Source of the DNA: Desulfobulbaceae bacterium
GTDB taxonomy: Bacteria > Desulfobacterota > Desulfobulbia > Desulfobulbales > SURF-16
Direction of reading: 5' to 3'
NCBI GenBank assembly: GCA_002868945.1
Contig: PKTX01000031.1
Span: 45,908-88,138 of the forward strand
Length of the DNA: 42,231 nt
Shown: piece after piece, positions 1-42,231 of the stretch
Numbering within the stretch: position 1 is the first letter of the stretch
Layout of the letters: each line of letters opens with the position of its first letter
Notes under the pieces: generated by a model
The model's input: only the letters and a program-made list of their open reading frames with translations
Database searches by the model: none
What the model was told of the DNA's origin: nothing
Made by a program: the position numbers and the translations under genes

Positions 1-429
<429 letters not shown>

Positions 430-612
430 ATTTTTTCTTAAACACTCAAGCTGCTGTAAGACAGGAACAAAAGAAATCGGAAAATCTATTTAGTTGTTAA
501 TTTTTTATAAAGCCCTTCGGGGCCATGCTTCGGCGCTCGGGTTGAGCCATTGATGGATTGTTTTATCTGTCATTACGCTGACTAGAGCCAAGAAGATAAC
601 ATAGCATAAAAT

Positions 613-730
613 TTTCGGTGACCACAGCGAAGAGGATCCACCCGTTCCCATTCCGAACACGGCAGTTAAGCTCTTCAGCGCCGATGGTACTGCATGGGTG
701 ACTGTGTGGGAGAGTAGGTCGTCGCCGAAT
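613..730 (+). rRNA. rrf: 5S ribosomal RNA
   Basis: A roughly 118-nt gene whose ends pair as the 5S helix I (TTCGGTGAC at the 5' side with GTCGCCGAA at the 3' side, one G-U pair). Typical internal 5S motifs are visible, including CCCGTTCCCATTCCGAACAC and GCGCCGATGGTACTGC and the GGGAGAGTAGGTC segment. It lies downstream of the 23S gene and is followed at once by a strong terminator. No tRNA is visible between 23S and 5S. Confidence 0.96.
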
Positions 731-744
731 TCCTTTATATATAT

Positions 745-785
745 AAAGCCCCAATCAGCTTCTGCTGGTTGGGGCTTTTTTTTTT
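745..785 (+). terminator. rho-independent terminator of the rRNA operon
   Basis: A GC-rich stem (AAGCCCCAA...TTGGGGCTT with extra CAG/CTG pairs inside) is followed by an uninterrupted run of T residues. It sits 15 bp after the 5S gene, exactly where an rRNA operon should end. Confidence 0.95.
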
Positions 786-959
786 GCGTGCTGGAACCGC
801 AGGCGACCGCCCTCTGGTTGTAGAGGCTCGCGGCCCATCTACTGCCCGAACATGGCGCCGACCCCAGCGGCATGCCTGAAATCAACAGGACCAGGGATGG
901 ATCGCTGCTCTTGACCGGGGCCGTAGGTGCGGTAAGGTAGGGGGTATTGGGGGGAGGGC

Positions 960-1265
960 TTACTCTGCCTCTTCCAGGACAAACTCAATGGCCGCTTCAC
1001 AGGTCCAGCCCCAGGCCCGATGTTTGGCAATAAGGGCAGTGGCCTTTTCCTCACAGTAGCCCTCAAGATTTTGGGCATGCCACAGGACTTCGGTGCCACC
1101 TGCCTTGGTGTAGTGGACTTCGCAGGGCACCTTGCCTTCAGATGTATAGATGACTTCAATGATTCGTTCCTGATTACCGCTGCGGCATATGGTTTTCTGG
1201 TTTTCCACGGCCAGGGCGCCAGTGGCGCAGAGGCTAATGAAAACAGCACACATGAAGCTTTTCAT
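960..1265 (-). CDS. small secreted four-cysteine protein of unknown function
   Basis: A 101-residue protein. The start at 1265 was chosen over the longer upstream reading frame because it has a good ribosome binding site (AAGGAGAAATC before ATG) and begins a clean signal peptide (MKSFMCAVFISLCATGALA). The mature part of about 80 residues has four cysteines (in TIC, VPC, GYC and WTC), which could form two disulfides in the periplasm. The C-terminal half has a pattern of the type W-x-A-x-N...GYC...GW-x-C that I associate with short uncharacterised proteobacterial proteins, but I cannot name a family with confidence. It stands alone, divergent from the kinase gene. No function is proposed beyond an exported small protein. 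Confidence 0.72.
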   Translation of the reverse strand: MKSFMCAVFISLCATGALAVENQKTICRSGNQERIIEVIYTSEGKVPCEVHYTKAGGTEVLWHAQNLEGYCEEKATALIAKHRAWGWTCEAAIEFVLEEAE

Positions 1266-1706
1266 GATTTCTCCTTGTTTGCGTAAGGTTGAAGACAAGA
1301 TGCCCTAAGAACAACCGGTTGGCGACGATCGTTCCGTGGCGTATCACACCACTCCTTTCATTGCCGAGGGTGAGCCGGTTGCCGGCAGGCGCTCTGGCAG
1401 GTCTCCGGCAAAGGGGTGCCAGGTCGTCGGGCTGTCCCTGTTGGCGCTGAGAGACCTGCAAGGGCAGGTATCCTTTGAAAATCTTTTTATTATGGAAAAA
1501 TTTTCATGATAGCCTGTCAATGTTTTTTTGCGTTCTTTGTATGATATGAAGATAACACCGGATTATTGGTGGCGTCTGCTTGTCCGGACCGGCAGGGGTC
1601 CGGGATCTGCTGCCGTCAATAAGTGATTGAGCCTCATGCCCTTATGGGTGTATAAGAAGAGATATGTAAATAGTTCTTAATCCCTTTAATGTACAGGTGC
1701 CCAAAA
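1266..1706. other. 441-bp divergent intergenic region with a GC-rich hairpin
   Basis: This gap separates the minus-strand secreted-protein gene from the plus-strand kinase gene and should hold the promoters of both. It turns AT-rich around 1470-1560. A 7-bp perfect stem (CCGGACC at 1584-1590 with GGTCCGG at 1597-1603, 6-nt loop) lies about 100 bp before the kinase gene. It lacks a T-run and so is not a classical terminator. I see no confident -35/-10 pair and no RNA gene. Confidence 0.5.
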
Positions 1707-2534
1707 ATGGTGGCCATGACCCCTGAGCAACTTCTGGCGGCCTGGGAAGATGCCTATCTTGCCCAGAGTCAAAACGCCCGTATCGGCAGGCTTTTTAAGG
1801 GGACGATTCACAACCTTAATGGCATTATTCAGGTCTTTTCCATGCAGTCTGAGCTCTTTGACATGATGTTTGCGAGCGCCGATGAGCTGTTGGACGAGGC
1901 GTTGTCCCTCTGTGGGGAGGATGCGGCCCAGGAGAAGATAGGACAGACCAGGGCCCTTTTGCACAAACGGCATCAGACCCTGGCGCAGGTTGAGGAGAAA
2001 ATTGTCCATGCCCAGCAGATACTGAAAAATAACGATGAGTTTTTTGTCTCAACCAGTGAGGGCGGTCTCGTTTCCCTGCAAAGCCTGGTGGATAATGTCG
2101 TCAGTTTTTTTACTTCCCAGATGTTTTTTAAGCACAAGGTGGAAAAGGATGTTCGTGTGGATGCTGACCTGAGCATCGGTCGGCATGGCCTTGCTCTCAC
2201 TATTGCCCTGGCCAATCTCATTGAAAACAGTATTGAAGCCATGGAACGTCATACCGCTCAGAGCGGTTTTTTTGCCCTGCGCTGCTTTCTGCAAGACAAC
2301 AGGCTTATCATGGAGGTCGAGGATAACGGTGTCGGTGTTCCTGAATCGATCCAGGCCGATCTTTTCCAGCCCTTTGTCGCTGCCGGCCCCGGTCATGCCG
2401 GTCTGGGCCTCTATCTGGCCCGTCGAGTGCTGGCCGATCTGGGCGCCACTGTTGCCATGAGCCGGGCCAGCCAGCCCACCATTTTTACGATTACCCTACC
2501 TGACATCTCTGCCGTGGGGGAAAGCCTTGTCTGA
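1707..2534 (+). CDS. histidine-kinase-like ATPase without a sensor domain
   Basis: A 275-residue soluble protein with a GHKL/HATPase_c domain in its C-terminal half. The N-box is NLIENS (170-175), the G1 box is DNGVGV (206-211) and the G2 box is GHAGLGL (229-235). A candidate phospho-acceptor histidine is H35 in IHNLNG, which resembles the H-box of HisKA-type kinases, followed by a probable helical dimerisation region. There is no membrane segment, PAS domain or receiver. ATG 1707 is preferred because AGGTG lies about 10 nt upstream; ATG 1689 is an in-frame alternative. The gene overlaps rsmI by 8 nt, so the two are translationally coupled. The partner regulator is not encoded nearby. The kinase fold is clear, but its signal and substrate are unknown. 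Confidence 0.8.
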   Translation: MVAMTPEQLLAAWEDAYLAQSQNARIGRLFKGTIHNLNGIIQVFSMQSELFDMMFASADELLDEALSLCGEDAAQEKIGQTRALLHKRHQTLAQVEEKIVHAQQILKNNDEFFVSTSEGGLVSLQSLVDNVVSFFTSQMFFKHKVEKDVRVDADLSIGRHGLALTIALANLIENSIEAMERHTAQSGFFALRCFLQDNRLIMEVEDNGVGVPESIQADLFQPFVAAGPGHAGLGLYLARRVLADLGATVAMSRASQPTIFTITLPDISAVGESLV

Positions 2535-3366
2535 TTACGGCACCCTGTTTGTTGTTCCTACCCCCATCGGTAACCTTGAGGATCTGACCCAAAGAGCGGC
2601 CCGTGTTCTTGCCGAGGTCGACCTGATCGCGGCGGAGGATACCCGCCACACCCGCAAGCTGCTCAGCCATCTTGGTATTGCCACGCCGCTGAAGAGCTAT
2701 TATCGGGGCCAGGAGGCCAAGAAGGGGGAGCAGTTGCTTGCCGACCTGCAGGGCGGCAGGAATATTGCCCTGGTCTCTGACGCCGGCACACCTGCCATTT
2801 CCGATCCCGGTACCCGGCTGGTCCGCCTCTGTCATGCGCATGGCATACGGGTCTGTCCCCTGCCCGGACCTTCGGCTGTCACCACCCTGGTGAGCGCCTC
2901 CGGACTGGCTGAGGAGGGCTATATCTTTCTGGGCTTTCTCCCGTCCAAGCGCGGTCAGAGGCGTAAGCTCCTCCAGACCCATGTCTATGAGATCCTGCCC
3001 TTTGTCATTTATGAGTCACCGCGCCGCATCATCGCCACCCTCACCGATATTATAGAAGTGCTGGGCGACCGGCATATCTGCATGGGCCGCGAACTTTCCA
3101 AGCTGCATGAGGAGATTTTGTCTGTCTCAGCCCGGCAGCTGCTGGCGGAGTTAAACGGTCGAGGGGCGGTGAAGGGTGAGATTGTCATGATTGTTGAAGG
3201 AGGCAGGCAACAGGAGGAGGTGGCAGGTGATGATGTCCATGATCTTCTGGTGGATCTGCGGCGCCAGGGCATGACCATGAAGGACGCGGTTTGCAAAATC
3301 AGTCAGGATCTTGGTGGCAAACGCTCGGATATCTACAAGATAGGTCTGCAGGTCTGGAAGAAATAG
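2527..3366 (+). CDS. rsmI: 16S rRNA (cytidine-1402-2'-O)-methyltransferase RsmI
   Basis: A 279-residue SAM-dependent tetrapyrrole-methylase-fold enzyme that 2'-O-methylates C1402 in the decoding centre of 16S rRNA. Family hallmarks are PTPIGNLEDLTQRA near the N-terminus, AAEDTRHTRKLL, VSDAGTPAISDPGTRLV and LPGPSAV. The length matches the family. The start is a TTG codon at 2527 that overlaps the end of the preceding kinase gene (stop at 2532-2534). The purine-rich GGGGGA just upstream serves as ribosome binding site, and no ATG is available at the conserved N-terminus. It is followed by a repeat-filled gap, so it probably ends its transcript. Confidence 0.95.
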   Translation: MSDYGTLFVVPTPIGNLEDLTQRAARVLAEVDLIAAEDTRHTRKLLSHLGIATPLKSYYRGQEAKKGEQLLADLQGGRNIALVSDAGTPAISDPGTRLVRLCHAHGIRVCPLPGPSAVTTLVSASGLAEEGYIFLGFLPSKRGQRRKLLQTHVYEILPFVIYESPRRIIATLTDIIEVLGDRHICMGRELSKLHEEILSVSARQLLAELNGRGAVKGEIVMIVEGGRQQEEVAGDDVHDLLVDLRRQGMTMKDAVCKISQDLGGKRSDIYKIGLQVWKK

Positions 3367-3373
3367 TTAGGTG

Positions 3374-3530
3374 GTTCCTGTCCAGAAACGGCCTCTCGGA
3401 GTCTAGTAAACTTGCTTACCTGCCCGATCTCCCGGAGTCTCGCGTGGCTGCTTACCTCGTCTTGCTCAAAAAATAATGCTCGGAGGTAAGCGAAACGAAG
3501 TGGAGACTCCGATATAAAATATATGCCTGC
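3374..3530 (+). repeat. dispersed repeat, composite copy A (head part)
   Basis: This stretch is closely similar to 41374-41505 in the same orientation. Both begin with CTGTCC(A/G)GAAA, contain direct units of the core GGAGTCT...GCTTACC (here at about 3397-3421 and 3433-3458), then share CTCAAAAAATAATGCTCGG and an inverted core unit (about 3483-3511). Copy A has one extra core unit of about 25 nt compared with the 41-kb copy. It has no coding capacity and looks like a small mobile or REP-like non-autonomous element. Confidence 0.8.
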
Positions 3531-3537
3531 ACCCCAC

Positions 3538-3656
3538 GGGCACCCGGAGTGTCGCAGGCTCCCTTACCTCTTTCAGGGCGCGTTTTTTATTTTCCATGCT
3601 TCTCAAACTCGAACAGGTGAGCGAGACTCCGAAATATCTGATTATTCAAGATATCC
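3538..3656 (+). repeat. dispersed repeat, copy B1 (inverted partner at 15154-15280)
   Basis: A 119-bp stretch starting GGGCACCCGGAGTGTCGC and ending TCAAGATATCC. Its reverse complement recurs at 15154-15280 with about six substitutions and one 8-nt indel. It has a core unit near each end in opposite orientation (about 3545-3570 and 3615-3631), so the element as a whole is an imperfect palindrome. It follows directly on the 3374-3530 copy. Confidence 0.85.
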
Positions 3657-3794
3657 TCTCATTGTATCAAGATATCCGTAAGCTTTTCTTCTGTTGCCCG
3701 ACTCCTGAATTCTTGTTGAACCAGAAGTTCAAAGATGCTTTTAATCTGTGTAATGCCGAATAGTCACCTCAACTGGACAAGTTGAATCCCTTCT

Positions 3795-4865
3795 TTATCT
3801 TCCCACCTTTTTTTTGACAAAGAGCCAGGTCGGTTTCAGTGACAGGGCCAGGACCAGCAGGGCGCTCAATAGTTGCAGTTCAGGCGGGATGATTTCGGCC
3901 GCTTGGCCGGTAACGGCCTTTATATCAAGGTCCAAAAAGATGTAGATCCAGTCCACCACCAGGCCGAAAAGCACGGCAAAAAAGGCGATGGTGACCAGGT
4001 AGAGGATGGAGGCCCGTTTGCCGAGAATGTTTATCAGAACGGAAAGGGAGGTGATATTGGTGGCCGGTCCGGTGAGGAGAAAGACCAGGGCGGCACCGGG
4101 GCTGACCCCCTTGAGGATAAGGGCGGCGGCAATAGGGGTGGAGGCGCTGGCACAGATGTAAATCGGGATGCCGATGAGCAGCATGATGAACATGGAGCTG
4201 ATGCCGCCGCCAAGATAGGTACGTAGAAAGTCGTCCGGCAGTGCGGCACTGATCAGGCCGCCCAGGAGAATGCCGAAGAGGAAGTAAGGGGCAATATCGC
4301 CCCACAGCTCCAAAAAGGCATACCTGGTTCCTTGAGCAAGATCCTTAAAAAATGATTTTTCCCCTGTGGCAAAGGGATTGCCGGTTAAACCGGTTGTTTC
4401 ACCGAACATAGGCAGGACAGTGGTCTGCCTGACATTGGTTTGCGGCGGCGGGTTGGTAATGTTTTCGGCAAAACCGGCAAAGAGCGCGGTGCAGAGGGCT
4501 GCCAGCGGCCGGGCCACGGTGAGTAAGGGATCAAGCAGGGCATAGGTGATGGAGATGGAGTCCACTCCCGATTCCGGGGTGGAGATCAGAAAGGCGGTGG
4601 TGGCACCGTTGTTTGCCCCCTGTTTCTTGAGACCGGCGGCAGCAGGCAGTACGCCGCAGGAGCACAGGGGCAGAGGGATACCGAAAATAGCGGCCTTGAC
4701 CACGGGCAGAAATCTGCCCTGGCCCAGGTGCCGGGCGATAAAATCAGCGGGCATGAAGACCTTGAGCAGACCACCGAAGGAGATACCAAAAAGGATATAG
4801 GGAGAGGACTCCAGCAACATCTCCCAGGAATGGTCAAGGATGGAGAGAAAGAGTGATTCGCTCAT
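3795..4865 (-). CDS. SO_0444-type permease, putative Cu/Zn or metal efflux
   Basis: A 356-residue polytopic membrane protein of the permease family once called DUF318/UPF0718 (YraQ/ArsP-like). The family motif PLPLCSCGVLPAA is present at about residues 64-76, with the paired cysteines thought to matter for metal or metalloid handling. GANNGATTAFLISTPESG follows, and a second-half repeat includes GIPIYICASASTPIAAAL. About eight to ten hydrophobic segments are visible. The long charged loop near residues 150-180 separates two homologous halves. It is monocistronic on the minus strand and convergent with rsmI. No metal-responsive regulator is adjacent. The family is clear; the Cu/Zn substrate assignment is by family resemblance only. 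Confidence 0.85.
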   Translation of the reverse strand: MSESLFLSILDHSWEMLLESSPYILFGISFGGLLKVFMPADFIARHLGQGRFLPVVKAAIFGIPLPLCSCGVLPAAAGLKKQGANNGATTAFLISTPESGVDSISITYALLDPLLTVARPLAALCTALFAGFAENITNPPPQTNVRQTTVLPMFGETTGLTGNPFATGEKSFFKDLAQGTRYAFLELWGDIAPYFLFGILLGGLISAALPDDFLRTYLGGGISSMFIMLLIGIPIYICASASTPIAAALILKGVSPGAALVFLLTGPATNITSLSVLINILGKRASILYLVTIAFFAVLFGLVVDWIYIFLDLDIKAVTGQAAEIIPPELQLLSALLVLALSLKPTWLFVKKKVGR

Positions 4866-4956
4866 AAGCAGGTCCGTGTAATTGCTGAGGGGCAGCGCGC
4901 CAGAGTTCAGGGGAAGGAAGGGCCGGGCAGGTGAGTGTGGCAGGTGTGAGGTGCCT

Positions 4957-4986
4957 TTGATAAAGCTTGTAAACTCATGGTATATA
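4957..4986 (+). promoter_or_regulatory. putative sigma-70 promoter for rlmE
   Basis: TTGATA (4957-4962) and TATATA (4981-4986) are separated by 18 bp, about 48 bp before the rlmE start. The gap is divergent (permease on minus, rlmE on plus), which fits a promoter here. This is sequence resemblance only. Confidence 0.4.
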
Positions 4987-5022
4987 GGCTATTTTGACAT
5001 ACTTTAACCCCCTGGAGGTCGC

Positions 5023-5037
5023 ATGGCAAGGGCATGA
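5023..5037 (+). other. four-codon mini-ORF overlapping the rlmE start
   Basis: ATG GCA AGG GCA TGA, preceded by CTGGAGG five bases before its ATG. Its TGA overlaps the rlmE ATG (ATGA). The best ribosome binding site in this region therefore directs ribosomes to the mini-ORF. RlmE may be translated by re-initiation, or the AAGGG inside the mini-ORF may serve rlmE directly. Confidence 0.4.
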
Positions 5038-5645
5038 AAAAGGTTCGGGACTATTATTTTCAAAAGGCAAAGAAGGAAAAGTATCCGGCCCGATCCGTGT
5101 TCAAGCTTGAGGAGGCCCAGCAACGCTTTAAGCTCCTGCAAAAGGGCGACACTGTTCTTGATCTGGGCTGTTGTCCGGGAAGCTGGTCCATATATGCCGC
5201 CAAGCAGGTAGGACCCCGGGGCCGGGTTATCGGCGTGGATCTCCACACTACAAATAAATACGCCTTTGCCGGGGCTGCCCCCATGCAGCACCTCAAGGCG
5301 AATATTTTTTCCGAAGAGATCTTTGCCAAGCTCGCTGCCACCAGGTTTAACGTGGTGTTAAGTGATATGGCGCCTGCCACCACCGGTCATAAGTTTGCCG
5401 ATCACCTCAAAAGCCTGGAGCTTTCACGAAGGGCTCTTGAGATTGCCACTGCCGTCTTGACGACCGGTGGTAATTTTTATTGCAAGGTGTTCCAGGGTGA
5501 GGATTTTGCTGACTATGTCGACGAGGTTCGGCGTTATTTTAACAAGGTAAAGGTGGTTAAGCCCAAGTCGTCGCGGACGGAGAGCCGTGAGGTTTTTGTG
5601 CTGGCCATGCATTTGAAAAAGGAGCAGAGCGGTACAGCCGCTTGA
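5034..5645 (+). CDS. rlmE: 23S rRNA (uridine-2552-2'-O)-methyltransferase RlmE
   Basis: A 203-residue RrmJ/FtsJ-family methyltransferase that 2'-O-methylates U2552 in the A-loop of 23S rRNA. The SAM-binding motif is VLDLGCCPGSW. The K-D-K-E catalytic tetrad of the family is visible as K in RSVFKLEE, D in LSDMAP, K in FYCKVF and E in ESREVF. The start at 5034 is the only reasonable one, because an in-frame stop lies close upstream. A strong Shine-Dalgarno (TGGAGG) actually serves a four-codon mini-ORF (5023-5037) whose stop overlaps this ATG, suggesting coupled initiation. The next gene, yebC, begins 18 bp downstream with its own strong ribosome binding site. Confidence 0.95.
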   Translation: MKKVRDYYFQKAKKEKYPARSVFKLEEAQQRFKLLQKGDTVLDLGCCPGSWSIYAAKQVGPRGRVIGVDLHTTNKYAFAGAAPMQHLKANIFSEEIFAKLAATRFNVVLSDMAPATTGHKFADHLKSLELSRRALEIATAVLTTGGNFYCKVFQGEDFADYVDEVRRYFNKVKVVKPKSSRTESREVFVLAMHLKKEQSGTAA

Positions 5646-5663
5646 TATAGAAGGAGGATAGCC

Positions 5664-6413
5664 ATGGCCGGACATTCCAAATGGGCCAATATTAAACATC
5701 GCAAAGGGGCCCAGGACGCTAAGCGTGGCAAGATTTTCACGCGTTTGATCAAGGAGATTACCGTTGCTGCCCGCATGGGTGGTGGCGATGCCGATTCCAA
5801 TCCCCGTTTGCGCTCCGCCATTGCTGCGGCCAAGGCCGAGAACATGCCCAAGGATAATATCGAAAGGGCGGTTAAAAAGGGCACCGGAGAGCTGGAAGGC
5901 GAGACCTACGAGGAGATCCTGTATGAGGGCTATGGCCCGGGCGGCGTTGCCGTGCTGGTGGAGTGCATGACCGATAACCGCAATCGCACCGTGGGTGAGG
6001 TCAGGCACGCCTTTTCCAAGAGTGGCGGCAACCTTGGCGAGAGCGGCTGTGTGGCCTTTATGTTTGACCGGAAGGGCTCCATTCTTGTGGACAAGGAGAG
6101 CATTGACGAGGAAAAATTAATGGATATCTCCCTGGAGGCAGGCGCCGATGATGTTGTTGAAGAAGAAACAACCTTCCAGATTCTTACGGCCCCTGAGGAT
6201 TTCGATACGGTCCGCGAGGAGCTGGAGCAGGCCGGTGTGGAGATGGTGGAGGCGGCTGTTGCCATGATCCCCCAGAATACCGTGGAAGTCGCCGAGGAAA
6301 AAACCGCCGTCTCCCTCATGCGCCTTATTGACACCCTGGAGGACAATGACGATGTGCAGAACGTCCATGCCAATTTCGATATCCCTGATGATGTCATGGA
6401 GAGGTTGGCCTGA
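5664..6413 (+). CDS. yebC: YebC/PmpR family protein (TACO1-like)
   Basis: A 249-residue protein, the usual length, starting with the family signature [20 protein letters not shown]. Later conserved blocks include [38 protein letters not shown] and ESGCVAFMF. YebC-family proteins were annotated as transcriptional regulators, and work on bacterial and mitochondrial members implicates them in relieving ribosome stalling. The Shine-Dalgarno GAAGGAGGATAGCC before ATG is very strong. It is placed immediately before ruvC (8-bp gap), the common proteobacterial arrangement yebC-ruvC-ruvA-ruvB. Confidence 0.95.
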
Positions 6414-6421
6414 CAGGTGAG

Positions 6422-6913
6422 ATGGTGGGGCAAGCCGGCCAGTTGATACTTGGCATTGATCCGGGCTCCCGCATCACCGGGTACGGTCTGGTCAGGCGTC
6501 AGGGAGCACGGCTCAGCTATGTCACCTGCGGTGTTATCCGACCCGATGTAAAAATGGCCTTTGCCGACCGTCTTCTGGTCATCTATGAAGGTATCTGCCA
6601 GGTTATTGAGAAGCATGAGCCGGATCAGATGGCCATAGAGGACCTCTTTATGGCCAGCAATCCCCGGTCGGCCTTGAAGCTCGGTCATGCCCGCGGTGTC
6701 TTGCTTCTGGCCGGCAAGACGCATGGTTTGCCGATCAGCGAGTACACGCCGCGGACCGTCAAGCAGACCGTGGTGGGCTACGGCCAGGCGGAAAAGGGGC
6801 AGATTCAACATGTGGTTCGCGTCCTTCTCAAGCTTTCCGGGACCCCCAGCGAGGATGCTGCCGATGCCCTGGCTGTGGCCATTTGCCATGCCCATCACAG
6901 CATCGGCATCTAG
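6422..6913 (+). CDS. ruvC: Holliday-junction endonuclease RuvC
   Basis: A 163-residue resolvase that cleaves Holliday junctions together with RuvAB. All four acidic catalytic residues are in place: D in ILGIDPGSR near the N-terminus, E in MAIEDLF, and two D in the C-terminal DAADALAVAICHAH. Conserved NPRSALKLGHARGV and EYTPRTVKQTVVGYG are also present. The ATG at 6422 is 8 bp after the yebC stop with a weak GGTGAG upstream, so it is probably translated through coupling. ruvA begins 80 bp downstream. Confidence 0.95.
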   Translation: MVGQAGQLILGIDPGSRITGYGLVRRQGARLSYVTCGVIRPDVKMAFADRLLVIYEGICQVIEKHEPDQMAIEDLFMASNPRSALKLGHARGVLLLAGKTHGLPISEYTPRTVKQTVVGYGQAEKGQIQHVVRVLLKLSGTPSEDAADALAVAICHAHHSIGI

Positions 6914-6993
6914 GCTGGTCGCCGCAAGGTATATGATAGACAATGGCTCCCTCGAGCCTCGCTCTGACAATTTTTCCCTGAAAGCTGAAGATG

Positions 6994-7608
6994 ATGATCG
7001 CCTCCCTGCGTGGTATAGTGCAGTATAAGTATCCTGAAAGGCTTGTGGTTGATGTCCATGGCCTGGGCTATGAGGTTTTTATGCCTGAGAGTGCCCTTTT
7101 TGCCGTACCTGATGAGGGACATGAGGTCTTTCTCCATATCCATTCCCATGTGCGGGAAGATGCCTTCCTGCTCTTCGGTTTTTTTGAGCATGAGGAGAAA
7201 CAGACCTTCCAACTTCTGCTTTCCGTCTCCGGGGTTGGCCCCAAGTTGGCCCTGGCCATCCTCTCCGCCCTTGCTCCCGGACAACTGTCCGAGGCCATCG
7301 GCGCTGATGATATCGGTCGCTTGACCCAGATCAGCGGCGTGGGGAAAAAGACGGCGGAACGCCTCTGTCTTGAGCTCAAGGATAAGGTGGGTTTCATCAG
7401 CGGTGCCGCATCACCGACCACTGCCAAGAGCGGTGCCACCGGGCGCCGGGAGGAGGCCCTTCTGGAAGATGCCCTGTCCGCCCTGGTCAATCTCGGTTAC
7501 CCTGCCGCCCAGGCCCAGGAAGCAGTGGCCGGCATTTATGCCCTGCGTGAGGGTGAGGTTGGTCTTGAAGACCTGATCCGACTGGCCTTGCGGTCGCTGG
7601 CTGCCTGA
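6994..7608 (+). CDS. ruvA: Holliday-junction DNA helicase subunit RuvA
   Basis: A 204-residue branch-migration subunit that binds the junction and loads RuvB. The N-terminus MIASLRGIV matches the usual MIGxLRG start. HhH motifs are seen in [19 protein letters not shown] and [20 protein letters not shown]. The C-terminal domain ([19 protein letters not shown]) is the RuvB-interacting domain III. Two ATGs are adjacent (6991 and 6994); 6994 is chosen by homology and the difference is one residue. The stop lies 25 bp before the ruvB start used here. Confidence 0.94.
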
Positions 7609-7633
7609 AGTGGCCAAGGAGAGCTTGCCCAGC

Positions 7634-8686
7634 ATGAATTACGAAGAGCGCCTTGTTTCAACCGAAAATGTCAGTGAGCAGGAGGTCTTTGTCGAGTATG
7701 ACCTGCGACCCAAGAGTCTGGCCCAATATATCGGTCAGCAGCAGGTCAAGGACAACCTTGAAATCGCCATTCAGGCCGCCAAGGGGCTGGGCGAGCCCCT
7801 GGACCATATCCTTTTTCACGGTTTTCCCGGTTTGGGCAAGACCACCCTGGCCTATATCATTGCCCAGGAGATGGATGCCGATATCAGGGTAACCTCCGGG
7901 CCGGTTATTGAACGTCCCGGGGACCTGGCTGCCATTCTGACCAGTCTGCAGGAGGGGGATGTCCTCTTCATTGATGAAATCCATCGCCTCAACCATGTGG
8001 TGGAAGAAATTCTTTATCCTGCCATGGAGGACTATCAGCTGGATCTGATTGTCGGCCAGGGGCCGGGGGCCCGTTCCGTCAAGATGGATCTGCCCCGTTT
8101 CACCTTGGTGGGCGCCACCACCAGGACCGGTCTTTTGACACCGCCGCTGCGCGACCGCTTCGGCGTTGTCCTTCGCCTGGAATTCTACCGCCCCGAAGAT
8201 CTGGTCACCATTATCAGGCGTTCAGCCGCCCTCCTTGATATTCCCATTGATAAGCAGGGCGCCCTGGAAATGGGCCGGCGTTCACGAGGTACGCCGCGTA
8301 TAGCCAATCGACTGTTGAAACGGGTGCGCGATTACGCCCAGGTCAAGGGCAATGGCCGCATCACCGCCGCCATTGCCGATCAGGCCCTGCAGCTCCTGGA
8401 GGTTGATCATGTCGGCCTTGATGAAATGGATCGACGTATCCTGCTGACCATCATCGACAAGTTTCAGGGAGGGCCCATCGGTCTCGACACCCTGGCCACG
8501 GCTGTCTGTGAAGAACGCAGCACCCTGGAGGATGTCTACGAGCCCTTTCTCATCCAGAGCGGTTTCCTGGCCAGGACGCCACGGGGGAGAATGGCCACCT
8601 TGGGCGCCTATGAGCATTTCGGCAGGGCGGTGGAGTTCAAACCAGCGACACCGGAACGCACGGATATCCTGCCACTGGGTAAATAG
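7634..8686 (+). CDS. ruvB: Holliday-junction DNA helicase motor RuvB
   Basis: A 350-residue AAA+ ATPase that drives branch migration with RuvA. It has the family blocks [29 protein letters not shown] (Walker A), [11 protein letters not shown] (Walker B), [19 protein letters not shown] (sensor 1 and arginine finger region), [13 protein letters not shown] (sensor 2) and the C-terminal winged helix. ATG 7634 is preferred because its N-terminus MNYEERLVS aligns with the E. coli start and an AAGGAG lies 12 nt upstream. A GTG at 7610 would add eight residues. An oddity is that the Walker A reads GFPGLGKTT where the family normally has GPPGLGKTT. Confidence 0.95.
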
Positions 8687-8807
8687 CCCGGTCAGCCTAT
8701 GATTCGGCTGATTCAGACGGGAGTGGATCAGCCGCCTGCCGAAAGAGGTGGAGAGAATCCTGAATTTCCTTTGCGATGCTTGTTTTCCCGAGTAAGGGTA
8801 TGATATT

Positions 8808-9641
8808 ATGCAAAATATGAAACTGTCGGCCCCAGCGATAACCGCCAAAAAAGGTGTGGAAAAGATCACCATGCTTACCGCCTATGATGCATCCTTTGCC
8901 AGGATGCTGGAATCTGTGGGGGTCGATATGCTGTTGGTGGGTGATTCCTTGGGTATGGTGGTTCTCGGTTACGAGTCCACGGTGCCGGTCAGCATGGACG
9001 AGATGCTGCATCACGCCGCCGCAGTGCGTCGGGGGGCACCGGCCACCATGCTGGTCGGTGATATGCCCTTTCTCTCGTACCAGGTCTCCAGAAAAGAGGC
9101 GGTGGCCAACGCCGGCCGTTTCTTTAAGGAGGCAGGCTGTGATGCCGTTAAGCTGGAGGGCGGCCGCGAGGTGTGTAAGGCCGTGCAGGCCATTGTCCAG
9201 GCCGGAATGCCGGTGATGGCCCACATCGGCCTGACCCCGCAGACCGTCGGCAAGCTGGGCGGTTTTAAGGTTCAGGGTAAGGATCTGGACTCGGCCCGGC
9301 GTCTATTAAAAGAGGCCAAGGCCCTTGAGGAGGCCGGCGCCTTTGCCCTGGTCCTGGAATGTATTCCCGATGGCCTGGCCCGCCTTATTTCCGAGGAAGT
9401 TGCCATTCCCACCATCGGCATTGGTGCCGGTGCCGGCTGTGACGGCCAGGTGCTGGTCACCAATGATCTCCTGGGGCTTTTTGAGAAGTTTGTCCCCAGC
9501 TTTGTAAAAAAGTACATCAACCTGGCGCCTGATATCAAGGAGGCTGTGGCCCTGTTTCTCGATGAGGTGAAAAGCGGCAGCTTTCCGGACGAGGAGCACA
9601 GCTTTGCCATGAAGATTGAATCAAAGGATATCTGCAGGTGA
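8808..9641 (+). CDS. panB: 3-methyl-2-oxobutanoate hydroxymethyltransferase PanB
   Basis: A 277-residue TIM-barrel enzyme making ketopantoate from 2-oxoisovalerate and methylenetetrahydrofolate, the first committed step of pantothenate and CoA synthesis. Family blocks are [27 protein letters not shown] (metal-binding Asp), [14 protein letters not shown] and PTIGIGAG with the conserved following CDGQVLV. The start is at ATG 8808, with AAGGG about 12 nt upstream. A second ATG at 8817 would remove three residues. panC and panD are not adjacent. It lies 121 bp after ruvB in the same direction, so it may have its own promoter, though I see none that is convincing. Confidence 0.95.
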
Positions 9642-9729
9642 GAGGCCATCGCCACAGACAGAAAATTTCCCCTCCGGCAGGTCGACGTGAGACTGCTGGG
9701 CCGGCTTGTCATATAGAAGGGATGGGTAT

Positions 9730-10485
9730 ATGGATTTAGCTACCGTGATCGGCCTGGCCTTGGGCACCACACTGATTCTGGTTGCCATTTTGCTGGGCGG
9801 CTCCTTCTTCCTCTTTGTCAGCGTTCCTTCTCTGATGATCGTCATGGGCGGCACCTTTGCCACGGTGATGATCCGCTTTGGCCTTGGCGATGTTATCAAT
9901 GCCACCAAGGTGGCCATGAACGCCTTTTTCACCAAGACTTCCGATCCAGGCAAGGTAATCAAGGAGATTGTCAATCTCGCCAATATTGCCCGAAAAAACG
10001 GCCTTATCGTTCTGGAACAGCAACCCATTGAGGATGAGTTCCTCAAAAAGGCCATCATGTACTGCGTGGACGGTCATGAGGCGGATTTCATTGAAGAGGT
10101 GCTCAAGAAAGAGGTGAGTCTCACCGTGGAGCGTCATGATGTCGGCCGGAAAACATTCGGTTCCATGGGTGAGGCCTCGCCGGCCTTCGGCATGATCGGT
10201 ACCTTGGTGGGACTGGTGCAGATGCTGGCCAATATGGAGGATCCGGCCGCCATCGGCCCGGCCATGGCCGTGGCCTTGCTTACCACCCTCTACGGCGCTG
10301 TGCTGGCCAACCTTGTCTTCCTGCCCATTGCCGACAAACTGGCCTTGCGCAGCCAGGAGGAGGAGCGCAACAGGCGACTGATCATTGAGGGAGTGCTCGG
10401 TATTCTCAAGGGCCTTAACCCGCGGGTCATGGAGGAGTTTCTCGAAACATTTCTGCCCCCCAAGGATCGCGCTACCGACAGATAG
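9730..10485 (+). CDS. motA: flagellar stator protein MotA/PomA
   Basis: A 251-residue inner-membrane stator subunit. Four hydrophobic segments are visible: two N-terminal (about 5-25 and 30-50) and two in the second half around ASPAFGMIGTLVGLVQML and AVALLTTLYGAVLANLVFLP. Between them is a large cytoplasmic loop with charged residues that engages FliG. MGEASPAFGMIGTLVGL carries the conserved proline of the third helix. The start at 9730 replaces a TTG eight codons upstream because MDLATVIG is the typical PomA-like N-terminus. motB follows 15 bp downstream. The partner's PomB-like features argue for the sodium-type (PomA) branch. Confidence 0.93.
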   Translation: MDLATVIGLALGTTLILVAILLGGSFFLFVSVPSLMIVMGGTFATVMIRFGLGDVINATKVAMNAFFTKTSDPGKVIKEIVNLANIARKNGLIVLEQQPIEDEFLKKAIMYCVDGHEADFIEEVLKKEVSLTVERHDVGRKTFGSMGEASPAFGMIGTLVGLVQMLANMEDPAAIGPAMAVALLTTLYGAVLANLVFLPIADKLALRSQEEERNRRLIIEGVLGILKGLNPRVMEEFLETFLPPKDRATDR

Positions 10486-10500
10486 AGAGGTTGTCGTGCC

Positions 10501-11259
10501 ATGGCTGACGAAAAGGGTAAATGTCCTGAGTGTAAACCCGGCGCCCCGGCCTGGATGTGCACCTTTGCAGATCTCATGTCTCTGCTTTTGTGCTTCTTTG
10601 TTTTGCTGCTCTCCTTTGCCGTCATGGACCAGCAGACCTTTAAGCGGGTGGCCGGTTCCATGAAGGATGCCTTTGGCGTCCAGCGCCAGAAACCGGTTGA
10701 GGATATAAAGCAAGGCTCTGAGATGATATCAGCCAACTTCAAGACCGTGCCGCTCCAGGTGCAGATTGATGTGGCGAAGCATTTCCAGGAAGAGGTGGCC
10801 GGCGGTGACATGGAAACCGAATTTGACCCCTACGGGCTTATTCTGCGGATCAAGGGAAATGTGGCCTTTGAGTCCGGCCGAGCCGAGCTCAGAGAGGAGT
10901 TTTTGCCTCTCCTGGACAAGATCGGTCGCCTGGCACAACGGGCCGAGCTCATGGTGGAGGTGAGCGGTCATACGGATGATGTTCCCTTGCGGCCGGATCA
11001 AGACACCTTCTCTTCAAACTGGAGCCTGTCCTCGGCCCGGGCCGTAGCTGCCGTGGAGTATCTGGTGGAAAAATTTCAGCTGCCGCCGGCTCGATTGGCA
11101 GCTGTGGGCTATGCCTATGGCCAACCCATTGCCAGCAACAGTTCGGCGGAGGGCAGAGCCAGGAACAGACGGGTGGAGTTCAAGATAAAGCCGGGGGCTG
11201 CTCAGTTCGTTCTTGACGGCCTGGAGGTTGAGCGCGGACCTATTCACAGTGACCAATGA
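10501..11259 (+). CDS. motB: flagellar stator protein MotB/PomB, probably sodium-type
   Basis: A 252-residue stator subunit with a single N-terminal membrane helix and a periplasmic OmpA-like peptidoglycan-binding domain. The helix region PAWMCTFADLMSLLLCFF resembles Vibrio PomB closely, and the ion-binding aspartate is D24, the same position as in PomB. C31 is also shared. The OmpA part contains VSGHTDDVPL (about 155) and NRRVEFKI near the end. It is shorter than PomB because the linker is reduced. GAGAGG precedes the ATG. It overlaps the next gene (PilZ) by ATGA, indicating translational coupling and equal dosage. Confidence 0.94.
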   Translation: MADEKGKCPECKPGAPAWMCTFADLMSLLLCFFVLLLSFAVMDQQTFKRVAGSMKDAFGVQRQKPVEDIKQGSEMISANFKTVPLQVQIDVAKHFQEEVAGGDMETEFDPYGLILRIKGNVAFESGRAELREEFLPLLDKIGRLAQRAELMVEVSGHTDDVPLRPDQDTFSSNWSLSSARAVAAVEYLVEKFQLPPARLAAVGYAYGQPIASNSSAEGRARNRRVEFKIKPGAAQFVLDGLEVERGPIHSDQ

Positions 11260-11873
11260 GGATGAGTACCATGGATGACGCCATAGAAGATGATCGACGC
11301 AGTTCCGTGCGGGTCACCGGCCGTAATCTCTTTGCCTATAAAGAGATTGACGAGGAGAAGTTTGCCGAATATGCCAAGGACTTTGAAAACGGCATTTCCC
11401 TCTACAGCCAGGAAACACTGGTTGACATGCAGATTTTTGTCAGCGCCCAGAGCGCCCTTGACAGAATTCGTGACAAGGATGCCGACTTGGCCGACTTTCT
11501 TCATCATCTTGACATGAAGATGAATATTCTCATCAAAAAGACGGATGGCGGTAAAACACCTCTTGATGACCTGAAGCTGCGCGATCTCAACATGAGCGGC
11601 GCCGGTCTCGCCTTTATTGCCCCTGAACCCATTGCCGTGGAAACCCTGCTGGAGTTTCGTGTCGTCCTGCTGCCCAATTATATCTTTATTTATGCCATCG
11701 GCAGGGTGAATAAATGCGAGATGGTCCACCAGGAGAATGATCAAAAATTTTACCGCATCGGTACGGAATTCGCCCTGATCATGGATGAGGATCGCGAGAA
11801 GCTTATCCAGCATAATTTCCGGCAGCAAAGCCTGGCTCTGCGCAATCGTCGCAAACAGCAGGAGCAGGGCTGA
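11256..11873 (+). CDS. PilZ-domain protein with a long insertion, probable c-di-GMP effector of the motor
   Basis: A 205-residue soluble protein. An RxxxR c-di-GMP-binding motif is near the N-terminus (RSSVR, 15-19, preceded by another Arg). The second PilZ motif, NxSxxG, is NMSGAG at 112-117, followed by a beta-rich stretch. In ordinary PilZ domains these motifs are a few tens of residues apart; here they are about 95 apart. The intervening segment (about 30-105) is predicted helical from its composition. The start overlaps the motB stop (ATGA), so it is co-translated with the stator. By analogy with YcgR-type proteins it may brake or tune the motor in response to c-di-GMP, which is inference. 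ATGs at 11262 and 11271 are alternative starts. Confidence 0.82.
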   Translation: MRMSTMDDAIEDDRRSSVRVTGRNLFAYKEIDEEKFAEYAKDFENGISLYSQETLVDMQIFVSAQSALDRIRDKDADLADFLHHLDMKMNILIKKTDGGKTPLDDLKLRDLNMSGAGLAFIAPEPIAVETLLEFRVVLLPNYIFIYAIGRVNKCEMVHQENDQKFYRIGTEFALIMDEDREKLIQHNFRQQSLALRNRRKQQEQG

Positions 11874-12010
11874 GCGCCGCGTCTTTGTGGCCACTTTGCT
11901 TTCCCTTTTTGCCTCCTCAGGCCTGGCCTTGCACCTTTAAAATCAGCGCTTTGGACAATTTCAACTGCCTGGCCATGTCCCATGGTCGGGGCATGAGCCA
12001 TTATCAGAAA

Positions 12011-12847
12011 ATGCGAACTATTACCTCGGAAAAAATCAGCAGCGCCGTACGACAGCTTACCATGGAGGCGGCCAGCCAACTTGAACCGGATATCCTGGAG
12101 GCGCTTCTCCAGGCCCGCGACAGTGAAGAGTCCCTATTGGCCCGCCATGTCCTGGAACTGCTTATTTCCAATGCCGATATCGCTAGCCGCGAGAAGGTGC
12201 CGGTCTGCCAGGATACCGGCGTGGCCGTGCTCTTTGTTGAAGTCGGCCAGCAGGTCGCAATCAGCGGCAGTCTTGAGGAAGCAATCCAGGCCGGGGTCAG
12301 GAGTGGCTATCAGGATGGTTTTCTCCGCAAGTCTGTCTGTGATCCCCTGACTCGTGTCAATACCGGCACCAATACCCCGGCTGTCATTCATTACGAGATT
12401 GTCGAGGGTGATCAGGTGCGGATTGCCATGTTGCCCAAGGGCTGCGGCAGCGAGAACATGAGTGGGCTCACCATGTTACCTCCCTCTGCCGGCATTGAGG
12501 GAATGGTCGATTTTGTCGTCAAGCAGGCGGTGGAGGCAGGCCCCAACCCCTGTCCGCCCATAGTTGTCGGCGTCGGCATGGGGGGGAGCTTTGAGAAGGC
12601 TGCCTACCTTGCCAAAAAAAGTCTCTTGCGTCCCCTGGGGGAGGCAAGTCCGCGCCACGACCTTGCTGAGTTGGAACAGCAAATTCTGACTGAGATAAAT
12701 AAACAGGGGGTCGGCGTCCAGGGCCTTGGCGGCAATCATACGGCCCTGGCGGTTCATATAGACAGTTTCCCGTCCCACATCGCCAGTTTGCCGGTTGCCG
12801 TTAATATCCAATGTCATGCCCATCGTCACAAGGAAATTGTTATTTAA
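12011..12847 (+). CDS. fumarate hydratase, class I iron-sulfur, alpha subunit
   Basis: A 278-residue subunit of the oxygen-sensitive two-subunit fumarase that interconverts fumarate and malate. The three cysteines that ligate the [4Fe-4S] cluster are visible: C66 in VCQDTG, C145 in LPKGCGSEN and C181 in NPCPPIVVGVGMGG. Other family blocks are KAAYLAKKSLLR and QGLGGNHTALAVHI. The N-terminus MRTITSEKI fits the family, so ATG 12011 is chosen, although its ribosome binding site is weak. ATG 11993 is in frame and would add six residues. The beta subunit follows after a 152-bp spacer. Confidence 0.93.
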   Translation: MRTITSEKISSAVRQLTMEAASQLEPDILEALLQARDSEESLLARHVLELLISNADIASREKVPVCQDTGVAVLFVEVGQQVAISGSLEEAIQAGVRSGYQDGFLRKSVCDPLTRVNTGTNTPAVIHYEIVEGDQVRIAMLPKGCGSENMSGLTMLPPSAGIEGMVDFVVKQAVEAGPNPCPPIVVGVGMGGSFEKAAYLAKKSLLRPLGEASPRHDLAELEQQILTEINKQGVGVQGLGGNHTALAVHIDSFPSHIASLPVAVNIQCHAHRHKEIVI

Positions 12848-12999
12848 AAAAAAAGTCACAATTCAGCGCCGCCGCCGGGCTCTGACCGGTTTGAACGTTA
12901 ATGAAACTAATTGAAGTTTCATAAGAGAAGTCACTATTCAGGTGCAAAAACTGGCTTATTCTGGATTCCGGATTTTTAATTCTCAATTCTGAAATATAT
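12848..12999. other. AT-rich spacer between the fumarase subunit genes
   Basis: A 152-bp spacer with an A-tract right after the alpha-subunit stop and AATTCTCAATTCTGAA near its end. Two-subunit fumarases are often encoded with little or no spacing, so a gap this size may hold a processing site or an internal promoter. I can identify neither. No ribosome binding site is clear before the beta-subunit ATG. Confidence 0.4.
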
Positions 13000-13581
13000 A
13001 TGTCCCTTTTACGATACCGACCCGATTTTTTTGACAGCCTCAAGCAGGTTGATCTCCCCTTTGACCAAGAGGTGCTCGTCTCATTGCGGGCTGGTGATCT
13101 TGTCAGTTTGACCGGCATCCTCTATACCGGCCGCGACCAGACCCATCGGCGCTTCGTCGCTCTGCTTGATGAGGGCAAGGAGCTGCCCGTTGATCTTGCC
13201 AGACAGCTCCTTTATTATGTAGGGCCCAGTCCGGCCCGGCCCGGCCAGGTTATCGGTGCTGCCGGACCAACCACCAGTTATCGGATGGATACCTATACAC
13301 CGCGTCTCCTTGAGCTGGGTCTGGCCGGCACCATGGGCAAGGGGGGACGGTCGACAGCTGTGCGGCAGGCCATGCTTAAGCACCAGGCCGTCTATCTGGC
13401 GGCCTTTGGTGGCGCCGGCGCTCTCTTGTCCAAAAGCGTTAAGGAGGCGGAGGTGGTGGCCTTTGCCGATGCCGGTCCCGAGGCGCTTTTCAGGTTTCGG
13501 GTGGAGGAGTTTCCGGCCGTGGTGATCAACGATACCCTGGGCAATGACTTCTACGAGATGGTACGTCTGCGAAAAAAATAA
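13000..13581 (+). CDS. fumarate hydratase, class I, beta subunit
   Basis: A 193-residue partner of the preceding alpha subunit, forming the swivelling C-terminal domain of class I fumarase. It shows the family blocks VSLRAGDLVSLTGILYTGRD, VIGAAGPTTSYRMD, TMGKGG and FGGAGALL. The length is typical. The start is the only ATG upstream of the conserved region, with no clear Shine-Dalgarno. A 25-bp-stem terminator follows 20 bp after the stop. The pair marks an anaerobic or microaerobic C4 dicarboxylate pathway. Confidence 0.93.
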   Translation: MSLLRYRPDFFDSLKQVDLPFDQEVLVSLRAGDLVSLTGILYTGRDQTHRRFVALLDEGKELPVDLARQLLYYVGPSPARPGQVIGAAGPTTSYRMDTYTPRLLELGLAGTMGKGGRSTAVRQAMLKHQAVYLAAFGGAGALLSKSVKEAEVVAFADAGPEALFRFRVEEFPAVVINDTLGNDFYEMVRLRKK

Positions 13582-13601
13582 ACGATTGGTGGTGGTTGCA
13601 G

Positions 13602-13656
13602 CCAGCATAAAAAAGGGGGCGGGACATATGTTGTCCCGCCCCCTTTTTTATGCTGG
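13602..13656. terminator. bidirectional terminator between fumarase and protease genes
   Basis: A perfect 25-bp inverted repeat (13602-13626 with 13632-13656, loop TATGT) with a GGGGGCGGGACA core flanked by A6 on one side and T6 on the other. It can terminate transcription in both directions and lies between the convergent fumarase (plus) and ctpA-type (minus) genes. Confidence 0.93.
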
Positions 13657-13774
13657 TCAATTGACCCTTTTGGTCAAAATATGCCTGAAAAGGAGCAATG
13701 AGGCCAGGTTAACAGCAACTTTTCGCCGCGCTTTTCTTGCCTCAGTGACCTCGCAACCGGTTGCCTGGGCGCAT

Positions 13775-15130
13775 TTATTGAATACGCATGGCGCTGAAAA
13801 GATGAGCGCTTTTGATGATCATCAGGGCCTGTTGGAGTTGGGTGTCCTTTTCGATAAGATCAAGGACCTCCTGGCGCTCCTGGCTTACGGTGTCGTCCTT
13901 CTTGTCATCTTCTGACACCTGTGGGGCCTTGTCATTGTCAAAATGGTGGCGGAGATCCTTTTCCCGGATGAAGTGCGGTGACTTTTTCTTCTCTCTCGCC
14001 TTTTCAAGCTCTTCTTCGGTGAGAAAGGCGGTGGGCACAATAATGTCCGGGGTAATACCGGTGGCCTGAATGGAGCGTCCTTTGGGGGTGTAGTAACGGG
14101 CGGTGGTCAGTCGGAGACCGGCACCGGTGGACATTGGGTGAATGGTCTGCACAGATCCCTTGCCAAAGGTCTGGGCGCCGAGCACCAGGGCCCGCTTATG
14201 GTCCTGCAGGGCACCGGCGACAATTTCAGAGGCACTGGCACTGCCCTCATTGACCAGGACTACGATGGGAAAGGTGTATTGACTGCCGTTTTTATGGGCC
14301 GAGTAGCTGAGGTTATTTTCTTCAAGACGGGATTCGGTATAGACAATGAGCCCTTCGTTGAGGAAAAAGTCGGATATGCGGACGGCTTGATCAAGCAGGC
14401 CGCCCGGGTTATTGCGCAGATCGAGGACCAGTCCTTTGAGCTGCTCCTCGCCGGTGAGCTCGTCCAGGGCCTTTTTAAAGTCCTTGGTGGTGTTGGCCTG
14501 AAAGGAGCGAATTCGGATATAACCGTACCCGGGGTCCAGTGTCCGTGCCTTGACGCTGATTAAGGGGATGTTGTTACGGGTAATGGTAATATCCTTGATT
14601 TCATTCCAGCCCTCACGATGGATGGAGATGGTGACATCGGTCCCCTTGGGGCCACGCAGTCGTTTAACCGCTTCCATCAGGGTCATATCCTTGGTGGATT
14701 CATTTTCGATCTTGAGGATTTTATCGCCGGCCTGCAGCCCCTGTTTAAATGCTGGCGTATCATCAATGGGACTGACCACGGTGAGGACATTGTCCTTGAT
14801 GGTGATTTCAATGCCGATTCCCGAAAAGCTGCCCTTGGTCTCGATCTGCAGGTCCTTGAAGTCATCGGGACTCATGTAGGAGGAGTGGGGATCCAGGGAG
14901 CTGAGCATACCCTTGATGGCCCCCTCCAGAAGCTCCTTGGCGGAAACCTCTTCCACATAACTTTCCTGGATCATATGGAGAATAGCAGTAAAGGTTTCAA
15001 GGTTTTGATAGGTATCCTGGGTCTGGGCAATGACCTTGGAATCTCGATCCCACAGGGGCAGAGTCGCCACAGGGAGAAGGAGGATGATTACAAAGAGGAG
15101 ACGCTTGGTTATGGAATTACCTGATTTCAT
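13775..15130 (-). CDS. C-terminal processing peptidase, CtpA family (S41)
   Basis: A 451-residue exported serine protease. It has an N-terminal hydrophobic anchor or signal (about 10-28), a PDZ domain (SFSGIGIEI through KGTDVTISI) and the S41 catalytic domain. The serine-lysine dyad is seen as S in GSASASEIVAGAL and K in FGKGSVQT. YYTPKGRSIQATGI is also characteristic. The charged C-terminal tail after about residue 380 is low in similarity to the core. Such proteases cleave C-termini of periplasmic substrates, including cell-wall hydrolases. It lies downstream of envC on the same strand, a common pairing, but is separated from it by a 382-bp gap holding a repeat and a terminator-like hairpin. 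Confidence 0.92.
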   Translation of the reverse strand: MKSGNSITKRLLFVIILLLPVATLPLWDRDSKVIAQTQDTYQNLETFTAILHMIQESYVEEVSAKELLEGAIKGMLSSLDPHSSYMSPDDFKDLQIETKGSFSGIGIEITIKDNVLTVVSPIDDTPAFKQGLQAGDKILKIENESTKDMTLMEAVKRLRGPKGTDVTISIHREGWNEIKDITITRNNIPLISVKARTLDPGYGYIRIRSFQANTTKDFKKALDELTGEEQLKGLVLDLRNNPGGLLDQAVRISDFFLNEGLIVYTESRLEENNLSYSAHKNGSQYTFPIVVLVNEGSASASEIVAGALQDHKRALVLGAQTFGKGSVQTIHPMSTGAGLRLTTARYYTPKGRSIQATGITPDIIVPTAFLTEEELEKAREKKKSPHFIREKDLRHHFDNDKAPQVSEDDKKDDTVSQERQEVLDLIEKDTQLQQALMIIKSAHLFSAMRIQ

Positions 15131-15153
15131 GGAAAGCCTGACAATGGATTAAA

Positions 15154-15280
15154 GGGGATCTTGAATAATGAGATATTTTGGAGTCTCGCTGGTTCGCTTA
15201 CCTGTTCGAGTTTGAGAAGCATGGAAAATAAAAAGCGCGCCCTGAAAGAGGTAAGGGAGCCTGCGACACTCCGGGTGCCC
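15154..15280 (-). repeat. dispersed repeat, copy B2 (inverted relative to 3538-3656)
   Basis: The reverse complement of this 127-bp stretch matches 3538-3656 with about six substitutions and an 8-nt insertion. Core units lie near both ends in opposite orientation (about 15180-15203 and 15248-15274). It has no coding capacity. Confidence 0.85.
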
Positions 15281-15333
15281 TTGGGAGGCAGCATGTCGAG
15301 TATATGTGAGCATTTTTATTTTCGTAGCGACAA

Positions 15334-15358
15334 AAAATCGGCCCAAAGGGCCCTTTTT
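15334..15358 (-). terminator. putative terminator downstream of envC
   Basis: A short GGCCC/GGGCC stem with AAA loop has a T-run on either strand (CTTTTT on plus, GATTTTTT on minus). In the minus direction it follows envC by about 155 bp and precedes ctpA. The stem is short, so strength is uncertain. Confidence 0.5.
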
Positions 15359-15512
15359 CACCTCATCTGTCCTTGCCTTAAGCTGCGCTGGGTATCTTTT
15401 TCAACTGGGCTGACAGGAGGCTCTGCACCTGCAACATTAAAATGGTTTGAGAATAATAACACGGATCAATACGGACGACAAAAGGTAATTTTCTGCTGAC
15501 AGGCTGGACGCC

Positions 15513-16817
15513 TTAAGGGGACTGTGGCCGAGGCGATGTCTGCTTGAGTGCCGGAGCCAGGATAAGCAGCTCGGGATCAAGCCATTCCAAGGGGTCTTCC
15601 GGGTCTGTTTTATGACGAATCTCGAAGTGAATGAGGGTCTGCAGGGGGCCGACGTGCTCGGAGGCCATGCCGATTTCGGCGCCCTGTTCAACCAAGCTCT
15701 CTTTTTTGACGAGAAAGGTGGCCATGCCGCTGGTCAGGGTGTAATAGCCGTCCGTATGGCTGATAATGACCACTTGCCCATACCCCTTGACAAAACCGGT
15801 GTGAACAACCTTGCCCTTGAAAACGGCCCGGACAATGGCGCTGGGTTCAATGGCAAAATCAATACCCGGGGAAGCATCATTGTTGCCAAAGAGGTTGACA
15901 ACGGTGCCGTCCACCGGTGGCGGCAGGATCCCTTCCTGGCCGCCAAAACCCCGCTTCCAGGCCGGTTTTCTCTTTTTGTGGGGTTCCAGGGGGAAGGTGG
16001 CGATCATCCACTCCTCTTTCTGCATCCTGGCAATCTCCGCCTGCCTTTCCAGCTCTTCCAACTCGCTAATCAGGGCGGCGGCTGACTGCTCAAGGGTGGC
16101 GGCCGCCTGTTTATAAAGATCTTTTTCCGCCTGGAGTTTAACCAGGAGTTCACGGCGTTGCTCCTTGCTTGCGGCCAATATTTGTTGTTGTTCCTTGGCC
16201 TGGCTCATGGCTTTCTCCAGACTGACCTGCTGTTTTTCGTGCGAGTCCCTGGCCACCTCAAGCCTGATAAGGGAGGCCTGGAAGCGTTCGAAGAGGTCAA
16301 GATCATGACGCAGCATGGAGCGATAATATTCATGAAAGGTGACAAGTTCCGGCAGGGTGGCCGAGGAAAAGGTGATGTTGAGGATACCGATATCACCCAT
16401 GCGGTAATAGGCAGCCAGCCGCTTCTTGGTTTGTTCGGCCAGCCTTTTTTTGTCTTCGCGCACCTCTTCAAAGGCGGCCAACGCCTCCTGGGTCTTCTTC
16501 TTTTCGACCTGGAGCTGCTGATAGATGGTGACCAGGCGTCTGCTTTCTTCGACAATTCTTTCATCGATTTGAGCCAGTTCGGTTAAGAGTTGCTCCTCCT
16601 GGCGGCGAGTCTGCTCAAAGTTCTCCTGTTGCGACTGCAGCCCTTTTTTGATGCGCCCCAATTTCTTTTTATGCTCAAAGAGGTCCTGTTCGGCAATGCG
16701 GACCGCCTCTTCAAGGGCCATGTCGTCTGTGTAGGCCGCAGCCGGCCCGGCAGCAGCGATGAACAGAAGGGCACCGACTAAAAGGAGAAGGGGATTCGTG
16801 GACAAACAGCTTTTCAT
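15513..16817 (-). CDS. envC: EnvC-like murein hydrolase activator (degenerate LytM/M23)
   Basis: A 434-residue exported protein. It has a signal peptide (LLLLVGALLFIAAAGPAAA), then a long coiled coil (about 30-270, rich in E, Q, K and R heptads) and a C-terminal LytM-like domain (about 300-415). The zinc-binding residues of active M23 peptidases are largely missing: the region equivalent to HxGxD reads SPGIDF, the HxH site is replaced by YTLTSG, and only IHFEIR retains a His. This is the pattern of E. coli EnvC, which does not cut peptidoglycan but activates amidases at the septum. It is encoded directly after ftsX and ftsE (5 bp from ftsX), so FtsEX-EnvC forms one regulated unit. Confidence 0.9.
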   Translation of the reverse strand: MKSCLSTNPLLLLVGALLFIAAAGPAAAYTDDMALEEAVRIAEQDLFEHKKKLGRIKKGLQSQQENFEQTRRQEEQLLTELAQIDERIVEESRRLVTIYQQLQVEKKKTQEALAAFEEVREDKKRLAEQTKKRLAAYYRMGDIGILNITFSSATLPELVTFHEYYRSMLRHDLDLFERFQASLIRLEVARDSHEKQQVSLEKAMSQAKEQQQILAASKEQRRELLVKLQAEKDLYKQAAATLEQSAAALISELEELERQAEIARMQKEEWMIATFPLEPHKKRKPAWKRGFGGQEGILPPPVDGTVVNLFGNNDASPGIDFAIEPSAIVRAVFKGKVVHTGFVKGYGQVVIISHTDGYYTLTSGMATFLVKKESLVEQGAEIGMASEHVGPLQTLIHFEIRHKTDPEDPLEWLDPELLILAPALKQTSPRPQSP

Positions 16818-16822
16818 TGGCC

Positions 16823-17710
16823 TTACACCTTCAGATATTTTCTGATGGAAATGAGGCTGCCGCAGGTGCAGAGGAGCAGAGAGACCAGCAGGATGGTGCC
16901 GATGTTTGTCATGGGCAGAAAGGAGAGTTCAAAGAGGTTCATCAGGCCCGGCCCGGAAAAATGGTTTTTGATCCATTGGAAGAGAAAAAAGAGGGCGAGG
17001 AGGCCGCCGCCTGCCCCCAGCAGGCCAAGCAAAAAACCCTCCACCACTACAGGGCCGCGAATGTAGCGATCCGTGGCACCCAGAAACCGGAGAATCTCAA
17101 GCTCTTCCTGGCGTGCCTCAAGGGTGAGCCGGATGGTGTAGGAAACCATGAACACCGAGGTGAGGATGAGCAGGGCACCGCTGAGCAGGACAATAATGCG
17201 CAGCAGGCTGATGAAGTAGCCGAATCGTTCAATCCACTCCTGGCCATACTGCACCTTGACGGCACCGGGCAGAGTTTCCAGGTAATCACTGAACTCCTTT
17301 ATCCGGCTCAGGCTCTTGAGGTCGCTGGAGGGATAGACCTCCACCGAGTAGGGCAGGAATGAAGGGTCCAGGTCCTCCAGGACATCGCTGTCCCGACCAA
17401 GCTGCTTGTGCAACCGCGCAAAGGCCTCTTCTCTGGAGATAAAGAGGATTTTGTCCACCTTGTCGAAATCGGTGATTTTCTTTTTGAACTCGTGACGAAA
17501 GGCATCGGCCACCTCATGCTCCAGGTAGATGACCAGACGCAGCTCATTGCCCAGCCTGGTGCTGGCCTTCTGCATGTTCACATAGATCAAAAAGAAGAAG
17601 GAGAAGATGAGCACGGAAAGGGTGACCGTAAAAAGGGTCATCACCTGAGAGGTCCATCCGTGGCGGGAGTTGCGGGCTAATTGCCCAAGGATAAAGGATA
17701 TATATCGCAT
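16823..17710 (-). CDS. ftsX: cell-division ABC transporter permease-like protein FtsX
   Basis: A 295-residue membrane protein with the FtsX layout. A first membrane helix lies at about 24-46, a periplasmic domain at about 50-165, and three further helices in the C-terminal half (around LLRIIVLLSGALLILTSVFM, EGFLLGLLGAGGGLLALFFL and IGTILLVSLLLCTCGSLI). The cytoplasmic stretch EARQEELEILRFLGATDRYI is the FtsE coupling region typical of this family. It transmits ATP-driven conformational change across the membrane to the murein-hydrolase activator EnvC. It starts 12 bp after ftsE and ends 5 bp before envC. Confidence 0.95.
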   Translation of the reverse strand: MRYISFILGQLARNSRHGWTSQVMTLFTVTLSVLIFSFFFLIYVNMQKASTRLGNELRLVIYLEHEVADAFRHEFKKKITDFDKVDKILFISREEAFARLHKQLGRDSDVLEDLDPSFLPYSVEVYPSSDLKSLSRIKEFSDYLETLPGAVKVQYGQEWIERFGYFISLLRIIVLLSGALLILTSVFMVSYTIRLTLEARQEELEILRFLGATDRYIRGPVVVEGFLLGLLGAGGGLLALFFLFQWIKNHFSGPGLMNLFELSFLPMTNIGTILLVSLLLCTCGSLISIRKYLKV

Positions 17711-17722
17711 AATGACTGCTCG

Positions 17723-18436
17723 TTAGAGATCGAAGTTGACCTTGATTATTTCCTGCAGTTTGCCGTTTTCCAGGTTGACGAGTCGATGGGAGGATTCCTG
17801 GTAAACCGACTGGTCATGGGTGGCGATGATAATGGTTGAGCCTTCCTCGTTCAGGCGGTGGAAAAGATCCATGACCAGGGCGGTAGCCGCGGCATCAAGG
17901 TTGCCGGTGGGCTCGTCCGCCAGTATAAGCGGCGGTTTGTTGGCGCATGCCCTGGCTATGGAGACGCGCTGTTGCTCACCCCGGGACAGTTTGCCGGTGG
18001 GGGTATGGACCTTGTCCGCCAGGCCGAGGTTGCTCATCAACTCCATAACCCGTTGTTTGATGTTTTTGGGGTTTTCGTAGCGGACCTCCATGGCCAGGGC
18101 GATATTTTGATAGACCGTCTGTCTGGTCAGCAACTTAAAGTCCTGATAGGCCACGCCAATATGTTGACGCATTTTCTGGAGCTCATAACCGGAGAGACGG
18201 CTGATGTCCTTCTTGTTCATCTCAATAAGACCCATGGTGGGTTTCTCGAGAAAACAGAGGAGCTTGAGCAGGGTGGTCTTGCCGGCGCCGCTGACACCGG
18301 TGAGAAAGATCATCTCGCCGGGGCCCACGGAGAGAGAGACTTCATCAAGGGCCATAATGTCCGGCGGGTATGTCTTGGTGACTTTTACAATATCAATTAA
18401 GGGTGTATGAGCGGAAGACGTTGTCTCAGAAGTCAT
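17723..18436 (-). CDS. ftsE: cell-division ATP-binding protein FtsE
   Basis: A 237-residue ABC ATPase. Walker A is GVSGAGKTT (47-55), the Q-loop is AYQDFKLL, the signature reads LSRGEQQR (the family usually has LSGGEQQR), Walker B is LILADEPTGNLD and the H-loop is ATHDQ. YQDFKLL and the strong resemblance to LolD/FtsE assign it to FtsE, which is confirmed by the adjacent ftsX. A short extra N-terminus (about 12 residues) precedes the conserved part. It is the first gene of the ftsE-ftsX-envC operon, divergent from the sigma-54 regulator. Confidence 0.95.
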   Translation of the reverse strand: MTSETTSSAHTPLIDIVKVTKTYPPDIMALDEVSLSVGPGEMIFLTGVSGAGKTTLLKLLCFLEKPTMGLIEMNKKDISRLSGYELQKMRQHIGVAYQDFKLLTRQTVYQNIALAMEVRYENPKNIKQRVMELMSNLGLADKVHTPTGKLSRGEQQRVSIARACANKPPLILADEPTGNLDAAATALVMDLFHRLNEEGSTIIIATHDQSVYQESSHRLVNLENGKLQEIIKVNFDL

Positions 18437-18818
18437 ATGGTTTGTCTGTGGTCAATAAAAGGATGGGATGAGCAGCTTGTTTTATCTGTAAGCTGTTGAA
18501 TTGTTATGCATAATATGCAGATGGCGGAATAATGACACTTGTCGGGCTGTAAAAGGCCGGCTTGATGTTAAAAAAATTGACACTCAGCCCGCCATATTAT
18601 ATACCAGATTTTAGTAATAAAAGAAAATCATTGAGTTAGCTATTTTTTGCAGAATAAATATGAGGCGGTTTTTCGGGAGGCTGGTTTTTTGTTTTCACCG
18701 GTATGCTCGTGTGCTTCGTGGTGGTCTCTTTTTCCCGATGGCCGTCGCCCCTTGCGCAAACCGTTTGTTTTCTGGACTTCTCTCCCCCCCTCCTTAAAAA
18801 AAAGTCATTGAGAGCACC
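18437..18818. other. 382-bp divergent regulatory region
   Basis: This gap separates ftsE (minus) from the flagellar sigma-54 regulator (plus). It is AT-rich between 18480 and 18660, holds one good sigma-70-type promoter toward the plus strand, and has a pyrimidine-rich and A-tract stretch just before the regulator start. ATGGCGG at about 18523 and CCGCCAT at about 18590 could pair around the promoter. No small gene is convincing. Confidence 0.5.
18577..18605 (+). promoter_or_regulatory. putative sigma-70 promoter for the first flagellar regulator
   Basis: A perfect TTGACA -35 box (18577-18582) lies 17 bp from TATACC (18600-18605), with an A-tract just upstream. It implies a 5' leader of about 205 nt before the regulator ATG at 18819. 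A housekeeping promoter is what one would expect for the top regulator of a sigma-54 flagellar cascade. Confidence 0.55.
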
Positions 18819-19853
18819 ATGCCCCAAGCTGAAGCCACCACCACCTCTCCTCGTTCTCAGCACACCATGTTGCCTTCTTTTTGTACTCATATCATTGGGA
18901 AAAGCCCTTCAATCCGCAAGGTTTTTTCGCTCATTGAAAAGGTTCAGGATACCGATTCCACCGTTCTCATTCAGGGTGAATCAGGCACGGGAAAGGAGTT
19001 GATCGCCCAGGCCCTTCATTACGGTGGTGAGCGGCACACCAAGCCGTTTGTTCCGGTGAACTGCGGCGCTATCCCCACCGAGCTCCTGGAGTCGGAGCTT
19101 TTCGGCCACGAAAAAGGCGCTTTTACCCATGCCATCCGCACCAGGATAGGCCGTTTTGAAATGGCGGACGGTGGTACGGTCTTCCTTGACGAGATAGCCG
19201 AGATGAGTCCGGTGCTCCAGGTCAAGCTGCTGCGCGTTTTGCAGGAGAAAAAGTTCGAAAGAGTGGGCGGTGGAAAAAGTATCACCTCTGATTTTAGGGT
19301 TATTGCCGCCACCAATCGAGACCTGGCCGAGGAGGTGCGCCATGGCAATTTTCGGGAAGATCTTTATTATCGTTTGACGGTTATCCCCATCGAGTCACCT
19401 CCCCTCAGGGATCGCAAGAGCGATATTCCCCTTTTGGTCGACGCCTTCCTGGGCCGTTTCTGTGTCTCCAAGAAAAGAAAGATCCGCGGTTTTACTGATG
19501 AGGCCATGGAATACCTGAAGCGCTATCAGTGGCCCGGCAATGTCCGTGAACTGGAAAATCTGGTTGAACGCATGGTGATCCTGGCGGCCGATGATGTTGT
19601 GACCACGGAGGATCTGCCGCCTCAGCTGCTGGATGCGCCGGCGCAGACGGCGGCACCTGTCGTGCCGGAGATTCCTGAAAAGGATTTCTGCTTAAGCGAG
19701 GTGGTGGCGGAGTATGAACGCACCTTGATCGTCCGGGCCTTGCAGCAGACAGGTTGGGTGAAAAATCGGGCTGCCAAACTGCTCAAGGTGAATCGCACCA
19801 CCCTGCTTGAAAAGATGAAACGCCATGGTGTGGTTAAACCGTCGGAAGAGTAA
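18819..19853 (+). CDS. sigma-54-dependent activator without receiver domain (FlrA/FleQ-like position), GAFTHA variant
   Basis: A 344-residue protein consisting of an AAA+ sigma-54 interaction domain and a Fis-type helix-turn-helix, with only about 25 residues before the AAA+ part. Walker A is GESGTGKE (53-60), Walker B is in TVFLDEIAEMS, the arginine finger region is FREDLYYRLTVIP, WPGNVRELENLVERM is present, and the C-terminal HTH is NRAAKLLKVNRTTLLEKM. The loop that touches sigma-54 reads GAFTHA (100-105) instead of GAFTGA. There is no receiver, so activity must be controlled by other means such as a partner protein or by its expression level. It sits 3 bp before the TPR gene and about 5 kb from flgB, which suggests a flagellar master regulator. 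That role is inferred. Confidence 0.88.
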   Translation: MPQAEATTTSPRSQHTMLPSFCTHIIGKSPSIRKVFSLIEKVQDTDSTVLIQGESGTGKELIAQALHYGGERHTKPFVPVNCGAIPTELLESELFGHEKGAFTHAIRTRIGRFEMADGGTVFLDEIAEMSPVLQVKLLRVLQEKKFERVGGGKSITSDFRVIAATNRDLAEEVRHGNFREDLYYRLTVIPIESPPLRDRKSDIPLLVDAFLGRFCVSKKRKIRGFTDEAMEYLKRYQWPGNVRELENLVERMVILAADDVVTTEDLPPQLLDAPAQTAAPVVPEIPEKDFCLSEVVAEYERTLIVRALQQTGWVKNRAAKLLKVNRTTLLEKMKRHGVVKPSEE

Positions 19854-19856
19854 CTC

Positions 19857-21989
19857 ATGGCCATGATTGACGACTCTTTTGCCGCTTCAGGTAGTGACGC
19901 TTTGCCGCCGGCTCGCCGCGCCTCGGTACGCCTTTCTTGCCCCTGGTCCGGCCGCTTCAACCTGCTGCTTGCCGGCCTGGTTGTCGCCTGTTGGCTGCTG
20001 TCCGGCAGCCTCTCCTGGGCCGAATCCGGTCCTGGTACTACCATCCCTGAGCAGGCTGCCGGCCAGGAGAAGCTCTGGAACGAGGCCCGCGCCTTTGCCG
20101 AGACCGATGATATGGCCAAGGCTGCCCTCTACTTTCACCATTACTGGAAAACCTTCCCTGATTCTCCCCGGGCCGCCGAGGCCCTCTGGCGAGCCGCCTC
20201 CCTTTATAAGGATCAGGCCTTGAGCGCCGAGTCTCCGGACTGGATGCGGGTTATGGAGCTCTTTCATGCCTATATAGTTGATTTCCCTGATTCTCCCCGG
20301 GTGTCTGATGCCTATTTTGAGGTGGGCAACAGCTATTTTTATATGGGTTTTTTTCGTGAGGCCCGCAATTATTACACCCTTTTTCTCCAGCAATATCCGG
20401 AGCATGACGAGATCATGCAGGTCCGTTATCTGCGCGGTCGTGCCCTGCTCCATGTCGGAAAATTCAGCCGTGCACGTGAAGATTTCGCCATTTTGCAACG
20501 CAGCAAGGATCGGCTCTATCGTTTGCGCGGCGAAGCAGGCCAGGCTTATGTCCACCTCTTTAAGGGTGAATGGCATGATGCCCTGGGTATCTTTAAGAGA
20601 ATCATCAACCACAACCCGGATTACTACCTGGTGGCTCCGGAAATATTGCGCGATATGGGGGTGGCCTCCATCCGGGTGGGCAATGTGGAGGAGGGGCGGG
20701 CGCAATTGCTGCACTACCTCAATATAGGGCCGCGTGCCCAGGCGGATAATGAGGCCTATTTCGAGGTGGCGGAGAGCTATCTGCTCCAGGGCTTGATTGA
20801 TAATGCCCGGGTTTTTTACGAATTGGTGGTGGAGAGGAGTAATCCCGACGACAGATACGCCATTTTGAGCACCTTCCGCCTTGCTCAATATAAGGCGGTT
20901 AACCTTGACACCATGTCGGAGAAGCAACGGCTGGCCTTTTTCAAGGAGAACGGCGATAAACCCTTTCAGGAGGTGTTGGACAGGCTCTATGGCGATCCCC
21001 TGGCCCAGGAGGCGCGCTACTCCTTGTTGCAGCGCTATCTGGAGCGTCGGCAATGGGATCTGGCCTACAATCTCGGCAAATCCTACCTTCGCTACGAGGG
21101 ACCGGAGAAGGAGCGCGACGAGGTGGTGGATGAGCTTGGCGCCATTCTTGTTGCCCGAATCTCGAAACTGCTTGACGAGGGCCGCTATGATGAGGTGCGC
21201 GCCCTTTATGAAAGAGAGTATCCCACCATTGCCGCCTATAAGAAGGCAGAGCTTCTCATGCTCATCGGTCAGGCCTATGAACGGGAAACACTCTATGATC
21301 AGGCCTCTGTCATTTACTATCGGGCCCTGGGCCTTGAGATGGATGACCAGCGCAAAAAAGAGCTCTATTTCAGACGTGCCGAGGTCTATCTGGCCAACCA
21401 GGATCTCAAGTCGGCCCAGCGACTTCTGAAATACCTGCGCCGTCTCTATCAGGAGGAGGCGGCCATTGCCGAGGTCAACTGGCTCAGTGGCCGCCTGCGC
21501 CAGCAGCAGGAGCGGCCCGAGGATGCCCTGGAGTTTTACAAGATGGCGGTGGAGTCCGCTGGCCAGGGGGAACGACGGGGGGTATATGCCGATTCCTACC
21601 TGCGCCAGCTCTTCAGTCTGGGGCAACTTGACCGGGTTGCCGATCTTGTGGCAATGTTTCATGCCGGAGAATGGCTGCCGGCCGAGGAGATTCAATACTG
21701 GTATGGTCGTTTGGGGCTGGGCCTTGCCGGGCAGGGCAGGCAGGCGGCGGCCATTGCGGCCTACAACAGGGCCCTTACCGATGCGCTGCCTGAGAAGAGT
21801 GCCGAGGCGCAACCCATTCATCTGCACCTCGGTGATCTGTTGGTGAACCAGCGGAGGTATGAGGAGGCTGTCAAGCATTACCGGCTGGCCAAGGATGGCC
21901 AGGATGACAGGCTGGCCCGCATGGCCGAGGCCCGTCTCAACGAAAACAGGATCAGAGAGACCATGGCAGATGTTGACGCCATGCTCTGA
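19857..21989 (+). CDS. large TPR-repeat protein with N-terminal membrane or signal segment
   Basis: A 710-residue protein of unknown specific function. After a basic N-terminal tail there is a hydrophobic segment (FNLLLAGLVVACWLLSGSLSWA, about 36-56) that looks like a signal peptide or anchor, so the bulk is probably periplasmic. The rest is helical repeats of the tetratricopeptide or Sel1-like type. Examples are AALYFHHYWKTFPDSPRA, DAYFEVGNSYFYMGFFREA, YFEVAESYLLQGLIDNA and LHLGDLLVNQRRYEEAVKHY. It lies between two sigma-54 activators, 3 bp after the first (stop to start), so it is co-transcribed with it. It may be a scaffold or sensor for flagellar or envelope assembly. It is not a recognised flagellar structural gene. 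Confidence 0.8.
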   Translation: MAMIDDSFAASGSDALPPARRASVRLSCPWSGRFNLLLAGLVVACWLLSGSLSWAESGPGTTIPEQAAGQEKLWNEARAFAETDDMAKAALYFHHYWKTFPDSPRAAEALWRAASLYKDQALSAESPDWMRVMELFHAYIVDFPDSPRVSDAYFEVGNSYFYMGFFREARNYYTLFLQQYPEHDEIMQVRYLRGRALLHVGKFSRAREDFAILQRSKDRLYRLRGEAGQAYVHLFKGEWHDALGIFKRIINHNPDYYLVAPEILRDMGVASIRVGNVEEGRAQLLHYLNIGPRAQADNEAYFEVAESYLLQGLIDNARVFYELVVERSNPDDRYAILSTFRLAQYKAVNLDTMSEKQRLAFFKENGDKPFQEVLDRLYGDPLAQEARYSLLQRYLERRQWDLAYNLGKSYLRYEGPEKERDEVVDELGAILVARISKLLDEGRYDEVRALYEREYPTIAAYKKAELLMLIGQAYERETLYDQASVIYYRALGLEMDDQRKKELYFRRAEVYLANQDLKSAQRLLKYLRRLYQEEAAIAEVNWLSGRLRQQQERPEDALEFYKMAVESAGQGERRGVYADSYLRQLFSLGQLDRVADLVAMFHAGEWLPAEEIQYWYGRLGLGLAGQGRQAAAIAAYNRALTDALPEKSAEAQPIHLHLGDLLVNQRRYEEAVKHYRLAKDGQDDRLARMAEARLNENRIRETMADVDAML

Positions 21990-22069
21990 CAGGGCGCAGG
22001 CCGTCGGCAGGATGATACCTGCCACAGGCAAAGCACTGGAGCAGCAATTCCCTCCCCCTTTTTATATTG

Positions 22070-23521
22070 ATGAAACGTATGTCAAGCGCCGGTAAAAAAA
22101 TACTCATTGTTGATGATGATCAGGATGCCCGCATTGCCCTGTTTGAGACCTTGAGCAAGGGCAGGTTTCAGGTCATGGCCGCTGAAAATGTCGGCATGGC
22201 CCTGGAAATGGCGGCGGACAATGAGCCGGACCTTGTTCTTGCCGATCTAAAGATGCCGGACGGCAATGGCCTTGATCTGCTCAAGCGGCTCAAGGCCAAA
22301 TATCCGGGATTGCCGGTTGTCCTTGTCACCGGCCACGCCTCGGTGGATACCGCGGTTGAGGCCATGCGGCTTGGGGCCCACGACTATATCCTCAAGCCCT
22401 TTCAGCGGCAGGCTGTTCTGGAAACTGTGGAGATGGCCCTGTCGCGTCAGCGCCTGACCCCGGTGACAAGTGTGCTCACCGCGGCTCGCCGGAAACGGGG
22501 CGGGGCCAAGGACAAGCCCATTGTCGGCAATTCCGAGGCGCTGCGTAAGGTGCTTATCAGGGCCAAAAGTGTGGCATCCAGTAAGGCCACGGTGCTTATC
22601 CTCGGAGAATCGGGAACCGGTAAAGAGGTCCTGGCCCGCTATCTGCACAATGTCAGCGATCGCAGCCACGGTCCTTTTGTGGCTCTTAACTGCGCTGCCC
22701 TGCCCGAGGGCTTGCTGGAGAGTGAACTCTTCGGTCACGAGAAGGGCGCCTTCACCGGCGCGATCTCAGCCAAAAAAGGTAAGTTTGAGCTGGCCCATGG
22801 CGGCACCCTGCTTCTTGATGAAATCGCTGAGATCCCTCTTCATCTGCAGGCCAAGCTGCTCAGGGTGCTGCAGGAGGAAGAGGTGGATCGCGTCGGCGGC
22901 AGTGCGCCGGTAAAGGTGGATGTCCATGTGGTGGCCACCACCAACAGAGACTTGACGGAAATGGTCAAGGAGGGCTCCTTTCGCCAGGATCTTTTCTATC
23001 GTCTCAATGTTATTCCTTTGCGTCTGCCGGCCCTGGTCGAACGACGTGAGGATATTCCCCTGTTGGCCCAATTCTTTGTCGAGAAATTTTCCAGCCAGTA
23101 TGACAAGGAGACCAAGGAGTTTTCCGAAGCGGTACGGAAATATTTTCTTGAGTATGCCTGGCCCGGCAATGTCCGCGAGATGGAAAACCTGGTGGAACGC
23201 GCCGTTCTACTCAGTCAGGGACGTTTCTACGTCCTGGAAGATTTTTGGGACGACGCACCCCCCGAGGCGGTGGCCGCAGCACCGGCCGAAGTCGCCTGGC
23301 AGACTGCCGTGCCGGTGGACTCCCCCCATGACCAGGCCATTCAGACATTCACTGACGATGGCGGCGTATTACCCCTGAAGGATGTCGAGCGTCAAATGAT
23401 CCTGCATGCCCTTCAAAAAACCGACAATAACCGCACCCATGCCGCCAAGATGCTCGGCATCTCTGTCCGCACCCTGCGCAATAAATTGCATGAATATCGC
23501 AATATGGGGATTGTGGCCTAG
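22070..23521 (+). CDS. sigma-54-dependent response regulator (FlrC/FleR-like)
   Basis: A 483-residue NtrC-class regulator. The receiver domain (about 10-125) has the acidic pocket DDD, phospho-acceptor D59 in [10 protein letters not shown]88 in VTGH and K110 in LKPF. The AAA+ domain has Walker A GESGTGKE (180-187), a canonical GAFTGA loop (227-232), Walker B in [12 protein letters not shown] and [16 protein letters not shown]. The C-terminal Fis-type HTH is [20 protein letters not shown]. No cognate kinase is adjacent. It lies directly upstream of the sigma-54 promoter of flgB, so it is the likely activator of the flagellar basal-body operon. ATG 22070 is used; TTG 22067 and ATG 22079 are alternatives, and none has a good Shine-Dalgarno. 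Confidence 0.93.
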
Positions 23522-23619
23522 CTTTTTTCTCCTTTATTTCCAGTTAGTTGCTGTCATATTGTGCCTTTCGGTCGCGTCGCGTCATCTTTTTGGCCTTTTC
23601 GAGGGTATCTTTTTGCGAG

Positions 23620-23637
23620 TCGGCATATTCCTTGCAA
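23620..23637 (+). promoter_or_regulatory. sigma-54 promoter of the flgB operon
   Basis: TCGGCATATTCCTTGCAA has GG (23622-23623) and GC (23634-23635) separated by exactly 10 bp, and the TTGC element matches the -12 consensus. It lies 100 bp upstream of flgB, downstream of the sigma-54 response-regulator gene. Confidence 0.75.
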
Positions 23638-23737
23638 AAACAGAGGCAGGTGCAAATTTTACCCCCTTACATTGTCAAAAAAATGTCGCTTTTGCTCACA
23701 AGGCGGCAGCTCGAACCAGGCAGGCAGGGAGAACATC

Positions 23738-24124
23738 ATGCCAGTGAACAAGCTTTTCGGCGGCAATCTGCCGGTAATGGAACAGGCCTTGAGCCTTCGC
23801 TATGAGCGGCAGGGCCTTATTCAATCCAACATCGCCAATATAGAAACCCCCGGTTACACCGTTCAGGATTTTTCTTTTGCCCGGGCCATGGAAAGCGCCA
23901 GACAGGGGAGTGGCACCTTGAGTAAGACCCATGCAAAACATCTGGATCTGGATCCTGTTGCGGTGAGTAGCAGCCGCCAGTTCAGCAAAGACAAACGGCC
24001 GGTGGATCTTGATGAGGAAATGATCAAACTCTCCGAGAACCAGCTCATGTATGAAATCGCCGCCAAGATAGTCGGTAAGAAATTTGACGGTTTGAAGTAT
24101 GCCATCGATGAAGGAGGCAAATAA
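23738..24124 (+). CDS. flgB: flagellar basal-body proximal rod protein FlgB
   Basis: A 128-residue rod protein. The axial-protein N-terminal motif is seen as QGLIQSNIANIETPGYTVQDF. The C-terminal helix is LSENQLMYEIAAKIVGKKFDGLKYAI. The start at 23738 (GGGAG about 8 nt upstream) is chosen over an open frame extending about 59 codons further, because only this start gives the normal FlgB length and beginning. The stop overlaps the flgC start (TAATG). It is the first gene of the sigma-54 operon. Confidence 0.95.
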   Translation: MPVNKLFGGNLPVMEQALSLRYERQGLIQSNIANIETPGYTVQDFSFARAMESARQGSGTLSKTHAKHLDLDPVAVSSSRQFSKDKRPVDLDEEMIKLSENQLMYEIAAKIVGKKFDGLKYAIDEGGK

Positions 24125-24555
24125 TGGATATTCTCACAGCACTGAAAATTAGTGGTTCCGGTCTGAAGGCGGAAAGGGCCCGACTTAATGTCACGGCCAT
24201 GAATCTGGCCAATGCCAATACCACCCGCACCATGGAGGGGGGGCCTTACAAGGCGAAATCCGTGGTTTTCGGGGCCCGGCCGGTGGATAATTTTCGTGAC
24301 ACCCTGAACTCCACCCAAGCACGTTTACGCCAGGTCGAGGTGGTGAAGGTGGTGGAGGATGATAAGCCCTTTAAGGAGGTCTATGACCCCTCCCACCCTG
24401 ATGCCGATGAAAGAGGTATTGTCCAGTTCCCCAATGTGGATACGGCCGAGCAGATGGTGGATATTCTCAGTGCCCGACGTGGTTATGACGCCAATGTCAC
24501 GGCCATTGATGCGGTGAAGAGTATGGCTTTGAAGGCCCTTGATATCAGTCGATAA
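24124..24555 (+). CDS. flgC: flagellar basal-body rod protein FlgC
   Basis: A 143-residue rod protein with the typical N-terminus (ALKISGSGLKAERARLNVTAMNLANANT) and C-terminus (DTAEQMVDILSARRGYDANVTAIDAVKSMALKALDI). It sits in the proximal rod with FlgB and FliE. Its start codon shares a base with the flgB stop. The FliE gene follows 26 bp later. Confidence 0.95.
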   Translation: MDILTALKISGSGLKAERARLNVTAMNLANANTTRTMEGGPYKAKSVVFGARPVDNFRDTLNSTQARLRQVEVVKVVEDDKPFKEVYDPSHPDADERGIVQFPNVDTAEQMVDILSARRGYDANVTAIDAVKSMALKALDISR

Positions 24556-24581
24556 ACCCTCCTCCCTTCAGGAAAGAAGAT

Positions 24582-24878
24582 ATGAAAACACTTCCTCTGA
24601 TGCAAATCCAGCAGACCCCGGTTCTCGAAAAGACCAGCAATAAGGGGCCGGTGTCCCAGGCCGGCTTTGACGATGTGCTGCAGAAGTCGCTGCAGGGCGT
24701 CAACGCAAATATTCAGGAGGCGAGCCAGATGGCGGAAGGCCTGGTCAGCGGTCAACACTCCAATATCCACGAAACCATGATCGCCATGGAAAAATCCACG
24801 GTTTCTTTTCGGATGTTGACCAAGGTCCAGCAAAAGGTCATTACCGCCTATCAGGACGTTATGCGTATGCAGGTGTAA
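24582..24878 (+). CDS. fliE: flagellar hook-basal body protein FliE
   Basis: A 98-residue adaptor between the MS ring and the rod. FDDVLQKSLQGVNANIQEASQMA and the C-terminal SFRMLTKVQQKVITAYQDVMRM are characteristic of the family. AGGAAAGAAG provides a good ribosome binding site before the ATG. A 222-bp gap with a strong hairpin follows before fliF. Confidence 0.94.
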   Translation: MKTLPLMQIQQTPVLEKTSNKGPVSQAGFDDVLQKSLQGVNANIQEASQMAEGLVSGQHSNIHETMIAMEKSTVSFRMLTKVQQKVITAYQDVMRMQV

Positions 24879-25007
24879 AGGCTTTGCCGCCGGCTGTTCT
24901 CATGGCTGGACTGCGGCAATAGGCGCAGCGGCGCGACCCTTTGGCCGAATGATGCAACGGGTTGATATTTACCAATTACAAGTCAATGTTATCAGTTGAA
25001 GCACCCG

Positions 25008-25046
25008 CATTGCGACCTTCTCCCCGGACGTGAGAAGGTCGCAATG
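25008..25046. other. 15-bp perfect inverted repeat in the fliE-fliF gap
   Basis: CATTGCGACCTTCTC (25008-25022) is perfectly complementary to GAGAAGGTCGCAATG (25032-25046) around a 9-nt loop. It is not followed by a T-run on the plus strand, so it does not look like an intrinsic terminator. It may stabilise the upstream flgBC-fliE mRNA, act as an mRNA processing site or bind a protein. It lies 54 bp before fliF. Confidence 0.8.
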
Positions 25047-25100
25047 TAGCAAAAAAAGAGCTTGGGCCAATGACATTGAATTACAAACCACGATAAAATT

Positions 25101-26687
25101 ATGGCTGGCGCAAAAGATATTTTTCAACAGGGTCTGGATGTATTCAAGAGTCTTACTCTGATGCAGAGGGTAGTGGCCGGACTGGTGGTTGTCGGGGTGC
25201 TCATTGGGCTCTTGAGTTTAACCTTTGTCGGCACCAAGCCTGTTATGAAGGTTCTCTATGCCAATCTCACCACCAGAGATGCCGCCGAGGTTACCGCCAA
25301 GCTCAAGGAGAACAATATCCCCTATGAGCTTACGGAAAACGGTACCGCTATTTTAGTTGAGGCGGGCAGTGTCTATGAAACAAGACTGAGCATGGCCGCA
25401 GAAGGGTTGCCCAAAGGGGATGGCGTCGGCTTTGAAATTTTTGACAAGACCAGTCTCGGCACCACCGATTTCGTCCAGAAGCTCAATTATCACAGGGCAC
25501 TGCAGGGAGAGCTGGCGCGTACCATCAGCCAGTTTGAGAAAATAAAGAGCGCCAGGGTCCATGTGGCCCAGCCCAAAGAATCTGTTTTTGTTGAAGACAC
25601 CAGGCCGCCCTCCGCCTCCATCAGTGTCAGTATGGCTGGTCGTGACAAGCTGTCACGCCAGGAGATCAAGGCCATTGTCAATCTGGTGGGCAGCGCCATT
25701 CCGGGCCTGGAAGAATCCAATATCACTTTGGTGGATACCACCGGTCATCTTCTCTTTCGCAAGGATGGTGACGAGGATTCCCTGCTTTCCGCCACCCAGA
25801 TTGAATACCAGCAGAAGATCGAGAACACCCTGCGCAGCAAGCTGGAGACCATGTTTGAGCAGGTTGTCGGGGTAGAGCGGGTTATTGCCCGGGTCAGCGC
25901 TGATCTCGATTTTAATCATGTTGATATTTCAGAGGAGATTTTTGATCCGGAGACCCAGGTGGTTCGCAGTGAGCAACTGCTTACCGAACGAGACGGTTCG
26001 CTGGATAGCCAGGAGGGCATACCCGGTGTCAAGGGCCAGCTGGCCACCTTTACCGAGGCCGGGGAAGGGGGCGAGGCAGGTGTCGGCTTCAAGCGCGACA
26101 ATGTCACCCGCAACTATGAGATCAGTAAGACCGTGACCCGCACCAAGGCAGCCGTTGGTCAGATCCAGAAACTCTCGGTGGCGGTTATGGTCGATGGTAC
26201 TTATAGTATGGTTGAAAAAGATGGTAAGATGGTCAAGGAGTACCAGAAACGCAGTGACGAGGAGATTGCCACCTTCTTGAAAATGGCCCAGAGTGCAGTT
26301 GGTTTTGATCCGGAACGTGGCGATCAGGTGGAGGTGGTATCCATTCCCTTTCATCTCTCAAGCTATGTTGAGCCCAAACCTGATGTCCTGGACCAATACC
26401 GGGGCCTGCTCAACCAGCTGGCCCTGCCCGTGGCCCTGCTGTTGGTGGCAATCTGTTTCTTCATGTTTGTTATCCGGCCCTTTTTCCGACTCATGGCAAA
26501 CCAGCAGGTTGCCGCGCAGCAGGCGGTCAATCATATTGAGCAGGAGCTGGAGACGGCCGAGAGCCCGGAAGATCTCTCCCTGAGACCCATGGGCATGTCG
26601 GACAAAGAACGTATTTATAAACTTGCTCAGTCCGATCCTGATCGGGCCGCAGACCTTGTCCGGCGTTGGTTGCGGGCTGAGCTTTAA
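25101..26687 (+). CDS. fliF: flagellar MS-ring protein FliF
   Basis: A 528-residue membrane ring protein. The first membrane helix lies at about 22-42 (VVAGLVVVGVLIGLLSL), followed by the YscJ/FliF ring-building domains and a second helix near residues 435-455 (LALPVALLLVAICFFMFVI). The cytoplasmic C-terminal tail ends MGMSDKERIYKLAQSDPDR then AADLVRRWL, which is the FliG-binding segment. The length is typical. No clear promoter is found directly upstream, so it probably shares the flgB transcript despite the 222-bp gap. Confidence 0.95.
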   Translation: MAGAKDIFQQGLDVFKSLTLMQRVVAGLVVVGVLIGLLSLTFVGTKPVMKVLYANLTTRDAAEVTAKLKENNIPYELTENGTAILVEAGSVYETRLSMAAEGLPKGDGVGFEIFDKTSLGTTDFVQKLNYHRALQGELARTISQFEKIKSARVHVAQPKESVFVEDTRPPSASISVSMAGRDKLSRQEIKAIVNLVGSAIPGLEESNITLVDTTGHLLFRKDGDEDSLLSATQIEYQQKIENTLRSKLETMFEQVVGVERVIARVSADLDFNHVDISEEIFDPETQVVRSEQLLTERDGSLDSQEGIPGVKGQLATFTEAGEGGEAGVGFKRDNVTRNYEISKTVTRTKAAVGQIQKLSVAVMVDGTYSMVEKDGKMVKEYQKRSDEEIATFLKMAQSAVGFDPERGDQVEVVSIPFHLSSYVEPKPDVLDQYRGLLNQLALPVALLLVAICFFMFVIRPFFRLMANQQVAAQQAVNHIEQELETAESPEDLSLRPMGMSDKERIYKLAQSDPDRAADLVRRWLRAEL

Positions 26688-26748
26688 TAAAAACAAAAGG
26701 CAACGAAGAGGCATCTGCCTGATTGTTTCGTGCCTGGTTACATGAAAA

Positions 26749-27774
26749 ATGGCTGTAAAAAAAGAATCTTCAACAGATAATCTGAGTGGCCCGGAAAAGG
26801 CGGCCATCTTTCTTCTCATGCTGGGGGAGGATTACGCCTCTGAGGTCTTCAAACGCCTCGATGACGAGGAGATTCGCTCGGTTGGTCGGCAGATGGCCAA
26901 GATCGACCGGGTGGACCAGGAAGATGTCGCGGCCCTGCTCGCTGAATTCAGGGGTGATGCCGGTGGTGGAGATATCTTTCTCTCCGGTGACGGCATGTTG
27001 GAGTCGGCCCTGCGGCGGGCCCTGGCCGGGGACAAGGCGGGCGAGATCCTTGAGGATATCCGTTCCGACTGGCGTCTCACCCTTTTTCAGAAGGCCCGCA
27101 AGCTTGATCCCAAGGTGCTGGTCAACTTTCTGCGGAACGAGCACCCTCAGACCGTGGCCCTGCTCCTGTCGGTTCTGGAGAATACCCAGGCCGCCAGTAT
27201 CCTGGCCGAGCTCAAGGAGGAGACCCAGGTCGAAGTGGTCATGCGCATGGCCGAGCTTGACAAGGTGAGTCCGGAGATCCTGGTGGAGATCGATCGCGTC
27301 CTGCAGGAGGAGCTGCTTTCCGTGGAAGGCATGGAGGGCCAGCGTCTTGGCGGCGTGGAGACGGTTGCCGAAATCCTCAACAACGCCGACCGCAGCCTGG
27401 AGGCTCAGATCCTTGAGGGAGTGGAAGAGCAGCGAGAGGCACTGGCCGAAGAGATCCGCCGGCTCATGTTTGTCTTTGAGGATCTGCTGGGCGTTGATGA
27501 CCGCGGTATCATGGCCATCCTCAAGGAGGTTTCCACCGATGATCTTAAGTTGGCCCTGAAAATCTCCTCGGATGAGCTCAAGGACAAGATTTTCGGCAAC
27601 ATGTCGCAACGGGCCGTGGAGATGCTCAAAGAGGATATGGAGATTATGGGCCCCACCCGGATCAAGGATGTGGAGGCCGCCCAGCAGGCCATAATCAAGA
27701 TCGCCAAGCGTCTGGAGCAGGAAGGCAAGGTCCAACTTGCCGCCAGTGGTGCCGGGGAGGACGAGTTTGTCTAA
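26749..27774 (+). CDS. fliG: flagellar motor switch protein FliG
   Basis: A 341-residue C-ring protein. The N-terminal domain (LSGPEKAAIFLLMLGEDYA) binds FliF. The middle domain contains the EHPQ motif (NEHPQTVALLL), and the C-terminal domain has the charged torque helix region (IRRLMFVFEDLLGVDDRGI). It interacts with the MotA-type stator loop. No Shine-Dalgarno is obvious before ATG 26749. Its stop is overlapped by the start of fliH. Confidence 0.95.
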   Translation: MAVKKESSTDNLSGPEKAAIFLLMLGEDYASEVFKRLDDEEIRSVGRQMAKIDRVDQEDVAALLAEFRGDAGGGDIFLSGDGMLESALRRALAGDKAGEILEDIRSDWRLTLFQKARKLDPKVLVNFLRNEHPQTVALLLSVLENTQAASILAELKEETQVEVVMRMAELDKVSPEILVEIDRVLQEELLSVEGMEGQRLGGVETVAEILNNADRSLEAQILEGVEEQREALAEEIRRLMFVFEDLLGVDDRGIMAILKEVSTDDLKLALKISSDELKDKIFGNMSQRAVEMLKEDMEIMGPTRIKDVEAAQQAIIKIAKRLEQEGKVQLAASGAGEDEFV

Positions 27775-28525
27775 TATCGTCGAATTTAAGGATCTTCCCG
27801 GTGTGGATGACGAGGAAAATTTTGTCTCCTACGAATCCCTCATGGGCGATGAAGAGACGGAGATGGGCGGCAAGGGGCCTGATCCGCATGAGCTGGCCAG
27901 GCAGGAGCTGGAAGAGGCCGAGGCCGAGGCCCGGCGCCTGGTGGAAGAGGCCGAGGCCCGCGTTGAGCAACTGGAAAAAGAGGCCTATGACAAGGGTTTT
28001 GCCAAGGGCGAGGCAGCGGGGCGTCAGGTCGGCGAAGAGGCCCTGGCCGACAAGATCAACCAGGTGTGTCAGATTATTGAGGCGGCCGGCACGGAGCGCC
28101 GGCGGATCAGTGCCCGTTATGAGAAGGATATCCTTGCCTTGGTGCGTGCCATGGTGGAGCAGCTTGTCCGGCACGAGGTGTCGGTGAACCACCGGGTTAT
28201 CGAGAAATGTCTGCACAAGGCCCTGCAGTATGTGGTGGATAATTCCCAGGTGGTGGTCCATCTTCATCCGGATGATTTTCTGCGTATCAAGGATGCCGTG
28301 GTTGCCGATCCCCTTTTTATTGAGAAGGCTGATCGGGTGGAGCTCATGGAGGATCCGGCCATCAGCCAGGGGGGCTGCCTGCTGCAGACCTCCTTTGGTG
28401 AGATTGACGCCACCCTGGAAAATTGTAAAGAGAAGCTTTTTAAGGCGGTGGAGCAAGCCTTTCTGGCCGCCTTTGCCGAGGCGGATAACGAGCCCCTGGC
28501 ACCACCTGAGCCCCTTGATGCGTGA
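27767..28525 (+). CDS. fliH: flagellar assembly protein FliH
   Basis: A 252-residue regulator of the FliI export ATPase. It has a long E/A/R-rich helix (about 50-90) with the glycine-spaced AYDKGFAKGEAAGRQVG, and a C-terminal domain (DILALVRAMVEQLV to CLLQTSFGEIDATLENCKE) related to stator stalk subunits of rotary ATPases. The start is a TTG at 27767 lying inside the end of fliG (overlap 8 nt), because GGGAGG sits six bases upstream of it. No ATG is available there, and upstream frame extension is unrelated to FliH. Confidence 0.9.
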   Translation: MSNIVEFKDLPGVDDEENFVSYESLMGDEETEMGGKGPDPHELARQELEEAEAEARRLVEEAEARVEQLEKEAYDKGFAKGEAAGRQVGEEALADKINQVCQIIEAAGTERRRISARYEKDILALVRAMVEQLVRHEVSVNHRVIEKCLHKALQYVVDNSQVVVHLHPDDFLRIKDAVVADPLFIEKADRVELMEDPAISQGGCLLQTSFGEIDATLENCKEKLFKAVEQAFLAAFAEADNEPLAPPEPLDA

Positions 28526-28567
28526 GGTGTTATCGACCTGTTGCCTGGGGCAGCGGTCGCCTTTGTC

Positions 28568-29875
28568 ATGATAGATCTCTCCTCCTCCATAGAGACCGCC
28601 CGTCATACCGAGACCATTGCCGTTCTGGGGCGGGTGAGCCAGGTGATCGGCATGGTTATTGAGTCGCAGGGGCCGGGGATCCCGGTGGGCTCCATGTGCG
28701 AGGTGGATACCTTTAAGGGCGCCAGCCGTATCCCGGCCGAGGTTGTTGGCTTTCGTGAGGGGAAGGTGCTGCTCATGCCGCTTGGTGAGATGCGCGGCGT
28801 TGAGCCGGGCAGCACCATTCGCATGGTGGATGGCGGCGCCCGGGTGGCGGTGGGGGCCAAACTGCTGGGCCGTATTGTCGACGGCATGGGCCGGCCCGTG
28901 GACGGCAAGGGCCCCCTGCAGGTGGAGCAGCACTATCCCCTTTATGCCGAGCCGCTCAATCCCATGCAGCGGGAACGGATCCTGGAGCCCATTGATGTCG
29001 GGGTTCGGGCCATTAACGGCCTGCTCACCCTGGGTAAGGGGCAACGGGTCGGTATCATGGCCGGTTCCGGCGTCGGCAAATCCACCCTGCTGGGCATGAT
29101 AGCCAAAAATACCGCCGCCGATGTCTCGGTGATTGCCCTGATCGGCGAGCGTGGTCGGGAACTCAAGGATTTTATTGAGCGGGATCTGGGGCCGGAAGGC
29201 CTGGCCCGCTCCGTGGTTGTGGTGGCCACCTCTGATCAACCGCCCTTGGTGCGTATGCGTGGCGCCTACCTGGCCATGTCCGTTGCCGAGTATTTCCGTG
29301 ATCAGAGCCGCGACGTCATCCTGATGATGGATTCGGTGACCCGCTTTGCCATGTCAAGTCGTGAGGTGGGGCTGGCCATTGGTGAACCGCCCACCTCCAG
29401 GGGCTATACTCCATCTGTCTTTTCGCAGTTGCCGAAGTTGCTGGAAAGGGCCGGGACCTGTGAGGGCAAGGGCAGTATCACCGGCATCTACACGGTACTG
29501 GTTGAGGGCGATGACATGAACGAGCCCATTGGTGATGCGGTGCGTTCCATTGTTGACGGCCATATTGTCCTTGATCGAGACCTGGCCAATATGGGCCACT
29601 ATCCCTCCATCGAGGTGCTGGCCAGCGTCAGTCGTTGCATGACCGATGTGGTCTCGGCTGAGCAGGCCAGGAAGGCTAAGGAGTTGCTGGATGTACTGGC
29701 CACCTATCGACGTTCCGAGGATCTGATTAATATCGGCGCCTATGCCGGCGGTTCCAACCCCAAGATTGACCGGGCTATTAGCCTTATAGATGCCATAAAC
29801 GATTATCTGCGTCAGTCGGTGGACACAAAGGCCCCCATGGAGGAGTCGGTCCAGCAGCTGTTAACCCTGATGTAG
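28568..29875 (+). CDS. fliI: flagellum-specific export ATPase FliI
   Basis: A 435-residue F1-beta-like ATPase that energises substrate handling for flagellar type III export. Walker A is AGSGVGKST, Walker B is VILMMDSVTRFA, and GEPPTSRGYTPSVFSQLPKLLERAG is a family hallmark. ATG 28568 is chosen for its homology. A TTG at 28541 would add nine residues and has a distant GAGG upstream, so the true start is not certain. It follows FliH by about 42 bp (16 bp if the TTG is used). Confidence 0.94.
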   Translation: MIDLSSSIETARHTETIAVLGRVSQVIGMVIESQGPGIPVGSMCEVDTFKGASRIPAEVVGFREGKVLLMPLGEMRGVEPGSTIRMVDGGARVAVGAKLLGRIVDGMGRPVDGKGPLQVEQHYPLYAEPLNPMQRERILEPIDVGVRAINGLLTLGKGQRVGIMAGSGVGKSTLLGMIAKNTAADVSVIALIGERGRELKDFIERDLGPEGLARSVVVVATSDQPPLVRMRGAYLAMSVAEYFRDQSRDVILMMDSVTRFAMSSREVGLAIGEPPTSRGYTPSVFSQLPKLLERAGTCEGKGSITGIYTVLVEGDDMNEPIGDAVRSIVDGHIVLDRDLANMGHYPSIEVLASVSRCMTDVVSAEQARKAKELLDVLATYRRSEDLINIGAYAGGSNPKIDRAISLIDAINDYLRQSVDTKAPMEESVQQLLTLM

Positions 29876-30023
29876 GGAGGATGAGGTAAAGAAGATTGAG
29901 AAGGTAGAGAAGATAAAGGAGTTAAAGGAGGTAAGGAATAAGGCATTTCGAGGTGCCCTTTCTTTCTTTTTTTCTCTTCTTTAACTCCTTTAACTCCGCT
30001 GCATTCTTTATTTCATAGAGAAT
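29876..30023. other. fliI-fliJ spacer with purine/pyrimidine inverted repeat
   Basis: A 148-bp spacer. From about 29880 to 29945 the plus strand is almost all purines, and from about 29957 to 29997 almost all pyrimidines. GGAGTTAAAGGAG (29918-29930) and CTCCTTTAACTCC (29985-29997) form a perfect 13-bp stem. GGCA...TGCC could form a smaller stem inside. The unit AGGAGTTAA recurs in other gaps of this window (see 31086-31218 and 38303-38340). Confidence 0.75.
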
Positions 30024-30464
30024 ATGTTTCGTTTTCGTCTGCAGGCCGTAGAGACCATCCGTCGCAATGCCGAGGAAGAGGCTCAGCTCAAGTTGGGCCG
30101 GGAACAGGCTATCCTCAGCAAGCATGTGGCCCGTTTGGCAATGCTCAAAGAGGAGCGTCTGCAGATGCTCGCTTCCCTGGCCGACAAGGAGCGCCAAAAG
30201 GTCCGGGGCAGTCTTGTCCAGTTCTATATGGAGGCTGTGCGGGCGCGGGAGGTGGTCATCAAGATGCAGGAAAATACCGTTGCCGGGCAGCAGCAGGTGG
30301 TCAACCGGCTGCGGGACGCCCTGGCCGAGGCGGTCAAAAGGCGCAAGACCGTGGAACTGCTTCGCAACCGGGAGTATGAGAGATATTTAGCCGAGGCCCG
30401 TAAAAAAGAGCAGGATGAACATGATGAGATGGCGGTGCTTCGGCATGGCAGGGCGCCGCAATAG
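30024..30464 (+). CDS. fliJ: flagellar export chaperone FliJ
   Basis: A 146-residue, almost entirely helical protein (FRFRLQAVETIRRNAEEEAQL at the N-terminus) rich in E, K, R, A and Q, as expected for the coiled-coil FliJ that escorts substrates and engages the FliI ring and the export gate. Its position after fliI and its size support the call. Sequence conservation of this family is low. Confidence 0.88.
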   Translation: MFRFRLQAVETIRRNAEEEAQLKLGREQAILSKHVARLAMLKEERLQMLASLADKERQKVRGSLVQFYMEAVRAREVVIKMQENTVAGQQQVVNRLRDALAEAVKRRKTVELLRNREYERYLAEARKKEQDEHDEMAVLRHGRAPQ

Positions 30465-30515
30465 CCAGGTGGCAAAAGGGTGCCTGACGGCATGGTGACA
30501 GACAGAAGGCAGGTG

Positions 30516-31016
30516 ATGGGCATGAGAAAAAGAGTAAAACAGGGTGTGCTCGGTCTGGTGATCTTTGTGCTTGTCTCGCCGAGCTATGGCGCCAACACAC
30601 CGGTTCGGGCGACTCTGGCTGAGGCGCGCCTTTCCGAATCTCTCAAGGCCCGGGAAGAGGCGGTGGCCGCCAAGGAAAAGCGACTTGCCGACCGGGAGCG
30701 TCAGGTGGCGGCCCTGGAGCAGGAGGTGGATGCCAAGCTTGCGGAAATACTTGCCCTGCAAGAAACCATTGCCGAAAAATTGGCGGAGATCCGGGCCGAA
30801 CAGGATCAGGAGTTTAAAAACCTGATCAAGGTCTACGCCAATATGTCTGCAACCAAACTGGCGCCGATTCTCAATCAGATGGAGGATGCCAACGTTGCCA
30901 AGATATTGCGGGCCATGAAGAATGACCAGGCCGCCGCCATTATTCCCAAGCTCGAACCCGACAAGGCGGTGCGCGTCAGTCGTCTGCTGGGCCGCATCAA
31001 TCAGAATGCGCCTTGA
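30516..31016 (+). CDS. MotE/YlxF-like flagellar-cluster protein (MgtE-N-like)
   Basis: A 166-residue exported or anchored protein. An N-terminal hydrophobic segment (GVLGLVIFVLVSPSYGA) is followed by a coiled coil (about 40-100) and a C-terminal MgtE-N-like domain (IKVYANMSATKLAPILNQM then DANVAKILRAMKNDQAAAI). Proteins of this design occupy the same slot between fliJ and fliK in many flagellar operons (ylxF in Bacillus, MotE-type proteins in proteobacteria). Starts at 30492, 30516 and 30522 are possible; 30516 has GAAGG upstream. Its role in flagella is not firmly established. Confidence 0.82.
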   Translation: MGMRKRVKQGVLGLVIFVLVSPSYGANTPVRATLAEARLSESLKAREEAVAAKEKRLADRERQVAALEQEVDAKLAEILALQETIAEKLAEIRAEQDQEFKNLIKVYANMSATKLAPILNQMEDANVAKILRAMKNDQAAAIIPKLEPDKAVRVSRLLGRINQNAP

Positions 31017-31085
31017 CCTCGGAGAGGCGTGTGCAGCACTCTTTTTATGCAACTTTCCCAGTTGAGATAACTATTCGACGGTAAA

Positions 31086-31218
31086 GCAGTTAAAGGTCGT
31101 GTCGGACGTGTGGTTCAGCGAGAATGCAGAATTCAGAAGACAGGAAAGAACAGAAAGGCTTAAGAGTCATTTGTTCTGACTTCTGCATTCCGGCATGTTG
31201 GCAAAGACTTTTAACTGC
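31086..31218. repeat. nested inverted repeat (about 133 bp) after the MotE-like gene
   Basis: Three concentric arm pairs: GCAGTTAAAGGTC (31086-31098) with GACTTTTAACTGC (31206-31218), one mismatch; GAATGCAGAA (31122-31131) with TTCTGCATTC (31181-31190), perfect; and AGAACA (31147-31152) with TGTTCT (31172-31177). The centre includes the palindrome CTTAAG. Folded RNA or cruciform is possible. It lacks a coding frame. Confidence 0.75.
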
Positions 31219-31291
31219 CTTTAACTTCCACAATCTCAACAAGATAGAACAAAAGGGAACGTTGATTTTTTATCCCCCCACGTTGATCTGA

Positions 31292-31314
31292 CGCCCCCTC
31301 ATGGGCGCCTTTTT
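31292..31314 (+). terminator. putative terminator ending the flgB-to-motE transcript
   Basis: CGCCC and GGGCG form a 5-bp GC stem with a 6-nt loop, followed by CCTTTTT. It lies 276 bp after the MotE-like gene and before the fliK sigma-54 promoter, so it would separate the two flagellar transcripts. The stem is short. Confidence 0.55.
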
Positions 31315-31709
31315 CCCCAAGCCCGTTGCTCATCTCTGCAACATTCGGCACCACGCTTTTTTCTCCCATTTTTGATAAACAGGGCGCTGCGCCATCGGTA
31401 GACGCTTTTTTTCAACGTCTGCCGCACAGCTCCTGCGCTGTCTGTCTGGCTTTTTGTCGATAATGCTCTCCCGCCACCCTGGCAGTGTGCCCGACAGGAT
31501 TGCCTCTGCTGTGACCATGCCAAGGTCAGGTGCAGCATTCCCGTCAATGTCCCCGCATCACTCTTTGCCACCCGGTAAATCTTGCCCATCCGCTGCCGGC
31601 GGTTCCCTGCCGCATGTTTTTTTCTGCAGAGAGGGTGTCCTGTTAACTCTTTGAATTTTCGACACTAATTATTCAATTTACGTTTCTTTCAGTAACTTGC
31701 TTGCGGGTG

Positions 31710-31726
31710 TGGCATAGCCATTGCTA
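31710..31726 (+). promoter_or_regulatory. sigma-54 promoter of the fliK-flgD-flgE operon
   Basis: TGGCATAGCCATTGCTA matches the -24/-12 consensus (TGGCAC-N5-TTGCW) closely, with GG (31711-31712) and GC (31723-31724) separated by 10 bp. It lies about 190 bp upstream of fliK, in the only large gap of the cluster. Confidence 0.8.
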
Positions 31727-31901
31727 GATAGAGGGCAAGAGCAGGGTGCCGGGCAAAATAGAGAGCCGGCTGCTGCCAAGGTAATCTTGTCAATTAGATG
31801 GCGTTGTAAAAAGTCGCCAACTGCTTCACTGCTGACGGTTTTTGCTTTGTCATTACTGAAATGGATTTTCTACGAGTCCATTAAATTAGGGAGGAATACC
31901 C

Positions 31902-33644
31902 GTGGCCAATATCATTAATCCATTTCCGCAGGCCGGGGGCGTCGAGCGCCCCGTCCACAATACCAGGGCAGCGGAAAGATCGACTGAGAAATTCACCGAT
32001 CACCTTGATCGACGCCTTGACACTGCCCAGAGGCGCCAGCAGGACCAGCTGGGCGTCCGCGACAGGGAGGCTGCGCAGAGTGACCGGGCCGAAAGGCTTG
32101 ACAAGAGCGTGGACAAGGGCACTGAAAAGCAGAGTGATATTGAGCAGCTGATTCTTTTTTTGCAGGATATTCAACAGGTGGCCCGGCAAAAGGATATGCA
32201 GCCTGGTGAGTGGGGCGTTGAACTGCCTGAGGGGGAAATTCTTGCCGATCTTGCCGAGCAGGCCGGTATGAGCAAGGCTGATCTCACCGCCCTCGTGGAA
32301 CAGTTTACCTCCCAAAACGGCGAGCTGGATATGGATGCCTTTTTCCAGGCCCTGATCAACCACTTTGTTGCCTTTGAGGAAAATCCTGCCATTGTTGTGC
32401 CGGAAACGGAGTTTCCCCTGCTGGAGTCGTTGCTGACCAAAATGGGCCTCAGTCCGGAGCAGTTGCAGAGTATCTCCGATCAGGCCGTGGTGGGTGACGG
32501 CGATATTGATCTTGCCCTCATAGCCCAGGCCTTGAAGGATTTGTCTGTCTCGCCGGAAAAGCTGCAGAGCGTTCCCCTTTCCGACTGGGAGGCGGAACAG
32601 TTGCAGGGCTTGCTTGACAAGGCGGGAATTTCCCTGGGGGGCCAGCTCGAACTCTTGCCGGAACAGCTTTTTGGCGAGGAGATGGTTTTAAGCTATGACC
32701 GTCTGCAGGCCCTGCTGCAAGAAGGCGTCGACCTGGCACGCGCCAATGAGCCGCAGCTTGATCTGGTCAAGTTTCTGGGCAGCCTGGAAAAGGTCATGCG
32801 CCAGGCGTTCTTTCAGGATAAGTCGGTGGGCTTCAGTCCGGTGGTGCAGGACGCCCAGGGCCAGGCCTACCAGGATTTGCTCATGATCTATGACCAGGCC
32901 CGCCTGCGCTACGAAAAGGGCTTGACTGTTGAAGAAGAGGAACTCGAAGGTGATATCCGCAAATGGTTGGAGGCTGTGGCCGCCAGGGTAGCCGAGCGCA
33001 GCACCCATGCCGGAATTGGTACGGAAAATGACAATGCCAAATTCCTGCTGAAAAATGTGGTGAGCGCCGATCAGCTGGTGCCCTTCAGCAAGGAGGAGTT
33101 TGCCGGCCAACAGCGCCAGGATGGTCTGGCCGCCGGTGCAAACGCCGCCGCGGATCAATCTGTTTCGGCGCCGGTAAATCAGCCCCCGCCCATGGTCCGG
33201 CATTTTCCCATGCAGCAACAACAACAGATTTTAAATCAGCTCTCCCTGGCGGTGGCCCGCGGTATGCGCAGTGGTGAGCAGCACCTGGTCTTAAAACTGC
33301 ATCCGGCCGACCTCGGCGAGGTAAAGGTGGACCTTACCGTGCGCCAGCAGGTGGTGTCGGTCTCTTTCACCATGGAAAACAGCAAGGTCAAGGAGACCCT
33401 GGAGGGATCCATGGAGGAGTTTCGCCAGAATATGGAGCAGAAGGGTTTTTCACTGGGAGATGTCAATGTCTTTGTCGGACAGAATGATGAGGAGCAGGGC
33501 GGCTGGCAGCGTTTTGAGGCGGCCTTGAGCGGTGAACGTCTGCAGGCCCAGAGCCTGGCCGATCTGTCGGATGAGGTCCTCTATCTCACCGCCCAGAACA
33601 AACAGGATATAAGTCCGGAGAGTGGCGTCAACCTCTTTGTCTAA
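31902..33644 (+). CDS. fliK: flagellar hook-length control protein FliK
   Basis: A 580-residue protein. The C-terminal switch domain (about 440-550) is clear from QHLVLKLHPADLGEVKVDL and SFTMENSKVKETLEGSMEEF, which are family hallmarks. The preceding part is a long acidic, Q- and L-rich, variable ruler region. QQQQQ and PPP stretches lie just before the conserved domain. The start is a GTG at 31902 with the strong site GGGAGGAATACCC. Its length may relate to the large hook protein encoded downstream. Confidence 0.92.
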   Translation: MANIINPFPQAGGVERPVHNTRAAERSTEKFTDHLDRRLDTAQRRQQDQLGVRDREAAQSDRAERLDKSVDKGTEKQSDIEQLILFLQDIQQVARQKDMQPGEWGVELPEGEILADLAEQAGMSKADLTALVEQFTSQNGELDMDAFFQALINHFVAFEENPAIVVPETEFPLLESLLTKMGLSPEQLQSISDQAVVGDGDIDLALIAQALKDLSVSPEKLQSVPLSDWEAEQLQGLLDKAGISLGGQLELLPEQLFGEEMVLSYDRLQALLQEGVDLARANEPQLDLVKFLGSLEKVMRQAFFQDKSVGFSPVVQDAQGQAYQDLLMIYDQARLRYEKGLTVEEEELEGDIRKWLEAVAARVAERSTHAGIGTENDNAKFLLKNVVSADQLVPFSKEEFAGQQRQDGLAAGANAAADQSVSAPVNQPPPMVRHFPMQQQQQILNQLSLAVARGMRSGEQHLVLKLHPADLGEVKVDLTVRQQVVSVSFTMENSKVKETLEGSMEEFRQNMEQKGFSLGDVNVFVGQNDEEQGGWQRFEAALSGERLQAQSLADLSDEVLYLTAQNKQDISPESGVNLFV

Positions 33645-33691
33645 CCGGGGCCACGTCACTTTTTCACTTTTTTACATGAGGCATATCGAAA

Positions 33692-34354
33692 ATGGAAACC
33701 ACATCCTTAGGTGTTCCCCTGGCAGAGCCGGATCCCCTGTTCAAGCCGGTGGGCAAGCAGGAGCTTGACTCCAGCGATTTTATGACCCTGTTCATTACCC
33801 AGCTGCAGCATCAGGATCCCATGGAACCCATGGACAGTACGGATATGGCCACACAGCTTGCCGATTTTTCCAACATGGAGGCCACCATGCAGATGGCCGA
33901 CAGCATGGACAAGCTCCTGGAGTATCAGACCTCTCAGAATAATCTGCAGCTTCTCACCCTGCTGGATCGTGAGGTGATGGTCCATGGTAATGGGGTAGGG
34001 GTCAGCGGCGACCAGGTCGGCCAGGGTGAATTCCGCCTGGAAGAGGATGCCGAAATGGCTGTGCTGGAGATCAGGGACGCCGCCAATCGCCTGGTGAAGC
34101 TTGTTGACCTCGGCCGCATCGGCATGGGCACCCATGCCATGGAGTGGGACGGCACCGATATGCTTGGCAAGAAGGTTGACGACGGCGCCTATAGCTTCAA
34201 TGTCAAGGCCTATGACCAGGCCGGCCAGCAGCTAGCCATTGATTATAAGGCCTCGGGCAAGGTCACCGGTGTCGATTATGAGACCGGTACGGCCCAGCTG
34301 GTTCTCGACCATCATGTGCCTGCCACGGTGGGAGCGGTGATCGGAGTAATTTAA
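33692..34354 (+). CDS. flgD: flagellar hook cap protein FlgD
   Basis: A 220-residue scaffold for hook assembly. The conserved N-terminal block DFMTLFITQLQHQDPMEP followed by MDSTDMATQLADFSNMEA is unmistakable. The C-terminal half has the Tudor/Ig-like part with GTHAMEWDGTDMLGKKVDDG then AYSF, the FlgD FlgE-D2-like signature. It is 47 bp after fliK and about 115 bp before flgE. A short GCGGGC/GCCCGC hairpin lies in the gap to flgE. Confidence 0.95.
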   Translation: METTSLGVPLAEPDPLFKPVGKQELDSSDFMTLFITQLQHQDPMEPMDSTDMATQLADFSNMEATMQMADSMDKLLEYQTSQNNLQLLTLLDREVMVHGNGVGVSGDQVGQGEFRLEEDAEMAVLEIRDAANRLVKLVDLGRIGMGTHAMEWDGTDMLGKKVDDGAYSFNVKAYDQAGQQLAIDYKASGKVTGVDYETGTAQLVLDHHVPATVGAVIGVI

Positions 34355-34468
34355 CAGAAAGGCTGGTGGTTGTTTTCGGCAGCCCCTAAAAAAATATACA
34401 ACCAGTATAAAGTGTGTCAGGCGGGCATAAAAGGGCCCGCACTATCCTGAAAGAGGGAGGAAAAAATA

Positions 34469-37297
34469 ATGGCTATCTCAAGTTCACTCTATTCAAGCAT
34501 CTCCGGTCTCAGCACCATGGGTAATGCCATGTCGGTGCTTGGTGACAATGTCGCCAACGTTAACACCGTTGCCTATAAATCGAGCCGGGCCACCTTTCAG
34601 GATGTCTTGTCACAGTCGGTCTCCACCGCCTCCGGCTCCAAGCAGGTGGGCCGTGGTGTCACCCTCTCCACCGTGGACGGCCTCTTTGCCCAGGGTTCTT
34701 TTGAGAGCTCCTCCACCCCAACGGATATGGCCATCGGTGGCCAGGGCTTTTTTATGCTGCGCAGCCCGGATAACTCGGAGGCGGATATGTACACCCGGGC
34801 CGGTGAGTTCCGTTTCGATCTGGAGGGTAACCTGATCAACCCCATGGGTTATTTTGTCCAGGGCTGGACCCTGGATGGCGATGGTGATCGCTCCGGCACC
34901 ATCGGTGATCTCAACATCGGTAAATCAACGCCGCCGGTCACCACCGGTAATGTCGAGGTCATTGCCAACCTGGATTCCCGTCTTGCCGAAGAGACCAACG
35001 AGGAACGCCTCTTTGAGAGCTGGAACGGCACCAATGCCGCCCTGGCCACGCCGACGCCGCCCATCGACTCCACCAAGTTCGAGTACACCAGCGCCATCAA
35101 GGTTTACGACTCCCAGGGCGCCAGCCACGATATCACCATCTATTTTGACAAGACCACCGATAATAATGAGTGGGAATTCATGGTCACCTGTGATCCCACC
35201 GAGGATATGCGCAACCTCAACGAAAATGAGCAGCAGATGTTTGCTCCGGCGCAGCGCATGGACTATACGGTGCACAAGGGGGCCGGCGCCCTGATGTATG
35301 GTGCCATTAAATTCACCACCTCCGGTGAGATCTCCGAGATCGATGCCTGGCGCATTCCGCCGGACGGTCAGGTTGATCCGGCCAGAAACGAGAACCGTAT
35401 TGTTCTGGATACCGATGACAGCTACTACGAGTTTCCGGCCAACTTTACCGGCGAGGCCATCGACTATACGGCCAATCCACCGGTTTACAATCCCAGCATC
35501 CGACTCAACCTCGGGGCACGTTACAGCGGCATCACCACCACTCAGCCCCAGATTCTTGTCAGTGACGGCGGTGCCATCAGTGACACCAACTCCGGCACGG
35601 TGATTACCGCCACCACCCAGTGGAACTCGGTGTATGACAGCAACGGCAACCGCATTGTCGACGGCGATGTCTTCGTTTTTGAGGGACTTGATCATACCGG
35701 GGCCCGGGTCAGCCCCCTCGTCTATGAGGTGAACGGCACGGATACGGTCCAGGACCTCCTTGATGATCTGCGGGTAACCTTCAGTGTCAACGCCGACCTC
35801 GACGACGAGGGTCGTCTGCGCATGACCGATTCCACCCTGGGTGATTCTGCCCTGGCGGTCACCGAATTTTACACCATCTCCGCCAATAACTCCGTGCCTT
35901 TTGGTGGCAGTCAGCAATCAATCAATAGTTGGGCCCTGAGTCCGGAAGGCCTCTTTGCCGCCAGTGGCGCGGCAGTAAGTAATCCCGCCACTGCCCTGGC
36001 TGGTTCCGAAGATCATAACGGTGTCGCCCTTGTAGCGGGGGATACCATTGACTTTGCCGGCACGGATGTGAATGGTGGCGCGGTAAACTTTACCTTTACC
36101 GTCGGGGCCAATACCGCCCAGGATCTTCTTGATGCGCTGGAGGCCAACTATGGCGGCGCTGCCGCGGTCACCGCCACCCTGGACAGCAATGGTCAGATCA
36201 GGGTGGTTGACAATACGCCGGGGACAAGTTCGTTGGATGTGTCCGCCTCCAGTACCACGGCCGGGGCAGAACCCTTCGGCATTAGCGCGGCGGCCACCGA
36301 TTTTACCGACATGCAGGCCTATCGCGGCAACATAGATGTCACCTCCTCAAAGCAGCAGATCGTCTCCATCGGCCAGGCCTTGAGTACCGATAGCCAGACA
36401 ATCCCGGCCATCAGCTCCCAAACCCCCTGGACCAGCGTTTATGATGAGGCGGGCAATGGCACCATTGCCGTGGGCGACACCATTGAGTTTACCGGTGTCA
36501 GTGGTGATGGTGACACCACTGTTGCCCCGGGCGTCAATGGCACCTTCACCGTCCAGGCTGCCGGTGAAACCCCTTTCTGGTCCATCAGTGGCGATCCGGT
36601 CACCGGCACGGTGCAGGATATGCTGAACTGGTTGGAGTATACCTTTGAGGCAGAGGCCCGTATTGACACGGCCGGCCGCCTGCAGCTCACCGACTGGGTG
36701 GCGGATACCTCCGGCCGGACCAGCAGTTTGCAGATGGACAGTATCAACTATAACACGGCAAGCGGCGCGGAGCCCTGGGGGGTGGATACCTTTGAGGTTC
36801 ACCCGGCCGATGTCGGTACCGAAGACGGCAGCCAGATGGGCGATACGGTCAGTAATCGTTTTGATGCCGAGGCCCTGGCCACCACCCAGTATGCCAATTC
36901 CTCCACCACCATCTTCCAGGATCAGGACGGCTATGCCTCCGGCTTCCTGCAGTCGGTGTCGGTGGATACCGAGGGTGTGGTCACCGGCCACTACTCCAAC
37001 GGCCAGGTCATCGAAAAGGTGCAGGTGGCCCTGGCCAACTTCAGCAACCTCACCGGTCTCCACAAGAACGGCGGTAATATCTTCACCGAGACCACCGAGT
37101 CGGGTGCCCCCACCACCGGCGCCCCCGGCGATAACGGCCTGGGCAGCATCGCCCCCAATGCCCTGGAGCAATCCAACGTTGATCTGGGTGTGGAGTTTGT
37201 CAAGCTGATCACGGTACAGCGTGGTTTCCAGGCCAACTCCAAGATCATCACCACCACCGACGAGATGTTGAACGATTTGATCAATATCAAGCGGTAA
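34469..37297 (+). CDS. flgE: very long flagellar hook protein FlgE with a triplicated domain
   Basis: A 942-residue hook subunit, more than twice the E. coli length (402). The N-terminus (SLYSSISGLSTMGNAMSVLG then DNVANVNTVAYKSSRATF) and the C-terminus (SNVDLGVEFVKLITVQRGFQ then ANSKIITTTDEMLNDLINI) are standard. The enlarged middle holds three repeats of a domain of about 100-130 residues (about 378-478, 491-603 and 641-770). Each contains a segment like TVQDLLDDL followed by DxxGRLxxTD and ends PFG or PWG, resembling the flagellin/hook IN motif. GGGAGGA precedes the ATG. A long-stem terminator follows 46 bp after the stop. Confidence 0.95.
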   Translation: MAISSSLYSSISGLSTMGNAMSVLGDNVANVNTVAYKSSRATFQDVLSQSVSTASGSKQVGRGVTLSTVDGLFAQGSFESSSTPTDMAIGGQGFFMLRSPDNSEADMYTRAGEFRFDLEGNLINPMGYFVQGWTLDGDGDRSGTIGDLNIGKSTPPVTTGNVEVIANLDSRLAEETNEERLFESWNGTNAALATPTPPIDSTKFEYTSAIKVYDSQGASHDITIYFDKTTDNNEWEFMVTCDPTEDMRNLNENEQQMFAPAQRMDYTVHKGAGALMYGAIKFTTSGEISEIDAWRIPPDGQVDPARNENRIVLDTDDSYYEFPANFTGEAIDYTANPPVYNPSIRLNLGARYSGITTTQPQILVSDGGAISDTNSGTVITATTQWNSVYDSNGNRIVDGDVFVFEGLDHTGARVSPLVYEVNGTDTVQDLLDDLRVTFSVNADLDDEGRLRMTDSTLGDSALAVTEFYTISANNSVPFGGSQQSINSWALSPEGLFAASGAAVSNPATALAGSEDHNGVALVAGDTIDFAGTDVNGGAVNFTFTVGANTAQDLLDALEANYGGAAAVTATLDSNGQIRVVDNTPGTSSLDVSASSTTAGAEPFGISAAATDFTDMQAYRGNIDVTSSKQQIVSIGQALSTDSQTIPAISSQTPWTSVYDEAGNGTIAVGDTIEFTGVSGDGDTTVAPGVNGTFTVQAAGETPFWSISGDPVTGTVQDMLNWLEYTFEAEARIDTAGRLQLTDWVADTSGRTSSLQMDSINYNTASGAEPWGVDTFEVHPADVGTEDGSQMGDTVSNRFDAEALATTQYANSSTTIFQDQDGYASGFLQSVSVDTEGVVTGHYSNGQVIEKVQVALANFSNLTGLHKNGGNIFTETTESGAPTTGAPGDNGLGSIAPNALEQSNVDLGVEFVKLITVQRGFQANSKIITTTDEMLNDLINIKR

Positions 37298-37342
37298 GTG
37301 AAAGGTGGCAGGAGCCAGCTTTCATGAGGCATAACCCAAAAG

Positions 37343-37381
37343 AAAAGAGCCCGTTGCGATAATCTCGCAACGGGCTCTTTT
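37343..37381. terminator. bidirectional terminator between flgE and the CooC-like gene
   Basis: A perfect 17-bp stem (37343-37359 with 37365-37381, loop TAATC) with a GAGCCCGTTGCGA core and TTTT at the plus-strand end and its complement on the other. It closes the flagellar operon and can also stop transcription arriving from the convergent gene at 37453. Confidence 0.93.
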
Positions 37382-37452
37382 GGGGTTGGTCCGTGGAGGA
37401 GCTCAAGCGCCTGCGGAGAAAACCCTTCCGTGGATTCCGTGGCTAAAAGAAA

Positions 37453-38217
37453 TCACTGGGCAAAGATTTTGTCAAAGGTGGCAAAGGCCGTCTGCAAAAT
37501 GGGGACTTCATCGCCAAGTTCAAGATAGGAGCCGCCGGTGATCTCCTGGCGGACGAGCTCGTCGCTGGCCGGGAAGATGCCGCCCAAGGGCAGATTGCTC
37601 TGGGCCACCGCCTCGTTGATCTTGGCCTCCAGCTCAGGGGTGAGGGGCGTAGCGGCGCGATTGACGATGAGATGTTTGCTCTTGACCTGCAGGCCCAGGG
37701 GTTCGGTGATCTCGGCAATGCGGCGAGCCGTCATGATGCCGCGGGCCGAGGGGTCGGAGACGATGAGGAGGTGGTCGATGGCGCGCAGATTGAGGCGGCT
37801 TAAATGCTCCATGCCCGCCTCGTTGTCGACAATGATGTATCTGTAGTTGGTGGCCAGACGCTCCATGGTCATGGCCAGATACTGATTGGCCGAGCAGTAG
37901 CAGCCCGGGCCGTCCGGCTGGCCCATGACCAGCAGGTCATAGCCTGATTCCTCGATAATGGCCTGCTGGATCTTCATCTCCATGAACTGGTCGCGGGTCA
38001 TACCGATGGGCAGGTCCCCCTTGAGCTCCTTTCTGATTTCACCAATGGTCATATTGATGTCAAGCCCAAGCAGTTCGTTGAGGTTGGCGTTGGCGTCGGC
38101 GTCAACGGCCAGGATGGGAGTCAGTTGGCGGCTGGTCAGGTATTTGATGAGCAGGGCGCTGGTGGTGGTCTTGCCGGTACCACCCTTGCCGGCCATGGCG
38201 ATTACTTTCGGGGTCAT
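37453..38217 (-). CDS. CooC-like P-loop ATPase (nickel-insertase accessory type)
   Basis: A 254-residue MinD/CooC-type ATPase. It has the deviant Walker A KGGTGKTT (11-18), DADANANLNELLG after it, and the CxC motif GCYC (C106 and C108) that marks CooC proteins, which use it for nickel at the dimer interface. CooC proteins mature carbon monoxide dehydrogenase / acetyl-CoA synthase. The start at 38217 is chosen because MTPKVIAMAGKGG is the natural N-terminus. The frame stays open about 46 codons upstream through AT-rich tandem repeats, which I regard as non-coding. No CODH gene is in the window, so its client is unknown. Confidence 0.85.
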   Translation of the reverse strand: MTPKVIAMAGKGGTGKTTTSALLIKYLTSRQLTPILAVDADANANLNELLGLDINMTIGEIRKELKGDLPIGMTRDQFMEMKIQQAIIEESGYDLLVMGQPDGPGCYCSANQYLAMTMERLATNYRYIIVDNEAGMEHLSRLNLRAIDHLLIVSDPSARGIMTARRIAEITEPLGLQVKSKHLIVNRAATPLTPELEAKINEAVAQSNLPLGGIFPASDELVRQEITGGSYLELGDEVPILQTAFATFDKIFAQ

Positions 38218-38302
38218 ATTTTTAAAATGTCTGGGGGAAGAAGTTGAAAAAAATGTGAATGGACGTCCTTCTGTATTTATCTCTTTAAAACCCTTAATCA
38301 TT

Positions 38303-38340
38303 AACTCCTTATTTCTCAACTCCTTATTTGTCAACTTCTT
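38303..38340 (-). repeat. 15-nt tandem repeat upstream of the CooC-like gene
   Basis: On the plus strand AACTCCTTATTTCTC is followed by AACTCCTTATTTGTC and a partial third unit (AACTTCTT). On the minus strand each unit contains AAGGAGTT, a ribosome-binding-site-like sequence, upstream of the CooC-like gene by about 85 bp or more. The frame is open across it (five codons per unit). Function is unknown. Confidence 0.7.
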
Positions 38341-38362
38341 GCCTGTGGCCGCCATATAACCC

Positions 38363-38390
38363 TTGCAAGAAAGGGGGGAGTTGGTATTTT
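38363..38390 (+). promoter_or_regulatory. possible sigma-70 promoter of ileS
   Basis: TTGCAA (38363-38368) and TATTTT (38385-38390) are 16 bp apart, about 98 bp before the ileS start. It is a weak match. Confidence 0.3.
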
Positions 38391-38488
38391 AGCCTGTTTA
38401 TGTCTTTCCATGTCGGAAGGGCTCTTTTTCACAGTGTAATTTCGGTCAACCTCTTGACCGCGTCCATATTTATCACGGAGAGCATGTC

Positions 38489-41278
38489 ATGGATTACAGG
38501 GACACCCTGAACCTGCCAAAGACCAAGTTTAAAATGAAGGCCAACCTCACTCAGAAGGAGCCTGAATATTTAAAAAAATGGCAAAAGGAGAATCTCTACG
38601 GCCGGATCCTGGAGGCCACCAGGGAGCGGCCCAGCTATATCCTCCACGACGGCCCGCCCTATGCCAACGGCCATCTCCACATGGGTCACGCCTTTAACAA
38701 GATTTTAAAGGACATCATTCTTAAATCCAAACGCATGGCCGGCTTCCATGCCCCCTTTGTGCCGGGTTGGGACTGTCACGGTCTGCCCATTGAACTCAAT
38801 GTCGACAAGGAGATGGGCGCCAAAAAGAAGGAGGTGCCCAAGCTCTCCTTTCGGGCCGCCTGCCGCAAATATGCCCAGAAGTGGGTGAAGATCCAGAAGG
38901 AAGAGTTCCAGCGTTTCGGTGTTCTGGGTGACTGGGACGATCCCTATCTCACCATCAAATACTCCTATGAGGCGGCCATTGCCCGCGAGTTTAACCGTTT
39001 TCTGATGAACGGTTCCGTGGTGCGCAGCAAGAAGCCGGTCTACTGGTGCTCCTCCTGTGTCACCGCCCTGGCCGAGGCCGAGGTGGAGTATTATGACCAC
39101 ACCTCAAGCTCTATCTATGTCACGTTTGAGGTGGAGGGCAATCTGGGCGCCCTGGTGCCGGAACTTGCCGACAAGAAGTGTTCGGTGGTGATCTGGACCA
39201 CCACGCCCTGGACCCTGCCGGCCAATATGGCAGTGGCCCTGCATGCCGATTTTGACTACGCTGCTGTGGAGGTTGGCGGCGAGGTATTTATCATGGCCCA
39301 GGCCTTGGTGGAAGAGACCATGGCTCGCTTCGGCCGGAATGACTATCAGCAGCTGGCCCTCTTCTCCGGCAAAGTGCTGGAGGGCCGCACCTGCAGGCAC
39401 CCCTTTCTGGAGCGCCTCTCCAAAATCGTGCTGGCCGATTACGTTACCCTGGAGACGGGTACAGGTTGTGTGCATACCGCTCCTGGTCATGGCCGCGAGG
39501 ATTATCTCACCGGTCTCAACTATGACCTGGAGGTCTTGAGCCCGGTGGATGACCATGGTGTCTTCACCGAAGAGGCGGGACCCTATGCCGGCATGAATAT
39601 CAAGGATGCCAATCCGGTGATCTGCGCAGACCTGGAAAAGAGCGGGCATCTGCTTGCCCGTAATGACATGACGCACAGCTATCCCCACTGCTGGCGCTGC
39701 AAGAAGCCGGTCATCTTCCGGGCAACGGAGCAGTGGTTCATCGGTATGGACAGCAACCGCTTGCGGGACAAGGCCCTGGCCGCAATCAAGGAGGTGCGTT
39801 GGATGCCGAGCTGGGGCATGGAGCGCATCCACGGCATGGTGGAGAATCGTCCCGACTGGTGTCTGTCGCGCCAGCGTGCCTGGGGGGTACCCATCACCGC
39901 TGTTATCTGTGCCAAATGCGGTGATATCATGAACACCGACAAGGTCAACAGCCGTATTGACGACCTTTTCCTCAAAGAGGGTGCTGATGCCTGGTTCAGT
40001 CACGATGTCAAGGATTTCACCGGGCCGGACATGGTGTGCTGGTGCGGTTCCACGGAGTTTCGCAAGGAGGAGGATATCCTCGATGTCTGGTTCGACTCCG
40101 GGGTCAGCTATGCCGCCGTTCTGGAGGAGCGCAATCTGCCCAGCCCGGCCGACCTCTATCTGGAGGGGTCCGATCAGCATCGCGGCTGGTTCCAGAGCTC
40201 ATTGCTCGCCTCGGTGGGCACGCGCGGCACAGCCCCTTATCGGGCCGTGCTCACCCATGGCTTTGTGGTGGATAAGCATGGCAAGAAGATGTCGAAATCC
40301 GTGGGCAACGTCATTGCCCCGGAGGAGATCATCAAGAAGTATGGCGCCGAGATCCTGCGCCTCTGGGTGTCATCCGAAGATTATCGAGATGATATCAAGA
40401 TCTCTGATGAGATCTTAAAACAGCTCTCCGACGCCTACCGCAAGATCAGAAACACCATCCGCTATCTGCTCAGCAATCTTGGTGATTTTAATCCGGCCAC
40501 TGATGCGGTGGATTTTGCCGAGATGGAGGAGCTTGACCGTTGGGCCCTCTGCCAGTATGAGCGCATGAAACGCAAGGTGCGCGGCGGCTATGAGTACTAT
40601 GATTTTCATCACGTCTTTCACGGTCTCCAGCACTTCTGCACGGTGAGTATGAGTAATTTTTACCTTGATATCATCAAGGATCGCCTCTACTCGGAGTTGC
40701 CCGCCTCAAGGCTGCGGCGCTCGGCCCAGACCGTCCTCTATGAGGTCCTGGTGGGTATGTTGAAGCTGATGGCCCCGGTGGCAAGCTTTACCGCCGTGGA
40801 GTCATGGGAATATCTTCCCGAGGATGGTGGCCGCGAGGACAATATCTTCATCGCCCTCTTCCCTGAGGAGAACGACGACTACCTCCAGGATGAGCTGCAT
40901 TCCACCTGGCAGCGTCTGCAGGATGTGCGCGGCGAGATTACCAGGGTGCTGGAGGCGGCCCGACGCGACAAGGTGATCGGCCACCCCCTGGAGGCAGAGG
41001 TGCTGGTGAGCGTCGGTGACGAGCTGGCCGCCTTTCTGGCCGATAAGTGGCAGACCCTGGAGATGATTGCCAACGTCTCGGTGTTGCGCCATGTGCCTGA
41101 GGCACCGGCCGAGGCGGTGGCCAGTGATGAGATAGAGGGGCTTGCTGTGCTGGTCCGCGCTGCGGACGGCGCCAAGTGTGAACGGTGCTGGACGCGCAGC
41201 GACAGTGTCGGGGCCGACAGCGAGCATACCACCCTCTGTAGCCGCTGCTCGAAAGTGGTCCGGCAACTCCTCGGCTAG
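38489..41278 (+). CDS. ileS: isoleucyl-tRNA synthetase
   Basis: A 929-residue class I aminoacyl-tRNA synthetase charging tRNA-Ile. The HIGH-type motif is HMGH (64-67, in PPYANGHLHMGHAFNKI), the KMSKS motif is at 600-604, the editing-domain signatures (VIWTTTPWTLPANMA, CVHTAPGHG) are present, and the C-terminal zinc-binding domain has CERCW and CSRC (about 897-922). Length and layout are those of the bacterial-type enzyme. A GGAG in CACGGAGAGC lies 7-10 nt before the ATG. It is followed by lspA, a common neighbour, but with a repeat-bearing gap of 351 bp between them. Confidence 0.97.
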   Translation: MDYRDTLNLPKTKFKMKANLTQKEPEYLKKWQKENLYGRILEATRERPSYILHDGPPYANGHLHMGHAFNKILKDIILKSKRMAGFHAPFVPGWDCHGLPIELNVDKEMGAKKKEVPKLSFRAACRKYAQKWVKIQKEEFQRFGVLGDWDDPYLTIKYSYEAAIAREFNRFLMNGSVVRSKKPVYWCSSCVTALAEAEVEYYDHTSSSIYVTFEVEGNLGALVPELADKKCSVVIWTTTPWTLPANMAVALHADFDYAAVEVGGEVFIMAQALVEETMARFGRNDYQQLALFSGKVLEGRTCRHPFLERLSKIVLADYVTLETGTGCVHTAPGHGREDYLTGLNYDLEVLSPVDDHGVFTEEAGPYAGMNIKDANPVICADLEKSGHLLARNDMTHSYPHCWRCKKPVIFRATEQWFIGMDSNRLRDKALAAIKEVRWMPSWGMERIHGMVENRPDWCLSRQRAWGVPITAVICAKCGDIMNTDKVNSRIDDLFLKEGADAWFSHDVKDFTGPDMVCWCGSTEFRKEEDILDVWFDSGVSYAAVLEERNLPSPADLYLEGSDQHRGWFQSSLLASVGTRGTAPYRAVLTHGFVVDKHGKKMSKSVGNVIAPEEIIKKYGAEILRLWVSSEDYRDDIKISDEILKQLSDAYRKIRNTIRYLLSNLGDFNPATDAVDFAEMEELDRWALCQYERMKRKVRGGYEYYDFHHVFHGLQHFCTVSMSNFYLDIIKDRLYSELPASRLRRSAQTVLYEVLVGMLKLMAPVASFTAVESWEYLPEDGGREDNIFIALFPEENDDYLQDELHSTWQRLQDVRGEITRVLEAARRDKVIGHPLEAEVLVSVGDELAAFLADKWQTLEMIANVSVLRHVPEAPAEAVASDEIEGLAVLVRAADGAKCERCWTRSDSVGADSEHTTLCSRCSKVVRQLLG

Positions 41279-41629
41279 CCCTGGTGCTCACCGACAAACG
41301 GTTCGAGAACCTGCACCTGCTGTGTCGATCTGCGGCTTCTTGTCACGATTTTAAGTGGGCAGACACTAACTCGTGCCTGTCCGGAAATGGCCCTCTCGGA
41401 GTCTCGCAAACTCGCTTACCGGCCCGATCTCGGCGTCATGCTCAAAAAATAATGCTCGGAGGTAAGCGAAACGAAGTGGAGACTCCGATATCAGATATAT
41501 GCCTGCGCTTATTTTTCTCGCAGTCCTTGATCTCGAACGAAATGACCTATTTCTGGACAGACACTAACTCAATCGGCATTCTTCAAGAAAATGACATTGC
41601 AAGCAACAAGGCACAATCTCAATCTGGCC
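41279..41629. other. ileS-lspA gap, filled by a repeat element
   Basis: About 41374-41570 is the dispersed repeat described separately. The sequence before it (41279-41359) shows nothing recognisable. After it, only about 60 bp remain before lspA. An open frame spans part of the repeat but I judge it non-coding. Confidence 0.6.
41360..41570 (+). repeat. dispersed repeat, copy C (left arm around lspA)
   Basis: The element runs from TGTCCGGAAATGG (41378 on) to CTATTTCTGGACA (ending near 41559), giving imperfect terminal inverted repeats. The 13-bp direct repeat CAGACACTAACTC occurs at 41360-41372 and 41558-41570 and brackets it. It could be a target-site duplication, or element sequence left from a nested copy, because ACACTAA is also part of the arm at 42123. 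Core units are at about 41397-41420 (direct) and 41457-41487 (inverted). Positions 41459-41567 recur inverted at 42123-42231. Confidence 0.85.
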
Positions 41630-42115
41630 ATGCGTCGTTTCTACTTCATGTTCTCCATCCTCTGGGGGGTGGTGGCCCTGGATCAGGCAACTAAATGGTG
41701 GGTCATGGCCTCCTTTGATCTCTATGAGGTTCGGCAGGTGATTCCCGATCTCTTCAATCTGGTTTATGTGCACAACAGCGGCGCCGCCTTCAGTCTGTTG
41801 GCCTCGGCAGAGGGGGTCTGGAAGGAGTGGTTTTTTATCGGTGTGGCCGTGGCTGCCCTGGCCTTTATCCTGCTGCTCTTTAAGCAGTTCTGTGTCCGGC
41901 ATATCCTCTATACCGTGGCACTTGGACTTATCGGCGGCGGCGCCCTGGGCAATCTCATCGATCGGTTGCGTTTCGGCTCAGTGGTGGATTTTCTTGATTT
42001 TTATGTGGCCGACTATCACTGGCCCGCCTTTAACGTGGCGGATTCCGCCATCTGCGTGGGGGTTGGCCTTTTTCTTTTGCAGAACCTGCGCGACGGCAAC
42101 GAAGAGAAGCAATAG
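41630..42115 (+). CDS. lspA: lipoprotein signal peptidase LspA
   Basis: A 161-residue membrane aspartyl protease that removes signal peptides from prolipoproteins. Four hydrophobic segments are visible. The catalytic aspartates are D120 in SVVDFLDF and D138 in FNVADSAI, and VHNSGAAFS and GGALGNLIDR are family motifs. ATG 41630 (MRRFYFMFS) is chosen because it gives the usual N-terminal helix; an upstream in-frame ATG at 41591 would add 13 atypical residues and lies next to the repeat. The gene is enclosed by inverted copies of the repeat family, which is unusual for an essential gene normally co-transcribed with ileS. Confidence 0.95.
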   Translation: MRRFYFMFSILWGVVALDQATKWWVMASFDLYEVRQVIPDLFNLVYVHNSGAAFSLLASAEGVWKEWFFIGVAVAALAFILLLFKQFCVRHILYTVALGLIGGGALGNLIDRLRFGSVVDFLDFYVADYHWPAFNVADSAICVGVGLFLLQNLRDGNEEKQ

Positions 42116-42122
42116 AGATAAT

Positions 42123-42231
42123 TTAGTGTCTGTCCAGAAATAGGTCATTTCGTTCGAGATCAAGGACTGCGAGAAAAATAAGCACAGGCATATATGCGAT
42201 ATCGGAGTCTCCACTTCGTTTCGCTTACCTC
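42123..42231 (-). repeat. dispersed repeat, copy D (right arm around lspA, cut by window end)
   Basis: The reverse complement of these 109 bp matches 41459-41567 with three substitutions. It begins 7 bp after the lspA stop with TTAGTGTCTGTCCAGAAATA and runs to the window edge within a core unit (42203 on). Its full length is not visible. Confidence 0.9.

Follow-up and report, generated by a model that had tools for sequence, protein, structure and literature searches.

Bacterial MITEs, e.g. QMITE1 and QMITE2 of Coxiella (PMC5896051), are non-coding elements of 100–400 bp with terminal inverted repeats, which form a stable stem-loop and are present in many, mostly intergenic, copies. The element described here resembled them in all these features, but its ends (GTGYCTGTCC...) and its 6-bp TANNTA duplications were matched to no named family, its internal length depended on whether a ~25-bp module was present, and no parent insertion sequence was found. 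Invertible promoter or gene switches also resembled the locus in having inverted repeats around a segment. Cyanobacteria have small dispersed repeats (SDR; Elhai et al. 2008, as cited in PMC3116915), short units in hundreds of copies that occur inside other repeats; these were comparable only to a sub-module of the element, which came from a different lineage, had a different sequence and was known here as repeat copies only.

The window, a stretch of 42,231 nucleotides from a Desulfobulbaceae bacterium, ended at the last base of contig C63 (88138/88138). An earlier note had pointed to inverted arms enclosing lspA, and these were reproduced: 41459–41567 and 42123–42231, each 109 nt, were complementary at 106/109 positions (97%), with 555 nt between them and the right arm 7 nt from the lspA stop. 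The pair itself stood, but not its 109-bp length. The right arm stopped where the contig stopped, and the length was therefore that of an assembly edge, uninformative on the size of the repeat; the three terminal bases of the arms (TAA/TTA) were part of target duplications and lay outside the repeat, and the true size of the left copy was 192 bp. The features were as follows.

38489–41278, + strand: ileS (isoleucyl-tRNA synthetase), upstream neighbour of lspA (Pfam tRNA-synt_1, Anticodon_1 and zf-FPG_IleRS)
41356–41369, + strand: possible relict (TGGGCAGACACTAA) of an older copy's right end, immediately 5′ of the left MITE (tentative)
41367–41372, + strand: target duplication TAACTC, 5′ side of the left copy
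41373–41564, + strand: MITE copy 1, complete, 192 bp (from genome matches and the alignment of copies)
41565–41570, + strand: target duplication TAACTC, 3′ side of the left copy
41591–42115, + strand: lspA (signal peptidase II), intact, 174 aa (Pfam Peptidase_A8, E 9.9e-43)
42120–42125, + strand: target duplication AATTTA, 5′ side of the right copy; its partner TAAATT (read outward) at the end of contig C51
42126–42231, − strand: MITE copy 2 in inverted orientation, truncated by the end of the contig after the first 106 of its 192 bp
3374–3662, + strand: degenerate mosaic repeat with the MITE left terminal repeat and sub-modules
15148–15291, + strand: member of a second family of dispersed repeats, also made of these ~23-bp sub-modules

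LspA was 76–80% identical to LspA proteins of the same genus. An Rfam search of the window detected rRNA only.

The arm pair was far beyond chance, and a sequence search found ~40 related copies elsewhere in the genome. When the left arm and its flanks were compared with their own genome, 48 matching pieces were obtained, many of them full copies of 41373–41564; the best full copies were 94–98% identical, and several pieces started or ended exactly at a contig edge. The aligned copies had common 18-nt inverted ends (GTGYCTGTCCRGAAATRG). This exact end was matched 148 times (72 + 76) in the 3.7-Mb genome and never by the reversed control; allowing up to 2 mismatches gave 261 matches, against 3 in the control. 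Among 54 copies with both flanks read, the 6-bp flanks were identical in 26 and had one mismatch in 16, compared with 1.9% and 8%, respectively, when right flanks were shuffled, and the duplicated target had the 6-bp consensus TANNTA. The element was predicted to fold into a strong hairpin (−67.7 kcal/mol, z −4.1), its dispersed copies formed a length ladder of 141–318 bp, and, in the copies read, paired ends enclosed no transposase gene. From its ends, copy number, 6-bp duplications, hairpin and lack of a transposase, the element was therefore a MITE, and the arms around lspA are parts of this 192-bp, non-autonomous, high-copy element. With ~106 elements (counted from exact ends), random placement would give ~2.6 pairs within 860 bp, half of them inverted, and one such near pair needed no special explanation.

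Of the 58 genomes searched (genus, family and order, the element's own genome included), 33 had related DNA, and no match was found in plasmid and phage collections. Searches of the literature by one end sequence, the host group and the IS name gave no description of this MITE family. Two viral contigs contained the 18-mer but were rejected, such matches being at about chance level by our own estimate and having no second end nearby.

The MITE may be mobilised in trans by a transposase, although none with matching ends was found. Among the families searched (DDE_Tnp_1 and Y1_Tnp), three DDE_Tnp_1 genes were detected in the genome, none with MITE ends. A pattern search of ten relatives gave, among the matches listed, MITE-size pairs or lone matches only. 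Two long candidate pairs (L175, 1514 bp; L191, 1317 bp) were discarded for weak ends, unmatched flanks and the lack of a transposase-like ORF. A RAYT link of the sub-module was also rejected: none of the eight Y1_Tnp genes in the genome was near a module.

The left copy had TAACTC at both ends, and the right copy started at 42126, after AATTTA. Among the MITE-borne contig ends read, one, the end of C51, had the complementary flank TAAATT. It carried the other half of a copy, with a 17-nt overlap with C63; joining the two gave a copy of exactly 192 bp, which matched the left one at 187/192 positions, and the next gene on C51 was fabD, the gene that follows lspA in relatives. This join was deduced from the duplication and the overlap, not from reads. 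A second contig pair (end of C71 and start of C25) fitted in the same way by TGATTA/TAATCA and was broken at the same position, as would be expected if an assembler breaks near-identical repeats at one place. The right copy was only partial in the window since the assembly broke inside the MITE.

Contig ends inside the MITE were seen in this genome at C13, C14, C20, C22, C25, C36, C39, C43, C48, C49, C51, C54, C58, C60, C63, C64, C71, C72, C75 and C81.

That the inverted pair was an assembly artefact, the contig having been wrongly extended at the right arm into a collapsed repeat, could be argued from at least 20 exact ends lying no more than 250 bp from a contig edge and from some copies containing N from scaffold joins. 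However, the matching half with its complementary duplication and the expected fabD were found at the end of C51. Furthermore, when the right flanks were joined with a single AATTTA, an unbroken alignment to L078 and G001 was obtained, i.e. the empty right site, so that the flanks of this copy restored the ancestral sequence. Such an artefact was accordingly judged very improbable.

As for gene order, L078 and 14/15 relatives agreed in the order and orientation of ileS, lspA and fabD; in the 15th (L105) lspA-fabD was present and ileS was beyond the fetched stretch. In L078 (apparently the same as G003) these genes were followed by further genes. Comparison of the ileS-lspA interval thus gave one fixed orientation, and the congeners G001 and G002 had neither MITE copy at the locus. 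The left empty site could not be aligned base by base, because the ileS-lspA spacer was not conserved. In G003/L078 this spacer contained a 70-bp short family member (L078 3545–3614), a minimal one of both ends and a short core, with its own TAACTA duplication.

The possible relict at 41356–41369 matched the end of this 70-bp copy, in the same spacer, at 14/15 nt; 4/500 shuffles scored as well, and the remaining ileS-lspA spacer was unalignable. An ancestral 70-bp copy common to the two sister genomes in this spacer was considered and rejected, its support being 14–15 nt only.

A palindrome, imperfect and reading GCCACGGAATCCACGGAAGGCACGGAAA ... TTCCGTGGATTCCGTGGC in relatives, was present in the lspA-fabD spacer; it was seen at the end of C51 beyond the right MITE, in L078 (4218–4300) and in L098. 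It was probably another repeat or a terminator.

Each copy had its own 6-bp duplication and the relatives kept ileS-lspA-fabD without these copies. These results indicated two independent insertions and not a composite unit, in agreement with one proposal of the earlier note, two inverted insertions of the element. Thus, two 192-bp MITE copies were very probably inserted independently, in opposite orientations, around lspA in a conserved ileS-lspA-fabD row, each insertion duplicating its 6-bp target.

The earlier note had also suggested a phase-variation switch, in which recombination between the arms would flip lspA relative to ileS and turn it off. The arms were indeed inverted, 192 bp long and 187/192 identical, and near-identical inverted arms of this length are in principle enough for RecA-dependent exchange; a rare RecA-type inversion between them is physically possible. 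However, wherever all three genes were matched in a relative, lspA pointed the same way as ileS and fabD, only one orientation being seen in these genomes (as read from assemblies, not reads). The arms were dispersed genome repeats, each copy with its own target duplication. Unlike the locus of an invertible switch, this one had no linked invertase or other site-specific recombinase and no dedicated inversion sites, its neighbours being ileS, lspA and fabD. lspA is normally essential in Gram-negative bacteria. The gene was single-copy in this genome, so an “off” state would be unlikely to be tolerated. The suggestion thus found no support; the inverted pair is probably not an on/off switch, and a phase switch at this locus is highly unlikely. 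The remaining proposal, that the two MITEs moved lspA as the cargo of a composite mobile unit, fitted two inverted copies of one element around one gene but was refuted and can practically be dismissed, since lspA was at its native locus as in relatives, the duplications bounded each copy and not the pair as a whole, and no second gene-length lspA-like match was found in the genome.

With two independent insertions as the preferred reading, their effect on lspA would be small. No sigma-70-like promoter was found in 41200–42231, and terminator-like sites in this region included one in each MITE copy. Because of the strong hairpin and the lack of such a promoter, little effect beyond possibly altered read-through from ileS would be predicted, and any consequence of the MITEs would probably concern only read-through from ileS to lspA and from lspA to fabD.

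The length ladder had rungs at 141, 165–168, 192, 219, 243 and 264–267 bp; size classes 193 and 209 contained N and may be scaffold joins. Alignment of the copies attributed the steps between them to a 27-bp block and to a ~23–27-bp module (CGGAGTCTCGY-NNN-CTCGCTTACC), which a copy could have or lack at three internal sites and which was at times repeated in tandem (up to four). In the left MITE the sub-module (GGAGTCTCGYNNRCTCGCTTACC) was located at 41398–41420 and 41461–41486. Allowing up to 2 mismatches, the module had 323 matches in the genome and none in the control, and it was present in 19/28 genomes searched (its own included). In the fetched stretches, 44/50 exact modules were near a MITE end (the stretches overlap, and some modules were counted twice); other modules were part of two or more additional repeat families.

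Within the window, 3527–3624 and 15194–15291, which are 11.6 kb apart in module-built mosaic repeats, were inverted copies at 95%.

The variation could be due either to movement of the module itself or only to deletion and duplication. SDR units are reportedly about 21–27 nt long. A micro-module of ~23–27 bp that inserts or excises precisely at several sites inside MITEs and other repeats throughout the order, i.e. an SDR-like element outside cyanobacteria, is conceivable but rather doubtful.

The tempting reading of lspA as a switch or cargo was thus removed. It exemplified a trap of draft genomes, in which contigs end inside high-copy MITEs and a cut copy near another one mimics an inverted pair made for a purpose; contigs broken in this way (C63-C51 and C71-C25) could be rejoined by means of the target duplications. 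For this order of bacteria, the finding is that a MITE family with modular sub-repeats is widespread.
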